Below are positions 1 through 64,000 of a stretch of DNA of 64,000 bases, one piece after another. Both the position numbers and the translations under genes were made by a program. The notes under the pieces were generated by a model, which worked only from the letters and a program-made list of their open reading frames with translations, searched no databases and was not told the origin of the DNA. Within the stretch, counting starts at the first letter, position 1. The number at the start of each line of letters is the position of its first letter. The stretch spans positions 1 through 64,000 of the forward strand of contig BPGB01000009.1 of assembly GCA_026002815.1 (NCBI GenBank), in the 5' to 3' direction. This stretch comes from Candidatus Woesearchaeota archaeon. GTDB taxonomy: Archaea; Nanobdellota; Nanobdellia; Woesearchaeales; UBA9642.

Positions 1-1361
1 ATGATATAATATTTAATATTCCCGATAATTTTAAAATAGCTACCGGATTACAAAAAGTTTCTAATAAACACTACATTGCTGATAATTTTCAAATGTTGGC
101 TGATTGTCCGGTATTGGCAGCTCCAGACCTTGCTCATAATCATTTTATTTATGAAGGGATTGATTTTAATATTTGGATAAAGGGGTTAGAAAAGCCTGAT
201 TGGTCAAGAATTTTAAGTGATTTCTTTTTATTTACACACGAGCAATATGAGATTTTTAAATCTTTTCCTGTAAAGGAATATCATTATTTATTCATCTTTT
301 TGCCTTATAAATATCATCATGGAGTTGAGCATCAAAATTCTACAGTAATTGCAATGGGGCCAAAGTACGATATTTATAAAACAGCTTTTTATAATGAAGT
401 ATTAGGGGTTAGTTCTCATGAATTGTTTCATACCTGGAATGTAAAAGCTATTCGCCCAAAAGAAATGTTGCCCTACGATTTTTCTAAAGAAAATTATTCA
501 CGCTTAGGATTTGTTTACGAAGGTTTAACTACTTATTATGGTGATTTAATGCTATATCGCTCGCGAGTATTTAACGATCGCGAATATTTCGAAACCTTTA
601 ATACTCAATTGCAAAAACACTTTGAAAATTTTGGAAGATATTATCTCTCTGTTGCCGATTCATCGTTTGATACCTGGCTCGATGGTTATGTAGCAGGAAT
701 ACCTAACAGAAAAGTATCTATATATACCGAAGGGTGCTTAATGGCATTTGCTACCGATGTTTTAATACGAAAATTTTCAGATGATAAATACTCGTTAGAT
801 GATGTATGCAGACATTTGTATGAAAATTTTGCACTTAAAAATATTGGCTATACTTATGAAGATTACAAGAGTATTTGCGAACACTATGCAGGCAAACAAC
901 TGAATAATTTATTTGATAATTATATTTCTGGTACAGCTGATTATCAGTCTTTGCTAGAAGAATGTTTAGATTATATAGGATTAACCATGAGCATAATGCC
1001 CAGCCCGCTTGAACATCAATCACGATTAGGTATAAAAATAATACAAGAGGCTGGTAAAACAACCGTACTCTCTGTTTATCCCGATAGTGCAGCAGATATA
1101 GCAGGTATTGCTGTTGGCGATGAAATTAAATCAATAGAGTCGTATTCTATAAATTCAAATTTAGAAGATTGGATAGTTTATTTTAAGCGTTTAAAACAAA
1201 AAACTTTAAATCTTAAAGTAAACAGACAAGGCAAAGAAATTGAACTAAACGTAGAATTTTCGGATTCGGTATTTTATAAACGATACAGTTTGCAAAAGAA
1301 AGGGCAGGCTAATGTAGAGCAAAAAAAGCATTATACCGAATGGGCTAAAAGAGAGTATTAG
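1..1361 (+). CDS. M61 family aminopeptidase with C-terminal PDZ domain (5' end outside window)
   Basis: The reading frame is open from base 3, so the ATG at 93 is internal and the gene starts left of the window. The M61 zinc motif HELFH lies at 417-431 and is followed by TWNVKAIRP, a hallmark of glycyl aminopeptidase-like M61 enzymes. A second acidic zinc ligand is expected in the YEGLTTYYGD stretch. The last ~100 residues (GIKIIQEAGKTTVLSVYPDS, then AGIAVGDEI) form a PDZ domain. M61 enzymes release N-terminal residues and in Bacteroidota are usually exported; the signal peptide cannot be seen here. The final ~25 residues are polar and charged. Confidence 0.9.
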   Translation, partial: DIIFNIPDNFKIATGLQKVSNKHYIADNFQMLADCPVLAAPDLAHNHFIYEGIDFNIWIKGLEKPDWSRILSDFFLFTHEQYEIFKSFPVKEYHYLFIFLPYKYHHGVEHQNSTVIAMGPKYDIYKTAFYNEVLGVSSHELFHTWNVKAIRPKEMLPYDFSKENYSRLGFVYEGLTTYYGDLMLYRSRVFNDREYFETFNTQLQKHFENFGRYYLSVADSSFDTWLDGYVAGIPNRKVSIYTEGCLMAFATDVLIRKFSDDKYSLDDVCRHLYENFALKNIGYTYEDYKSICEHYAGKQLNNLFDNYISGTADYQSLLEECLDYIGLTMSIMPSPLEHQSRLGIKIIQEAGKTTVLSVYPDSAADIAGIAVGDEIKSIESYSINSNLEDWIVYFKRLKQKTLNLKVNRQGKEIELNVEFSDSVFYKRYSLQKKGQANVEQKKHYTEWAKREY

Positions 1362-1508
1362 CATAGATATAAACATTGTTTTATTAGAATTTTTATAAAA
1401 TAATTTCGATGAAATTTGCTTTTTTTCAGGAATAGTAATACATTAGCATAAATATTCAGGGATGCCGAAAACTGAAAAGAGTAGGCAAATTTCTTTTAAA
1501 ATATTTTT

Positions 1509-1724
1509 ATGAGTGAACAAAAACCAGCACAATCAAAAGTTACCATGATTTTATTAGCATTATTTTTAGGTAACTTAGGAATCCACAGACTAATGATGGG
1601 ATACAGCAACTGGTGGTTACAATTAATTACCCTTGGTGGTTGCGGAATATGGTCTTTAATTGACTTAATCCGTATCATTACAGGAAGCATGAAAATGGCT
1701 GACGGAAGAGATTTAATTGGATAA
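1509..1724 (+). CDS. TM2 domain-containing small membrane protein
   Basis: A 71-residue protein made almost only of a TM2 domain: two hydrophobic helices (about residues 13-30 and 36-58) joined by GNLGIHRLMMGY, with the family patterns LGxxGxHR and LxxLGGCGIWSLIDLI. The function of stand-alone TM2 proteins is unknown. It is followed by a clear terminator, so it is probably a single-gene unit. A decayed zinc-ribbon/TM2 relative lies directly downstream (1798-2133), so this locus once held two TM2 genes. Confidence 0.85.
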   Translation: MSEQKPAQSKVTMILLALFLGNLGIHRLMMGYSNWWLQLITLGGCGIWSLIDLIRIITGSMKMADGRDLIG

Positions 1725-1742
1725 TAATTTTACCATTTCCAT

Positions 1743-1773
1743 AAAAAAGGTCGGTTAATTACCGGCCTTTTTT
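1743..1773 (+). terminator. Rho-independent terminator after TM2 gene
   Basis: A GC-rich stem (GGTCGG / CCGGCC, with one G-T pair) with loop TTAATTA is flanked by A6 on the left and a run of T on the right, 18 bases after the TM2 stop codon. Confidence 0.8.
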
Positions 1774-1797
1774 ATAATTTATTCTAAATATTTAAAA

Positions 1798-2133
1798 ATG
1801 AAGTCAAATTAAAAATATATTGTTTTGAATGTGGCTCTACTATAAACATTTAAAACTGAAATTTGTCTCAAATGTGGAGTAAGGCAGCCATTTATTTCTG
1901 AAATGCAAAAGCAGGAGTTACCCAAACAAAAATGTCTGACAGATGGCTAATAACATTTATTCTTCCCTGGTTTGTTGGTTATTTAGGTGCACACCTATTT
2001 TATTCCGGACATATATAGGAGTATTGCAGTTATTAACTTTAGGCAGATGGGGTGCTTGGGTAATATAAACATTATTATGCTTATATCAGGAAATTACAAA
2101 GACAGCAATGGAATACCGATTAACTATAACTAA
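1798..2133 (+). pseudogene. Decayed zinc-ribbon + TM2 domain protein
   Basis: No single frame is open, but joining frames gives a coherent protein: a zinc ribbon with CFECG (1821-1835) and CLKCGVRQP (about 1864-1890), then a TM2 domain with WFVGYLGAHLFYSG, VLQLLTLGRWGAW and NIIMLISG. It aligns residue by residue with the intact TM2 protein upstream. At least four frame changes occur; one is best explained by an extra base, and most of the others, including one near the start, by a missing base. This mix differs from the almost pure +1 shifts in the polysaccharide cluster, so real decay is likely here. The last frame runs into the next gene. Confidence 0.7.
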
Positions 2134-2431
2134 AATTATATTTTTATATATTCTTGAGAATTGGATTTACAGTGCTTTTGCGCTATATTCAATTATTGGA
2201 ATTGTTTTACATCAGTTTTTTGAAATTGACATTTTAATACCTTGCTTGTTTACCACTTTTTTAAATATTCATTGTCCCGGATGTGGAATAACTCATGCAT
2301 TTATTGAATTACTTTCTTTTAATTTTACAGAAGCGTGGTATTATAATCCATTAATTTTTGCAGTATTTCCTGCAGGTGTATTTTATGTAATAAAAGATTT
2401 TAAATCATTTTATGACAAAAAAAACGCTTAG
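2108..2431 (+). CDS. DUF2752 domain membrane protein
   Basis: A 107-residue protein with the DUF2752 signature CPGCGITHAF at about residues 57-66, followed by a region running to NPLIFAVFPAGVFYV. Three hydrophobic segments can be seen. DUF2752 proteins are small inner-membrane proteins of unknown function, often found beside TM2 proteins in Bacteroidota, as here. The start ATG at 2108 lies inside the tail of the decayed TM2 gene. The 3' end overlaps the next gene by 20 bases, so the two are probably co-translated. Confidence 0.8.
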   Translation: MEYRLTITKIIFLYILENWIYSAFALYSIIGIVLHQFFEIDILIPCLFTTFLNIHCPGCGITHAFIELLSFNFTEAWYYNPLIFAVFPAGVFYVIKDFKSFYDKKNA

Positions 2432-3182
2432 TTTCTATTTGTATTTTGCTACATGTTTCATGCTTCTCAGCTCATGTACATGGATGAGTAATTTAATACC
2501 CATATCAGTTGAAGATAAATTAAGTCAGTTAATTGAAACCAGTATTTTAAGCAGTGACAATACAGTTATTAAAAACGATACTATTGATGAGGCAATTTCT
2601 CAAATAACTTCCCGACTTTTAAATTCATTAGATAATACTGTTTATAATTATCAGTTTACTTTAATTGATAATGACGATGTAAATGCTTTTACCATACCCG
2701 GAGCAAAAATTTTTATTTGCAAAGGATTAATAACTTTTGCAGATAGTCCTGAAGAAGTTGCAGCTGTATTGGCTCACGAAATTGGTCATGCAGAAAAACG
2801 CCATGTAGTAAATAAAATTGTAAAAGAATTAGGTATCGGACTAGTATTTTCAATTATTACCGGAGGCGATCCGGGAATAATAACAGAAATAATCCGACTT
2901 ATTGCATCTACCGGTTTCGATAGAGAACAGGAAAAAGAAGCTGATGAATTTGCATTGCATTTGTTAGAGAAGTCAGGCATACATCCAAAAAACATGGTAA
3001 ATTTTTTTAAGAAGATAAATGAATTGCACAATGTAAACATGCCTGAAATTTTTATGACGCATCCTGATAGTGATAAGCGCGCAGAAAAAGCAGCAGCCTT
3101 TAAACTTTCACCTGATTTTAAAGAACAAACATTCGATATTAACTGGGAATCATTAAAAACTCAAATTAATCAAGTTAAATAG
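2412..3182 (+). CDS. M48 family metalloprotease, lipoprotein
   Basis: A 256-residue protein with a lipoprotein signal peptide ending in LSSC (lipid-attached Cys22). The M48 zinc motif HEIGH is at residues 122-126, followed by AEKRH. The third zinc ligand is the E of EKEADEFAL, about 50 residues on. This is the short periplasmic BepA/LoiP-like form without TPR repeats, which elsewhere acts in outer-membrane protein quality control; that role is inferred here. It overlaps the DUF2752 gene by 20 bases. The C-terminus carries the usual THPDSDKRAEKA helix. Confidence 0.88.
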   Translation: MTKKTLSFYLYFATCFMLLSSCTWMSNLIPISVEDKLSQLIETSILSSDNTVIKNDTIDEAISQITSRLLNSLDNTVYNYQFTLIDNDDVNAFTIPGAKIFICKGLITFADSPEEVAAVLAHEIGHAEKRHVVNKIVKELGIGLVFSIITGGDPGIITEIIRLIASTGFDREQEKEADEFALHLLEKSGIHPKNMVNFFKKINELHNVNMPEIFMTHPDSDKRAEKAAAFKLSPDFKEQTFDINWESLKTQINQVK

Positions 3183-3201
3183 GAATTATAGTCTTGATTA
3201 T

Positions 3202-3231
3202 GTTTCAATTTTAAAATTATTTATACATTTG
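3202..3231 (+). promoter_or_regulatory. Candidate Bacteroidota promoter of the B12 operon
   Basis: TACATTTG at 3224-3231 matches the -7 consensus TAnnTTTG exactly. TTTC at 3202-3205, 18 bases upstream, is a near match to the -33 TTTG. It sits just before the cobalamin aptamer, where the leader transcript should start. Confidence 0.5.
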
Positions 3232-3235
3232 CATC

Positions 3236-3405
3236 ACTTTGGTTTTTGATGTAATATCAAAATTAAAAGGGAATCCGGTGTAAATCCGGAGCTGTACCCG
3301 CAGCTGTAAGTTCTGTAAAAGCTTTTCGAATTCTTTTGCCACTGTACACAATAAATGTATGGGAAGGCTTCGAAAAGTAGAACAAGCCAGAAGACCTGCC
3401 AAGGT
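3236..3405 (+). ncRNA. Cobalamin riboswitch aptamer
   Basis: All conserved blocks of the cobalamin (B12) aptamer are present in order: GGGAATCCGGTG, AATCCGGAGCTG, CCCGCAGC, GCCACTG, ATGGGAAGGC, AGCCAGAAGACCTGCC. The closing helix P1 can form between ACTTTGG (3236-3242) and CCAAGGT (3399-3405). Downstream, AATCAATGC (3413-3421) is perfectly complementary to GCATTGATT (3488-3496) and may be part of the expression platform. It is expected to turn off the four downstream genes when B12 is plentiful. Confidence 0.95.
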
Positions 3406-3529
3406 AAAATACAATCAATGCTTTCGGGAAAAAAAGCAGCGATAATGCAGAGTTATTTTATTCTTCGTTATTCGTTTTTATTTCCATGCATTGATTTAAA
3501 TTATTGTTTAACCATTTAATTTAAATCAC

Positions 3530-4819
3530 ATGTTTATGAAAAAAAAATTAATTTCTAAACTACTATTTACAGTTGTATTATTTACAGCAAACTTAAAGAT
3601 TGCTCAAGCACAATTTTATTTAAAACAAGCAATTATTGCTAATGGAGGAATATTTGAATTTTCAACTCCATATTCAGATAGAGCTACTGTTGGTTCGTAT
3701 AATCCTTTAACTAATACTTATCAAGTATTTGATACCATTCAGGTAGAATCAGTACAAGATGTTGTAATTGATACCAATTATGCTTATGTAGCGGCTCAAG
3801 ATAGTATTGTTAAATATAATTTAACTACTTTACAACGCGAAGCTACTGCATATTTCCCTGCAGTTAAAAAATTAGAATTACACGATAATTATTTAATGGT
3901 TGGTAAATGGTATGGCACAGGCGATTATTTTGAAGTATTTAATAAATCTAATTTACAATCAATATTTAGTATATCGCAAGTAAATCAAACCGTAAATGGA
4001 ATGGTTATGTTAGGAGATACTATGTATGTCGCATATAATATTAAAGGAACAATTGATTTATATCCTCCATTTGGGATTTATGCAGATAGTATAGGAAAAT
4101 TGGCTGCAATACATGTTCCATCTCAAACATTTGTTAGAGATATAATTTTAGGACCAAATGCAGCAGGTGCAGGTAAATCATTTGTATTTAATAATGCTGT
4201 TTATACCCTTTGCAATGAAACCAACTATTTATTTAAATATACTCCGTCTAATAATCAAATAGATTCATTTAATATCGGTATTGAAAAGTATATTCAATTA
4301 CATAATAACATGTTGTATGGAGAATTTGCAAGTGGAATAGGAGTGTACAATTTATCTACAAATACTTTACTTAGCACTCCTTCTTTAAATTTTAACTTTG
4401 TTGCGGGAGCTTATGATTTTGTAAATAATCGTTTTTATTTTACAAATACAGATTATTCAACTAATGGAATTTTGTATAGCGTTAACGAAACAAATGGAAA
4501 TGTTATAGATTCAATTAATGTAGGAATATCATGCGAAGCAATAGCTTTGCAACATTTAATAAATACGGGTGTGGAAAATGATTTTGTTGAAAAATTGAAT
4601 TTTAATATATATCCAAACCCTGTTATAAACTCTTTAAATATTCAATTATTAGAAGACGCAGAATTAATGGTGTATGACTTTAATGGTAATTTGATTTTAA
4701 ATGAAAAAATAAATTCTACTTTATACCAAATAAATACAGAAAGATGGCAGAGTGGAATTTATATTTTAAAGATTACAACACAAAACGATGTTCAAACATT
4801 TAAAATAATTAAAAATTAA
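3530..4819 (+). CDS. T9SS-sorted beta-propeller protein, first gene of the B12 operon
   Basis: A 429-residue protein with a signal peptide (about residues 1-27; an internal ATG two codons in gives the more usual MKKK start). The body has the repeated four-strand pattern of a YncE/DUF5074-like beta-propeller (for example VVIDTNYAYVAAQDSIVKYN). The last ~75 residues are a T9SS type A sorting domain (FNIYPNPV, GIYILKI). It follows the cobalamin riboswitch and precedes the receptor by 5 bases. By position and fold it could be a surface B12-binding protein comparable to BtuG of Bacteroides, but anchored through T9SS rather than by a lipid; this role is inferred. Confidence 0.8.
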   Translation: MFMKKKLISKLLFTVVLFTANLKIAQAQFYLKQAIIANGGIFEFSTPYSDRATVGSYNPLTNTYQVFDTIQVESVQDVVIDTNYAYVAAQDSIVKYNLTTLQREATAYFPAVKKLELHDNYLMVGKWYGTGDYFEVFNKSNLQSIFSISQVNQTVNGMVMLGDTMYVAYNIKGTIDLYPPFGIYADSIGKLAAIHVPSQTFVRDIILGPNAAGAGKSFVFNNAVYTLCNETNYLFKYTPSNNQIDSFNIGIEKYIQLHNNMLYGEFASGIGVYNLSTNTLLSTPSLNFNFVAGAYDFVNNRFYFTNTDYSTNGILYSVNETNGNVIDSINVGISCEAIALQHLINTGVENDFVEKLNFNIYPNPVINSLNIQLLEDAELMVYDFNGNLILNEKINSTLYQINTERWQSGIYILKITTQNDVQTFKIIKN

Positions 4820-4824
4820 AATAA

Positions 4825-6723
4825 GTGAAATTTCAAAGGTTTTTAATACTAATTATTTTTAATTATGCATACTATGTTACAAATGCGCAGGATACAATAG
4901 TATTAAAAACCTTTGAAATAAATGAATATCGTAAGCAAACACAAGACTTAACCATAAAAATTAATTATACTGATAGTATAACAAAAAAACAATTTTCATC
5001 TTCAACCTTAACTGATTTACTTTCACAAAACAGTCAATTATTTATTAAAAACTATGGTCCGGGAAGTTTAGCAACAACTGCTTTTAGAGGTGCTTCTGCT
5101 GTGCATACGGCAATTTTATGGAATGGAATAAATATTAATAGCAGTATGAATGGTTTAATAGATTTATCACTCTTGCCTGTATTTATGCTGGATGATATTT
5201 CTGTTCAGTACGGTGGTACTACTGCTCTTTGGGGAAGTGGCGCAGTTGCAGGATCTATTCAGTTAAACAATCATTCTTCTTTTAATAAAGGATTTAGTAC
5301 ATCATTAGGAACAAGTTTCGGTAGTTTCGATTCTTATTCGCAATTTGGAAAATTTGCTTATTCAAAAAATAAATTGAGTAGTGCGGTTAAATTTACAAAT
5401 ACTACATCATTAAATAATTTTGATTTTTTTAATACTTCCTTAAAACCATCGGTAAATCAAAAACAATTGCATGCAGCTTTTCAGCAACAAAATATTTTGA
5501 TTGAAAATATATTAAAGTTTTCAGAAAAATTTTATTATTCACTCAATGCATGGCATCAACAATCACAAAGAGAAATTCCACCTGTTCTATTTCAAGAAAA
5601 TTTTGGCTCAACTCAAAATGATGTAAATACTCGAATAGTTTCCGAATTAAAGTATTTAAATAAAAATTCAAAATTTATGTTTCGCAATGCTTTATTAAAT
5701 GAGCAAATTAAATTTTATGATTTTATGGCTGATAAAAATTATAATAATAAAGCATTAAATAGTATTAATGAAGCAGAACATTATTTAAAACTTAACAAAC
5801 ATATTGAAAATCATACCGGTTTAAATTATACCTATCAGCAGGCAAATTCCGAAGGTTATTTAAGCAAGCCAATTTTAAATAGATTATCATTTTTTAATTC
5901 ATGGAATTTCAGGCTAATTAATTATAGATTATTGTTAAATTTAAGTTACAGAAAAGAATGGATGTTACACCATCAAATTCCTTTCACATACTCTTTAGCA
6001 ACAACGTTTAATTTAAATGATATATTATCATTTAAAACTAATTCTGCCCGTGTATATCGAATTCCTACATTTAATGATTTATTCTGGAATCCCGGAGGCA
6101 ATCCTGACTTAAAACCTGAAGATGGTTTTACGCATGAAGGTTCTTTTATTATTTATTTGAAAGATAAATTTACAAACAATTCAATAAAACACACTTCTAC
6201 TTATTTTACAAGAATTATGAAAAACTGGATTGTATGGTTGCCGGAAAATGCTGTTTGGAAACCGCAAAACCTCATGGAGGTTTGGAGTAGGGGAGTTGAA
6301 ACTGAAAGCGAATTGAATTTTTCAATACAACCTTTACGATTTATGTTTCTGTTATCAACTTCCTATGTAGTTTCCACTTCAATGAAAGCATTGTATGATG
6401 GAGATAATTCGGTTGATAAACAATTAATATATGTTCCGATGTATAGTGGTCAAGGTAATTTCAGAATATTTTATAAAAACATGTATTTAAATTATAATAT
6501 TTCTTATACAGGTTATCGTTACACAAGTACTGATAATAGCCAGTTTCTAAATCCATACTGGATAAGTAATATATGGTTTGCTAAATCATTACAAATTAAA
6601 AAATCTCATTTCGAAATTTCTGCAAGAATAAATAATTTATTTAATGAGAATTATCAAGTTATGTTAAATAGGCCAATGCCATTACGCAATTATCAATTAG
6701 TAATTAGATATGATTTTAATTAG
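4825..6723 (+). CDS. btuB: TonB-dependent outer-membrane receptor, BtuB-like
   Basis: A 632-residue protein with a GTG start and a signal peptide ending near residue 21 (TNAQ). The plug domain is seen at about residues 60-150 (STLTDLLSQNS, FRGASAVHTAILWNGI, YGGTTALWGSGAVAGSI), followed by a 22-strand barrel rich in aromatic strand ends and a C-terminal strand ending YDFN. There is no carboxypeptidase-like N-terminal domain, so it is not SusC-like. Placement under a cobalamin riboswitch makes B12 or a corrinoid the expected substrate. It overlaps the next gene by 14 bases. Confidence 0.88.
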   Translation: MKFQRFLILIIFNYAYYVTNAQDTIVLKTFEINEYRKQTQDLTIKINYTDSITKKQFSSSTLTDLLSQNSQLFIKNYGPGSLATTAFRGASAVHTAILWNGININSSMNGLIDLSLLPVFMLDDISVQYGGTTALWGSGAVAGSIQLNNHSSFNKGFSTSLGTSFGSFDSYSQFGKFAYSKNKLSSAVKFTNTTSLNNFDFFNTSLKPSVNQKQLHAAFQQQNILIENILKFSEKFYYSLNAWHQQSQREIPPVLFQENFGSTQNDVNTRIVSELKYLNKNSKFMFRNALLNEQIKFYDFMADKNYNNKALNSINEAEHYLKLNKHIENHTGLNYTYQQANSEGYLSKPILNRLSFFNSWNFRLINYRLLLNLSYRKEWMLHHQIPFTYSLATTFNLNDILSFKTNSARVYRIPTFNDLFWNPGGNPDLKPEDGFTHEGSFIIYLKDKFTNNSIKHTSTYFTRIMKNWIVWLPENAVWKPQNLMEVWSRGVETESELNFSIQPLRFMFLLSTSYVVSTSMKALYDGDNSVDKQLIYVPMYSGQGNFRIFYKNMYLNYNISYTGYRYTSTDNSQFLNPYWISNIWFAKSLQIKKSHFEISARINNLFNENYQVMLNRPMPLRNYQLVIRYDFN

Positions 6724-7735
6724 GCTATATAAACTTATATCTATTTTTTATTTTGTTTTAACTGCTCATTTACTTTTTGCTCAGTTTCCACCACCCGTTG
6801 GGCAATTGGGTAGTACAGCTATTTATAAAGATAGCTCTGTAATTGTAGGTTGGGCTACTCATTGTACTGTTAATGTTGGTTTTCAAAATATTGCTAATAC
6901 CTCTTTAGGATTAGCTGCTGTTGGAGATAATACTTCTGCATTAGGAGTTGCAGGTTCTAATGGTATAGTTAGTTTAGGTGATGGGGGTGAAGCTATTGTT
7001 CAATTTGCACGCCCAATATTTAATGGACCTGGATGGGATTTTGCAGTATTTGAAAATTCATTTAGTGATAGTTTTTTAGAACTTGCATTTGTAGAAGTAA
7101 GTTCAGATGGAGTAAATTATTTTAGATTTCCTGCTGTTTCAAATACACAAACTACAACCCAAGTCGGTCCTTTTGACACTTTAGATGCAACTAAAATTAA
7201 TAATCTTGCAGGAAAATATAGGGCACTCTATGGTACTCCATTTGATTTGGAAGAGTTAGATAATATTGCCGGATTGGATATTAACAATGTAACGCACATA
7301 AAAATAATTGATGTGGTTGGCTCCATTCAATCGTCTTATGCCCGCTATGATAGTAATAATAATATCATAAATGACCCATGGCCAACTGAATTTGCTTCAT
7401 CAGGTTTTGATTTAGATGCTGTTGGAGTAATACATCAATTACCATTAAATGTTGTGTCAACTGAAAATAATTCATACATTCAAATTTATCCAAATCCAAT
7501 GTTTAAACATCAAACATTGTTCATCAATTTTTATTCATCAACTGATGATAATATTGAATTTGAGCTCGTAGATTTATCAGGTAATATATTACTTCAAAAA
7601 AATATTAATGGCCGGGCTAATAATTGGCTTTCAAACGCTATTAACATAAATGGAGATATTAATACGGGTATATACTTTATAAAAATTAAAAATAACTCTC
7701 ACTGCCTATATAAAAAAATAATTATTGCTGAATGA
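6710..7735 (+). CDS. T9SS-sorted cell-surface protein of the B12 operon
   Basis: A 341-residue protein with a signal peptide (cleavage after about residue 24, LLFAQ). The main domain (about 25-245) contains GPGWDFAVFENSF, VEVSSDGVNYFRFP and SGFDLDAVGVIHQ, a pattern seen in secreted Bacteroidota proteins next to B12 receptors. A type A sorting domain follows (IQIYPNPM, GIYFIKI). It lies between the receptor and a lipoprotein propeller and overlaps both. A co-receptor role like BtuH is possible but unproven; I do not recognise a catalytic site. Confidence 0.72.
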   Translation: MILIRLYKLISIFYFVLTAHLLFAQFPPPVGQLGSTAIYKDSSVIVGWATHCTVNVGFQNIANTSLGLAAVGDNTSALGVAGSNGIVSLGDGGEAIVQFARPIFNGPGWDFAVFENSFSDSFLELAFVEVSSDGVNYFRFPAVSNTQTTTQVGPFDTLDATKINNLAGKYRALYGTPFDLEELDNIAGLDINNVTHIKIIDVVGSIQSSYARYDSNNNIINDPWPTEFASSGFDLDAVGVIHQLPLNVVSTENNSYIQIYPNPMFKHQTLFINFYSSTDDNIEFELVDLSGNILLQKNINGRANNWLSNAININGDINTGIYFIKIKNNSHCLYKKIIIAE

Positions 7736-8772
7736 AATTATCTCCTTTAAAAATAGTTATATTTTTTTTCGTATTTGTATTATTTGCTTGTAGAAAAGAT
7801 AAGCCTGAGCCGATTACCCAAACTTTTTCTGCAACTTCAAACGAAAATACGGTTTTTGTTGTAAACGAAGGTAACTTTATGTTTGCCAATGCTGCATTAT
7901 CGCAAATAAATTTAGAAAACGATGAAGTAATTGAAGATATTTATAAATCAATAAATAATCAAAACTTAGGCGATGTTTTACAAAGTGTTTATGAAAATAA
8001 TAAGTATTATTATTTAATAGTAAATAACAGTTCTAAAATTGAAATTATTGATAAAAATACATTAAGAGCAAAAGCTACCATTACCGGATTAAATTCTCCG
8101 CGCTACATGCAAGTAGTATCTAATGCTAAAGCTTATGTTAGCGATTTATATGATAATGCAATTCATATTTTAGATTTAAATTCATTTTCTAAAATCGGAA
8201 GTATTTCAATCAATTCTTGGACAGAGCAAATGACATATTTGTTTGGGAAGGTATTTATTACTGCACCTAATAAAGATTATTTATATATAGTTAATGCTGA
8301 AAAAGATATTTTAATTGATAGTATTTTATTGCAAAAAAACTGCTATTCTATTTTACAAGATAAAGAAAGTAATATTTGGGTATTGTCTGCCGGAAATTCA
8401 AGTACCAATTTATCGGCAAAATTATTCAAGATAAATCCTGTAAATTTTCAAATTATAAGTACGTTTGAATTTGGATCAAATGATACACCAGGAAATTTAA
8501 AAATTAATGGAACATTAGATACATTATTTTTTTTAAATAAAGGAGTATGGTATTTACCTATCCATCAATCTTTATCTAATGCAAAAAAAATTATTGCACT
8601 TCAAAATTCTAATTATTACGGCTTAGGAATACATCCGCAATCAAGTGAAATATTTGTTGCCGATGCACTCGATTACGTACAAAAAGGTAACGTTTTGAGA
8701 TATAACTCAAAAGGAGAATTAATAAAATCTTATAAAGTAGGAATTATCCCTTCCGATTTTGTATTCAGATAA
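7732..8772 (+). CDS. Lipoprotein beta-propeller (YncE/DUF5074-like), BtuG-like candidate
   Basis: A 346-residue protein with a lipoprotein signal (hydrophobic stretch, then FACRK; lipidated Cys at about residue 20) followed by an acidic-poor linker. The rest is a seven-blade-type propeller with repeats such as SKIEIIDKNTLRAKATI and NAIHILDLNSFSKIGSI. In Bacteroides thetaiotaomicron, BtuG is a surface lipoprotein propeller that binds cobalamin and docks on BtuB; this protein has the same architecture and operon context. Its start overlaps the previous stop (ATGA). The operon ends here, one base from the end of the convergent gene. Confidence 0.78.
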   Translation: MKLSPLKIVIFFFVFVLFACRKDKPEPITQTFSATSNENTVFVVNEGNFMFANAALSQINLENDEVIEDIYKSINNQNLGDVLQSVYENNKYYYLIVNNSSKIEIIDKNTLRAKATITGLNSPRYMQVVSNAKAYVSDLYDNAIHILDLNSFSKIGSISINSWTEQMTYLFGKVFITAPNKDYLYIVNAEKDILIDSILLQKNCYSILQDKESNIWVLSAGNSSTNLSAKLFKINPVNFQIISTFEFGSNDTPGNLKINGTLDTLFFLNKGVWYLPIHQSLSNAKKIIALQNSNYYGLGIHPQSSEIFVADALDYVQKGNVLRYNSKGELIKSYKVGIIPSDFVFR

Positions 8773-8773
8773 A

Positions 8774-10852
8774 TTAATGCTGAATAATTAATTTTTTGGT
8801 ATTTACACCATTCAGCCCTTTAATTTCAATAAAATAAATACCGCTTTCAATATTACTTACATCTATGTTCATTTCATCTGCAGTGCATATTGTGTTATAG
8901 ATATTTTTTCCCTTTAAATCATAAATTGAGATTTCTTTTCTAATATAATTATTAAATTTTAATGTTACAACATTATTTGATGGATTAGGATATAATTGAA
9001 AAATATTGTCTGTAATAATTTCGTACATATTATTTAAGTTATATCCAATATTGATGTCATCTAAATAAAAATTGTTTCCACCGCCATTTTCAAATACAAA
9101 ACGTATTCTAAATGGAGTGTTTGCTTGTATGCCGTTCATATTTGTTATAAAATCAGTTTTCCACTGTGTTGCATTCGGAGTAAATGGTGTTGATTGGTCG
9201 GGCGCTGTTGATAAATTATTTGCATTTATAGATTTTTTTATTTGCCATGTATTACCGCAATTACTCGTTAAAAAAATATTTAATCGGTCGTTTGATGTGC
9301 TGTCTTTTCGTGCATAAGCATATTTAAAACTTACCTGCAAATTTGTTATATTACTAAAATTATAAACAGGACTTATTAATTCATCTTTACTGCCATTTTC
9401 AGTAATGGAATGGTTATTTATCCAAACAGATTTATTACCGCTAAAACCAACATTTGAATTTAATTCAAAACCGGCATCATTGTGCGGATTTACTGCAAAC
9501 CAATTGTTGGTAATTAAATCAGAAAAGCTTTCAAAATTTTCTGCAAAAGGAATAGCGTTTCCTATGTTTGATAATACAGTTATATAAGCTGTTTCATTTT
9601 TGGTTAAAGTGTTATTACCATCGCTAACTTGTAATGTTACAGCATACGTTCCCGGTGTTGAATACGTAACAGTAACTGAAGAATCGCTGGAAATGGATGG
9701 TGTACCCCCTTGAAAATTCCAGCTTCTGCTTTGTATTCCATGATATGATACATCAGCAAATTTTACTTGTTGCCCCGCGCATATAACCTGTTTATCTGCT
9801 ACAAAATCGGCTGCACAAAAAAAGTTAGAACCATCTGTTCCGGTTGCCGCCAAATTAGTTGCTGTCCATAAATTATTTCTTCCTGCAATGGGTGAATTTA
9901 AACAAGCATGCATTCTGTCTCTTTGTCCATAAGTAAGCATGCGTGCACAATAGGCATAATCCATAAAATTTTGAACATTATCTAAAGTATCATCGCACGA
10001 TGTACCATTTAAATTACAGGTTTGCCATCCAATTGTATTTGGAGTATCCAAAACATCATCATCAAAATTACAATTGGCTTGTTGCGCAACGGGTAAATAA
10101 TAAAATCCGGGTACATTGTTTCCGCCCCATATATGTTGCAGGTTAAAATAATGTCCTAATTCATGTGTTAAAACTACCGATTTAAATGGGGTAGAAGTTC
10201 CAATGCTACCTAAATAGCTATGTTGAATTACAATTCCATCCCATTGCGGTAATGTATCAGCAGTGCTTGGTAAAAGAGCGTGACCTGCTAATCCTGCCGC
10301 TTCTGCACATACATAAATGTTTAAATATTTGGTAGGATCCCAGTGTATTAAACTTTTTACCTGATGATCGCCAATATAAGTGAGTGTAGATGCAATTCTG
10401 TTTATACCGCTGTGGCAATTTCCATTAGGGTCTTTTTGTGCCAGTACTAACTCTATTTCACAATCTGCCGCTCTTGGTTTAAAAAAAGGAACGATATCTG
10501 TTGTGTCAGGGTTTTGCTTGCGTAAATTTCTATTGGCTACTCTTATTGCATCATATATCTGTGCATTTGAAATATTTTCTGTACCATAATTATGTATAAT
10601 ATGAAATACAACCGGAATTTTATACACAATTGATTTATTGTCTTTTTGAGTTATAAAATTGCGGGTAAACTCATTTAAAAAATTATGATTTTGAATAATC
10701 TTATTATTTAGCTCCGGATGGTTTTTAAATATTTCATAATGTAACTCATCAGTTCCGCAAAACTGTTTTTTAACTTCGTTATAATAATTTTGAGCATATA
10801 TAACAGTATTCAACAATAAGGTGGTTAATAAAAATAAAATAAGCTTTATCAT
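8774..10852 (-). CDS. Secreted M43 (pappalysin-type) metalloprotease with PKD and T9SS domains
   Basis: A 692-residue protein with a signal peptide (cleavage after about residue 20, YAQ). The extended zinc motif HELGHYFNLQH is at residues 230-240, and a Met-turn candidate FMDYAYC lies about 60 residues later, as in M43 proteases. A PKD domain follows (about 355-430: SYHGIQSRSWNF, YSTPGTYAVTL), then a jelly-roll-like domain, then a type A sorting domain (FQLYPNPS, GIYFIEI). It is expected to be exported and anchored at the surface by T9SS. It runs towards the B12 operon with no spacer. Confidence 0.9.
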   Translation of the reverse strand: MIKLILFLLTTLLLNTVIYAQNYYNEVKKQFCGTDELHYEIFKNHPELNNKIIQNHNFLNEFTRNFITQKDNKSIVYKIPVVFHIIHNYGTENISNAQIYDAIRVANRNLRKQNPDTTDIVPFFKPRAADCEIELVLAQKDPNGNCHSGINRIASTLTYIGDHQVKSLIHWDPTKYLNIYVCAEAAGLAGHALLPSTADTLPQWDGIVIQHSYLGSIGTSTPFKSVVLTHELGHYFNLQHIWGGNNVPGFYYLPVAQQANCNFDDDVLDTPNTIGWQTCNLNGTSCDDTLDNVQNFMDYAYCARMLTYGQRDRMHACLNSPIAGRNNLWTATNLAATGTDGSNFFCAADFVADKQVICAGQQVKFADVSYHGIQSRSWNFQGGTPSISSDSSVTVTYSTPGTYAVTLQVSDGNNTLTKNETAYITVLSNIGNAIPFAENFESFSDLITNNWFAVNPHNDAGFELNSNVGFSGNKSVWINNHSITENGSKDELISPVYNFSNITNLQVSFKYAYARKDSTSNDRLNIFLTSNCGNTWQIKKSINANNLSTAPDQSTPFTPNATQWKTDFITNMNGIQANTPFRIRFVFENGGGNNFYLDDINIGYNLNNMYEIITDNIFQLYPNPSNNVVTLKFNNYIRKEISIYDLKGKNIYNTICTADEMNIDVSNIESGIYFIEIKGLNGVNTKKLIIQH

Positions 10853-10913
10853 TTCTCTTAAAATTTATTCAATTTAGCTAAAGTAAATAATTAATTCACT
10901 AAAAAAAATGCTT

Positions 10914-11504
10914 ATGAAAAAGACAACCTTAGTTATCATGTCAGCATTAGTTGTACTTACAACTAGTTTGCAAAGCTGTATCGGCTCATTTTCACTTACA
11001 AAAAAAGTTTATCAATTTAATAAAGGAGTTGGTAATAAATGGATACAAGAACTAGTTTTCTTAGTTTTTTGTGCAATTCCGGTTTATTCTATTGCAGTTT
11101 TTGTTGATGCTGTTATTCTTAATTTAATTGAATTCTGGACAGGTTCTAATCCAATGAGCATGAACGAGGGAGATATTGAAATTCAATACAAAAAAGGAAT
11201 TGACGGTAATACCTATAAATTAACAGCTACTAAAAATAAGTTGCATATTTTACAATTAGAAGGCAAAGGTAAAGGCAATGAAATGGCTTTTGTTTACAAT
11301 CCCGAAAATACTACCTGGAGCTTTGAGAAAGATGGTACTACAACTGTAATTTCAAAAATTAATTATAATCAATTTGGCGTTGCAGAAAATTATACCATTT
11401 ATACAGCAGATGGTAGTTTTATAAATGTAGATGCTAATCAAACCAAAGAGCAAGCTGCTGAATTTGTAAAAAACAGTCAATTAGGATTAGCCTTAGCTAA
11501 ATAA
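10914..11504 (+). CDS. DUF3332 family membrane-associated protein
   Basis: About 196 residues from the ATG at 10914; an ATG two codons earlier (10908) is the alternative start. The N-terminus is a lipoprotein-like signal (LQSCIGSF, Cys at about residue 23). SFSLTKKVYQFN and GNKWIQELVFLVFCAIPVYS match the DUF3332 family, with one or two membrane segments, then a soluble beta-rich tail. Function unknown. It is divergent from the M43 protease and ends at a strong terminator, so it is probably transcribed alone. Confidence 0.78.
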   Translation: MKKTTLVIMSALVVLTTSLQSCIGSFSLTKKVYQFNKGVGNKWIQELVFLVFCAIPVYSIAVFVDAVILNLIEFWTGSNPMSMNEGDIEIQYKKGIDGNTYKLTATKNKLHILQLEGKGKGNEMAFVYNPENTTWSFEKDGTTTVISKINYNQFGVAENYTIYTADGSFINVDANQTKEQAAEFVKNSQLGLALAK

Positions 11505-11525
11505 CAAACTTTGAAAAATCTTACA

Positions 11526-11551
11526 AAAGCCCGAAATCAATTTCGGGCTTT
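11526..11551 (+). terminator. Rho-independent terminator after DUF3332 gene
   Basis: A perfect 11-bp stem AAAGCCCGAAA / TTTCGGGCTTT with a 4-base loop, followed by a T-rich stretch, 21 bases after the stop codon. Confidence 0.88.
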
Positions 11552-11579
11552 GTTGTTTTAAAAAAAAGGAGTATGTTTG
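11549..11579 (+). promoter_or_regulatory. Candidate promoter of pyrR-pyrB
   Basis: TTTG (11549-11552), a 19-base spacer and TATGTTTG (11572-11579) match the -33 / -7 consensus of Bacteroidota sigma factors very well. The start codon of pyrR is 16 bases further on, leaving almost no leader, so there is no room for a PyrR-controlled attenuator. Confidence 0.65.
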
Positions 11580-11595
11580 CCTAACTTATCAGTCA

Positions 11596-12144
11596 ATGAA
11601 ACCGCGTATAGTCGTTAACGAACAAGAATTTCAACTTACCATTCAGCGGCTTTGCTATCAGCTTATTGAAAATCATGATAATTTTAATAATACCGTAATT
11701 ATTGGTTTACAACCTCGTGGTAGTTACTTGGCTAAACGCATTACGGAAGAACTAAAAAAAATAACAGGTAATCAAAACATACCTTGTGGTTTATTGGACG
11801 TAACTTTTTATCGTGATGATTTCAGACGTAGAGATGATGTATTAATTCCGCAATCAACCGAAATTGATTTTATAATTGAAAATAAAAATGTTATTCTTAT
11901 AGATGATGTTTTATTTACCGGCCGCACCATTCGTTCAGGTTTGGATGCTATGCTTGATTTTGGACGTCCTAAATTAGTTGAACTATTAGTATTTATTGAC
12001 AGAAGATTTAGTCGCCATTTACCTATACAGCCCACTTATGTTGGAAAAACAGTTGATACTGTTACTGAAGAAAAAGTGAAAGTGAGCTGGAAAGAAACCG
12101 ATGGCGAAGATTGTGTTTACCTTTTTACCTCAAAAGAAAATTAA
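11596..12144 (+). CDS. pyrR: PyrR: uracil phosphoribosyltransferase / pyrimidine regulator
   Basis: A 182-residue type I phosphoribosyltransferase. The PRPP loop is VILIDDVLFTGRTIRSGLDA (about residues 96-115), and the family end motifs IDRRFSRHLPIQPTYVGK follow. The length is that of PyrR. In Gram-positive bacteria PyrR binds pyr mRNA; here the candidate promoter lies so close to the start that no leader attenuator is visible, so the enzyme role or another form of control is more likely. The gene is 7 bases from pyrB, so the two form an operon. Confidence 0.93.
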   Translation: MKPRIVVNEQEFQLTIQRLCYQLIENHDNFNNTVIIGLQPRGSYLAKRITEELKKITGNQNIPCGLLDVTFYRDDFRRRDDVLIPQSTEIDFIIENKNVILIDDVLFTGRTIRSGLDAMLDFGRPKLVELLVFIDRRFSRHLPIQPTYVGKTVDTVTEEKVKVSWKETDGEDCVYLFTSKEN

Positions 12145-12151
12145 AAAAAGC

Positions 12152-13087
12152 ATGAGTCAACTCAGCGTAAAACACTTACTAGGAATAAAAGACCTTACAG
12201 AACAGGATATTCAATTAATTTTTAAAACAGCTGATAATTTTAAAGATGTAATAAATCGTCCTATAAAAAAAGTTCCATCGCTTAGAGATATTACCATTGC
12301 CAATTTATTTTTCGAAAATTCAACACGAACCAAACTTTCATTTGAATTAGCAGAGAAAAGACTTTCTGCCGATACAATAAGTTTTTCAGCTTCAGGTTCT
12401 TCTATTTCAAAAGGAGAAACACTTATTGATACTGTTAATAACATTCTTGCCATGAAAGTGGATATGATTGTTATGCGTCATCCAAATCCAGGGGCAGGAG
12501 TTTTTTTATCCAAACACGTAAAATCTATAATAATTAATGCCGGAGATGGCGCACACGAACATCCAACACAAGCTTTATTAGATGCATTTTCGATAAGAGA
12601 AAAATTGGGTGATGTAAAAGGAAAAAAAGTAGTAATAGTAGGCGATATTTTACATTCACGGGTTGCACTATCCAATATATTTTGTCTCCAAAAATTAGGG
12701 GCAGAAGTTATGGTGTGTGGACCAACTACACTTATGCCTCGCTATATATCAAGTCTTGGTGTAAAAGTAGAACATGATTTAGTAAAAGCTTTAAAATGGT
12801 GTGATGTGGCAAATATGCTGCGCATACAGTTGGAGCGTCAGGATATTAAATATTTTCCATCATTAAGAGAATACAGCATGCTTTATGGATTAGATAAAAA
12901 CTTGCTTGACTCATTAAACAAGCCAATTACAATTATGCACCCCGGACCAATAAACAGAGGGGTAGAAATTACCAGTGATGTTGCAGACAGCGAACATTCA
13001 ATCATCTTAAATCAGGTAGAAAACGGAGTTGCTATTCGAATGGCTGTGCTATACCTTTTAGCCGGTAGAGCAGATAAGCAAGGTTAA
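12152..13087 (+). CDS. pyrB: Aspartate carbamoyltransferase catalytic chain
   Basis: Counted from the ATG at 12152 (311 residues), giving the usual N-terminus SVKHLLGIKDL; an upstream in-frame ATG at 12101 lies inside pyrR and is unlikely. The carbamoyl-phosphate motif FFENSTRTKLSFE is at about residues 54-66, DGAHEHPTQALLD at about 132-144, and HPGPINRG near residue 268. It catalyses carbamoyl phosphate plus L-aspartate to N-carbamoyl aspartate, the first committed step of pyrimidine synthesis. No pyrI is seen nearby. Confidence 0.95.
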   Translation: MSQLSVKHLLGIKDLTEQDIQLIFKTADNFKDVINRPIKKVPSLRDITIANLFFENSTRTKLSFELAEKRLSADTISFSASGSSISKGETLIDTVNNILAMKVDMIVMRHPNPGAGVFLSKHVKSIIINAGDGAHEHPTQALLDAFSIREKLGDVKGKKVVIVGDILHSRVALSNIFCLQKLGAEVMVCGPTTLMPRYISSLGVKVEHDLVKALKWCDVANMLRIQLERQDIKYFPSLREYSMLYGLDKNLLDSLNKPITIMHPGPINRGVEITSDVADSEHSIILNQVENGVAIRMAVLYLLAGRADKQG

Positions 13088-13200
13088 TTAACTAATTGAA
13101 CGATTTTATATACCGAAACTACGCAATAGAATTTTTATTTAGTGCAATGGTGTCTTGGTTAATTCCTGTGAAGTGTAGTTGCTATAAGCTAATCGGCAAA

Positions 13201-13222
13201 ATATGCATTTTTTAATGCATAT
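13201..13222. repeat. Short perfect inverted repeat downstream of pyrB
   Basis: ATATGCATT, TTTT, AATGCATAT: a 9-bp stem with a 4-base loop, 113 bases after pyrB. It lacks a T tail, so it is a weak terminator candidate. The gap 13088-13502 also holds the dispersed repeat listed next, and I see no gene in it. Confidence 0.5.
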
Positions 13223-13239
13223 ATTTAGAATAAATAGTA

Positions 13240-13410
13240 TTAAGTAATTTAGTTATTAGCCAATGGTTATGATCAAATTTGATGATAAGCCAATAGCCAT
13301 TAGTTGAATTGATGAACTTAATTTAAGAAATGAATTTTAGAATTTAGAGTTTTGTGTTTTTTAATTTACAATTAATCTCTATCAATCTTAATGAGTTTCA
13401 ATAATTAATA
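13240..13410 (-). repeat. Dispersed AT-rich intergenic repeat, copy 1
   Basis: Read on the minus strand, this segment contains in order GATTGATAGAGA, ACTCTAAATTCTAAAATTCA, TTCATCAATTCAACTAATGG and TAATAACTAAAT. The same blocks in the same order, with changes, occur on the plus strand at about 24020-24156. It is not coding. Confidence 0.6.
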
Positions 13411-13502
13411 AATATCAACTTTTACACTAATTTTCATTATCAAAATGATTAATATAAATTTTTTGAAATTTTATTTATATTTGTAGAACGCATAATTGTT
13501 TT

Positions 13503-13886
13503 ATGAGCTTCGAAATAGAAAAAAAAGACAAATACACCTTAATTCGGTCAAAAGTCGAAAAATTAGATACTACAGTTTCTCCCTTATTAAAATCAGAGTT
13601 AGTTGTTATTAGTAATGATGGAGGAAGAAATATTATAATCGATTTATCCCATACGCGTTATTGCGATTCATCCGGATTAAGTGCCATATTAGTTGGAAAT
13701 CGTTTATGCAAAAATGCAAATGGCTCTTTTATAGTTTGCGGATTACAGGATTCTGTTAAAAAGCTTATTACTATATCACAGTTAGATACTATTTTAAATA
13801 TCACTCCAAGCTTTACCGAAGCAGAGGATATGCTGTTTATGGAAGAAGTAGAGCGTGATATTTTAAATGGCGATAACGAAGAATAA
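13503..13886 (+). CDS. STAS-domain anti-sigma factor antagonist-like protein
   Basis: A 127-residue single STAS domain. The key motif RYCDSSGLSAILVGNR (about residues 52-67) carries the serine that kinases phosphorylate in SpoIIAA/RsbV-type proteins. The acidic C-terminal tail (EEVERDILNGDNEE) is extra. No anti-sigma kinase or sigma factor gene lies nearby, so its partner is elsewhere or it has another scaffold role. A TATATTTG box at 13476-13483 could serve as its -7 element. Confidence 0.85.
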   Translation: MSFEIEKKDKYTLIRSKVEKLDTTVSPLLKSELVVISNDGGRNIIIDLSHTRYCDSSGLSAILVGNRLCKNANGSFIVCGLQDSVKKLITISQLDTILNITPSFTEAEDMLFMEEVERDILNGDNEE

Positions 13887-13916
13887 CACCTTTTGAAAAC
13901 CAAAACCAAATACTAT

Positions 13917-14813
13917 ATGATTAAACGTTTACTTTTTGTTTCTGCTATAACCTTAGGTTTAGCATATACATTACAAGCACAGTGTACAATTGGTTCAGCT
14001 ATTGCAAGCGCTGATCCGGGTACTATTTTACCGGACTCTGCAACAGGTTTACCGCCTGCATATGCGGGAAATCCAAATGGGTACATTACATCTTTGGATA
14101 TTAAAACTCTAACAGATACTACTGCAGTTGTTGGTCCTCCGGTAAATCAAACTGTAGCGTTAAAAGTATACAAAATGAAAATTCATAATGTAAAAGTTTA
14201 CAACCCTATTAATCCAACACAAGAAACAGCTTTGCCAAGTGGATTTACCTATGCAGCAAATGCAGCTGAATGGGTAAATGGAGGTACAGCTCCTAATCTT
14301 ACTCCTGTTACAGGATGTGTAGCTGTATCTGCAAATCAATCAGCGGTGCAAGGCGCATTAAACGGAGGGCCTGCTAATGATGGTGTTTATCCTTTAAGAA
14401 TTTATGTAGATATTCAATTTACAGCTCCAACATTATTTATTACTACACCTACCTGGATTTCTTCATCAGCATACTCTGATTTAATGCCCACCAATGAGAA
14501 ATATCGCCTACGTGTTTTAAATGGTACCTCTATAATAGAAGCAAATAATAACGATTTTAGAGTGGTGGCTAATATCCCCAATCCATTTGCTAACAATACA
14601 GAAATATTATTTACTTTACCAACTGAAGGTAATGTAAATTTAAAAGTTTACAATATGTTAGGTAAAGAAGTTTATAATACAACTGTAACAGGAAATACAG
14701 GGGATAACAGAATACCGGTTTCAGCTGAAAAATTAACTTCAGGTATTTACTTATACACATTAAGTTTTAACAATACTACCATCACTAAAAAGATGATTGT
14801 AGAAAAAAATTAA
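13917..14813 (+). CDS. Secreted protein with T9SS type A sorting domain, otherwise unknown
   Basis: About 298 residues from the ATG at 13917, chosen because it gives a clean signal peptide (KRLLFVSAITLGLAYTLQAQ); a TTG at 13893 would add a polar leader. The mature part (about 20-210) has two cysteines (CTIGSAIA, GCVAVS) and no motif I recognise. The C-terminal ~80 residues are a sorting domain (ANIPNPFANNTEILF, LTSGIYLYTLSF). It lies between STAS and rnz, genes that are often neighbours in this phylum, so it may be an insertion into that order. Confidence 0.78.
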   Translation: MIKRLLFVSAITLGLAYTLQAQCTIGSAIASADPGTILPDSATGLPPAYAGNPNGYITSLDIKTLTDTTAVVGPPVNQTVALKVYKMKIHNVKVYNPINPTQETALPSGFTYAANAAEWVNGGTAPNLTPVTGCVAVSANQSAVQGALNGGPANDGVYPLRIYVDIQFTAPTLFITTPTWISSSAYSDLMPTNEKYRLRVLNGTSIIEANNNDFRVVANIPNPFANNTEILFTLPTEGNVNLKVYNMLGKEVYNTTVTGNTGDNRIPVSAEKLTSGIYLYTLSFNNTTITKKMIVEKN

Positions 14814-14828
14814 TTCGTAGGGGTAGGG

Positions 14829-15756
14829 ATGAAGTTTGAATTAACCATTTTAGGCGCAAGTTCAGCTACTCCCACATCAAACAGAAATCCAACCGCTCAA
14901 GTACTAAATGTGCTTGAGCGGTTTTTTTTTAATAGATTGTGGCGAAGGTACTCAAATGCAATTGCGAAAATTTAAAATTAAGTTTCAGCGCATCAATCAT
15001 ATTTTTATCAGTCATTTACATGGCGATCATTATTTTGGTTTAATGGGTTTATTATCATCCATGCATTTATTAGGACGCCAAAATGAATTACATCTTTATG
15101 CACCCGCTCCACTAAAAGAAATTATTGATATTCAATTAAAATATTCAGATACTATTTTGAATTATCCCCTTGTATTTCATCCATTAAATTTTGATTCAAA
15201 AAAAATTTTATTTGAAGATGATTTAGTTAAAGTATCATCATTCCCATTATTTCATAGAATACCCACCTGCGGTTTTTTATTTGAAGAAAAACCAAAAAAT
15301 AAAAGTATTATAAAAGAAAAAATTAAAGAATATCAAATTAGCTTGGCAGCCATTCAAAGTATTAGAGAAGGAAATGATTTTGTAACAAATAATGGCCAAA
15401 TAATTCCTAATAGCGAATTAACTTATCCTCAAGCACATTTAAGAAAATACGCATATTGTTCGGATACACGATACAATGAAAAATTACTCGAATATGTTTC
15501 AAATGTAGATTTATTGTATCACGAAGCTACTTTTTTACATGAACTGCAAAATAGAGCAGAAATCACCTTTCATTCAACTGCTAAAGAAGCCGGTATATTT
15601 GCATCTAAAGCCAATGCTAAACAATTAATTATTGGTCATTTTTCTGCACGCTACCCCGATTTAAATCTGCTTTTAGCTGAAGCAATCAATTATTTTCCAA
15701 ACACATTGTTGGCTCAAGAAGGTCAATCTTATCTTATCCATTCGAATAGAATTTAA
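14829..15756 (+). pseudogene. rnz: Ribonuclease Z (frame broken at a T9 run)
   Basis: The gene starts with MKFELTILGASSATPT at 14829 and runs to LNVLERFF. It then needs a shift at the T9 run (14922-14930): with eight T the frame continues as FLIDCGEGTQ and on to the stop at 15756. Catalytic metal motif SHLHGDHYFGL, plus YCSDTRYNE, YHEATF and IGHFSARY, identify RNase Z, the tRNA 3' endonuclease of the metallo-beta-lactamase fold. The protein is otherwise complete (~308 residues). A sequencing insertion or slippage at the T run are both possible; true loss is less likely. Confidence 0.88.
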
Positions 15757-15777
15757 AATTAAATTTTGATAAAAATC

Positions 15778-15809
15778 ATTGATTTATTAAAAAGCTATTT
15801 ATATGTTTG
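15778..15809 (+). promoter_or_regulatory. Candidate promoter of the LuxR-type regulator
   Basis: TATGTTTG at 15802-15809 is an exact TAnnTTTG -7 box; ATTG at 15778-15781, 20 bases upstream, fits the -33 element. The ATG of the regulator is 37 bases downstream. Confidence 0.5.
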
Positions 15810-15846
15810 TAAAATAATTTAGAATTTGTCTAAATAAATATAAGTT

Positions 15847-16527
15847 ATGATTTCATTAGCCATTGCCGAGCCACATTATTTAATTGTAGAGGGTTTAAAG
15901 TCAATTACATCAGCCGTAAATTTTATTCATTTATGCGGTATTGCAAGTGATAAACCTGAATTAGATAATATAATCAGAACACATAAACCAAAAGTGTTAA
16001 TTATGGATTATGCCTGCGATTCATTTTCAATTGAAGATATAAAAATGGTTAATTATTTATCACCGGATACTAAAATTCTGGCACTTACTCATCATGTTTC
16101 TCAAAGTACCATAAATTTGGCTTTAAAATCCGGTGTATGTAGCCATGTTTTAAAAGATTGTGGCAAAGATGAAATTATTGAAGCAATAGAGGCAACATCA
16201 AAAAAGCAAAGTTTTTATTGTTCTAAAGTTTTAGATACCTTAACAGCTAAAGAAGGAGAGGTTAAAAAAGATTCTACTCAATTTTCTCGAGCAGTATGTG
16301 ATGGATTAAACATATCAGAAAGAGAAATTGAAATTATTAGAATGATAGCCGAAGGTTATTCAAACAAAGAAATTGCTGATAAGTTATTTTTAAGTACGCA
16401 TACCGTAAATACACACCGCAAAAACATAATGAGCAAATTGGGTGTTAATAATACTGCAGGTATTGTATTGTTTGCAGTTAAAGAAAATATAATTAGCCCT
16501 AATAAGTTTTTATTTTCTGCCAGTTAA
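15847..16527 (+). CDS. NarL/FixJ-type response regulator with atypical acidic pocket
   Basis: A 226-residue protein. The receiver domain (1-120) has the phospho-acceptor Asp in VLIMDYA (about residue 57), Thr in LALTHH and Lys in HVLKD, but the usual N-terminal DD pair is replaced (AEPHYLIVEGL), which should weaken Mg binding. The LuxR HTH (about 155-215) is intact: LNISEREIEIIRMIAEGYSN, LFLSTHTVNTHRKNIMSKLG. No histidine kinase is adjacent. It lies 85 bases upstream of the ABC/HlyD/TolC genes in the same direction and may control them. Confidence 0.88.
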   Translation: MISLAIAEPHYLIVEGLKSITSAVNFIHLCGIASDKPELDNIIRTHKPKVLIMDYACDSFSIEDIKMVNYLSPDTKILALTHHVSQSTINLALKSGVCSHVLKDCGKDEIIEAIEATSKKQSFYCSKVLDTLTAKEGEVKKDSTQFSRAVCDGLNISEREIEIIRMIAEGYSNKEIADKLFLSTHTVNTHRKNIMSKLGVNNTAGIVLFAVKENIISPNKFLFSAS

Positions 16528-16612
16528 CCTTTTTTAACTCATTAAAAAATAATTAATAGCAAATACAGCTTTGCTAATAAATTATTTTTGTATTTAAAAT
16601 ATATAAATTATT

Positions 16613-18340
16613 GTGGAAGTTCCTGTATTATCTCCCTTAAAAAGGTTATTTAGATTAATTAAAGCTGAAAAAAAAGATGTTTATTATTTATATGGATATG
16701 CAATAATAGCCGGATTTATTAATTTATCGCTTCCATTAGGTATTCAGGCTATTATTGGGCTTGTAACAGCCGGGCAATCTTCAACTTCATTAGTGGTATT
16801 AATTTCGTTTGTATTAATTGGTATTTTGATTGCGGGTGTTTTACAGCTAATGCAGTTTTCATTAGTTGAATATTTGCAACAGCGTATCTTTACAAATGCA
16901 GCACTTGAATTTGCATACAGAATACCAAGAGTTAAAATGGAAGCGGTATTACGCATACACACTCCCGAATTAATGAATCGATTTTTTGATACGCTTACTA
17001 TTCAAAAAGGTTTATCGAAAATATTAATGGAAATTTCAACCGCATCCTTACAAATTTTATTTGGTTTATTACTTCTTTCGTTTTATCACCCATTCTTTAT
17101 TTTCCTTGGAATGTTTTTTATCCTGGTGCTAGCATTTATAATTCGAATTACGGCACCTGTAGGATTACAAACTAGTTTAAAAGAATCAAAACACAAGTAT
17201 CGCGTTGTTCATATTTTAGAAGAAATTGCCCGTACATTACAAACATTAAAATTAATAGGCAAAACAGACCTTCCTGAAAAAAATGTTGATAGAGAAGTTA
17301 GTCAATATCTAAATGCAAGAACCAAACACTTTAAAATACTTCTTATACAAATGGGAAGTTTTATTGGCTTTAAATTTTTAGTTACCGGTGCTTTATTAAT
17401 ATTAGGGTCTGTTTTATTAATCGATAGACAAATTAATATTGGTCAATTTGTTGCAGCAGAAATAATAATAATTATTATACTAAATGCAGTTGAAAAACTA
17501 ATTAACAGTTTAGATATAATTTACGATGTACTTACGGCTTTAGAAAAAGTGGGGGGAGTAACAGATTTACCCTTAGAAATAAATAAAGGAATAAACATTA
17601 ATAAAGAAAATAATCTTGGACCTTTTGAAATTAAAATTGACCATTTAAACTACCGCTTTCCGGATAATAATGAACAAGTATTGTATAATATAAATTATAA
17701 ATTCGAATCAGGTAAAAAATATTGTTTAAGCGGTTTTAACGGCTCCGGTAAAAATACATTTATTAATGTTATTACAGGTTTATATGAAAATTACACCGGA
17801 AGTATTCGATATAATGGATTTTCATTACGCGACTTGGATATGGAAGAACTTAGATTATCTATTGGTGATAATTTAATTTACGAAGATATTTTTGAAGGCA
17901 CCATATTTGAAAATGTGGCCGTAAATAGACCCGGTATTTCAAGAAAAGATGTATATGATTGTTTAACTCTTGTTGGACTAAACGATTTTGTTGCTCAGCA
18001 AAAAGAGGGTATCAATTCCTTGCTAATTGCAGGAGCAAAAGGTCTTCCGGGAAGTATTGCTCAAAAATTAATAATGGCTCGCTGTATTGCACGTAAACCC
18101 AGATTATTGATAATAAACGAAGGAAGCATTAAACTTATACCAACAGAAAAGGCGCAATTAATACGTGAGTTATTTAAGTTAGAAGCTACAATAATTTTTG
18201 TTTCAAATGAAAAAGAAATTATGCAATTATGTGATGAAACTATTTTATTGAAAAATGGTGAAATAATTATTTCAGGCAAATACGATAACATTCAATCCAA
18301 TGAATTCTTAAAACAAATTATAGAATATAAAAATGCTTAA
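16613..18340 (+). CDS. ABC exporter-like protein with degenerate ATPase motifs
   Basis: A 575-residue protein starting with GTG. The N-terminal ~320 residues are a type I exporter membrane domain with about six hydrophobic segments and no C39 peptidase domain. The C-terminal ABC domain has lost its catalytic residues: Walker A reads GSGKNT (N381 in place of Ser/Thr), the Q-loop Gln is Ile in NLIYED, the signature is LPGSI (478-482), Walker B is LLIINEG (N502 for Asp), and the H-loop His is missing (FVSNEKE). The frame is intact over its full length. It overlaps the HlyD gene by 8 bases. Confidence 0.85.
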   Translation: MEVPVLSPLKRLFRLIKAEKKDVYYLYGYAIIAGFINLSLPLGIQAIIGLVTAGQSSTSLVVLISFVLIGILIAGVLQLMQFSLVEYLQQRIFTNAALEFAYRIPRVKMEAVLRIHTPELMNRFFDTLTIQKGLSKILMEISTASLQILFGLLLLSFYHPFFIFLGMFFILVLAFIIRITAPVGLQTSLKESKHKYRVVHILEEIARTLQTLKLIGKTDLPEKNVDREVSQYLNARTKHFKILLIQMGSFIGFKFLVTGALLILGSVLLIDRQINIGQFVAAEIIIIIILNAVEKLINSLDIIYDVLTALEKVGGVTDLPLEINKGININKENNLGPFEIKIDHLNYRFPDNNEQVLYNINYKFESGKKYCLSGFNGSGKNTFINVITGLYENYTGSIRYNGFSLRDLDMEELRLSIGDNLIYEDIFEGTIFENVAVNRPGISRKDVYDCLTLVGLNDFVAQQKEGINSLLIAGAKGLPGSIAQKLIMARCIARKPRLLIINEGSIKLIPTEKAQLIRELFKLEATIIFVSNEKEIMQLCDETILLKNGEIIISGKYDNIQSNEFLKQIIEYKNA

Positions 18341-19718
18341 TATATCGGATAATAAAATACCTGATAATGTAATTAAAAATGTAGGCTACATTTCGATAGA
18401 AAAGGCGAAATCACCTACTGTTTTAACTAAGTTTTCAAGGGTTTTATATACCATAATGGTAATAATATTTTTAATGCTCTTTTTACCATGGACACAAAAT
18501 ATTCGTTCAAATGGTGTTGTAACATCGTTTTTGCCCGAAGATAGACCACAAACAGTTAATACCATTATTCCCGGTAAAATTGAAAAATGGTATGTTCAAG
18601 AAGGTCAATATGTAAATAAAGGTGATACAATTATTCATTTATCAGAAGTTAAAGATAGTTATTTCGACCCCCAACTCTTAAATCGTTCGCAAGAGCAAGT
18701 GGCAGCTAAAGAACAATCCTTAAAATCTACACGTAATAAAGCAGATGCATTATTAAAACAAATAAATGCATTAGAGCAAGCAAATGTTTTAAGTATCGAA
18801 AAAGCAAAAAATAAATTACGTCAAGCAGAATTAAAAGTTCAAAGTGATAGTATGGATATGTTGGCAGCTAAAGTTGATCAATCTATTGCTAAAGAACAAT
18901 TAGAACGTCAACAAGCATTATTTGAAAAAGGATTAAAATCTTTAACCGAATTAGAACAAAGAAAAATCAAATATCAAGATGCTACTGCAAAAGCTATTTC
19001 AGCAGAAAATAAATTTTTAGCTTCCAAAAATGAGTTGCTAAATGCACGAATTGAGCTTAACTCAATACAAGCAGATTATACCGATAAAATTGCCAAAGCC
19101 CAATCTGATTATAATTCAACACTGGCTTATGCATTTGACACCGAAGGAGCTATTGCAAAAATGAAAAACGATTTAGCCAATTATACCATTAGAAGTGGCA
19201 ACTATTATATATTGGCTCCAAAATCAGGATATGTAATAAAAGCACTCAAAGCAGGTATTGGAGAAATAATTAAAGAAGGAGAAGCGGTTGTAACTATTGT
19301 TGATAAAAATTCGGTTAATGCGGTAGAACTCTATGTTAAAACAATGGATGTTCCATTATTGCATAAAGGAGCTAAAGTACGTTTGCAATTCGATGGTTGG
19401 CCGGCTTTAGTATTTTCAGGATGGCCCGGTAGTTCTTTCGGTACATTTGGAGGCATAATTCAGGTAGTGGATTATGTAAGTACAAATGGTGGCAAATATC
19501 GAATATTAGTAACTCCCGACCCGGATGATATTCCTTGGCCTGAACAATTAAGAATTGGCGGTGGAGTTTACGGATGGGCTTTATTAAATGATGTGCCAAT
19601 TTGGTACGAAATATGGCGACAGCTCAATGGTTTCCCTCCTGACTGGTTAGGTGAAAATGAAGCTGATACCAAAGTTGAAAAATCTATAAAAGAAGTTGAT
19701 AAAAAAGCTGAATTCTAA
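18333..19718 (+). CDS. HlyD-type membrane fusion (periplasmic adaptor) protein
   Basis: A 461-residue protein with one membrane helix (about 32-52, YTIMVIIFLMLFLPW). A lipoyl half-domain follows (GKIEKWYVQEGQYVNKGDTI), then a long coiled-coil hairpin (about 115-275, rich in Ala, Gln, Lys and Glu), the second lipoyl half (YILAPKSGYVIKALKAGIGE) and a beta-barrel region. The C-terminus ends in a charged tail after PPDWLGENEADT. It would bridge the ABC protein in the inner membrane and the TolC-like protein. Its stop overlaps the next start (TAATG). Confidence 0.88.
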   Translation: MLNISDNKIPDNVIKNVGYISIEKAKSPTVLTKFSRVLYTIMVIIFLMLFLPWTQNIRSNGVVTSFLPEDRPQTVNTIIPGKIEKWYVQEGQYVNKGDTIIHLSEVKDSYFDPQLLNRSQEQVAAKEQSLKSTRNKADALLKQINALEQANVLSIEKAKNKLRQAELKVQSDSMDMLAAKVDQSIAKEQLERQQALFEKGLKSLTELEQRKIKYQDATAKAISAENKFLASKNELLNARIELNSIQADYTDKIAKAQSDYNSTLAYAFDTEGAIAKMKNDLANYTIRSGNYYILAPKSGYVIKALKAGIGEIIKEGEAVVTIVDKNSVNAVELYVKTMDVPLLHKGAKVRLQFDGWPALVFSGWPGSSFGTFGGIIQVVDYVSTNGGKYRILVTPDPDDIPWPEQLRIGGGVYGWALLNDVPIWYEIWRQLNGFPPDWLGENEADTKVEKSIKEVDKKAEF

Positions 19719-21136
19719 TGCGTTTAAAAGATTTTATACTTATCATTTCAGCAGCATTTTTTACAAAAGGTTTTTCCCAGTCTGATTCCACATTAAGCCT
19801 GATAAATTTATATAAAATCGTACTTGCTAATCATCCTGTAGCAGCCCAGGCCGGAATTACGGGAGATATGGGTAAAGCATTGCTTTTATCAGCTAGAGGA
19901 AATTTCGATCCCGTAATGCAAGCTGAATATCGCGATAAAGCATTTGACGGTAAAAATTATTATAAGGCACTTTTGAGTGAATTTAAAATCCCAACTCGAT
20001 TAGGAATTGACTTTAAAGCTGCTTATGAATTAAATGATGGGGCACGATTAAATCCCGAAAATTATACACCTAATCAGGGTTTGGTAATGGCTGGAGTGAG
20101 TATTCCTATTGGACAGGGTTTTTGGACAGATAAGCGGAGAAATGCTTTACGCCAGGCAAAAGCAATTGCTGAAATGAATAATGCAGAACAAATTCAAGTG
20201 CTTAACGATTTATTGTTGGAAGTAGCAACTGATTACTATGAATGGTATTTCAGATATTATGCATTTGAACGAGTTGATGAAGGATATAACTTAGCATTAG
20301 AACGATTAAATTTTGTAAAGGAGCGAATCAATTTTGGGGATTTAGCAGCTATTGATTCTGTTGAAGCATCTATAGAAGTTCAACAGCGTTTTATTCATCG
20401 CATACAAGCAGGAATTAATTTGGTAAATGCAACACTAAATCTTTCTAATCATATTTGGGGCGAAAATAATCAACCGGCATTTTTATCTCCTGATATAAAA
20501 CCACAACCACTAAATACAGATAGCATTTTTATTTCCATCCCTAATCCTGAAAACCTTGTGCAGACTGCATTAACTAATCATCCTAAATTAGTATTTTATC
20601 GTGCAAAAATTAAACAAATGGATGCTGATAGAAGATACAAAGCAGATTTGCTAAAACCTAATTTGCGCATAGATTATAATTTTCTTCAAGAGACGATGGT
20701 AGTCAATGATTTTAATACCATTAATCCTGATTACAGGGCTAATTACAAAGTGGGCCTAGTATTTAAATATCCATTGCTATTAAGAAAAGAAAGAGGAGAT
20801 TTAAAATTGGCTAAATTGAAATTATCGGATGCAGAATTTGAATTAACACAACAAACCAGAGAGTTGGAAAATAAAATACGAGCTTCCAGCAATGAATTTA
20901 GCAACATGCCCGAATTGCTGAATGTACAAAAAGAACTGGTTGATAATTATTTTATACTTCGTAATGGAGAACAAGAGCGTTTTAAAAATGGAGAAAGTTC
21001 TTTATTGATAATTAACATTAGGGAACGTAGTTTAATTGAATCGCAAATTAAATATATTGAGCAAAGTGTTAAAGCGGCTCTTGCAAGAGAAAAACTACTT
21101 TGGAGTGCAGGTTTGTTAAGCTCACTTCAAAAATAA
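19718..21136 (+). CDS. TolC-like outer-membrane efflux/secretion factor
   Basis: A 472-residue protein with a signal peptide (about residues 1-20, FTKGFSQ) and two long helical halves typical of the outer-membrane efflux family (LYKIVLANHPVAAQAG near the start; LVQTALTNHPKLVFYRAKIKQMDADRR near residue 290). It is the third gene of a translationally coupled set with the degenerate ABC protein and the HlyD adaptor, and would form the outer-membrane exit duct. Confidence 0.88.
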   Translation: MRLKDFILIISAAFFTKGFSQSDSTLSLINLYKIVLANHPVAAQAGITGDMGKALLLSARGNFDPVMQAEYRDKAFDGKNYYKALLSEFKIPTRLGIDFKAAYELNDGARLNPENYTPNQGLVMAGVSIPIGQGFWTDKRRNALRQAKAIAEMNNAEQIQVLNDLLLEVATDYYEWYFRYYAFERVDEGYNLALERLNFVKERINFGDLAAIDSVEASIEVQQRFIHRIQAGINLVNATLNLSNHIWGENNQPAFLSPDIKPQPLNTDSIFISIPNPENLVQTALTNHPKLVFYRAKIKQMDADRRYKADLLKPNLRIDYNFLQETMVVNDFNTINPDYRANYKVGLVFKYPLLLRKERGDLKLAKLKLSDAEFELTQQTRELENKIRASSNEFSNMPELLNVQKELVDNYFILRNGEQERFKNGESSLLIINIRERSLIESQIKYIEQSVKAALAREKLLWSAGLLSSLQK

Positions 21137-21271
21137 ATTTAATAAATTCTAAATCTCTACTACTCTAAATTTTAAAAATCATAATTCTTAATTCAGAAAT
21201 ATTTTAAATCTTGCTTTGCCAATGGCATACTGCTAAATAACTACTTGCCAAAGGCAACTAATTAGTATCGC
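21137..21271. repeat. Convergent intergenic region with a possible third repeat copy and two small hairpins
   Basis: ACTCTAAATTTTAAAAATCATAA resembles one block of the 13.2 kb and 24.0 kb repeat. Two small inverted repeats, TGCCAATGGCA (21217-21227) and TTGCCAAAGGCAA (21245-21257), lie between the convergent TolC and DUF819 genes and may help terminate both. Membership of the repeat family is weak. Confidence 0.35.
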
Positions 21272-22513
21272 CTAAATCAGACTCATTAATTGTGCACAAA
21301 TCCATGCTCCATAGGTTCCTAATGCATATCCAAATACAGCAAGCAATACACCTACTGCAGCTAACGAAGGATGAAATGCCGATGCAACAATTGGGGCTGA
21401 TGCGGCTCCTCCAACGTTAGCTTGGCTTCCAACGGCTAAAAAGAAGAATGGTGCTTTTATAATTTTTGCAATAATTATCATTATGGCAGCATGTATTATC
21501 ATCCAAATTAAACCTAATAAAAATAATCCCGGATTAGAGCCAATGGCAGTTATATCCATTTTCATTCCTATTGAAGCAACTAATACATATAATAATACAC
21601 TACCTATTTTTGAAGCTCCTACACCTTCTAATGCTCTTATTTTTGTATTGAAAGATAATACCAAACCTAAAGTAGTAGCGATTACTACAATCCAAAAAAA
21701 GTCAGATGTAAAGCTGAATTGCTCTAGTTGAGGTGCATGCTCTTTAATGTAAGGAGTTATATAATCTGCACCTAAATGAGATATACCGGTTGCAATAAAA
21801 CCAACAGATAACACAATTATCATATCAGTTAATGTTGGAACTTTGATTACTGATAATTGATAATTTTCAATCCGTTTTTTTACTTCTTCAATACTACTCG
21901 AATCAGCTTTAAGCCAACTATCAATTTTATTGGCTATACCTGCTCCGTATAATAATACTGCCATCCAGATATTGGCTACAATTACATCTACGGCTATCAT
22001 CATCGAAAATAATTTATCACTGGGCTGAAAAACTTCTTTCATAGCTGTTTGATTAGCCCCACCGCCTATCCAGCTTCCGGCAATAGTTGCCATCCCTCTC
22101 CATATTTCGTCAGCACCACTGCCTTCAACAATAGATGGTGCAATAGTTTTGGTAATTAATATTGCTAAAGGTCCACCCAATATAATTCCTGTTGTACCTG
22201 CCAAAAACATAATAATAGCTTTTGGACCAAGTCGCATGATACCTTTCATATCGATACTAATACATAACAACACCAAACTGGCTGGTAATAAGTAGCGTGA
22301 TGCCACTTTGTATAAACCTGATTGCTCTCCGGAAATAATTCCTAATGAGTTAAATATTGAAGGTAAGAAATAGCATAAAAGTAAGGAGGGAACATATTTG
22401 TAAAACTTTTGCCAAAAAGGATGTGAACTGTTTGAGGTAGAAAAAACAAATGCGAGAATAGCAAATAAAATTCCTAATACTACAGCATCATTGGTTATTA
22501 ATGGTGTATGCAT
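21272..22513 (-). CDS. DUF819 family integral membrane protein
   Basis: A 413-residue protein with about ten hydrophobic segments and the conserved glycine-rich stretches GSWIGGGANQTAM and GSQANVGGAASAPIVASAF of the DUF819 (YjcL-like) family. These resemble carboxylate/sodium-type carriers, but the substrate is unknown. It lies 26 bases downstream of mpl in the same direction, so the two are probably co-transcribed, which hints at a link to cell-wall recycling; that link is only inferred from position. Confidence 0.85.
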   Translation of the reverse strand: MHTPLITNDAVVLGILFAILAFVFSTSNSSHPFWQKFYKYVPSLLLCYFLPSIFNSLGIISGEQSGLYKVASRYLLPASLVLLCISIDMKGIMRLGPKAIIMFLAGTTGIILGGPLAILITKTIAPSIVEGSGADEIWRGMATIAGSWIGGGANQTAMKEVFQPSDKLFSMMIAVDVIVANIWMAVLLYGAGIANKIDSWLKADSSSIEEVKKRIENYQLSVIKVPTLTDMIIVLSVGFIATGISHLGADYITPYIKEHAPQLEQFSFTSDFFWIVVIATTLGLVLSFNTKIRALEGVGASKIGSVLLYVLVASIGMKMDITAIGSNPGLFLLGLIWMIIHAAIMIIIAKIIKAPFFFLAVGSQANVGGAASAPIVASAFHPSLAAVGVLLAVFGYALGTYGAWICAQLMSLI

Positions 22514-22539
22514 AATTTAGTTTTAAATGAAGGTAATAA

Positions 22540-23910
22540 TTAATTTTTATTTACCAGTTGTTCTCCAAATTTATTTATATCTACTCCATCAAAATTTCCT
22601 GAGCTCATCAATAATAGAACAGAATTTTTCCACGATTTATTTTCCAGATAATTTATCAATTCTTGTGAGTTAGTATAAACTTTTAAGTTTTGATTATTAA
22701 ATGCTTTTTTCACTTGTTCTTCAGAAATTGGTTTTAATTTTTTATGAGCAATGGTATGCGGATTATAATATACAATTGCTTCATCAGCTGTGTTCATGCT
22801 ACCATTATATTCATTCAAAAAGTTTTCGTTTAAACTGCTAAAGGTGTGTAACTCCATACAAGCAATAATTTTTCTATCCGGAAATTGTTGTTTAACGGCA
22901 GCTGTAGTAGCTTTTAGTTTTGACGGTGAATGAGCAAAATCTTTATACACAGCAAAATGTTTATTGCCTGCAACAAATTCTAATCGTTTGGCAGCGCCTT
23001 TAAAACTTTGTATGGCATTATAAAAATCTTTTTCTGTTACTCCTAATGTATTGCACACAATACTTGCGGCTTCAAGATTCATTAAATTATGATTACCAAA
23101 TATTTTTAACGGAATTTTTTCATTTCTTGAATTAATTAAAAATGTAATTCCGTTTATAATTTCATGCTTTGGAATGCCATATGCAATTTTTTTTATGGCA
23201 TTATTTTTCGATTTATTAACGGTTGATACCAACACTTCATCGTTTTCGCAATAAGCTAAAGTTCCATTATCTTCTATTAAATCAATAAATTTTTCAAACT
23301 GTTCTACATAATTTTTAAAGGTTGGAAATACATTAATATGATCCCAGGCAATACCGCTTATTACGGCAATATTAGGATGGTATAAATGAAATTTTGGCCT
23401 TCTGTCAATGGGCGATGCCAAATATTCGTCACCTTCAATTACTGCAATTTTGGCTTCGTGCGATAATTTAACCATAGTATCAAAACCTTCGAGTTGGGCA
23501 CCTACCAAATAATCGCAATCTATATTGCATTGTTTTAGAACATGTAATATCATGGAGGTAATGGTAGTTTTGCCATGGCTTCCGCCAATTACAACACGGA
23601 TTTTGTTTTTGGTTTGCTCATATATGTATTCAGGATATGAATAAATTTTTAATCCTAAATCCTGCGCTTTAATTAATTCAGGATTATCGTTGCGAGCGTG
23701 CATTCCTAAAATAACAGCATCTATATCAGAAGTAATTCTGTTTTCGTCCCAACCTATTGTTTCAGGTAAAAGTCCTTTAGCTGCTAATCTTGATTTTGAA
23801 GGTTCAAAAATTTCATCATCTGAACCTGTAACATGATACCCTTTTGAATGTAATGCTAAAGCTAAATTATGCATGGCGCTTCCGCCTATTGCTATTAAAT
23901 GAATGCGCAT
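22540..23910 (-). CDS. mpl: UDP-N-acetylmuramate:tripeptide ligase (murein recycling)
   Basis: A 456-residue Mur ligase. The N-terminal domain begins IHLIAIGGSAMHNLALAL, the ATP loop is GGSHGKTTITSMI (about residues 109-121), and the central domain has EGDEYLASPIDRRPKF and SGIAWDHINVFPT. These are Mpl features rather than MurC: Mpl joins recycled L-Ala-D-Glu-meso-DAP to UDP-MurNAc. Upstream, on the minus strand, a TACATTTG box (23928-23935) could be its -7 element. It is the first gene of a likely pair with DUF819. Confidence 0.92.
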   Translation of the reverse strand: MRIHLIAIGGSAMHNLALALHSKGYHVTGSDDEIFEPSKSRLAAKGLLPETIGWDENRITSDIDAVILGMHARNDNPELIKAQDLGLKIYSYPEYIYEQTKNKIRVVIGGSHGKTTITSMILHVLKQCNIDCDYLVGAQLEGFDTMVKLSHEAKIAVIEGDEYLASPIDRRPKFHLYHPNIAVISGIAWDHINVFPTFKNYVEQFEKFIDLIEDNGTLAYCENDEVLVSTVNKSKNNAIKKIAYGIPKHEIINGITFLINSRNEKIPLKIFGNHNLMNLEAASIVCNTLGVTEKDFYNAIQSFKGAAKRLEFVAGNKHFAVYKDFAHSPSKLKATTAAVKQQFPDRKIIACMELHTFSSLNENFLNEYNGSMNTADEAIVYYNPHTIAHKKLKPISEEQVKKAFNNQNLKVYTNSQELINYLENKSWKNSVLLLMSSGNFDGVDINKFGEQLVNKN

Positions 23911-24019
23911 AGCTTAAAAATTTATTTCAAATGTATTGAACTACCCAGAATTACCTTAAATCGGTTTTCTAAACTTATTAATATACAGGTGTGAATTATG
24001 GAATGGTCGTAATAGATAT

Positions 24020-24156
24020 TAATTAAAACTTATAGAGATTGATAGAGAATTATTGAAATGATAAAATTCTAAACTCTAGATTCGAAAATTCATTCATTCA
24101 TTCATTAAATTCATCAAATCAACTAATAGCTATTTTAATAAATAGCTGATAAACTA
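24020..24156 (+). repeat. Dispersed AT-rich intergenic repeat, copy 2
   Basis: Shares with the minus strand of 13240-13410 the ordered blocks GATTGATAGAGA, AAACTCTAGATTCGAAAATTCA, TTCATCAAATCAACTAATAG and ATAAACTAAAT. It also contains a CATT microsatellite (CATTCATTCATTCATT). It fills the gap between mpl and the BtuF-like gene, and its end reaches the stop codon of the latter. Confidence 0.6.
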
Positions 24157-24948
24157 AATAGTTATTTCATTTCGAAGTTGTTTAAAATAATTGGCAGAAT
24201 AAGTTAATCTAGAGCCATACCAAGAAAACATTTCTCCATCTACCAATTTAACAATAGCATTTGGGCAAATGCTTTTAAAATAAGCAACGTGTTTTTCTTT
24301 AAAAGGAAATGGTTCTGATGACAAAAGTATTAATTCAGGATTGGCTATTTTGAGTTGCTCTTCTGTGATTTCAGGATAGCGTTCCATGTTTTTAAATACA
24401 TTATCAAATTTACACAGCTCAAGCATGGAATGTATAAACGTATTATTGCCTGCTGCCATTATTGGATTGTACCAGATAAAATAAGCTGTTTTTAAAGTTT
24501 TTTGTTCAACAATACTTTTTTCAAATCTTGAAAATTCTTGTTTAATTAAATTTATTATTTCTTTAGCTTTAGGGCTTGCATCGGTAATTTTGCCAATTGC
24601 TTCAATCATGTTTAAAGCATCGTCCAGTGAGTAAATATCGCTTATCCAAACCGGAAAATATTTTTGCAGCTCCTCAATATCTTCTTTGATATTTTCTTCT
24701 TTGTTGGCAATAATTAAGTCAGGGTTTAAGGCTTTTATTTTTTCAATATTCAGTTTTTTTGTACCGCCTATTCTTTCTTTTTCCCTAAACCATTTTTCGG
24801 GATGAATACAAAATTTAGTTATCCCAATTACTTCATCATTTAATCCTAAATCAAATAACAATTCGGTTTGCGAGGGAACAACAGAAATTATCTTTTTGGG
24901 TATTTCAAAAAGTTTAATAATATTTCCGTTTTGGTCGGTAAATTGCAT
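24154..24948 (-). CDS. Helical-backbone periplasmic-binding-like protein (BtuF/FepB type)
   Basis: A 264-residue protein matching the N-lobe pattern VVPSQTELLFDLGLNDEVIGIT and the middle helix of class III solute-binding proteins (INLIKQEFSRFEKS), with ALNPDLIIANKE and NPELILLSSEPFPF in the usual positions. I see no signal peptide or lipobox: it starts MQFTDQNGNIIKLFEIP. It is therefore either cytosolic or the true start lies elsewhere. Many Bacteroidota have such a leaderless BtuF-like protein annotated as cobalamin-binding. No permease or ATPase gene is adjacent. Confidence 0.75.
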   Translation of the reverse strand: MQFTDQNGNIIKLFEIPKKIISVVPSQTELLFDLGLNDEVIGITKFCIHPEKWFREKERIGGTKKLNIEKIKALNPDLIIANKEENIKEDIEELQKYFPVWISDIYSLDDALNMIEAIGKITDASPKAKEIINLIKQEFSRFEKSIVEQKTLKTAYFIWYNPIMAAGNNTFIHSMLELCKFDNVFKNMERYPEITEEQLKIANPELILLSSEPFPFKEKHVAYFKSICPNAIVKLVDGEMFSWYGSRLTYSANYFKQLRNEITI

Positions 24949-25034
24949 TTAGATTTTATTAGAGTGATTAAAATTAGCGAATATTCCATTTGAGGTATAA
25001 TTATATATTGTTTTTTATGCTACATTAGCATTGT

Positions 25035-25649
25035 ATGATTATAATTATTGATTATGGTTGCGGTAATTTAGGTTCCATCCAAAATATGATAAAAAAAATA
25101 GGAGGGGTATCTAAAATTACATCCAATCTTAAAGAAATAGATAATGCAGAAAAATTAATTTTACCCGGTGTTGGCGCATTTGATACCGGCATTAAAAATT
25201 TGCATGATAGAGGTATTTGGGATATTTTAAATAAAAAAGCTCTATCTGATAAAACTCCAATTTTGGGTATATGTTTAGGAATGCAATTAATGACCAAATC
25301 AAGTGAAGAAGGAATTTTAAAAGGTTTAGCTTGGATTGATGCAGAAACTAAAAAATTTAATTTTGAATATATTCCTGAAAAAAGAAAAATACCCAATATG
25401 GGATGGAATTATATCAAGCTTAAAAAAGATAGTATTTTATTTAATAATATGTATGAAAATCCCAAGTTTTACTTTGTTCATTCATATTATGTAAAATGTA
25501 ATATATCGCAAGATGTTCTTGCTACAGCTGAGTATGGTTTTGAGTATGACTGTGCATTCCAAAATGAAAACATTTTTGGAGTACAATTTCATCCCGAAAA
25601 GAGCCATAAATATGGTATGAGGCTCTTAGAAAATTTTGTTGCTTTATAA
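25035..25649 (+). CDS. hisH: HisH-type glutamine amidotransferase, likely for surface-sugar amidination
   Basis: A 204-residue class I glutaminase with the nucleophile elbow GICLGMQLM (Cys about residue 79), FYFVHSYYV, and the His-Glu pair in FGVQFHPEKSH near the end. It supplies ammonia to the synthase partner encoded 3 bases downstream. No other histidine-pathway genes are present, and the partner is of the surface-sugar type (see next gene), so it probably feeds the WbpG-like enzyme encoded at 44.4 kb rather than histidine synthesis. Confidence 0.85.
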   Translation: MIIIIDYGCGNLGSIQNMIKKIGGVSKITSNLKEIDNAEKLILPGVGAFDTGIKNLHDRGIWDILNKKALSDKTPILGICLGMQLMTKSSEEGILKGLAWIDAETKKFNFEYIPEKRKIPNMGWNYIKLKKDSILFNNMYENPKFYFVHSYYVKCNISQDVLATAEYGFEYDCAFQNENIFGVQFHPEKSHKYGMRLLENFVAL

Positions 25650-25652
25650 TTT

Positions 25653-26417
25653 ATGATTCAGTTACCCCGAGTAATTCCGGTTTTATTACTTAAAAATGCC
25701 GGTTTGGTAAAAACAAAAAAATTTAAAGAAGCCAAATATGTTGGCGATCCTATAAATGCCGTAAAAATCTTTAATGAAAAAGAAGTTGATGAATTAATAT
25801 TTTTAGATATAACTGCCAGTAAAGAGAAAAAAAAGCCTAATTTGAAACTACTTGATGAAATTGCGACAGAATGTTTTATGCCATTATGTTACGGTGGTGG
25901 TATAAAAACTATTGAAGATATTAAAAGTATAATAAATGCAGGAGTAGAAAAAGTAGCTTTAAATTCAATAGCTATTGAAAATCCATTATTTGTAAAGCAA
26001 GCATCTGATATTTTTGGTAGTTCTACAATAGTTGTTTCAATTGATATTAAAAAAAAATTCTGGGGCAAAAAAAGTATTTATACATACTCAGGAACACAAT
26101 CAACCGGAATGGATCCATTAAAATTTGCTCATCAAATGCAGAAAAACGGAGCAGGTGAATTGCTTGTTAATTCAATAGATAATGATGGAATGATGCAGGG
26201 GTATGATTATGAGTTAATCAAGCAAATATCTAAAGAGGTTGATATTCCTGTTATTGCATGCGGAGGTGCCGGAAATTTAAGCCATTTAAAAGAAGCTTAT
26301 AATGCAGGAGCTTCAGCTTTAGCTGCCGGAAGTATGTTTGTATTTCATGGTCAACACAGAGCAGTGCTAATAAATTACCCTTCGCAAAAAGAGTTACAAG
26401 AAATATTTAAAAAATAA
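25653..26417 (+). CDS. hisF: HisF-type cyclase homologue of the surface-polysaccharide class
   Basis: A 254-residue (beta-alpha)8 barrel. The N-terminus LPRVIPVLLLKNAGLVKTKK with KYVGDPINAVKIFNEKEVDE is characteristic of HisF2-like proteins found with WbpG in O-antigen clusters, and differs from true HisF (where I expect CLDVKDGRVVKG). FLDITAS, CYGGGIKT, VSIDIKK, NSIDNDGMMQGYDYELI and ACGGAGNL mark the phosphate-binding and active-site loops. With HisH and WbpG it would turn a sugar acetamido group into an acetamidino group. It ends at a bidirectional terminator. Confidence 0.85.
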   Translation: MIQLPRVIPVLLLKNAGLVKTKKFKEAKYVGDPINAVKIFNEKEVDELIFLDITASKEKKKPNLKLLDEIATECFMPLCYGGGIKTIEDIKSIINAGVEKVALNSIAIENPLFVKQASDIFGSSTIVVSIDIKKKFWGKKSIYTYSGTQSTGMDPLKFAHQMQKNGAGELLVNSIDNDGMMQGYDYELIKQISKEVDIPVIACGGAGNLSHLKEAYNAGASALAAGSMFVFHGQHRAVLINYPSQKELQEIFKK

Positions 26418-26437
26418 AGCCAGAGTTGACTCTGGCC
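26418..26437. terminator. Bidirectional terminator between hisF and DUF2892
   Basis: GCCAGAG, TTGA, CTCTGGC: a perfect 7-bp GC-rich stem directly after the hisF stop codon and 8 bases from the end of the convergent DUF2892 gene, with A-rich and T-rich flanks. Confidence 0.75.
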
Positions 26438-26444
26438 TTCTGAT

Positions 26445-26651
26445 TTATTTTTTTGCAGGACACGTGTTTAGCCCAACCAAAGTATATAGCGGGCAAAAGC
26501 CTATTGCAGCTGTTAAGGTAAATACTACAGCTAACACTACAAGAATAATTCCCAGTGTACCTTGAACAATTCCTCCAAAATATAAACCTGCTAATATTGC
26601 AGCTAATACTATTCGGATTATTCTATCCATGTTTCCAACATTTTTTTTCAT
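26445..26651 (-). CDS. DUF2892 small inner-membrane protein
   Basis: A 68-residue protein starting KKNVGNMDRIIRIVLAAIL, then two hydrophobic helices separated by GGIVQGTLG, and ending FCPLYTLVGLNTC, the conserved end of the DUF2892 (YgaP membrane part) family. It has no rhodanese domain. Function unknown. A tiny hydrophobic ORF sits 10 bases upstream on the same strand. Confidence 0.85.
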   Translation of the reverse strand: MKKNVGNMDRIIRIVLAAILAGLYFGGIVQGTLGIILVVLAVVFTLTAAIGFCPLYTLVGLNTCPAKK

Positions 26652-26661
26652 AAAATAATTT

Positions 26662-26757
26662 TTAAGTGTTTATCAATTTAACAAACCAAACAATTAAACT
26701 TATAATGGCAATACATATTAAACATACCAATAGAAGTTTAACAACTTTGTTTTTCAT
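26662..26757 (-). CDS. Putative 31-residue single-pass membrane microprotein
   Basis: From the ATG at 26757 down to 26662 this encodes MKNKVVKLLLV, then a hydrophobic stretch with CLICIAIISLIVWFV and KLINT. It has a positive N-terminus and one membrane helix. It is only 10 bases from the DUF2892 gene and in the same direction, so the two may be translated from one message. No homologue comes to mind; it is too short to be sure. Confidence 0.4.
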   Translation of the reverse strand: MKNKVVKLLLVCLICIAIISLIVWFVKLINT

Positions 26758-26889
26758 AATACAAAGATATTAATTGTATATACACGAAATATGATTTGTG
26801 TCACATTTAAAATTGATTTTAGTCAGTTATTAATAACTAAAATAATAATTAAATAAAGCCTATTCTATTTAACTAATTTTTATTTTTGA

Positions 26890-29439
<2,550 letters not shown>

Positions 29440-29453
<14 letters not shown>

Positions 29454-30309
29454 AGGAACAGGCGTAGCTTTAGTTACGCCATTTAATGCAAAACACGAAG
29501 TAGATTACGAAGCACTCACTCGCCTTGTTAAACATGTAACAGACGGTGGTGTTAATTACTTAGTAGTTATGGGTACTACCGGAGAAAGTGTAACACTAAA
29601 CAAGGAAGAAAAGAAAAAAATAATAGCTCATGTAATGTCTGTTAATGCAGGTAAATTACCAATTGTATTAGGAATTGGAGGTAATAATACAAGCGAAATT
29701 TTAGAAACCATTGCTCATACAGACTTTACAGGTATTACTGCCATACTTTCAGTTTCGCCATATTATAATAAACCAACTCAGGAAGGTATTTATCAGCATT
29801 ATATTAAAATTGCTGATGCCTGCCCGGTACCTGTTATTTTATATAATGTTCCCGGAAGAACTTCATCCAATATATTACCGGAAACTACATTACGTTTATC
29901 AAAACATAAAAACATAATTGGAATAAAAGAAGCATCAGGAAGTGTAGAACAAGTAATGAAAATAATTAATAAAAAAACGGATGATTTTATGGTAATCAGT
30001 GGCGATGATGCTTTAACACTTCCTTTTATGGCAGTTGGAGCTGTAGGTGTAATTTCCGTGGTAGCTAATTCTAATCCAAAAACATTTACCGAAATGGTAA
30101 ATCATTGTTTAAACGCTGATTTTATTGCAGCAAAAAAACTTCATTATGAATTATTGGAAATAATTGATTTATTGTTTATAGAAGGTAACCCCGGAGGTGT
30201 AAAAGCCGCTTTAAAAGCATTAGGCATTATGGAAGATTATGTAAGGTTACCATTGGTTAATGTGAGTGATGCAACTTATAATAAGTTGGCAGTATTAATG
30301 AATAAATAA
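29440..30309 (+). CDS. dapA: 4-hydroxy-tetrahydrodipicolinate synthase
   Basis: A 289-residue class I aldolase barrel. GTGVALVTPF at the start, the GTTGES phosphate-like loop (about residue 44), YYNKPTQEGIYQHY, YNVPGRTSSNI and the Schiff-base Lys in IGIKEASG (about residue 163) are all present. It condenses pyruvate with aspartate semialdehyde in the lysine/diaminopimelate pathway, feeding peptidoglycan. It overlaps the DUF6913-like gene by 14 bases, giving a ligA-DUF6913-dapA operon. Confidence 0.95.
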
Positions 30310-30402
30310 AAATTCGTATATTTTTTTTTAAAAAATAAGATAATTTAATCGTACAAAGCAGATTGATGTTATCTAATTAATTTCTTCAAAGAATTAAATT
30401 TA

Positions 30403-30444
30403 AATAAACCTAAATTATACAGAAATGTATAATTTAGGTTTATT
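30403..30444. terminator. Long perfect AT-rich inverted repeat after dapA
   Basis: AATAAACCTAAATTATAC, loop AGAAAT, GTATAATTTAGGTTTATT: an 18-bp perfect stem about 95 bases after dapA. It is the likely transcript end of the ligA operon, although the stem is weak in GC and lacks a long T tail. Confidence 0.5.
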
Positions 30445-30504
30445 AATTTGAGAATAACTCTTATTTTAGTTGCATTAATTTCCCGCCTCCATATATTTAA
30501 TATC

Positions 30505-31527
30505 ATGAAAAAATTTTTATTACCAATCGTATTATTTATTTTATTATTTAGTTCATGTGCCACAAAAACTAATGAAAAAGAACTTTCAGATACTAATTTG
30601 ATAGATGCAGGAAATGATACAATACTATTGGCTTTTAACGAACGTATAAAAAAAAATCCAAACGACCCTGAGGTTTATCACGAACGTGCATTGTATTATT
30701 TCGAACAAAAAAATGATATAGAACAAGCTTTTGCAGATATGCGCAGAGTATTTACTATTGATACTACTACTTCAAAATACTTTGTAACACTTGCTGATTT
30801 ATATCTGGCAAAAGGTATGTCAGGTAATGTAAAAGCCTCCTTAAATAAAGCAATAGAAACAGATCCTAAAAACATTATTGCTTATACCAAGTTGGCTGAA
30901 CTAAATTTGTATATAAAAGATTATAATGCATGTTTAAAAGCGGCTGATGATGTGTTGAAAATTGATATATATAATCCGAGAGCATATTTTATAAAAGGTA
31001 TGGCTTTTAAAGAGCTTGGCGACACGGCAAAAGCTGTTTCAAGTTTTCAAACCGTTGTTGAACAAGATCCGGAATATTATAATGCTTATATACAATTAGG
31101 TTTACTTTATTCTGCCATTAAAAATCCTTTGGCATTAGATTATTTAAATAATGCTTTAAATCTTCAGCCACAAAGTATAGAAGCATACTATGCAATTGCC
31201 ATGTTTTTTCAAGAAACCGGAAATACCAATAAAGCTATAGAAGTTTATAATACTATTTTAAAAATTGATTCAACTTATAATGATGCACACTTTAATCTTG
31301 GTTATATAGCAATGGTAATGCAAGACGACATACCCAAAGCCATTAAACATTTTACTGAAAACATTAAATTTCATCCCAATAATTACGAAGCATTTTATAT
31401 GCGCGGATTGTGTTATCAACGAATAAATGATAAAGCGAGTGCTGAGCGAGATTATCGTGAAGCATTAAGATTATATCCACAATATGATAATGCAGCTATT
31501 GCATTAGGAAATTTAATTGATAAGTAG
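30505..31527 (+). CDS. TPR-repeat lipoprotein
   Basis: About 340 residues from the ATG at 30505, chosen because it gives a lipoprotein signal (KKFLLPIVLFILLFSSC, lipid Cys about residue 18); the ATG at 30448 adds an unlikely leader. Six or more TPR units follow (NDPEVYHERALYYFEQ, PRAYFIKGMAFKELGDTAKA, PNNYEAFYMRGLCYQRINDK). Such lipoproteins act as assembly scaffolds in the cell envelope; no specific partner can be named. TTG and TATATTTA with a 19-base spacer (30470-30499) form a plausible promoter. Confidence 0.85.
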   Translation: MKKFLLPIVLFILLFSSCATKTNEKELSDTNLIDAGNDTILLAFNERIKKNPNDPEVYHERALYYFEQKNDIEQAFADMRRVFTIDTTTSKYFVTLADLYLAKGMSGNVKASLNKAIETDPKNIIAYTKLAELNLYIKDYNACLKAADDVLKIDIYNPRAYFIKGMAFKELGDTAKAVSSFQTVVEQDPEYYNAYIQLGLLYSAIKNPLALDYLNNALNLQPQSIEAYYAIAMFFQETGNTNKAIEVYNTILKIDSTYNDAHFNLGYIAMVMQDDIPKAIKHFTENIKFHPNNYEAFYMRGLCYQRINDKASAERDYREALRLYPQYDNAAIALGNLIDK

Positions 31528-31612
31528 AATCCTATTATTATCCAAAGGCCAAAATGCGATATGGCATTTTTTATCAACCTTAGCTTGTTGGAGTGTGTTT
31601 TCCCCCAGCACC

Positions 31613-31676
31613 ACGGTTCTACAGGCTCACCATGACGTAGGGCTTAGCATTAGGTTTCGACAGGCTATCATTATGC
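31613..31676. repeat. Two degenerate copies of a REP-like intergenic repeat
   Basis: GGTTCTACAGGCTCACCATGACG and GGTTTCGACAGGCTATCATTATG are two imperfect tandem copies of a motif resembling the widespread TTCGACAGGCTCA-type intergenic element. They lie between the convergent TPR lipoprotein and the large repeat protein. An ORF of 67 codons crosses them but has no protein-like features. Confidence 0.45.
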
Positions 31677-31714
31677 AGTGCCTTTTTACTTTACTTTGCC
31701 TTTTTATCTCAATA

Positions 31715-31743
31715 AAATAGCCTCTCAATTGAGAGGCTATTTA
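31715..31743. terminator. Bidirectional terminator between convergent genes
   Basis: AATAGCCTCTC, AATT, GAGAGGCTATT: an 11-bp perfect stem flanked by A on the left and T on the right, able to end transcription of both the TPR lipoprotein and the large T9SS protein. Confidence 0.85.
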
Positions 31744-31765
31744 GAGATGTGTTTAAATTATTAAA

Positions 31766-34700
31766 TTATCTTACAATACGTTGAGTTAATACCTCTCCGT
31801 TTACTTCTACACGTACTATATAAACCTGAGTAGTTGCAGGTAAATTAAGTATTACTCTATCGCTGCTAATCTTTTGGTTTAAAGGTTCGCTTACTAACTG
31901 ACCTAAAGTATTGTAAACGCTAATGTTTGCATTTACTGTTTCGTTGTAGCCAAATACTACCACAGCACCTTGTTCGTGGCCAAATACACCCACTTTATTT
32001 TCTATGCTATTTGCATAAATACCGCTTGGTGCTTCGTTTGCAGGGCAATCATCTTTGCTGATGTGTAATATAAAACGGTTATCAATTTTCTCATTGCTGT
32101 TTAATGCAACTTCATAATATTCACCATTACTTACGTTTACTAATTTGTTTAGTTTAGTATCTTCTATCATGAGGCAGTTGTAACCATTTGTAATATTCTT
32201 TTTATCTACACTTAATTGATAAATTCCCTGTGTACCTGATTTAACAGATAATGGCAATGCATAAGCATTTTCATAATCGTTTAAGCTGTTTACGATTAAC
32301 TTTTTGTTATCATCTGTAAGAATGCTGATGCTTGGAATATTTGGAGGAACCGGTAAACGGAACTGGTTATCAAACTCGTCAAAATTCTTTGTTGAAACAT
32401 CGTTAAAACGTATAAATGCTCTAGAACCTTTAGGGCTGTTTTGTTTATTTATTCTAACCGATAATTCAGGCATTTCCTGTTTGCCCACAAAATTGCTTGT
32501 TGTATTGCTTCTTTTTCCACTCTCAGGAATAGTAACAGTAGTTGAACTATTAGCAATTACCCAAAAGCCTTGGTGAGGAGGAATAATTCCACCTGAAGTT
32601 GCTAAATCTCCTGAACCTTCTTGATTAACTGCATCCCAATATGCATAGTAATCCGGAGCACCAATATCTCCATCGAAAATATAAAATGCAGTTCTATCAA
32701 TATCACCTGTTATATCATCTAAATCTATATGGGAGGCAAACGGATTTCCTAAAATATGATATCCATCTCCATTTTTGGTAAGCGATATATTTTGGTCGCC
32801 TATTGTTGGATTCCCAACCGTAGTTAAAGTTATATTAGAAAAAGTGCCACCTTCTTCATAAGTTGGTCCACATATCCATACATCAAATCCTTTACCTGGT
32901 GTAATAGCAGTAGATGTAGATGTAACATACTCGTATTGTTCAGTAGTTTCATTGTATGTCATTGCAGAATAAAATGGTTGCCCGGGGAAAAATCCTTCGC
33001 CACCTCCCATTCCACTAAGTAATAATTCATTATCCCAATCTGCAAATGTTGTAGATGCAGGTGCCGCCATAGTTCTGTAGCCATTATTTCCTGCAGCAAT
33101 AAAACGTTGAATGGTAAAATTACCGGTGATACTTGCGCCACTTGTTACAGGAGCTATCCGTGCTGTGCTTAAAGAGTCGGAAACCATGATGAAGGTTTTT
33201 CCATTGGTATTAAAATTAGTTGCACTGCTAAAAGTTAATGTTCCTCTTAAACGATAAATAGCATTTGTTAAACTTGATAAGAAAACTCCACCACCTGTTT
33301 TATTAATGGTTAAATTATTTAATTCTAATGTAGTTGAATTAGGGGAGGAAATAGTTTGATTACCCGAACCATTTAAAACAATGGTGCTATTTGTTGATAC
33401 TATTGAAGCGGTACTTTGAAAAGTTAAGTCTCTTATAATGTTAATATTGCCGGATGTATCAAACGTTTTAGTACCACTACCTTGAGTTCTTAAATCGAAA
33501 TAAGTAAATGCAGGTATTGTTTGTGGAGAATTTCCGTTAAAAATTACTGCACTATTAGTAACCGTATATGTATTAGTGCCAGGAGTAAAACTTCCTGCAA
33601 TATAAATTATTTGACTGGCAATGCTTCTTGTGCCAGTATTTGAAGAAATTAAGTTGTGATAATTAAAAGCTGGTATAGATTGATTAGATGATCCATTAAA
33701 TTCAATGGTACTATTTGTAGTAGTGTAGGAGTTAGTGCCTTTAGTAAATACACCTGCAATGCCGATAGTGCCTGAATTATCTAAAATTCGTGCACCGGTA
33801 TTTGAGCTGGTTAAGTTGTTATAGTTAAAAGCCGGAATTGTTTGAGTTCCTGAACCATTAAAATTAATTGTACTACCCGTAATGGTATAAGTATTTGATC
33901 CCGGACTAAAAGTACCTGCAATACCTATATTGCCTGAATTATCTAAAATTCTTGCACCGGTATTTGAGCTGGTTAAATTGTTGTAGTTAAAAGCAGGAAT
34001 AGTTTGATTAGAAGCTCCATTAAAATCAATTGTACTTCCTGTAATTGTGTAGGTATTTGTTCCTTTTGTAAATATTCCTGCAATACCAATTGTACCTGAA
34101 GATGCTAAAGTTCTATTACCCGTGCCGGTAGATGTTAAATTAAAATAGTTGGTAGCTGCAATTGTTTGAGGAGAATTGCTGCCATAAATAATTGTTCCAG
34201 TTCCACTATTAAAAGTTCCATTTATCGTAAAGTTGCCATTAATCGTTAAACTTGAACTTAAATTTACATTAAGAGAACCTGTTGAATTAATAGTTAAATC
34301 ATTAACATTTCGATTAGAATTTAAGGTTACAGCATGAGTATCGTCTATGGTTACGTTTGCGCCTGTTCCCGGTACACAAGAGCAATTCCACGTACTGGCA
34401 TTTTCCCATGCTCCACTATTAATACTTATAATATCAATGCTGGATGATGTAGAACCAAGAGTAAAAAAATCGCCTTCATTTAATGTTACACCTGAAAAGG
34501 TTAAATAAGTGCCGTCAAAGCCGGAATTAACTATTGCTGTAGCATCACTAAATGTTCCATCATTATCAATTAATAAATGATAAGAACTCGGGTCTGCCCA
34601 AGATATTGAGCTTATATCAATTCTAATGGTAACAGTTCCAATAGTTCCTGTTTTAGAAACTCTCCAATTCCTTGTTAATCTTGAGCCTATGCTAGCAGGT

Positions 34701-35671
34701 ACATCAGATAATTGAGGACTTAAATTGCTATTATCATGACCCCAAAAAAGAAAGCTTCCATTTGTAATAGAAGATGGATTGCTAATTTCAATAATACTGC
34801 TGCCCTGTGCGGTTAAATGATTATCGCTTAAGGATGTTTGTCCGATACCTGCAATTTCATATTGATGTGAGTTTTCATAAGCATACATATCATTAGATAT
34901 TGTTATGCCATACTTATTACCCAAATAATTTTCAACAATTGTTCGTTGTGTGGTATTTAAAATTGAAGTATAAACAATTATTTCTCCAATTTTACCATTA
35001 AAAAAGAATGCGGGAGTAGTTTTTGAGTCGGCTCCAATTCGAGTACGTAAATGACCGCTCGGAACAGCATTTGCTAAGGTATTGCTACCTATTAATGAAC
35101 CATTAAAATAACGTTCAAAAGTTGAACTTGAGCCTTTCCATATTCCACTAATTAAATTGTAATTGGTATTAAAGCCCAATGTTCCTCCAATAAAATTTGA
35201 ATTACTTCTTCTAACATGGCTGGTATATTCTCCGGAAGAACTGTGTACATAGCTTCCCCACATTTGTTCAGAACCGCTTCCGGCTCCACTTGTATATCCA
35301 TTTCTAATAATTACTCCTGTATGTACCAAATTAGTTTTACTACTGGCAAACCATGTAAGATTATTAGTTTCTAATGATGAAATCGAACCTGTTTCAACAA
35401 AATCATTACTACCATCAAAATTAAAAACAGGTTGACCGTTTATATCATTGGTAATATATGTTGGTCTATTAGCTGAAGTGCTTTGTGTTGCATTATTTCC
35501 ATTACCGGAAAAATCTGTCATGGTTGAAATTGCAGTACCATTTGTTAAATTTTCTTGATAGGCATCATACCATATTTTATTATTACTGCTATTACCAACA
35601 CCACCAGGTCCGGTTTGAGCTAATACCAATACAGGAAAAATGCAAACTAAAAGAGAGTATATTTTTTTCAT
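31766..35671 (-). CDS. Large T9SS-sorted surface repeat protein, putative adhesin
   Basis: A 1301-residue protein. Signal peptide (about 1-18, VFPVLVLAQ), then a LamG/concanavalin-like domain (about 30-260; DFSGNGNNATQ, GKIGEIIVYTS), a linker domain with NWRVSKTG, and a central region with a 54-residue tandem unit (IGIAG, FNGS, IPAFNYNNLTSSNTGAR). A jelly-roll-like part (GNPFASHIDLDDI) and a C-terminal sorting domain (ISVYNTLGQLVSEPL, TQVYIVRVEVNGE) follow. It is expected on the cell surface. It is divergent from the polysaccharide cluster, 106 bases away from wzc. Confidence 0.85.
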   Translation of the reverse strand: MKKIYSLLVCIFPVLVLAQTGPGGVGNSSNNKIWYDAYQENLTNGTAISTMTDFSGNGNNATQSTSANRPTYITNDINGQPVFNFDGSNDFVETGSISSLETNNLTWFASSKTNLVHTGVIIRNGYTSGAGSGSEQMWGSYVHSSSGEYTSHVRRSNSNFIGGTLGFNTNYNLISGIWKGSSSTFERYFNGSLIGSNTLANAVPSGHLRTRIGADSKTTPAFFFNGKIGEIIVYTSILNTTQRTIVENYLGNKYGITISNDMYAYENSHQYEIAGIGQTSLSDNHLTAQGSSIIEISNPSSITNGSFLFWGHDNSNLSPQLSDVPASIGSRLTRNWRVSKTGTIGTVTIRIDISSISWADPSSYHLLIDNDGTFSDATAIVNSGFDGTYLTFSGVTLNEGDFFTLGSTSSSIDIISINSGAWENASTWNCSCVPGTGANVTIDDTHAVTLNSNRNVNDLTINSTGSLNVNLSSSLTINGNFTINGTFNSGTGTIIYGSNSPQTIAATNYFNLTSTGTGNRTLASSGTIGIAGIFTKGTNTYTITGSTIDFNGASNQTIPAFNYNNLTSSNTGARILDNSGNIGIAGTFSPGSNTYTITGSTINFNGSGTQTIPAFNYNNLTSSNTGARILDNSGTIGIAGVFTKGTNSYTTTNSTIEFNGSSNQSIPAFNYHNLISSNTGTRSIASQIIYIAGSFTPGTNTYTVTNSAVIFNGNSPQTIPAFTYFDLRTQGSGTKTFDTSGNINIIRDLTFQSTASIVSTNSTIVLNGSGNQTISSPNSTTLELNNLTINKTGGGVFLSSLTNAIYRLRGTLTFSSATNFNTNGKTFIMVSDSLSTARIAPVTSGASITGNFTIQRFIAAGNNGYRTMAAPASTTFADWDNELLLSGMGGGEGFFPGQPFYSAMTYNETTEQYEYVTSTSTAITPGKGFDVWICGPTYEEGGTFSNITLTTVGNPTIGDQNISLTKNGDGYHILGNPFASHIDLDDITGDIDRTAFYIFDGDIGAPDYYAYWDAVNQEGSGDLATSGGIIPPHQGFWVIANSSTTVTIPESGKRSNTTSNFVGKQEMPELSVRINKQNSPKGSRAFIRFNDVSTKNFDEFDNQFRLPVPPNIPSISILTDDNKKLIVNSLNDYENAYALPLSVKSGTQGIYQLSVDKKNITNGYNCLMIEDTKLNKLVNVSNGEYYEVALNSNEKIDNRFILHISKDDCPANEAPSGIYANSIENKVGVFGHEQGAVVVFGYNETVNANISVYNTLGQLVSEPLNQKISSDRVILNLPATTQVYIVRVEVNGEVLTQRIVR
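33490..34180 (-). repeat. 162-bp tandem coding repeat inside the T9SS protein
   Basis: Units of 54 codons recur, best conserved at about 33758-33919 and 33920-34081, which share long identical stretches such as TTGCACCGGTATTTGAGCTG. Flanking units are more diverged. Each encodes an IGIAG, STIxFNG, QTIPAFNY, SNTGxR cycle. Boundaries are approximate. Confidence 0.75.
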
Positions 35672-35746
35672 AGCATTAAAATTTATGACTAAGATAAATA
35701 TAATTTAATTAATTTATAAAGAAAACTTTTAAACAATTAAAATTAC

Positions 35747-35754
35747 TATGTTTG
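35747..35754 (+). promoter_or_regulatory. Candidate -7 element for the polysaccharide operon
   Basis: TATGTTTG is an exact TAnnTTTG match 23 bases upstream of the wzc ATG, in the intergenic space shared with the divergent T9SS protein. No convincing -33 element is seen. Genes run in one direction from here to the right edge, so this may be the main promoter of the cluster. Confidence 0.45.
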
Positions 35755-35777
35755 TAATATAATTTTACATAACAATA

Positions 35778-38144
35778 ATGTCTCAACCTTTGCAGACTCA
35801 AAATAATAAAAATTTAGAACTTTTTTTTTCCTATTTATACAAAGGAATAAAATTTTGGTACATACCAGTATTTTCAATTTTAATAGCTTGGGGAGTAGCT
35901 TTTTATAAAATTAGATATTTTGTCCCACAATTTGAAGCCAGTGGTAGAATTTTGGTTAAAGACGAATACTCATCATGGGGGCAAGAGTATTTTGTAAAAG
36001 GTTTAGAGTTGGTAAGTTCCAGAAATAGGTTGGTAAATGAAATCGGAATTATCAAATCGTTCCCTTTAATGGAAAGAGTAACTTCAAAATCTCCTTATTT
36101 TCATATTTCTTACTATGATATAGGTAATGTAAAAACTATTGAAATATATAAAGGTAGTCCTTTTCAAATTGATATAGATAGTATAAAGGATTATAGAATT
36201 GTTGGTAAACGTTTTTTCATAAAATTTGATAATGCTCAAAATTTTTATTTAAGTGAGGATAAAGAGCAAAATGAATCATCATGGCGAAAATTAAATTTTA
36301 ATACACATTTCAATCTTCAAGGAAATAAGGTTAAAATTGTTTTAAATAATAAAGCAATAATTCCCGAAAAACTTTATGCATTTGTTGTAAATACACCTGC
36401 CGACATTGCTAATATTTTGCAAAAACGAATTATTGTAAAACCTGAGGATAAAGAATCTTCTGTTTTAATTCTATCTATATCGGGCTACAACAGTCAAAAA
36501 CAAATTGATTTGATTAATACATTAATCGAAGAATATATTCAATATGGTCTTGATAAAAGCAATGAAATTGTTTATAATACTTCTACTTTTATTGATGGAC
36601 AGTTAAAAGTTGTTTTAGATTCTTTAATTTCAAACGAAGCCCGATTAGAGTATTTTAAAAAAAATGTTAATGCCGATAAAATTCAATTAAAATATAATGA
36701 TGAAATTATACCCAAGGTGTACGATTTAGAGAAAGATAGAATAATGCTTGAATATAAAAAAAATTATTATGAATATACCATAAATTATCTAAAAAACCAC
36801 GATGATTCGAAAGGTATAGTTATACCTACGGTTGCAGATGTGAGCATAAACGATGTTTTATTCAAAACATTAAGTAATTTAATGGAATTATATACCGAAA
36901 GAGAACGCCTAAAAACCGAAGTAAAAGAATCGAATATTATTATTTCAAATATTGAAAAACAAATTAATGTAGCTAAATTGGTTTTAATTGATAATTTAAG
37001 AACACGCCTTGATAAAGTTAATTTCGAATTGCAACAAATAAATCAACAAATAAAAAATTATGATAATAAATTAATACAAATTCCAAGTGCAGAAAGAACT
37101 TTAGTGAATATAGAACGCACATATAGATTATACAATGATTTATATAACTACTTACTTCAAAAACGAGCAGAAACAAGTTTAGCAGCAGCATCTAATGTTT
37201 CAAAAGTTGAAGTATTAGATTGGGCCAATAATTATCGTTTAAATAATTTAGGGATTAATTCATCAGCAGAATATCGAAATAATATTATAATTGCATTATT
37301 ACTTTCTTTTGGAATTATTTTTCTTTTAATTTATTTTAATCAAAAAGTACAAGATAAAACTGATTTGGAAAAATTTACTCAAATTCCGGTTGTTGGTATT
37401 ATCGGACACAATAGCAAAGGCAATAGTTTGGTTGCATTAAACAATCCTAAATCGGTAATAACAGAATCATACAGAAGTTTAAAAACTAATATTTCCTTTA
37501 TGAGCGAAGGGAAAGAAAATTTAGTGGTTATGCTTACTTCATCGGTTAGTGGAGAAGGAAAATCATTTACGGCAACAAATTTAGCTTCAGTTTATGCCAT
37601 GAGTGGTAAAAAAACTGTTTTAGTAGGTGCTGATTTACGTAAACCTCGCCTATTTCAAGATTTTGGTTTAAACAATCATAAAGGCTTATCAAATTTGTTA
37701 ATTCACAAAGCCACTTTAAATGAAGTGATACAAGATACCGGTTTTGAAAATTTATTCTTAATTTCTTCAGGTCCTATACCTCCTAATCCTGCTGAATTAC
37801 TAGCGGGGAAAAATTTTCTAAATTTATTAGAAGAATTAAAAAAACAATTTGAAGTAGTCATTATCGATACTCCTCCTTTTGGTTTGGTAACGGATGCGGT
37901 TTTATTATCTAAATATGCCGATATAACCTTGTACATTGTGCGTCATAATTATACCCATGTAAAGCAACTGGAAGCCATTAATGATTATTATATAAACAAA
38001 AAAATTGGTCATTTAGGCTTAGTTATTAATGATTATAAGGCTTCTAAAATTGGTTACGGAAAATATAGTTATGGATATAGTTATGGATATGGATATGGAT
38101 ATGGATATGGATATGGATATTACGAAGAAGATAAAAATATGTAA
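35778..38144 (+). CDS. wzc: Wzc-type polysaccharide co-polymerase with tyrosine kinase domain
   Basis: A 788-residue BY-kinase. Wzz-type N-terminal domain with membrane helices at about 25-45 and 505-525 and a long coiled periplasmic part between them. The cytosolic kinase has Walker A SVSGEGKSFTATNLA (about 593-607), Walker A' VLVGADLRKPR (Gly where many kinases have Asp) and Walker B VVIIDTPPFG. The tail carries a tyrosine cluster of 12 Tyr, encoded by a hexanucleotide repeat. Cycling phosphorylation of this tail controls polymer length and export in known systems. It is the first gene of the cluster. Confidence 0.92.
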   Translation: MSQPLQTQNNKNLELFFSYLYKGIKFWYIPVFSILIAWGVAFYKIRYFVPQFEASGRILVKDEYSSWGQEYFVKGLELVSSRNRLVNEIGIIKSFPLMERVTSKSPYFHISYYDIGNVKTIEIYKGSPFQIDIDSIKDYRIVGKRFFIKFDNAQNFYLSEDKEQNESSWRKLNFNTHFNLQGNKVKIVLNNKAIIPEKLYAFVVNTPADIANILQKRIIVKPEDKESSVLILSISGYNSQKQIDLINTLIEEYIQYGLDKSNEIVYNTSTFIDGQLKVVLDSLISNEARLEYFKKNVNADKIQLKYNDEIIPKVYDLEKDRIMLEYKKNYYEYTINYLKNHDDSKGIVIPTVADVSINDVLFKTLSNLMELYTERERLKTEVKESNIIISNIEKQINVAKLVLIDNLRTRLDKVNFELQQINQQIKNYDNKLIQIPSAERTLVNIERTYRLYNDLYNYLLQKRAETSLAAASNVSKVEVLDWANNYRLNNLGINSSAEYRNNIIIALLLSFGIIFLLIYFNQKVQDKTDLEKFTQIPVVGIIGHNSKGNSLVALNNPKSVITESYRSLKTNISFMSEGKENLVVMLTSSVSGEGKSFTATNLASVYAMSGKKTVLVGADLRKPRLFQDFGLNNHKGLSNLLIHKATLNEVIQDTGFENLFLISSGPIPPNPAELLAGKNFLNLLEELKKQFEVVIIDTPPFGLVTDAVLLSKYADITLYIVRHNYTHVKQLEAINDYYINKKIGHLGLVINDYKASKIGYGKYSYGYSYGYGYGYGYGYGYYEEDKNM
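38085..38120 (+). repeat. Six GGATAT units encoding the Tyr-Gly tail of Wzc
   Basis: Six perfect tandem copies of GGATAT, each encoding Gly-Tyr, lie inside a wider Tyr-rich stretch (38054-38123). Gain or loss of a unit keeps the frame and changes the number of tyrosines by one. Confidence 0.9.
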
Positions 38145-38149
38145 GTGAA

Positions 38150-38917
38150 ATGCATCATAAAATTGCTATAATAATTCAGGCACGAGCAGCTTCTACACGT
38201 TTACCTAATAAAGTAATTTTGCCTTTCTACAATGGTTTGTCTATATTAGACATTATAATTCAAGGACTAAAAAAAAATAAAAATAAAATTGAAATTATTT
38301 TAGCAACTACAACCAACTCAAAAGATGATAGTGTTGCTGATATTGCTGTTAAAAATAATATTTCAGTATTTAGAGGTGATGAAAATAATGTTTTAGAAAG
38401 ATTTGTGAAATGTGCAGAAAAATATAACATAAGTAAAATTATTCGTGTTTGTGCCGATAATCCCTTTATATTAATTAAATATGTTGACGAACTTATTGAA
38501 TTGGGAGCAAATAAAGAATTTGATTATATAAGTTATAAAAATAGTATTGGTATTCCTGTTATAAAAACGCATTTTGGTCTTTTTGCTGAATTTGTTAACC
38601 TAAGTGCTTTAAAAAATGTAGCAAAAAGAACTGATAATGAAATTTATTTTGAACATGTTACCAACTATATTTATACCCATCCAGATTTTTTTAAAGTAAA
38701 ATTAATTCCATTACCTGACTTATTGATAAATAGAAATGATTTAAGATTTACTTGCGATACGATTGAAGATTTTAATATGCTTAAAAAATTATATGCAGCA
38801 TATGTTTTAACATATAATTCAACGGATATTGATTTAGAAAAATTATTGTTATTAGTTAATAATAATAAGGATTTTTTAAAAGTAATGGAGAAAGGAATTA
38901 AACAGTTTCAAAAGTAA
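38150..38917 (+). CDS. Cytidylyltransferase-family protein (SpsF/NeuA-like)
   Basis: A 255-residue nucleotidyltransferase fold: IAIIIQARAASTRLPNKVIL at the start (the CTP-binding loop), VADIAVKNNISVFRGDENNVLERF, RVCADNPFI (metal-binding region) and LRFTCDTIEDF near the end. The family includes CMP-nonulosonate synthetases and SpsF. With the NeuB-type synthase 4 bases downstream and a KdsC-like phosphatase nearby, it probably activates the nonulosonic acid as a CMP sugar. Confidence 0.82.
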   Translation: MHHKIAIIIQARAASTRLPNKVILPFYNGLSILDIIIQGLKKNKNKIEIILATTTNSKDDSVADIAVKNNISVFRGDENNVLERFVKCAEKYNISKIIRVCADNPFILIKYVDELIELGANKEFDYISYKNSIGIPVIKTHFGLFAEFVNLSALKNVAKRTDNEIYFEHVTNYIYTHPDFFKVKLIPLPDLLINRNDLRFTCDTIEDFNMLKKLYAAYVLTYNSTDIDLEKLLLLVNNNKDFLKVMEKGIKQFQK

Positions 38918-38921
38918 TATC

Positions 38922-39968
38922 ATGACACCTCAAAATGTATATATAATTGGAGAAATAGGACAAAACCATAATGGTTCGGTTGATTTAGCAAAACTATTGG
39001 CAGAAGTTGCTGCACGATCGGTAAAAGATGAATTGTTCGGTTTAGAATTAAAACCTATGAATGCCGTAAAATTAACTAAAAGAGATTTGAACGAAGAATT
39101 ATCGGCATCTCAAATGGCAGCACCATATAATAGTCCGCATTCATTTGGAAAAACTTACGGAGAGCATAGAGCCTTTTTAGAATTAAGCGATGAACAGCAT
39201 TTTGAAGTTTATAAGCATGCTAAATCGCTGGGTTTAGAATTTGTTGAAACCCTATGTGCTATCGGTACATTAAGTTTATTAAAATTATTTACACCCGATA
39301 GGTTAAAAGTAGCAAGTCGCGATTTAACCAATTTTCCTCTATTAAATGCACTTGCTGAAACCAAAATTCCAATAATTCTTTCAACCGGAATGGCTGGTAA
39401 AAAAGAGTTAGACGATGCCTTAGAAATTATTTCTAAATACCATTCAAATATTTCTATTTTGCATTGTGTATCGCAATATCCAACGCATCCATTAAATACT
39501 AATTTAAAAACTATTACCTATTTATTAAAAAACTATGGGCAGTATATAATTGGTTATTCCGATCATACAATTGGTATATCCGCTCCGGTTGCAGCAGTAG
39601 CTATGGGAGCAAAAATTATAGAAAAGCACATAACTTTAGATAGAAAAATGAAAGGAACTGATCAGGCAGGTTCATTAGGTATTGATGGAATATACAGAAT
39701 GGTGCGAGATATACGCATAATGGAAATGTCATTAGGTAAAGAAGAATTGTTTATTGACGAAGCAGTTAAAGCAGCTAAAGTAAAATTAGAACGATCTATT
39801 GCCACTAAAAGAGCAATGAAAGCAGGTGAAATAATTACCGAAGAGGATATTCATCTTCTCTCACCGGGAGATGGATTTAAGTGGAGTGAAAAATATTTAG
39901 TGCTTAACAAAAAATTAATTAAAGATATAGGTAAAGACGAAATTATTTACAAAGAATATATAAATTAA
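38922..39968 (+). CDS. neuB: NeuB-type nonulosonic acid synthase
   Basis: A 348-residue protein: barrel domain (IIGEIGQNHNGSVDLAKLL, AVKLTKRDLNEE, PHSFGKTYGEHR, ILSTGMAGKKELDDA, HCVSQYPTHP, GYSDHTIGI, IEKHITLDRKMKGTDQAGSL) and a C-terminal SAF (antifreeze-like) domain from about residue 285 (RSIATKRAMKAGEII). It condenses phosphoenolpyruvate with a hexosamine or hexose (or its 6-phosphate). Because a KdsC-type phosphatase is encoded close by, a phosphorylated route such as that to KDN or Neu5Ac-9-phosphate is suggested; the exact sugar is not decided by sequence. Confidence 0.88.
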   Translation: MTPQNVYIIGEIGQNHNGSVDLAKLLAEVAARSVKDELFGLELKPMNAVKLTKRDLNEELSASQMAAPYNSPHSFGKTYGEHRAFLELSDEQHFEVYKHAKSLGLEFVETLCAIGTLSLLKLFTPDRLKVASRDLTNFPLLNALAETKIPIILSTGMAGKKELDDALEIISKYHSNISILHCVSQYPTHPLNTNLKTITYLLKNYGQYIIGYSDHTIGISAPVAAVAMGAKIIEKHITLDRKMKGTDQAGSLGIDGIYRMVRDIRIMEMSLGKEELFIDEAVKAAKVKLERSIATKRAMKAGEIITEEDIHLLSPGDGFKWSEKYLVLNKKLIKDIGKDEIIYKEYIN

Positions 39969-39971
39969 TAT

Positions 39972-42984
<3,013 letters not shown>

Positions 42985-42992
<8 letters not shown>

Positions 42993-44434
42993 AAAAATTC
43001 TTTCGCATTCGGTATTATACGCTATTGGTCCACAAATTCCTCGATTAGCCGGCATTTTTATTTTACCACTATTAACTCAATATTTAACTCCTAAAGATTA
43101 CGGAATACACGGAGTTTTATTAGCTTATACAGGGATACTTTCTGGTATAAAAGATTTAGGTTTTTTGGTTTTATTGGTAAATTATTTTTTTCAGCGAAAA
43201 TTATATTGGCCTTTACTTTGGCGCAAACTATATGGATATTTAATTTTATGGATGCCTTTTTATGCTATTATTCAATCTTTTTTCATTTACTGGGCTTTAC
43301 CAATAAGTGAAATGCATAATTTTTGGGTTATATATATAATCTCTTTTATAAACTTAATGCTTTTTGATATCCCGATTTTAATGGCAGGTCGTTATTTGCA
43401 ACTTAGTCAAAAGCCACTTCATATTGCCATTGTTAGTGCTATTACCGGAATTTTAGGTTTATTTTTAAATTATTACACCATTGTGATATTGCGCATGGGT
43501 TATATGGGATGGATTTGGGCAACCTTTATTTCAAGTTTTTTTATGTTTATTTGTTATTTTCACTTAATCTTTATTAAGCTTAAGATATTTCCAATAATAA
43601 AATTAAATTTTAAAGCATTTTTTAAACGATTTAAAAATTAGTAGCCCTACAATTCCTCATAATTATTCTTCCTATTTATTAAATACATCTGACAGATTTT
43701 TACTTAGTAGATATCATATATCAATTGATGATATTGGAAAGTACAATTTAGCATATACGTTTGGAAATTATTTTGATTTTATTGGAACTGCTATTGGAAT
43801 GGCTGTAGGGCCAGTTTACTACAAAATTTTTGATTTAAATATGGATGTTAAAAATTTATTGGCTAAAATATTTACATTTATTTTGCAAATATCCTTTATA
43901 ATCATTGGTTTTTTAGCTGCACTATGGATAAAAGAAATAATGAATATATTAATAAGTAATCCGGAACTTAAAGTATCGTATGTTTTTGCATGTATCATTA
44001 TAATGTCGTTTGTTTATCGCCCTTTCTATTGGTCAAGTATTAACTTATTGATATTTTATAAAAAAACCACACTTCTTTGGAAAATAACTTTAATAGGCAG
44101 TTTAATTAATATCATTTTAAATTTAATATTTTATCCCAATTTTAGGAATTTGGTCGGCTGTATTAGCCTACATTTGTATCAATGATGTTTATAGGATTTG
44201 CCGGTGGATTTTATAAAGAAGTTAAAGAATTAAACAGAAAAAATTACAGCGAGCTTTTGTGGTTAATGGCAATTATTTTAATAACAATTTTTGTTTTGGC
44301 ATCAATAAATACTGTGTGGGTATTTAAAAATATTAATTTCCATTTTTATTACAGTAACTGGAGGATATTTAATTTTAAATTACTATAAAAAATTTAGAAG
44401 AATAATTAACGAACATAAAATTTATGTCATTTAG
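42985..44434 (+). pseudogene. wzx: Wzx-type oligosaccharide flippase (four +1 shifts)
   Basis: Begins FKKILSHSVLYAIGPQIPRLAGI, typical of polysaccharide flippases. Frames join at A5 43633-43637, near 44144, near 44181 and near 44338; each join removes one base. The joined protein (~480 residues) has about 12 hydrophobic segments with SSYLLNTSDRFLLSRY and FITVTGGYLILNYYKKFRR near the end. The repaired 3' end overlaps the next gene by 11 bases, which supports the repair. It would flip lipid-linked repeat units across the inner membrane. Confidence 0.78.
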
Positions 44435-45600
44435 TTTTACATATAATCTTGAAAAATTAAGAAATAATAAGGAAGCAAACTGCGGAAGAGAATATCAGCA
44501 ATGTGCAATAAGTGTTATGGATACCATTGCTGATCCTAATATTCACTTTGATGAAAAAGGGATTTGTAATTATTACCATGAATATAAAAAAGTAGCAGAA
44601 AATTATGAAGGGAAGAATATAAGTAGAGAAAATAAGCTAAATGAAATTATAAATAAAATCAAAATTAATAAAGGAAACAAAAAGTATGACTGTATTTTAG
44701 GATTAAGCGGAGGTGCTGATAGTACATATTTAGTTTATAAGGCTAAATTATTAGGATTAAATCCTTTATTAGTTCATTTTGATTATGGATGGAACTCGGA
44801 AATTGCTATAAAAAATGTAGAGAGTGCCGTTAAAAAATCAGGTTTTGATTTATATACAGTTGTAATGGATTGGGAAGAATTTAAAAGTTTACAACGTTCT
44901 TATTTTAAAGCATCTGTTTTAGATTTGGATGTACCAGCAGATCATATGATTTTTGGCGCTTTATACAAAGTAGCTATTAAATTTAATATTAAATTTATTT
45001 TGAGTGGAAACAATATATGGACAGAACATACGCTTCCTCCCATCATGGAACTATAATAAATTTGATTTAATTAACCTTAAAAATATACATAAAAAATTTG
45101 AAAACACTTCATTAAGACACTTACCTAAATTGGGTTTTATTGAGTCTATAATTTATCAAAAATATTATAAGATAGAACAAATTCAGTTGTTAAACTACGA
45201 ATATTATGAAAAAAAGAAAGTAATTGAAATAATAAAAAAAGAATTAGATTGGATTGATTATGGAGGGAAACATAATGAATCTGTATTTACTAGATTTTAT
45301 CAGGGCTTTATTTTGCCTGTAAAATTTAATATTGATAAACGAAAGGCTCACCTTTCAAATTTAATTTATTCAGGGCAATTAACTAAAGAAGAAGCATTAA
45401 ATGAGCTTAATACCCCCCCCTATCCTTTAGAATTAATGAAGGCAGACTTTGAATATGTATCAAAAAAGTTAGATTTTACAATTCATGAATTTGAACTGAT
45501 TTTAAATCAACCAAATATATCTCATGATTTTTATGGTACTGATAAGAAGCTAAGAAATATATGGCTTAAAATTTTAAAATCAACCAAGCCATTTAGATAA
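44424..45600 (+). pseudogene. WbpG-type N-acetyl sugar amidotransferase (one +1 shift)
   Basis: N-terminal zinc-binding region, then the PP-loop ATPase motif DCILGLSGGADSTYLVYKA (about residues 91-109), LVHFDYGWNSEIA and ILSGNNIWTEHTLPPSW. One extra C in CCC at 45039-45041 breaks the frame; removing it restores PPSWNYNKFD. In the N-terminal ribbon two of the four expected cysteines are changed (CAIS and CNYY where I expect CxxC and CNxC). Partners HisH/HisF are encoded at 25.0-26.4 kb. It contains a C8 run at 45413-45420. Confidence 0.83.
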
Positions 45601-45610
45601 TAGTGAACGA

Positions 45611-46963
45611 TTGAAAGTAATAATGATTTGTGTTGAATTTGCACCGGTAAATACAACAGGTAATTACCGGTCTACAAAATTTGTTAAATATTTAAAAGAG
45701 TTTGACATTACTCCAATTGTTATTACATTTCCAGTCGCTGAACTTTTAAAATCATTTCCTCATGCAAAAGAAGATATTTCTTTAATTAACGAGCTTCCAA
45801 TTGATACTATTATATACAGAATTAAACCAAAAGATATCAGTAAATACTATGGTAATAAATTAAAAAATTTTATTACTATTTTCTTTGATTATAAGGATAA
45901 ACTCGCTAAAGTTTGGAGACAAGAATTAAAAAAACAGATTCCAAATATTATTAATGAACATAATCCTGAATTAATTTATGTGTCTTTACCACCTTTTAGC
46001 ATTGGTAAATTAGCATCAGAAATAGCTTCAGATTTTAACTTGCCATTAGTTGTTGATATGAGAGACCATTGGGCATTGTGGGGAGTAAGTCCTTTTGCTT
46101 CATTTTTTCATTTTAAATTAACGAAAAACGAAGAGAAAAATATTTTCAATAAAGCAAGTAAAATAATTTGTGCTACGGAGGTTTTAAAGGAGGATTTTAT
46201 TTCATTACACAATGAAATTGACCAGAATAAATTTGTAACTATTACAAATGGGTTTGATTATGATCTGGATTTAAAAAAATATAACATTGACTTTCAACAA
46301 AAAAATAAAATAAAAATTTGTTTTAGCGGCTCTTTCTACTATAACCCTGAAAACAGAGATAATATATTTAAAAAATGGTATCAAAAAAGAATTAATAGAT
46401 GGTATCAATATGTTTATAGAAAAGAAGATTGGCGATATAATTCGCCATACTATTTTTTTAAAATTTTAAATGAAATTAAAAGTATCAATTTTGAATTATT
46501 TAATAAGATTGAAGTTCATTTTATAGGGAATAAACCTTTTTGGTTGCAGGATATGATAAATGAATTTGAATTAAATGAAAAATGTATTCATCATGGTTTT
46601 GTAATGAAGAGTGAAATTAATAAACTTTATTATGAAATGGACATGTTTTTTGTAACTACTGTTAAAGTTTATGGAGGCAAAGACTATATGATAGGATCTA
46701 AAGTTTTTGATTTTATTAAGTTTTCTAAACCTGTTTTAGGAATTGTTTGTGAGGGAGCAATGAAAAATTTTATTGAAAATAGCAAAATAGGTATTACAAT
46801 AAATCCTGATGATAATAATGCTTCAAAGATACTAAGTGATTTATTAACAAGGATAATTGAAGTAAACCCCAATTATGATTATTTAAGAAACTTTCATAGA
46901 AGAGTATTAGCTTCTAAATTGGCGAATATATTTTATGATATATTAAAAAATAACTTTTATTGA
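45611..46963 (+). CDS. Glycosyltransferase family 4-like protein
   Basis: A 450-residue GT-B protein with a TTG start. The N-lobe has VEFAPVNTTGNYRSTKFVKY (an open acceptor loop) and VVDMRDHWALWG; the C-lobe has KICFSGSFYYNP, VEVHFIGNKPFW-like folding (KIEVHFIGNKPFWLQD) and IGSKVFDFIKFSKPVLG. It is intact in a region where many neighbours are broken. The sugar transferred is unknown. Confidence 0.8.
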   Translation: MKVIMICVEFAPVNTTGNYRSTKFVKYLKEFDITPIVITFPVAELLKSFPHAKEDISLINELPIDTIIYRIKPKDISKYYGNKLKNFITIFFDYKDKLAKVWRQELKKQIPNIINEHNPELIYVSLPPFSIGKLASEIASDFNLPLVVDMRDHWALWGVSPFASFFHFKLTKNEEKNIFNKASKIICATEVLKEDFISLHNEIDQNKFVTITNGFDYDLDLKKYNIDFQQKNKIKICFSGSFYYNPENRDNIFKKWYQKRINRWYQYVYRKEDWRYNSPYYFFKILNEIKSINFELFNKIEVHFIGNKPFWLQDMINEFELNEKCIHHGFVMKSEINKLYYEMDMFFVTTVKVYGGKDYMIGSKVFDFIKFSKPVLGIVCEGAMKNFIENSKIGITINPDDNNASKILSDLLTRIIEVNPNYDYLRNFHRRVLASKLANIFYDILKNNFY

Positions 46964-47831
46964 TTTAAATTTATTTAAATCAATAAAAGTTCATAATTAA
47001 TTTAACCTTTTTTAATTATAATTTAAATTGAAATTGATATTAATATAGTATGGGATTTTGATAATACACATCAATATAAATCGTATAAGGTATTTAATAG
47101 TAACACCCGGTTGATGCATTAAATTTTAAATTTAAAACATTAAATAATAAAAAACCTCATATTGTTTTTTCTGTATCTCCATTAATTCTAAAAAATCAAA
47201 ATTTTAATTGTCCAAAATATTTTATAAATCATGGTTTATCTAATAACTTTATTCAACAAGCAAAAAAATAATCTTTTACAATATAAAAATATTGATAAAG
47301 TAAAAAGTGTGGGATATAGCGGAAATCTTAACTCCAATTTATTTGATTTAAATCCCGTTGAAGAAGTTATAATTAAATATCCGGATTTAAAATTTTATTT
47401 TATAGGACCATTTAATAATCAAAGTGATGTTTATAATAAATTAAAGCAATACCCAAATTGTTATTTTATAGGTAAATTAGATGAATTACCCCTAATTAAA
47501 AAGTTAAATGAGATGGACCTATTAATATACAATTATAAACCTGATAATAAAATTTATTATGCAGATAATTCTCATAAAATATTAGAATACTTATCAACCG
47601 GAAAAATTATATTAGGAAGTAATTTGCTGGCTTACCAAAATAGTGATTTAGTTATACAAGACTAATAATAATAAAGAGTGGGAATATTATTTTGATGAAA
47701 TAATATTAAACCACACATAAATTTACGGATGAATTTCAATTTAAAAAAAGAATTGAGTTTGCAATAGCAAATTCATATCAAAATCAATTAGAAAAAATAA
47801 GCAGATATATTTATCAAAATAAGTTATTATA
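46964..47831 (+). pseudogene. Glycosyltransferase-like gene with about five frame changes
   Basis: No ATG-led frame is open throughout, but joined frames give WDFDNTHQYKSY, KPHIVFSVSPLIL, KYFINHGLSNNFIQQAKK, VKSVGYSGNLNSNLFDLNP, LKFYFIGPFNN, CYFIGKLDELPLIKKLNEMD and ADNSHKILEYLSTGKIIL, the C-lobe pattern of GT-B transferases, then FAIANSYQNQLEKISRYIY. The start is probably near the TTG at 47027; 46964-47026 holds nothing else. Extra bases explain the joins at A7 near 47267, at 47664 and at 47715; the two at the 5' end look like missing bases. Confidence 0.65.
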
Positions 47832-47835
47832 AATT

Positions 47836-48873
47836 TTGCTATTTATTACACTAAATACATATTGCAACAAAGGAGGAATAGAAACCTTTAATCAATACTT
47901 TATAAACGGATTAAAGGATAATCAATTCCACTATAAATCTGTTTCTTTATATGATAAAAAAGTAAACGATTCAAATTCGCAAATTGCTTGTTCAGGAAGT
48001 ATTATAAAGTTAATTTGGTTTATCTTTTTAAACCTTAGAAATAGTAACACAATTATCTGGGGGCATATTAACTTAATTCCTTTGCTTTTTCTATTTTATC
48101 CTTTTTTCAGAAAGAAGAGAAATATTTTAATAGTTCATGGAATTGATGTTTGGAACCCTTTATTTAAAAATAAACTAAAAATATTAGGAGTTAGAATTAC
48201 AAACGAAGTATGGAGTGTTAGTAACTACACCAAAAAACGTTTTATAGAAAATTATCACTATCCTTTTGAAAAAGTTCATATTTTTTCAAACACTATAAAA
48301 CCCAAGCAAAGCAATAACGATAGTCCTTATACAAATTCAAGTATTAAAATATTAAGCATTTTACGATTACAAAATAGAGAAAAAATACTTTCGGTGTTAA
48401 GAATAATTGAGGTTTTACCTCAACTTTTAAAAAAACAGGATATACAATATTTTATTATAGGAGAAGGAAACTATAAAAACAATTTAATACAGCATATCAA
48501 GCAAATAGGATTAAGTAAACAAGTTCATGTATTAGGATATATAGATAATACTGCACCATACTTAGAACATTGCGATATTTTTACATTACTTAGCGAAACA
48601 GAAGGTTTTGGTATAGTTTTACTCGAAGCTATGCAATTTGCAAAACCATGTATTGCAGCTACCAATACAGGTTCTGAAGATGTTATTCGAAATGGTGAAT
48701 CCGGTTTTTTGATAAATCCTGACGATACTTTTGAATTATATCAAAAGCTTTTATTGCTAATTGAAAATAAAGATTTAAGAATTAAAATGGGACAAAAAGG
48801 AAAAGAAATTTTTGAAAGTACGTTTACTTATCAACACTTTTGTGAAAAACAAAAGCAATTATTATTATTTTAG
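47836..48873 (+). CDS. Glycosyltransferase family 4
   Basis: A 345-residue GT-B protein with a TTG start. NTYCNKGGIETFNQYF is the nucleotide-sugar/acceptor loop, IVHGIDVWNPLF and VWSVSNYTKKRF belong to the N-lobe, and SILRLQNREK, YFIIGEGNYKNNL, HVLGYIDNTAPYLEHCD and EGFGIVLLEAMQFAKP (the E-x7-E motif) to the C-lobe. It is intact. Confidence 0.87.
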   Translation: MLFITLNTYCNKGGIETFNQYFINGLKDNQFHYKSVSLYDKKVNDSNSQIACSGSIIKLIWFIFLNLRNSNTIIWGHINLIPLLFLFYPFFRKKRNILIVHGIDVWNPLFKNKLKILGVRITNEVWSVSNYTKKRFIENYHYPFEKVHIFSNTIKPKQSNNDSPYTNSSIKILSILRLQNREKILSVLRIIEVLPQLLKKQDIQYFIIGEGNYKNNLIQHIKQIGLSKQVHVLGYIDNTAPYLEHCDIFTLLSETEGFGIVLLEAMQFAKPCIAATNTGSEDVIRNGESGFLINPDDTFELYQKLLLLIENKDLRIKMGQKGKEIFESTFTYQHFCEKQKQLLLF

Positions 48874-48891
48874 GGCTTTAATTAGATTTTC

Positions 48892-49986
48892 ATGAGCCGA
48901 TTTATTCCTATTTCGCAGCCTTCTATAACAGAAAAAGAAATAAATTATGTTACCGATGCCGTTAAATCCGGCTGGGTATCTTCATTAGGAAAGTATATTG
49001 ATAGATTTGAATCCGAATTTGCTGCATTTTGCGGAGTTAAACATGCTGTTTCTACAGCTAATGGTACAGTAGCTATACATCTTGCTTTAGTAGCTTTAGG
49101 GATAAAGGAAGGTGATGAAGTAATAGTTCCCGATTTTTCATTTATAGCAACTGCTAATGCTGTTAGGCATACAGGAGCAATACCTGTTTTTGCCGATATC
49201 GATCCTTTTAATTTATGCATTGACGTTGCATCTATTCGTAAAAAAATTAGCCCTAAAACAAAAGCTATTATACCGGTTCATATTTATGGACATCCAGCCG
49301 ATATGCTTGCCATAAATACTTTAGCAAAAGAACATAACCTGATAGTAATTGAAGATGCTGCTGAAGCTCATGGTTCTTCCATAAACGGACAAAAAACAGG
49401 CTCATGGGGGATATGCGGTACCTTTAGTTTTTATGGAAATAAAAATATAACATCCGGAGAAGGTGGAATGATAACAACCAATTCGGATGAGCTGAATGAG
49501 CGATTACGCTTTTTGCGCGATCATGCCATGAGTAAAGAAAAACGTTATTGGCATACCGAAATTGGATATAATTATCGTATGACCAATCTACAAGCTGCTC
49601 TTGGAGTAGCTCAGCTTGAAAGAGCAGATGAGCTGATAGCTAAACGGAAAACTATTTACAGCTGGTATAAAAAATATTTGCAGAATTTTGATGGTGCAAC
49701 ATTAAATAAAACCTACAGCTGGGCAGAAAACACTTATTGGCTTATTTGTGCAGAATTGCATAATTATAACGAAGAAAAAAGAGCCAATTTTATGTATAAA
49801 ATGAAACAAGCCGGTATAGATACACGTCCTTTCTTCTATCCTATGTCTAAGATGCCTATGTATCAAAAAGCTGATAATCCTATAACTTACACTATATTTG
49901 AAAAAGGAATTAACCTTCCTACCTATTTTGACTTGAATGAGGAAGAGGTGAAATATATTTGCGAAAAAATTAAAGAATTACTTTGA
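48892..49986 (+). CDS. DegT/DnrJ/EryC1 sugar aminotransferase (perosamine synthase-like)
   Basis: A 364-residue PLP enzyme: SQPSITEKEINYVTDAVKSG, HAVSTANGTVAIHLAL, ALGIKEGDEVIVPDFSFIAT, VIEDAAEAHGS, and the Schiff-base Lys in SFYGNKNITSGEGGM (about residue 184). The Lys is present, so it is an aminotransferase and not an RfbH-type dehydratase, where it is replaced by His. It would add an amino group to a 4-keto-6-deoxy sugar. The 3' end overlaps the next gene by 4 bases. Confidence 0.9.
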   Translation: MSRFIPISQPSITEKEINYVTDAVKSGWVSSLGKYIDRFESEFAAFCGVKHAVSTANGTVAIHLALVALGIKEGDEVIVPDFSFIATANAVRHTGAIPVFADIDPFNLCIDVASIRKKISPKTKAIIPVHIYGHPADMLAINTLAKEHNLIVIEDAAEAHGSSINGQKTGSWGICGTFSFYGNKNITSGEGGMITTNSDELNERLRFLRDHAMSKEKRYWHTEIGYNYRMTNLQAALGVAQLERADELIAKRKTIYSWYKKYLQNFDGATLNKTYSWAENTYWLICAELHNYNEEKRANFMYKMKQAGIDTRPFFYPMSKMPMYQKADNPITYTIFEKGINLPTYFDLNEEEVKYICEKIKELL

Positions 49987-50655
49987 GAATTAAAGAAGAA
50001 ATATGTTTATGGATTGAATTTTTAATTAGAAATCTACCCGGATTTTTAGGTAGAAAAATCAGGTATTATTATTATAAATTTCGCTTAGGTAAATGTGGTA
50101 AAAACGTAATTTTTGATGTTGGAGTTATCATTCAAAATCCTAAACAAGTTTTTTTAGGAAATAACATTTGGTTAGATAAAGGAATAATAATTTTAGCCGG
50201 AAAAATACATGGGAATAGGAAAGTTTTAAGGAAGAGCAACCCTGATTATGTTTTTAACGAAGGAGAATTACATATTGACGATAATGTGCATATTGCACCT
50301 TATGTAGTACTTCAGGCTCATGGTGGAATACATATTAAAAAGAGTTCAGGAGTTGCATCAGGTGCAAAAATATATTCTTTATCTCATCATCATTCTAATT
50401 TGTTAGATAAAACAGATTTAAAAAAATATGCTTTTACCCCATTAGAAAATACTGAAAATCAATTTATGGTTATTAGGTCCTGTTGTAATGCATGAGCTAT
50501 CGGCTTTAGGATTAAATTCAGTTATTTTACCCGGAACAATTTTACCTAAAGGAAGTTGGGTTGGAGTAAATACTTTTATCTTAGGACAAAAACTCGATTC
50601 AGATTCAGTTTATGCAGCAAATGCAGCACAAAATATCATTAGAAGTAACAAATGA
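49983..50655 (+). pseudogene. WbbJ-type hexapeptide acetyltransferase (one +1 shift)
   Basis: A left-handed beta-helix protein of about 223 residues after repair: KCGKNVIFDVGVIIQNPKQV, LGNNIWLDKGIIIL, DDNVHIAPYVVLQAHGGI, SSGVASGAKIYSLSHHH. An extra A near 50474 turns IGPVVMHELSALGLNSVI into a short wrong tail. The repaired stop overlaps the next ATG (ATGA), which supports the repair. It likely O- or N-acetylates a sugar, perhaps the product of the preceding aminotransferase. Confidence 0.8.
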
Positions 50656-51766
50656 AAGTACTGATTGTAGCCACAGGAGTTTTTATGAAAGGAGGTATAG
50701 AACGCTATACCCCGCTATCAGTATGCCGCATTACAAAACATCATTGGAAAGGATAAAGTATTTTTAGCTTCACTATTAGGCAAGACAAACGACACAAGTT
50801 TTGAAGACGATATAGATGTTACTTACGTGCAGGGAGGTGGTATTACATGGAAAGATAAAATTTCATTTATCTTTAATTGTATTCAAATTGTTCGTAATAA
50901 AGGAACACGTTTATTAATTATAAATCATCGCCAATTATCCATTATCGGCTGGTTGTGTAAATTTTTATATAATACCAAATACATAACCAATGTGTATGGT
51001 TTAGAAATTTGGAGCGGAATGAATAAAATTGAAAAATTTGCTTTACTACGTTCTGATGCGCTAATTGGTGACTGTAATTTTATAATCAATTATATTCAAC
51101 AACACTTTGATTATCCGAAGGAGCGTATGCATTTATTGTATGATGCTGTAGATACTAATCGTTTTAAGCCAAAAGAAAAAAACACAGCACTATATAACAG
51201 ATATAATATACCTTCTGATAAATTTTTAATTGGAACCATTGGACGTTTGGTAAGAAACAAAGGGCATGAAATTATCATACAAACAATAAAAGACTTACCC
51301 GATAATGTTTTTTATATAATTGTTGGCGGTGGTAATCAAATGGACGTATTAAAAACATTAGCTCAAAAAGAAGGTGTTTCACAAAGGGTAATATTTACGG
51401 GCAGAGTTTCGGAAGAAGAACTGGTAGATTTTTATAATCTGATGGATGTAGTTGTGTTATTGAGTACCTTTGATAAAAATGAAGGAGAAGGGTTGCCTCT
51501 TGGTTTAATTGAGGCCAGCGCCTGTGGAAAGCCTATAATTTGTGGATATGAAGATGGTTCTCAAGATGCAATTAGTGCTGAATTTAAAAATGGATTTTTA
51601 ATAAACCCCCAGAAGTAACAGTGAATTGAAAGAAGCTGTTTTAAAACTGATGAATGATAATAAATTGTGCAGTGAAATGGGTGAAAATGGCAGAAAGTAT
51701 GTGCTTGAAAATTTTGATTTTATAAAATTTACTTCTGTTCAAAATAAGATAATAAAAAACGTATAA
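50652..51766 (+). pseudogene. Glycosyltransferase family 4 (two +1 shifts)
   Basis: Starts KVLIVATGVFMKGGIERY; an extra C in CCCC (50710-50713) and another in CCCCC (51606-51610) break the frame. Repaired, it reads RYQYAALQNIIGKDKVFLAS, then TNVYGLEIWSG, IGTIGRLVRNKGHEI, FTGRVSEEELVDFYNLMD, EGLPLGLIEASACGKPI, and a C-terminus ending NFDFIKFTSVQNKIIKN. About 371 residues. The repaired stop overlaps the next ATG by one base. Confidence 0.82.
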
Positions 51767-52648
51767 TGGGATTAATTTCTACTATTAATTTTATCATAAA
51801 TCATCCGCTAAATAAGAATTACAAAGCAGCGGCTCTATTACGTTTTTTATTTTGGCAATTAAATTCGCGTTTAAATAAGTATCCAATAATTTATTCTTTT
51901 ACTGAAAAAAGTAAGCTTATTATAGGAAAAGGGATGACTGGCGCAACCGGGAATTATTATTGTGGCTTGCATGAGTTTGAGGATATGTCTTTCCTGTTAC
52001 ATTTTTTAAAATCAGATGATTTGTTTATTGATATTGGAGCTAATGTAGGCTCTTACACCATTTTAGCATCAGCGCATGTTGGTGCCAAAAGTATCTCATT
52101 TGAACCACATCCGGCTACTTTTCAGCGATTAATGGATAATATTCGTATTAACAATATCATAGATAAAGTTATTCCATATAATGAGGGATTAGGAAATTCA
52201 GAAACTAATCTTTTTTTTACCGATAAACTGGATACTGCCAATTACATAAGCGAAAAAGAAAATGCAGATACAATAAAAGTTAAAGTAAGCAAATTAGAAA
52301 ATAAATTAGCTTCATTGAACAATCCAACATTGCTTAAAAATGGATGTGGAAGGCTATGAAAAATTTGTTATTGAAGGAGGATTATCAGTTTTTAAAAATG
52401 AAAATTTAAAAGCAATGATTGTTGAGTTAAACAATGCTTCAGAAAAATATGGATATAAATCGGCAGATTTACATAATTTAATTTTGGAACTTGGTTTTAC
52501 TCCATATAGCTATAATCCATTTAAAAGAAATTTAAAACAATTAGATTCTCCGGGTAATTACAATACAATTTACATCAGAGATATTAACTTTGTTTCTGAC
52601 AGAGTTCAAAATGCTTGGAAAGTTAAAATTTTAAATAATATTTATTAA
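51766..52648 (+). pseudogene. FkbM family methyltransferase, copy 1 (one +1 shift)
   Basis: About 294 residues after repair. FIDIGANVGSYTILAS is SAM motif I, KSISFEPHPATFQRL is motif II, and LLKMDVEGYEKFVIEGG is the FkbM hallmark, restored by removing one A from A5 at 52336-52340. FkbM enzymes O-methylate sugars or fatty chains. A second FkbM gene follows after rfbF. Confidence 0.83.
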
Positions 52649-52649
52649 C

Positions 52650-53430
52650 GTGAAAGTATTAATTCTTGCAGGTGGTTTTGGCTCGCGATTAAGCGAAGAA
52701 ACCCGATATACGACCAAAGCCAATGGCCGAAATTGGCGGTAAGCCTATTTTATGGCATATTATGAAACATTATTCCTTTTATGGGTTTAATGAATTTGTA
52801 ATACTATTAGGCTACAAAGGCTATTATATAAAAGAATATTTTGCCAATTATTTTTTGCATCAAAGCGATGTAACCATTGATTTATCTAATAATCACATGC
52901 AAGTGCATAATAATACTTCCGAACCCTGGAAGGTTACTTTGCTCGATACCGGCTTAAATACCATGACAGGCGGAAGAGTAAAACGTGCCAAAGAATTTAT
53001 CAATAACCCAAACATTTATGCTTACTTATGGCGATGGAGTTTCGGATGTTAATTTAAATCAGCTTCTCGAATTTCATAAAAAACATGGCAAAGCTATTAC
53101 CATGACATCGGTACAGCCCGAAGGAAGATTTGGCGCATTACAAACTGACCAAAATTCGAGAGTCTTATCATTTATGGAAAAAACCAAAAGGCGATGGCAG
53201 GTTGGATAAACGGAGGATTTTTCGTTTGTGAACCAAATGTTTTAGATTATATTGAAAATGATGATACTATATTTGAACGAAGTCCTTTAGAAAATCTAGC
53301 AAAAGATGAAGAATTATATACCTATCATCATCATGGATTTTGGAAATGTATGGATACGCTAAGAGATAAAACTCAGCTGAATGAAATGTGGAACAGCGGT
53401 CAGGCTAAATGGAAAATATGGGAGGGTTAA
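52650..53430 (+). pseudogene. rfbF: Glucose-1-phosphate cytidylyltransferase (four +1 shifts)
   Basis: Starts with GTG: KVLILAGGFGSRLSEET (the nucleotidyltransferase loop). Four single extra bases, near 52703, 53016, 53180 and 53199, break the frame. Repaired text gives RPKPMAEIGGKPILWHIMKH, MLTYGDGVSDVNLNQLLEF, MEKPKGDGGWINGGFFV and WNSGQAKWKIWEG at the end, all RfbF hallmarks. It makes CDP-glucose from CTP and glucose 1-phosphate, feeding RfbG. Confidence 0.87.
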
Positions 53431-53431
53431 A

Positions 53432-54314
53432 ATGTTTATTTATTTTGTTAAAATACTATACCGACTTAGAATACTAAAATATCTGAATTTAGTTTGTCAA
53501 ATAAATTTAAATAACAAGAAATTTAGAATTCCAATTATTGGAGAAATTGGATATTCAAATTTACATATATCTGAGCCATGGATGTTTTTCGGTTTTAAAA
53601 AATTATTACACCATTAAAAAAATAATGTATTTATTGATGTAGGAACCAATATCGGCCAAACTTTACTTAAATTAAAAAGCGCTTCTTTTGATATTAACTA
53701 TATAGGTTTTGAACCTAATCCATCATGCGTTTTTTTACATGGAAAAATTAATAGAATTAAATCAATTTAAAAATGTTGATTTATATCCTGTTGGAATTTC
53801 AACAGAAGTTGCTGTTGCTTCGCTAAATCAGTATTCTATCTCCAATTTTGATTCAAGTGCATCTATAATTGAAGGCTTTAGACCCAATCAAAAAGTTGTA
53901 AAAAAAAATTAATGTTCCTATTTTTGATTTTAAAAAATTGAATTTAGATAATACCAATATCTCAATTTTAAAAATTGATGTAGAAGGAGCTGAACTAGAG
54001 GTTATAAACTCTTTTTAAGGAGAAAATAAGAAATGATAAACCATTTATATTAATGGAAATTCTTCCAGCATATAATAAGGATAATGTTTTTAGAATTGAA
54101 AGACAGAACCAAATTATTGATTTACTTAAAGAAATTGGTTATAATTTTTATCAAGTAATAAAAGAAAAATGAATCTTTGTATGGGTTTAAAAACATTAGA
54201 GAAATTGAAATTCATTCTGATTTAAACTTGTGCGACTATGTTTTTATACATAATCAAGATAAAATAATATTTGAGAATTCTGTTGAAAGTAATTCTTTTA
54301 AAATAATTTATTAA
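53432..54314 (+). pseudogene. FkbM family methyltransferase, copy 2 (multiple shifts and one in-frame stop)
   Basis: Starts MFIYFVKILYRLR. Joined frames give NNVFIDVGTNIGQTLLKLKS (SAM motif I), IGFEPNPSCVFYMEKLIELN, ILKIDVEGAELEVINSF (the FkbM hallmark) and DKPFILMEILPAYNKDN. Extra bases occur at T7 53730-53736, A9 53900-53908, T5 54012-54016 and near 54170; TAA at 53615 is in frame with both sides and needs a different explanation. About 290 residues when repaired. Confidence 0.72.
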
Positions 54315-54323
54315 AAAAATTTG

Positions 54324-55432
54324 ATGTTTTCAGAAATTTATAAAAACAAAAAAAATAATTGTTACAGGAAATACCGGATTTAAAGGAGCCTGGCTTTCTG
54401 TGTGGCTTATGCAAATGGGTGCAGAGGTGTATGGAATATCAAAAGATTATACCTACTAAGCCATCTATTTTTGAAGTATGCAATTTAAAAAATCATCTGA
54501 AACATTTTGAACTCGATATTCGCAACAAAGAAAAACTATTAGAAACCCATTGCTTACATATCACCTGATTATATATTTCATTTAGCGGCACAACCCATTG
54601 TGAGTGAATCATACCGCGATCCGATTGATACTTTTACAAGCAATATTATTGGTACTGCTAATATCTTAGAATGCTTGCGCATTATCAATAAACCTTGTAA
54701 AGCAGTAATGATTACAAGTGATAAATGCTACGAAAAATGTAGAATGGACTTGGGGTTATCGTGAAGAAACGAATCAATTGGGCGGCAAAGACCCATATAG
54801 CGCATCTAAAGGAGCTGCAGAATTAATTATACACAGCTATTACGAATCTTTTTTTAAGAATGATAACTCACCAGTTCAACTTGTATCAGTAAGGGCCGGA
54901 AATGTAATTGGTGGTGGCGATCTGGGCATTAAACCGAATTGTGCCCGATGCCATGCGTTCATGGAGCAATAAAAAACCTGTTATTATTCGTAATCCTTAC
55001 TCAACAAGACCTTGGCAACATGTATTAGAACCACTAAGTGGTTATTTAGTAGCAGGTATGAAACTTACAGAAAATAAAAAATTAAATGGCGAGGCTTTTA
55101 ATTTCGGACCCCATGCCGATCAAAATCATACCGTACTGGAATTACTGGAAGCATTAGCACAATACTGGAATTTTAATACTGAGTTTACTAAAATTGAAGT
55201 ACAGCAATCTACTACTTTTCATGAAGCAGGGCTATTAAAACTTAACTGTGATAAAGCCTTGCATTTACTACAATGGAAACCCGTTTGGAATTTCGAAGAA
55301 ACAGCAAAATATACCTCCCAATGGTATCATGATTTTTATACCAAAAACAATGTAAATATTACTTATCTCGAAAATCAATTGCAGGTATATATTATAAGTG
55401 CAAAAAATAAAAAATTAGCTTGGGCAAAATAG
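54324..55432 (+). pseudogene. rfbG: CDP-glucose 4,6-dehydratase (five or more +1 shifts)
   Basis: Joined frames give IIVTGNTGFKGAWLSVWLMQ (Rossmann loop), PDYIFHLAAQPIVSESYRDP, TSDKCYENVEWTWGYRE, GGKDPYSASKGAAELIIHSYY (catalytic Tyr and Lys), GGGDWALNRIVPDAMRSW and NPYSTRPWQHVLEPLSGYL. Extra bases lie at A8 54348-54355, near 54451, CCC 54546-54548, A5 54733-54737 and 54922. A further shift near 55390 could shorten the C-terminus. It converts CDP-glucose to CDP-4-keto-6-deoxyglucose. Confidence 0.87.
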
Positions 55433-55870
55433 TATCACATATTGATGGTGTAACATTAACTCCCTTAAAAATAATTCTGGGTGATAAAGGAAATGTAATG
55501 CATGCGCTAAAATCTGAAGAGCAAAGCTATACATCTTTTGGTGAAGCCTATTTTTCTACCATATTTTATAACGAAATAAAAGGATGGAAAAAACACCATC
55601 AAATGATTTTAAACATAATTGTTCCGGTTGGAAAAATTAAATTCGTAATTTTTGACGATAGAAAAGATAGTATAAACTAAAAATTCTTTTTTTGAAATAA
55701 CGCTATCCACTGATAACTATTGTCGTTTAACCGTTCAGCCGGGATTATGGATGGCCTTTAAGGGAATTAATGAAGGATTAAATATGTTGCTTAACATTGC
55801 AAGTATTCCACATAATCCGGATGAAGCTGAAAATGTAAGCTTGCAAACCATTAATTTTACCAACTGGTAA
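55420..55870 (+). pseudogene. RmlC-like cupin, dTDP-4-keto sugar epimerase family (one +1 shift)
   Basis: About 149 residues after removing one base near 55678. GVTLTPLKIILGDKGNVMHA, FGEAYFSTIFYNEIKGWKKH, LTVQPGLWMAFKGINEG and SLQTINFTNW match the RmlC/WxcM cupin fold, with His in KKHH where the catalytic or binding His is expected. A TTG at 55420 is the likely start, overlapping rfbG. It may epimerise the CDP-4-keto-6-deoxy sugar. The stop overlaps the next ATG (TAATG). Confidence 0.72.
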
Positions 55871-56825
55871 TGAGTTTTTTAGTAACAGGAGGAATTGGTT
55901 ATCTTGGAGCAAGAATTGTAAAAGCCACTTGCCGAAACCTATCGCTGATCGTAAAATTATTTATACGCATCATCATCATATAAATAAGAACTATTTTAAT
56001 CAATTTAAAAATGTACAATTCCGAAAACTTAATTTAACAGAATATACTGATTTTAATACCATTTGCAGTGGTATAAAAACAATAGTTCATCTTGCATTTC
56101 CAAACGAAATTATATGTAAACAAAATGTTGAAGCCTCTATAGATGCAGGCATACGCGGCACTTATTATTTGCTTTCCGAAGCTAAACGATATAACGTTAA
56201 AAATTTTATTTTTCTATCAACCGCACACGTTTATGGAGCTCCACTTGAAGGCGAAATTACAGAATTAAGTCTTCCCAAACCTATACATCCTTATGCAATT
56301 ACAAAAAGAGCAGCCGAAGATTTTGTATTAGCATTAAGAAATGAAACTAATATAAATGCTATAGTTTTAAGGTTATCAAATGGTTTTGGATATCCGGTAC
56401 ATAAAGATATAAATCGCTGGACTTTGCTGGTTAATGATTTATGTAAACAGGCTGTATTGAAAAAACAAATGGTATTAAACAGTTCCGGTTTACAACATCG
56501 CGATTTTATTCCTTTTGAAGATGTTATTTCAGCAATTGTATTATTAGATACTTTAAAAAAAGAAGACACTTTAGATGGCTTATTTAATTTAGGTTCCGGA
56601 AAGTCGCTACCTGTTTATGAATTTGCATTAAAAATTGCAGAAATTGCCGAAAAATATTTAGACAGTAAAATTTCGATAATACGAAAAACTCCTCTTGATG
56701 GAGAGCATTACGAACCTTTGAATTATAATATAAATAAAATTTCTTCAATTGGTTATATACCCAAAGGAAATATTAATTTTGAAATTGAAGAAACCTTACG
56801 CTTTTGTAAGGAACATTTAATCTGA
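55870..56825 (+). pseudogene. NAD-dependent epimerase/reductase (extended SDR; two +1 shifts at the 5' end)
   Basis: Starts SFLVTGGIGYLGARIVK, the Rossmann glycine loop; extra bases near 55924 and 55946 break the first 30 codons, and the rest (55929-56825) is open. Repaired, it reads PLAETYRDRKIIY. Catalytic YAITKRAAEDF (Tyr-x3-Lys), VHLAFPNE, VLRLSNGFGYP and HRDFIPFEDV follow. As the fourth step after RfbF, RfbG and the cupin, it would reduce the keto sugar. About 317 residues. Confidence 0.82.
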
Positions 56826-56826
56826 A

Positions 56827-58005
56827 ATGTCTCATAAAATTTTAGTTGTTTCACACACCGCTTTCCGAAGAGTTGGAAGGACAGTTTATATTGAACTTTT
56901 AAATAAAGGATACGATATAACTATTATTCATCCCCAAACACTTGAAGCTGCAGATGGAAGCATAATGCAGCATGAAAAAAAATCAAATGACGAACCTCTA
57001 TTAATAGCCTTACATCAAACTATTAGAAATCCAAGAATTCATACATACAAAGGTTTGATTAAAAAGGTAAATGAAATTAATCCACAAATAATAATTCTTG
57101 AAAATGACCCTATCTCATATTTGGCTTTGCAATTGGGTTTTTTGGGCAAAAATAAATAAGGCAAAATTTTTTTTGTTTAACCAACGATAATGTTTCGCGA
57201 ACATTGATTCAACTCATATAAACGACAAGGTATAAAAGGAGTGCTTTATAGTATGCTACTACAAATGGTCAATTTTATTACCCGACCTATGGTGCATCAT
57301 TTATTTGTTATCAGCAATGCAGGATTACAGGAATTTATAGAATTGGGCTACAAAACAAAAGTTTCCAAAATTCCATTAGGTTTTGATAGCAAATTATTTT
57401 TTAAAGACGAACTAAAACGCAATGAAAAAAGAAAAGAGCTGGGCTTATCGCATGAAACCGTGATTGCCTATTTTGGAAGAATGAAATTTCAAAAAGGTAT
57501 TCATATATTAATTGAAGCATTAGCCATGCTTAAAGGACCGTTCGTGGAAATTTATGCTGGATTATTTTGAAGAAGGAGGCGATAATTATCAAAACTATTT
57601 GCGAGAACTGATAAAAAAATATGATTTAGATAATCGTTTGTTTTTTGTGCATGCCAACCATTTAGAAGTAGCCGATTACATGCGAGTAGCCGATATTATA
57701 GTTGTACCATCGCTAGAAACACCTAATTTTTGTGGAACAATATGGCAGAGTAGTGCCTGAAGCTATGGCTTGCGGTGCACTAACAATAGTAAGCAATACA
57801 GGAGCTTTGCCGGAATTACTTAACAAAAATGGTTGGGTATTTAAGCAAGGAGATATTCATGAATTATATAAAACCCTTATTAAAATTATGGATCTAAATA
57901 AATTGGAAAAGGAAAAAAATGAGAGAAAATGCATCAAAATATGCACATGAAAACCTAAATATTCAAGCACAGGCAGCTTGTATGGCACTTTATTTAAATA
58001 ATTAA
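56827..58005 (+). pseudogene. Glycosyltransferase family 4 (six +1 shifts)
   Basis: Joined frames give KILVVSHTAFRRVGRTVYIE, LILENDPISYLALQ-like text, INKAKFFCLTNDNVSRTLIQ, KGVLYSMLLQMVNFITRP, FGRMKFQKGIHILIEALAML, VEIMLDYFEEGG, VPSLETPNFVEQYGRVVPEA, ACGALTIVSNTGALPEL and MRENASKYAHENLNIQAQ. Extra bases lie at A5 57148-57152, T8 57167-57174, near 57220, T3 57551-57553, T5 57727-57731 and A7 57913-57919. Repaired length about 390 residues. Confidence 0.78.
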
Positions 58006-58009
58006 TTTC

Positions 58010-59035
58010 ATGAATTTAAAACATGCCAAAATACTTTTAGTAGGAGATTATCCAACACCGGTTTATACCGGATTATTGGGCTCTTATAAAAGAGCATTTG
58101 ATTATTTTAATGTTAATAATCAAGTGTTTTATTTTAATTTAAATAATAAATTTATTAGAATATTTAAATATTCAGATATTTTATTACAATTATATTCAAA
58201 AAATTATCAAAACGAATTAATTGAATTTATTTTAAAAATCAAACTCTACGCATATTATTGTTTTTAAAGGGAGTTTATATATTGCCCCGATACAATTAAT
58301 TTTATTAAAAGCAAAGGCATTATAGTGTGCAATATTAATCCTGATAACCCATTTAATACAAATAGAATTTCATCAAACTGTTTGATAAAAAAATCTATTC
58401 CTAATTATGATTATTATTTTATTTGGAGTAATGAATTAAAATATAAACTTTCTGAAACATACCCTAATACAAAATTTATTTATTTGCCTTTTGCAGTTGA
58501 CGATTTTATAATCCCTGTATTTAATAATAATTTTAACTATTGTTATAACTTAAGTTTTATAGGGAATAGCGATAAAGAGAGATTTTTTAAATTAAATTTA
58601 TTATTAAATAGTCATCAATTAATAAGAGAAAATTTAATGGTATTTGGTAATGGTTGGGATTCGCTAAATTTTAAAAGTATAAAAGGGCAAGTTAATGGGA
58701 ATGATTATTTTATTACATTCAATAAAACGAAAATAAATATAAATATACTTAGAGATCAAAATAGAGATGCGCATAATATGCGAACTTTTGAAATACCAGC
58801 ATCATGTGCATTTATGTTACATGAATACAGTAAGGATGCAATTGATTTATTTAAACCAGGTGAAGAAGCAGAATATTATCAATCAGTAGAAGAGTTTTTA
58901 GACAAGTTTAAGTTTTATTTAAATAATGATTCAATTAGAGAAAAAATAGCATTATCAGCCTATAATAAATCCAGAACTTTTGAGTATTCTTATAAACAAA
59001 GAGCTCAATTAATTTTAAATGAAATTACTAAATAA
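58010..59035 (+). pseudogene. CgeB/DUF3880-like glycosyltransferase (one +1 and one -1, or equivalent)
   Basis: Starts with LKHAKILLVGDYPTPVYTGL. The frame is the same on both sides of a short garbled stretch (about 58245-58285) containing TAA; a +1 and a -1 there would restore THIIVFKGSLYIAPDTINF. The C-terminal half is typical of CgeB-like transferases: LSFIGNSDKERFFKLN, FNKTKININILRDQN, HNMRTFEIPASCAFMLHE and a final EYSYKQRAQLILNEI. About 340 residues. Confidence 0.72.
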
Positions 59036-59038
59036 TTA

Positions 59039-60190
59039 ATGAAAGTTTCGATAGTAGTTCCCGGTAGATTTCATGCCTTTAATTTAGCGTATGAGTTGCA
59101 AAAACATAAGGTTTTGCATTGCATGGTTACTTCTTACCCTTATTTTGAAGTTAAAAAATATGGGATTAAAAAAGAATTTGTAAAATCTATTATTTCTAAA
59201 GAAATAATTCAGCGTATTTATTTAAAACTTTTTAAAACCTATCCGCCTTTTGCATTCATAAATCGCTGGTTTGGTTATTGGGCAGCTTATAAATTACCGA
59301 TGGATAGCGATATTTATGTTCTATGGTCGGGCGTATCATTATGGAGTATAAAACGAATAAGAAAAAATAATCCGAATGCAAAAATTATTATTGAAAGAGG
59401 TTCATCGCATATCGAAAAGCAAGACGAACTACTTAAAATGATTTATGGAAAGCAAATCATATCGAAACATGTTTTAAATATCGAATTAAAAGAATATGCT
59501 TTGGCTGACTATATATCTGTTCCAAGCATTTTTGCTAAAAACTCCTTTCTTGAAAAAGGATTTAAAGAAGAAAAAATACTATTAAATAATTACGGGGTTG
59601 ACTTAAGTGATTTTTATGAAATTAATGATACAAAATCAAAAAATGAAAATGATAAACTTATAGTTGGTTATGCCGGAACCATTAGTGCTAGAAAGAATGT
59701 AAATGGTATAATTGATAGTGTAAAAGAATTAGTAGATGAAGGTTACAAGATACAATTAAATATAGTGGGAACAATTGATCTAAGTACTTTTGATACAAAA
59801 TTATTAAACCATTCATTTATAAACTATCAAAATAAAATTCCTCAAAAAGAATTGGTGATTTTTTATAATAATATTGATGTATTTATTCAAAACTCAATAG
59901 AAGAAGGCTTATCAATGGTAATTTTACAAGCCATGGCATGTGGTAAACCGATTATAGCAACCGAAAATAGCGGAGCAGCAGATTTTATTGATGATGGTAA
60001 AGAAGGATTTATTATTCCTATTTTGAATAATAGTATTTTAAAAGAAAAAATTAAGTATTTTTATGAAAATAAAGATGCAATTGTAAAATTTGGAGAACGA
60101 GCTGCAATAAAAGTAACCAACGGATTTACTTGGGAAGAATATGGAAAAAGAGCAATTGCATTATATAATTCAATAATTAAAAATGAATAA
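59039..60190 (+). CDS. Glycosyltransferase family 4
   Basis: A 383-residue intact GT-B protein: KVSIVVPGRFHAFNLAYELQ at the start, IIIERGSSHIEKQ, VPSIFAKNSFLEKGF, VGYAGTISARKNVNGII, INYQNKIPQKELVIFYNNID, and EEGLSMVILQAMACGKPI (the E-x7-E type motif). It overlaps the next gene by 8 bases. Donor and acceptor unknown. Confidence 0.88.
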   Translation: MKVSIVVPGRFHAFNLAYELQKHKVLHCMVTSYPYFEVKKYGIKKEFVKSIISKEIIQRIYLKLFKTYPPFAFINRWFGYWAAYKLPMDSDIYVLWSGVSLWSIKRIRKNNPNAKIIIERGSSHIEKQDELLKMIYGKQIISKHVLNIELKEYALADYISVPSIFAKNSFLEKGFKEEKILLNNYGVDLSDFYEINDTKSKNENDKLIVGYAGTISARKNVNGIIDSVKELVDEGYKIQLNIVGTIDLSTFDTKLLNHSFINYQNKIPQKELVIFYNNIDVFIQNSIEEGLSMVILQAMACGKPIIATENSGAADFIDDGKEGFIIPILNNSILKEKIKYFYENKDAIVKFGERAAIKVTNGFTWEEYGKRAIALYNSIIKNE

Positions 60191-61058
60191 TAAAATAAAT
60201 TATTTAACCCGAACCATTCTTCACTATTTTGATAAAGCAATTTGCCCTTCTTGTCAATCAAAAGATTGCAAGGTAATAGATAGAAAATATTTAGTTTCAA
60301 GATTGTTTGAATGTAATAATTGTCACTTGTATTTTCGCCATCCTGTTGATTCTATTGAAACAAATAAAGAATTTTATCAAGAAGACTATCAACAAAAGGG
60401 AGAAGGTATTACAACCGATATTCCTGATAGAATTACTTTAGAGAAACTTAAAGAAAATAATTTTGCAGGAACTTCAAAAAATATTCAACATTATGTTAGT
60501 TTATTTAAACAATTAATTCCGAATAAAACCATTAAGATAATTGATTTTGGAGCAAATTGGGGGTATCAAAGTTTTCAATTTAAAAATGCAGGATTTGAAG
60601 TAAGCAGCTACGAAATTTCTGTACCAAGAGCTGCCATGGGTAAAAAACTATTAAATGTTGAAATTCATACAAGAGTGGAAGAGTTGTCTGCCAATAATGA
60701 TATATTTTTTAGTTCACATGTAATAGAACATTTACCCGATATTCCATACATGATTAATCTTGCCAAAGATAAATTAAATGAAAATGGAATATTTATAGCT
60801 GAATGTCCTAATGGTTCTAAGGAATTTAGGGCGAAAAATCCAAAGGCATTTAATTTATGCTGGGGCTTATTACATCCCAATTACATTAGTGCAGATTATT
60901 ATCAATATATGTTTAAAAATAATCCATATTATATCACTTCAACACCTATAAATGTTGAAGATATTTTAAATTGGGATAGAAAAACGCAGGTTTGTAAAAA
61001 TCTATCAGGCGACCAACTGGTGGTATTTGCATTTATCAATCAAAATAATACCCCATGA
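60183..61058 (+). CDS. Class I SAM methyltransferase with N-terminal zinc ribbon
   Basis: A 291-residue protein. The N-terminus carries two knuckles, CPSCQSKDC and CNNCHLYF, about 20 residues apart. The methyltransferase domain follows with IKIIDFGANWGYQSFQF (motif I), FFSSHVIEHLPDIPYMI and LNENGIFIAECPNG. Such fusions are common in O-antigen clusters and methylate sugars or C-methylate branched sugars. It overlaps both neighbours by 4-8 bases. Confidence 0.82.
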   Translation: MNNKINYLTRTILHYFDKAICPSCQSKDCKVIDRKYLVSRLFECNNCHLYFRHPVDSIETNKEFYQEDYQQKGEGITTDIPDRITLEKLKENNFAGTSKNIQHYVSLFKQLIPNKTIKIIDFGANWGYQSFQFKNAGFEVSSYEISVPRAAMGKKLLNVEIHTRVEELSANNDIFFSSHVIEHLPDIPYMINLAKDKLNENGIFIAECPNGSKEFRAKNPKAFNLCWGLLHPNYISADYYQYMFKNNPYYITSTPINVEDILNWDRKTQVCKNLSGDQLVVFAFINQNNTP

Positions 61059-62182
61059 AATTTTATTACATAAGTATTTCTTCGCTTTCTTTTTTTCCGG
61101 TATTTAAATATATATTAAAAGTTTTCTTAAAAATTAAGAATGATAATAAAAATAATCATCATTTAGTAGAGTCTTATTTAAAAGGTTTTCCTGAATATAG
61201 TAGTCAAGTTTGTACACATTATTATTATAGGTTTAATAATATCAATCATTTTAATAATATGTCATTTCAAACTAAGATAAGACGCTACTTATATGTTTTA
61301 TTTTATATCATTAAAGCTATTTTATCAAAAAAAACTGTTATTTATACTTCCGATTATCAGGTTTTATTTATAGTTTTTAAATTATTTAAATTATTAGGGA
61401 AATCTAATGTTAAATTAATTTATCATCAGTTCGAATTAATAGAATTAGAACATAAAAGAAATATTCTACAAATAATTTCATCAAATAAGCATTATATTGA
61501 TTTAGCAGTATTTCCGGAAATAAATCGCTTAAATTATTTTGTTGACAATACGGGTTTTCCAATTAAAAGAACTTTATTATTCCCAAATACTTGTGAAGTT
61601 AATAATGTTGTAACATCAAAAAATAAAATTTTAAAAGAATTTAATGATGATGATATTGTTATTGCTCATGTCGGCAATGTTGGCTTTAATCATTTTTTAC
61701 TTGAAATAATTTCATGCTTCAAAAAGTTAAATGTTCCTGATAATTATAAATTAGTATTTATTGGTAAACAATCAAAAGACTTAGAGATTTTTTTGCAAAA
61801 TAATGCATTCACTAATATTTATTTTTATAATGAAATTCCTCATAATGAATTAAGTTCCATTTATAATTTTATTGATTATGGTTTAATTTTATATAAACCT
61901 ATTGACTTAAATTTTGATTTTTGTGCCCCTAATAAATTATATGAATATTGGGCGCATGGAGTACCAGTAATGGCACATTGTTTAAGAGGATTAGAAAATA
62001 TTATCACACATAACTTAGGAAGCATAATAGATTTTAATAAAATTCAATTAAATGATATTTTAAAAATCAATAAATTAACTGAAGAAAAAAGAAATATGAT
62101 AAAAGAAGAATTTCGTATTAAATTTGAGGTTACATATTATCAAAATCAATTAAATCAAAAGTTAAAAGATTTATTATCTTGA
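61055..62182 (+). CDS. Glycosyltransferase, GT-B fold
   Basis: A 375-residue intact protein. The N-lobe contains YHQFELIELEHKR, typical of transferases such as GT4 or WfgS-type. The C-lobe has IVIAHVGNVGFNHFLLEI, LVFIGKQSKDLEIFL, FYNEIPHNELSSIYNFIDYG and APNKLYEYWAHGVPVMAH. It overlaps methyltransferase and wecB genes by 4 bases each. Confidence 0.75.
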   Translation: MKFYYISISSLSFFPVFKYILKVFLKIKNDNKNNHHLVESYLKGFPEYSSQVCTHYYYRFNNINHFNNMSFQTKIRRYLYVLFYIIKAILSKKTVIYTSDYQVLFIVFKLFKLLGKSNVKLIYHQFELIELEHKRNILQIISSNKHYIDLAVFPEINRLNYFVDNTGFPIKRTLLFPNTCEVNNVVTSKNKILKEFNDDDIVIAHVGNVGFNHFLLEIISCFKKLNVPDNYKLVFIGKQSKDLEIFLQNNAFTNIYFYNEIPHNELSSIYNFIDYGLILYKPIDLNFDFCAPNKLYEYWAHGVPVMAHCLRGLENIITHNLGSIIDFNKIQLNDILKINKLTEEKRNMIKEEFRIKFEVTYYQNQLNQKLKDLLS

Positions 62183-63336
62183 AAAATAAATTTCTAATAG
62201 TTATAGGTACACGACCGGAACTAATTAAATTAGCACCGGTTATTATTGAATTTAAAAAAAGATTCAGCAATCCCCCAATTATAATTTTAAATACAGCTCA
62301 ACATAAAGAACTATTGAAACCCTATTGGGAAATTTTTCAGATAAAGCCCGATTATGAATTAAATTTTATGAAAAAAGGGCAAAGTTTATCTCAATTAACT
62401 GCCAGAGGTCTTACACAATTAGAAAAATTTATAAATACGATTCAATTAGAAAAAACTAATATTATAGGAATATTAGCTCAAGGAGATACTACAACTGTTA
62501 TGGTTAGTTCAATGATAGCTTTTTATAAAAATATTCCATTTTTTCATCTAGAAGCCGGATTAAGAACATTTGACTTACATAATCCCTTCCCTGAAGAGTT
62601 TAATAGAAAAGTTGCGTCAATATCAGCTCAAATTCATTTTGCACCAACTAAAATCTCGAAAAATAATTTAAAAAATGAAGGGATAGATAAAAACATTATT
62701 GTTTCCGGTAATACCATAGTTGATGCAGTAAATCTTTTTAAATCAAAATTTAAAAATTATCAAATAAAAAATAAACAACTTTATGAATTATCGTTTGCTA
62801 ATCATAATCATAATGTTTTAATTACATGCCATCGAAGAGAAAACCATGGCAAAAATTTATTAAATATCATTTCTGCTGTATGTAAATTAGCAAATGAATT
62901 TAAACAATATAACTTTATTTGGCCTTTGCATCCTAATCCAAATGTAGGTGCTGTAATTAAAAATCAAATAAATCCTACAAGATTTCAAAATATATATTTA
63001 ACAGAACCACTTGATTATTTAGATTTATTATTTGTTTTAAGCAAATCCAATTTAGTTTTAACGGATTCCGGTGGAATACAAGAAGAAGCTCCTTCATTCA
63101 ATGTTCCGGTATTGGTATTAAGAAAAAAAACTGAAAGACCCGAAGGTATAGAATCTGGTGTTGCATGGTTGGTTGGTACTAATAAATCAACTATTTATAA
63201 TAAGGCTAGCGAATTATTAAAAAATAAAAAATTTAATTTTAAAAATCCTTATGGAAATGGTAGAGCAGCTAAAATTGTGGTTGACAATTTACTCAATACA
63301 ATTGAAGAATTAAATGAAGGATATCTTTCTCCATAA
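62179..63336 (+). CDS. wecB: UDP-N-acetylglucosamine 2-epimerase (non-hydrolysing)
   Basis: A 385-residue protein with a TTG start: IVIGTRPELIKLAPVI, AQGDTTTVMVSSMIA, FHLEAGLRTFDLHNPFPEE, CHRRENHGKNL, WPLHPNPNVG, LVLTDSGGIQEEAPSF and LRKKTERPEGIESGVAWLVG, all conserved in WecB. It interconverts UDP-GlcNAc and UDP-ManNAc. UDP-ManNAc could be polymer precursor or, through a hydrolysing activity, a source of ManNAc for the NeuB-type synthase; the first is more likely by family. Confidence 0.92.
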   Translation: MKNKFLIVIGTRPELIKLAPVIIEFKKRFSNPPIIILNTAQHKELLKPYWEIFQIKPDYELNFMKKGQSLSQLTARGLTQLEKFINTIQLEKTNIIGILAQGDTTTVMVSSMIAFYKNIPFFHLEAGLRTFDLHNPFPEEFNRKVASISAQIHFAPTKISKNNLKNEGIDKNIIVSGNTIVDAVNLFKSKFKNYQIKNKQLYELSFANHNHNVLITCHRRENHGKNLLNIISAVCKLANEFKQYNFIWPLHPNPNVGAVIKNQINPTRFQNIYLTEPLDYLDLLFVLSKSNLVLTDSGGIQEEAPSFNVPVLVLRKKTERPEGIESGVAWLVGTNKSTIYNKASELLKNKKFNFKNPYGNGRAAKIVVDNLLNTIEELNEGYLSP

Positions 63337-64000
63337 AATTTATTGTCCCTATACTATTTTTATGGCTTATATCTATTTTATTGTTTAATCATCAATTAAT
63401 TTTTGAAGAAGTTGCGTGGATATATTTTATTTTCCTATTTATTATTACGATTACTTTACAACAACGGTTTTGATATTACTATTAAGGAAATTCTTTTGAT
63501 ATTACTTATTAACCTTACAATACTTTGTTGCTCCTTCTGTTGTATATAATAAATTTAATAATGACGTAGGCGATTTTGGGTATGAAATGAAAATAGAAAA
63601 AGAAGACTACTTCTCGTTTTTAATTAACACTATTATTGCGTTTTTTTATAGGTCTATATATTCCAATATTTAAAACCCAAATAAATACACAACAAATATT
63701 CAATAAAATAAAATTGTTAAAAGATAATTTTAAAATCGGAATTAATTTAATTATTATTAGTTTTTTGTCCTTTTTTTTATTGCCTTTTTTACCATCTACT
63801 TTAGCATTTTTAGGAGCATTCTTAGTTAATCTTAAATACGTAGGGATGTTTTATGTTTACTTTTCCAATCATCGTTTAAAAAATATTTTTGTACTATTAG
63901 TAATTAGCTATTTAATTTTAAATATTATATCAGGCGGGGTTTTTATTGATTTATTTGTTTGGGGATTATTTATGGCAACGTATTTTACTATTAATAAACC
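63314..64000 (+). pseudogene. Wzy-like O-antigen polymerase, cut by window edge (four +1 shifts)
   Basis: Starting at the ATG 63314, inside the end of wecB, joined frames give MKDIFLHKFIVPILFLWLIS, FEEVAWIYFIFLFIITITL, FDITIKEILLILLINL, QYFVAPSVVYNKFNNDVGDF, IGLYIPIFKTQINTQQI, FLLPFLPSTLAFLGAFLVNL and GGVFIDLFVWGLFMATYF. Extra bases lie near 63337, 63469, 63519 and in T7 63641-63647. A polytopic protein with these features near wzx and transferases is most likely the repeat-unit polymerase. The 3' end lies beyond the window. Confidence 0.65.

Follow-up and report, generated by a model that had tools for sequence, protein, structure and literature searches.

A cobalamin riboswitch followed by four genes, two of which encode proteins with a sorting domain for the type IX secretion system (T9SS), raises the question of whether this locus serves vitamin B12 capture and, if so, which of its products are held by a lipid anchor and which are exported through T9SS. 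A preliminary description of the window (the whole stretch of 64,000 nucleotides that was analysed) had proposed a riboswitch-controlled B12 capture operon, in which T9SS-sorted proteins take over the task of the Bacteroides lipoproteins BtuG and BtuH.

Operon organisation and cobalamin riboswitch

The following features were identified in the locus:

3223..3417, + strand: cobalamin riboswitch aptamer (RF00174)
3405..3532, + strand: leader from the aptamer to the first start codon, able to form a long alternative stem
3420..3437, + strand: hairpin with CGGG loop, directly past the aptamer
3530..4819, + strand: P0001, signal peptide, BtuG-related beta-propeller and T9SS type A sorting domain
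4607..4810, + strand: T9SS C-terminal sorting domain of P0001 (residues 360-427)
4825..6723, + strand: P0002, BtuB-type TonB-dependent receptor, GTG start
6710..7735, + strand: P0003, signal peptide, BtuH-like domain and T9SS type A sorting domain
6782..7459, + strand: BtuH-like domain of P0003, 226 residues long, counted from the presumed mature N-terminus
7484..7726, + strand: T9SS C-terminal sorting domain of P0003 (residues 259-339)
7732..8772, + strand: P0004, BtuG (DUF5074) surface lipoprotein

The aptamer, said to be complete in the preliminary description, covers the RF00174 model in full (positions 1-189), scores 121.5 bits against a gathering threshold of 31.5 (E 6e-30) and is the sole RF00174 match within the assembly. 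The loop of the adjacent hairpin (CGGG, 3425-3428) pairs in complement with CCCG at 3297-3300. Among 53 sites with the conserved aptamer 3' box, the window counted in and a few likely being false box matches, 35 have CGGG no more than 70 nt downstream (6.6 expected); it lies inside a hairpin in 33 and CCCG is present upstream in 42. The hairpin is probably the regulatory kissing-loop partner of the aptamer, an element of this riboswitch class. The leader folds with a z-score of -5.22 (0 of 200 shuffles were equally good), and its long alternative stem and the 3420-3437 hairpin are mutually exclusive; this region possibly constitutes the expression platform.

Four genes on the same strand, P0001 to P0004, follow directly after the riboswitch. 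Their tight packing is as initially reported, with a spacing of 5 bases between P0001 and P0002 and overlaps of 14 bases between P0002 and P0003 and of 4 bases (ATGA) between P0003 and P0004.

Relatives of the locus and origin of the contig

A genome scan returned 249 relatives of P0003, of which the best 80 loci were retained; P0003-family open reading frames (ORFs) are present in 78 of these 80. The titles of the best 80 of the 249 loci point to Bacteroidota groups in nearly all cases, the exceptions including one Chlorobiota, one Gammaproteobacteria and two entries labelled 'uncultured bacterium'. No match to P0003 was found on plasmids, and neither BtuG nor BtuH was found on viral contigs.

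The window contig (70,229 bases) encodes a bacterial LigA and matches Bacteroidota loci as well, the best being L025 with 86% identity over the P0003 domain. Another contig of the same assembly carries an archaeal GatE (672 bits versus 456) together with a CDC48 ATPase, and the assigned relatives of the bin are small genomes of 0.6-2.1 Mb. We take the window contig to be contamination from the Bacteroidota in a bin of archaeal appearance, and on the same grounds (GatE, CDC48 ATPase and small-genome relatives on one side, LigA on the other) its own genome was set aside as evidence. A search of the bin for T9SS components with PF14349 and NF033710 gave none, whereas the translocon marker SprA_N (PF14349) was detected in all 24 relative genomes that were tested, drawn from the best 80 of the 249 loci; because the bin looks archaeal, the missing translocon is uninformative.

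Two minor observations concern the same sequences. Shine-Dalgarno use varies strongly between contigs of the assembly, and L025 has a T9SS-tailed gene of 692 residues at the place where the window has a protease gene.

P0003 is a distant relative of BtuH

The third gene had been called a second T9SS-sorted surface protein, and this is borne out by a type A tail of 44.6 bits (curated cut-off 23); the domain in front of it is BtuH-like and not a propeller. P0003 has no lipobox, the T9SS tail being found in its place, and its presumed mature N-terminus is Gln.

The Pfam scan gave no family for the N-terminal domain, and a plain sequence search of the PDB retrieved nothing useful. The family was aligned as A1, the window sequence plus those of 57 of the best 80 of the 249 loci, picked by eye and leaving out 23 loci with near-duplicates or apparently broken or short frames; Pfam applied to these 58 sequences gave two isolated weak matches and nothing more. 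A single-sequence AF2 prediction of full-length P0003 reached a pLDDT of 44.5, and the alignment-based prediction of its domain a pLDDT of 95.5 and a pTM of 0.92. With the latter model, Foldseek placed BtuH2 (7biz) at the top (E 9.8e-4). VIA-align ranked 7biz_A first (Z 12.5 over 158 residues, rmsd 3.0) and residues 393-660 of 8blw_B second (Z 11.3), followed in the next row after these BtuH matches by a CBM32 (Z 9.5). The segment 393-660 of 8blw_B is the part of BtuG1 described as its BtuH domain in section 9 of PMC10404256.

Profile searches led to the same family. We built a hidden Markov model from six BtuH sequences taken from two Bacteroides finegoldii plasmids and from Persicobacter plasmids; one B. 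finegoldii BtuH aligns with the 7biz chain over residues 103-593 without any difference and the other B. finegoldii plasmid protein is BtuG1-type. This model matched 74 of the 78 P0003-family ORFs in the best 80 of the 249 loci and P0003 itself at E 1.9e-6; no other ORF appeared at E<=10 among the 1,457 ORFs of these 80 loci and those of the window. In hhalign, P0003-like proteins versus BtuH gave 95.3% (E 2.2e-8), and values of at most 2% were obtained for the family pairs P0003-DUF4465, P0001-BtuH, BtuG-BtuH, P0003-BtuG and DUF4465-BtuH. An assignment of P0003 as a DUF4465 domain was rejected, with a profile probability of 0.5-1.5%.

Of the eight published BtuH2 contacts, six fall outside the sequence alignment of P0003 with BtuH, which is about 50 residues long. 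Two residues named as B12 contacts of BtuH2 in section 8 of PMC8941943, Asn399 and Phe401, align with Asn in 58 of 58 and with Phe in 56 of 58 P0003-family sequences, respectively. For Gln333, outside the sequence alignment, there is a loose counterpart in the family (Gln in 32 of 58).

Structure, profile model and hhalign agree that P0003 is a distant BtuH relative. It shares with BtuH2 (7biz) and with the corresponding domain of BtuG1 (8blw) the fold, a local motif, the equivalents of Asn399 and Phe401 and a B12 gene context, but differs from them in the absence of a lipobox or PKD, in its shorter domain and T9SS tail, and in the remoteness of the homology. We classify P0003 as a T9SS-sorted protein with a domain of the BtuH superfamily and not as BtuH; judging by this homology, it would bind corrinoids. 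BtuH is a B12-binding lipoprotein of Bacteroides, and Putnam et al. (PMC8941943) describe the B12-binding domain of BtuH2 as being without known structural homologues.

The P0003 family is highly conserved and has no Pfam model, and the relationship to BtuH provides it with a probable function. By extension, it offers a hint for LIC_13355 lipoproteins, a name that we take to come from Leptospira: the LIC_13355 family lipoprotein model NF033170 matched 35 of the 58 P0003-family members at E<=0.01 (best 4.3e-8). P0003 itself scored 17 bits, far under the curated cut-off of 120, and carries a T9SS tail where that family is, by name, one of lipoproteins.

P0001, a propeller related to BtuG, has a remodelled pocket

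The first gene had been described as encoding a T9SS-sorted beta-propeller. Its tail exceeds the cut-offs of both Por_Secre_tail (49.4 bits versus 27) and type A (53.7 versus 23). The propeller was not confirmed by single-protein Pfam and NCBIfam scans and emerged from profile comparison: hhalign of P0001-like proteins against the BtuG set gave 98.6% (E 1.4e-15, 295 columns), a PDB search with the P0001 profile A4 had BtuG1 and 3dsm at the top, and a strict HMM of 11 P0001-like propellers matched, besides its members, only BtuG (10) among the ORFs at E<=1e-3. Two further candidates were discarded: a relationship of P0001 with the PKD/DUF5074 protein L106:13982-15292 was unsupported (4.4%), and the 19.1% between P0001-like proteins and DUF4465, over 24 columns near the N-terminus, was taken as signal-peptide noise.

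P0001 lacks a lipobox, and several BtuG-conserved positions are replaced in it. In BtuG2 numbering, Glu55 is Gly in 11 of 11 P0001-like proteins, Gly89 is Gln in 10 of 11 and Asn108 is Asp in 11 of 11. We file P0001 as a BtuG-related propeller whose pocket is remodelled, and not as BtuG. Owing to the loss of these residues, its binding may be altered or absent, and corrinoid binding is less certain for it than for P0003.

These properties bear on the possibility that the operon imports B12 but only BtuB and BtuG touch it, P0001 and P0003 being co-regulated surface proteins with another target, be it a glycan, a partner cell or a B12-binding protein of foreign origin. The BtuG-conserved residues missing from P0001 would fit such a role, as would the similarity of the P0003 fold to carbohydrate-binding domains of the CBM32/discoidin type (Z up to 9.5), and non-binding proteins encoded in B12 loci do exist: for B. 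theta, PMC12751083 names BtuK2, which did not bind while BtuK1 did, and BtuL. Nevertheless, we consider this unlikely. BtuH stands above the carbohydrate modules for P0003 in structural score (Z 12.5 and 11.3 versus 9.5) and is matched in sequence too, the equivalents of Asn399 and Phe401 are retained in the family, and P0003-family genes occur alone behind an aptamer of their own (L052, L054, L071, L073 and L075) or beside cobamide genes, as in L026, where cobT, cobS and a histidine-phosphatase gene come after the P0003-type gene.

BtuB-type receptor and BtuG lipoprotein

P0002, the BtuB-like receptor of the preliminary description, has plug and barrel domains over the Pfam cut-offs, and its nearest solved relatives are the BtuB chains 8p97, 8p98 and 8bmx of B. 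theta (about 210 bits). Against the NCBIfam equivalog TIGR01779 it scored 93.9 bits, below the cut-off of 599.7, and it is filed as BtuB-type and not as a TIGR01779 equivalog.

P0004 was recognised as a lipoprotein propeller from the start, and it is BtuG: a DUF5074 propeller (Pfam 64.5 bits versus 27.2) with a lipobox cysteine, Cys20, in the sequence LFACRKD, encoded in the same operon as btuB. It matches the solved BtuG chain 8bmx_D with 188 bits (E 1.8e-54). A cysteine aligned with Cys32 of BtuG2 is present in 49 of the 50 sequences of the BtuG set. Of the BtuG2 pocket aromatics, P0004 has kept Tyr316 and shows Ala for Trp194 and Thr for Trp272; the two tryptophans are likewise not kept across the 50-sequence set. 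The operon contains two propellers with different predicted anchors, as had been claimed, the T9SS tail of P0001 and the lipobox of P0004, both BtuG-related by profile or Pfam.

The sub-threshold TIGR01779 score of P0002 might suggest a substrate other than B12, such as a different corrinoid-like or metal chelate (cobinamide, haem or cobalt), the riboswitch merely reporting cobamide status, and cobinamide is also bound by BtuG2 (PMC10404256, section 6). This is highly improbable in view of the B. theta B12 pair being the nearest solved relatives of P0002 and P0004, and of the company of BtuH- and BtuG-type partners here and DUF4465 in relatives.

Conserved neighbourhoods and distribution of T9SS tails

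Following the suggestion to survey other T9SS-bearing genomes for this gene order, we found the operon arrangement to be widespread in T9SS-bearing Bacteroidota and not particular to one genome. Among the best 80 of the 249 loci, BtuB is present in 59, BtuG in 57, a P0001-like gene in 10 (P0001-like and BtuG ORFs being separated by best score) and a DUF4465 domain in 50, in 4 of them fused to a P0003-type domain. Pfam confirmed the DUF4465 identity of 7 proteins; alignment A2 comprises 31 proteins, drawn from 31 of the 50 loci. A riboswitch was counted in 56 of the 80, using a consensus expression for all loci and cmscan on 18, and at least a few of the sites counted are unverified; cmscan found the aptamer in 10 of the 18. 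Altogether, 73 of these 80 P0003-family loci have at least one of riboswitch, BtuB, BtuG, DUF4465 and P0001-like gene, and seven have none (L026, L066, L067, L070, L079, L083 and L090).

The commonest order in these loci is riboswitch, BtuB, DUF4465, P0003-type and BtuG. P0001-like genes precede P0003-type genes in the relatives; in the window, BtuB lies in between. The Pfam scan gave no match for a DUF4465 gene in the window operon; in the operons of relatives, DUF4465/BtuJ is a T9SS-tailed accessory protein, as P0003 is here.

In the best 80 of the 249 loci, all but one of the 74 unfused P0003-type proteins have a T9SS tail, and the one without, in L087, ends at a contig edge. Tails were also found on all 4 fusions of DUF4465 with a P0003-type domain, on 45 of 46 DUF4465 proteins and on 10 of 10 P0001-like proteins, and on none of the 57 BtuG proteins. 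A lipid-anchored lid combined with T9SS-tailed accessory proteins is a widespread rule. That the tails are vestigial or misread, with P0001 and P0003 remaining periplasmic, is hardly credible given scores well over the curated cut-offs for both proteins, near-universal tails in three separate accessory families and their absence from BtuG among these 80 loci, and the translocon marker in every relative genome tested.

A model for B12 capture and its relation to known systems

We conclude, with a probability of roughly 80%, that the operon is a B12-repressible system for cobamide capture and outer-membrane import with T9SS-sorted accessory proteins. The model builds on features established by computation, namely the riboswitch, the gene packing, the T9SS tails, the identity of BtuB and BtuG, the homologies of P0003 with BtuH and of P0001 with BtuG, and the conserved arrangement; the BtuH-type domain of P0003 and the conserved gene neighbourhoods strengthen the capture and import reading. 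At low intracellular cobalamin the riboswitch would permit expression of the operon, as predicted from homology. P0002 and P0004 would form an outer-membrane transporter with a lipoprotein lid. P0003 and P0001 are predicted to cross the outer membrane via the type IX system and to have their C-terminal sorting domains cut off after export; at the surface or released, they may catch cobamides and pass them to BtuG and BtuB.

The core of this model has a counterpart in B. theta, for which PMC10404256 describes the lid mechanism of BtuB and BtuG; the BtuB2G2 and BtuB3G3 loci likewise combine a TonB-dependent receptor and a DUF5074 lipoprotein lid in a riboswitch-controlled operon (PMC10404256 and PMC12751083). 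The difference is in the accessory proteins, listed with lipidation signals for B. theta in a table of PMC12751083 and T9SS-tailed in the window. The idea that T9SS-sorted capture proteins are used here instead of the lipoproteins BtuG and BtuH is correct insofar as they stand in place of the accessory binders BtuH and BtuJ, but not for the lid itself, since BtuG is still a lipoprotein here.

Tails of this kind have a precedent among DUF4465 proteins, for which we take IPR026444 to be the T9SS tail entry. It is carried by 229 of 824 DUF4465 proteins in section 8 of Juodeikis et al. (PMC12751083), so that T9SS tails on DUF4465/BtuJ-type B12-binding proteins are already in print. Diverse DUF4465 proteins, one from Fluviicola, bind B12, and DUF4465 genes are co-located with PF16819 propellers and TonB receptors, according to Clarke et al. 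(PMC13398666). We found no report of T9SS-sorted BtuH-like proteins or BtuG-like propellers in the open-licence literature. What is added here is an unnamed T9SS protein in the BtuH superfamily, and the rule for the anchoring of lid and accessory proteins.

In gut Bacteroides, where B12 scavenging was worked out, the accessory binders are lipoproteins; outside this group, a widely conserved version of the system marks them for type IX export. The rule can be tested in a clear form: the lid is held by a lipid anchor and the extra binders are sorted by T9SS. A further suggestion, possible though rather doubtful, is that the T9SS-cargo accessory binders leave the cell or sit off the transporter as shared or diffusible corrinoid carriers, only BtuG being lipid-anchored at BtuB, and that P0001-like and DUF4465 proteins are interchangeable first-line binders. 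The interchangeability is proposed because the two never occur together (0 of the best 80 of the 249 loci) and because genes of both kinds are found first behind the riboswitch in some operons.

Origin of the contig

The contig carrying the operon (C9, whose positions 1-64000 form the window) is of Bacteroidota origin and was misbinned into an otherwise archaeal-looking assembly: another contig, C1, encodes GatE and CDC48, and the relatives of the assembly are small genomes.

BtuH-like proteins and their relatives

At some relative loci, a single T9SS-tailed protein joins a DUF4465 domain to one of the type found in P0003, the T9SS-tailed BtuH-like protein of the operon, giving one cargo with two putative B12 sites.

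DUF4465/P0003-type fusions
L037:8308-9912
L040:7771-9435
L045:5946-7610
L059:4315-6096

Persicobacter plasmids encode BtuH-like proteins with apparent lipoboxes, and lipoprotein-type BtuH therefore also occurs beyond gut Bacteroidales.

BtuH-like proteins with apparent lipoboxes
L107:6133-6954
L108:3456-4577 and L108:5308-6822
L109:4818-5924

The NCBIfam model for LIC_13355 family lipoproteins matches 35 of the 58 members of the P0003-family alignment (best 4.3e-8) and, weakly, a Persicobacter BtuH-like protein (0.011). Because of these matches, the LIC_13355 family may represent corrinoid binders of the same superfamily.

Other elements of the window

1455-1487 (+), DUF805b RNA motif (RF02914, 37.8 bits versus 35.6)
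8774-10852 (-), M43 metalloprotease with PKD domain and T9SS tail, convergent with the B12 operon
24154-24948 (-), substrate-binding protein of the helical-backbone type, BtuF-like (133.8 bits with NF038402, cut-off 30)

The BtuF-like gene is distant from the operon, and its product scores 83.5 with the BtuF model, under the cut-off of 234. A similar Peripla_BP_2 gene (L054:12154-12933) lies approximately 2 kb from a lone P0003-type gene. The DUF805b motif is directly followed by an ORF of 71 residues (1509-1724), and the position equivalent to that of the metalloprotease is occupied in locus L025 by a T9SS-tailed gene (692 residues).

Follow-up and report, generated by a model that had tools for sequence, protein, structure and literature searches.

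A widespread family of degenerate ABC exporters, encoded with HlyD and TolC, that probably runs on something other than ATP hydrolysis

The gene at 16613-18340 of the 64-kb stretch of DNA analysed here (the window) encodes an ABC exporter subunit that is altered at all five of the sites that characterize a functional ABC ATPase. The initial annotation of this gene had proposed that homologues be aligned at these five motifs, and the alignment revealed the same degeneracy in more than 100 relatives. Judged by that comparison the gene is a member of a widespread family and not a single broken copy. No earlier description of the family was found in the open-access literature (subscription journals fell outside the scope), and as far as could be checked it has gone unremarked. 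ATP hydrolysis is probably not what powers the pumps of this family. By analogy, ion-coupled transport through a homodimeric membrane domain is their likeliest, though unproven, energy source, and descent from exporters resembling those of type I secretion is our best reading of their origin. To the full proposal, an inner-membrane subunit of a tripartite pseudo-ABC/HlyD/TolC exporter that has abandoned ATP hydrolysis and works as a homodimer with an ion-coupled transmembrane domain (TMD), we would give about an even chance of being correct.

The gene and its surroundings comprise the following features, where the motif assignments within the nucleotide-binding domain (NBD) derive from an alignment to relatives and canonical exporters.

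15847-16527, plus strand: LuxR-type response regulator upstream of the ABC gene, possible regulator outside the core operon
16613-18340, plus strand: degenerate ABC exporter (TMD and pseudo-NBD), 575 amino acids, GTG start (Pfam, alignment, AlphaFold2/Foldseek)
16613-17587, plus strand: TMD, residues 1-325, six helices, the strongly conserved portion (invariant columns; AlphaFold2 helices up to residue 317)
17459-17461, plus strand: Glu283 in TM6, a family-wide carboxylate (column counts across the family groups)
17624-18337, plus strand: pseudo-NBD, residues 338-575, ABC ATPase fold retained in the prediction
17732-17758, plus strand: Walker A, GFNGSGKNT, residues 374-382, with Asn381 at the Ser/Thr position
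17876-17878, plus strand: Q-loop site, Ile422 and not Gln
18044-18058, plus strand: signature site, LPGSI at residues 478-482 and not LSGGQ
18116-18118, plus strand: Walker B, Asn502 for Asp, with Glu503 next
18206-18208, plus strand: H-loop site, Asn532 and not His
18333-19718, plus strand: HlyD-family periplasmic adaptor, 461 amino acids (Pfam HlyD_3; NCBIfam type_I_hlyD below cut-off), adjoining nearly every family member
19718-21136, plus strand: TolC-family outer-membrane channel, 472 amino acids (Pfam OEP, 95 bits), the conserved third gene

The gene is full length with an intact frame, as had been described. Its stop codon (18338-18340) is overlapped by the HlyD gene, which starts with the ATG at 18333, and the stop of the latter is in turn overlapped by the TolC start (ATG at 19718), which bears out the proposed translational coupling. 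The adjacent HlyD and TolC genes that mark a type I secretion locus are thus present at 18333-21136. The lack of a second ABC gene alongside holds for the whole 64-kb window, in which no other ABC ATPase was found. A copy of the LuxR-type regulator, 89% identical, occupies the same position in a sister genome (L150); none was found beside the other family members.

Each of the altered sites listed above had been recognized in the initial annotation and reappeared in the alignment. Its Walker A motif was right and its numbering slightly off, as GSGKNT spans residues 377-382 and not 379-382. Likewise, its statement that every motif is altered applies to five of five sites (Walker A, Q-loop, LSGGQ, Walker B and H-loop) and needs the reservation that the protein retains the Walker A glycines and Lys380 as well as Glu503 of Walker B. 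The D-loop is lost as well. The protein nevertheless belongs to the ABC superfamily and has the type IV exporter fold: it scores 66 bits against ABC_membrane and 55 bits against ABC_tran, both in excess of the curated Pfam cut-offs, and its AlphaFold2 model matches solved exporters in Foldseek with TM-scores of 0.86-0.88, including 0.88 for HlyB in the HlyB/D complex (8dck). The best profile similarity is to the NHLM, LssB and HlyB models of NCBIfam, although none of the type I secretion cut-offs is reached (157 against 693 bits for TIGR03375, 128 against 726 for TIGR01846, 127 against 510 for TIGR01842 and 171 against 853 for TIGR03796). The protein thus shares with the type I secretion exporters HlyB, PrtD, LssB and PCAT/NHLM the type IV fold and an operon with an adaptor and an outer-membrane channel. 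It differs from them in that it lacks a peptidase-like domain, has altered ATPase motifs and has a TMD that is more conserved than its NBD.

The bin from which the window was taken is mixed, with archaeal SSU and LSU rRNA on one contig (C5) and a bacterial SSU rRNA on another (C19). The contig of the window (C9) shares synteny with the genome of an uncultured member of the Bacteroidia (G060, loci L033 and L150), and the relatives of the bin (0.6-2.1 Mb) do not carry the degenerate ABC gene. On this sequence evidence the contig is from the Bacteroidota and was misbinned with an archaeon. Within the window, positions 40001-48000 and 56001-64000 have a lower G+C content (25% and 26.5%) than the remainder (29-32%).

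A genome scan yielded 61 loci of 37-86% identity, nearly all labelled Bacteroidota, and all full-length members examined were degenerate at the same motif positions. A profile of the family (A1) found a member in 98 of 396 Bacteroidota genomes, with a bimodal score distribution that separates the family (380-841 bits) from canonical exporters (at most 169 bits). The family therefore occurs in about a quarter of the sampled Bacteroidota genomes, and the current annotation 'ABC transporter ATP-binding protein' (e.g. WP_004920602.1) is misleading for a common gene of this phylum. Among 110 core members, SGG and the H-loop His are absent throughout, the Q-loop Gln is found in 4, the Walker B Asp in 7 and GK[S/T] in 99. 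At the same alignment columns 12 of 13 canonical exporters have all motifs, against 0 of 110 in the family core. Some full-length members have lost Walker A altogether (L089, L093, L159, L173). An ABC site is composite and combines Walker A, Walker B and the H-loop from one subunit with the signature of the opposite subunit. With signature, Walker B Asp and H-loop His all lost, no complete ATP site can form in a homodimer or with a canonical partner, and from the known mechanism we infer that the subunit cannot hydrolyse ATP in either setting. The earlier expectation that the window protein does not hydrolyse ATP in the normal way is thus supported by the family-wide motif loss, which makes hydrolysis by this subunit very unlikely.

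The operon has been retained together with the degenerate form, a combination that the initial annotation had suggested looking for. In the first set of 61 loci a HlyD match was found at 59 (the copy of the window included) and a TolC match at 56, nearly always in the order HlyD, TolC and on the same strand as the ABC gene. Judged by gene order, the HlyD-TolC operon persists throughout the family. The loss of the ATPase, as far as sequences can tell, is graded. A sister group, of which 14 members were examined, keeps Walker A and the Walker B Asp in all 14 and the H-loop His in 8, has no Q-loop Gln, and contains near-signatures such as LSTGQ (L144, L145). Its status as a clade is unsure (support 56) and the rooting of the tree is weak, owing to this low support and to the long branches of the canonical sequences. 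Next comes the degenerate core, and nested within it (SH-aLRT 99, in a tree built from TMD columns alone) is one clade from six genomes (L132-L137) whose proteins of 334-360 amino acids end cleanly at the linker and have no NBD. The TMD-only form is predicted to fold as a complete helical domain (AlphaFold2, pLDDT 82). HlyD and TolC still come next at these loci, which indicates that ATP hydrolysis is not needed. A relocated NBD was not found in these genomes, where besides the TMD gene only generic ABC proteins of 20-33% identity turned up, with one short stretch of 42%. R207 and Q246, kept by the other members, are missing from the NBD-less ones, which would be expected of contacts that serve the NBD. 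We thus have a natural series, running from Walker A/B-bearing to NBD-less proteins, in which HlyD and TolC are the partner genes throughout.

Sequence conservation in normal ABC exporters is highest in the NBD. In this family the pattern is reversed: the mean pairwise identity is 55% for the TMD and 34% for the NBD, compared to 40% and 63% in a control set consisting of one orthologous canonical exporter fetched from genomes that carry the family. The TMD is the more similar domain in 5884 of 5886 family pairs and in 1 of 276 control pairs, counts that are descriptive because pairs share ancestry and are no independent trials. Moreover, 28 of the 30 columns that are invariant among 47 homologues fall in the TMD or the linker; these alignments place the strongest constraint on the TMD. 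The family-wide polar and charged residues of the TMD, which canonical exporters lack or do not hold constant, include N122, R123, D126, Q131 and K132 in the region of the first intracellular loop, H159, K195, Y196 and H239, and Q278, E283, E294 and K295 in TM6. Glu283 is present in 108 of 109 core, 14 of 14 sister-group, 6 of 6 TMD-only and 2 of 2 sphingomonad members, whereas canonical exporters mostly have Ile, Leu, Met or Ser in the equivalent column. Its predicted position is near the periplasmic end of TM6 and not clearly mid-membrane. The NBD is nonetheless far from neutral. Between the window and its 86% identical relative L033, dN/dS (NG86) is 0.069 for the TMD, 0.071 for the NBD, 0.078 for HlyD and 0.091 for TolC, ratios that are approximate as dS is near or above 1. 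The value for the NBD, being similar to those of the partner genes, points to purifying selection on the degenerate domain.

The conserved TMD with its HlyD and TolC partners, the lost ATPase and the precedent of LmrA and MsbA together lead us to favour ion-coupled export. In the mechanism that we propose, the TMDs of a homodimer likely dock on HlyD and pass the substrate into the HlyD-TolC conduit. Less certainly, and by analogy, an ion gradient through the TMD would drive transport in a secondary-active manner; charged residues shared by the whole family, Glu283 among them, would be the candidates for coupling. Where it is retained, the pseudo-NBD may be a dimer scaffold or a nucleotide-sensing regulator, dispensable in one lineage. 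An ion-driven inner-membrane pump combined with an adaptor and TolC, as proposed here, is known from the ATP-independent MFS system EmrAB-TolC and the RND system AcrAB-TolC, the inner-membrane proteins of which have folds unrelated to that of the ABC family members. Secondary transport by LmrA and MsbA has been reported mostly by one research group. The NBD-less LmrA-MD and MsbA-MD were reported to transport ethidium with protons, and Glu314 in TM6 of LmrA to be required (PMC6155054, PMC2704374, PMC4979069). The likeness concerns an ABC exporter TMD without NBD (PMC6155054, PMC4979069) and an important or conserved TM6 carboxylate, although the equivalence of Glu283 to Glu314 is putative. LmrA-MD and MsbA-MD, however, are laboratory truncations of active ATPases from other subfamilies, which counts against a direct transfer to this family, whereas L132-L137 lost the NBD in nature. 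Further points weigh against ion coupling, among them the position of Glu283 close to the periplasmic end of TM6. The Walker A Lys survives in most of the core, which together with the purifying selection on the NBD suggests that nucleotide binding may matter. In addition, the sister group, with its Walker A and B retained, has Glu283, Glu294 and Lys295 as well, so that these three did not arise with the loss of the ATPase; the idea that charged TM6 residues are an innovation of the degenerate clade was rejected for this reason. These residues could equally be involved in HlyD docking or in structure.

More generally, the ATPase is what defines an ABC transporter, and the case for transport by the TMD itself has so far been made only from artificial truncations. 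It is conceivable, and we propose it tentatively, that the family constitutes a naturally evolved class of the ABC fold in which an ATP-driven pump resembling those of type I secretion became an ion-motive, secondary-active tripartite pump, with surviving intermediates. The family makes it testable whether the TMD of an ABC exporter can be powered without ATP, what purpose a pseudo-NBD has and which steps of the cycle are lost first.

The main rival to ion-coupled export is a passive role, in which the dead ABC dimer assembles or gates HlyD-TolC for another transporter or for a periplasmic substrate. We regard this as unlikely but deserving of serious consideration. HlyD and TolC have been kept despite the loss of the ATPase and even of the NBD, and the regulators vary by lineage: the sole constant neighbour is a TetR-type regulator gene directly upstream of the operon in 29 of the 61 loci, mainly in Flavobacteriia (L048 5293-5976, L062 5301-5990 and 27 others like them; two of the 29 checked with Pfam). 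The neighbourhood comparison found no conserved substrate gene near the family members. These observations agree with a scaffold. The invariant residues, however, are spread over the whole TMD, with charged residues among them in TM6 and in the intracellular loops, and exceed what docking appears to require.

The protein may also be an ATP-binding switch or an unorthodox ATPase, so that the cycle is still driven or controlled by nucleotide binding alone or by slow hydrolysis through the altered residues. The high frequency of GK[S/T] in the core, the Walker A and Walker B Asp of the sister group and the strong purifying selection on the NBD fit this idea. On the other hand, the Ser/Thr that coordinates Mg is an Asn in the window protein, the four full-length members mentioned above have no Walker A and one clade has no NBD, and we consider such a switch improbable.

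Very improbable, in our view, is a heterodimer in which the subunit pairs with a canonical ABC half-transporter that is encoded elsewhere and hydrolyses ATP. Heterodimers do commonly contain a subunit whose NBD is folded but has degenerate catalytic residues (TM287/288, TmrAB, BmrCD, MsRv1273c/72c), and TM287/288 is among the best fold matches of the window protein. As the mixed bin cannot supply a list of the other ABC genes of the host, the sister genome G060 served in its place; it encodes four further canonical-looking exporters. Judged by sequence, a distant partner is still conceivable. In the known systems, however, the canonical subunit is encoded alongside, and the degenerate one still supplies a signature or Walker set to one surviving consensus site, whereas the counts for the core leave no usable half-site. 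No recurrent ABC gene adjoins the family members, so that none travels with the operon, and the TMD-only members keep the single-gene arrangement. Three individual neighbours were considered as partners and rejected: an ATPase of the oligopeptide-importer type (oligo_HPY) upstream of L052 only, UvrA beside L142 and L148 (and by similarity L143), which does not recur elsewhere, and a lone ATPase 1.3 kb downstream of L132, which is absent from the other five TMD-only loci. Of the three options in the initial annotation, that of a heterodimer half is thereby weakened, while a scaffold and another energy source remain, with the latter favoured.

Recent decay of the gene or a sequencing artefact, suggested by the mixed bin, has practically no chance of being right and was rejected, given the same degeneracy at more than 100 independent loci, the intact frames, the low dN/dS and the synteny with G060 (81-87% DNA identity across 10.8-24 kb); indeed, canonical close homologues and a high dN/dS had been named beforehand as signs of such decay, and the relatives proved equally degenerate at a dN/dS of about 0.07.

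Several members depart from the common architecture. An N-terminal extension of some 150-250 amino acids precedes the TMD in L139-L142, L146, L148, L149, L152-L154, L168, L169, L171 and L043-L046; the four checked (L139, L141, L149, L168) had no Pfam match in this part. One genome (G109) carries two members (L152, L153) with separate HlyD and TolC genes for each. In Saprospiraceae (L034, L036, L037, L054) a pyruvate-kinase-barrel gene lies between the ABC and HlyD genes, and some of these operons also contain a gene for an outer-membrane beta-barrel. Distant members are found on two sphingomonad plasmids (L204, L205), where Walker A is destroyed, many of the TMD hallmark residues are kept and adaptor and TolC genes are neighbours. 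On one of these, the Sphingobium plasmid pHAL16 (L205, 1362-5664), the member directly follows a DUF2309 gene.
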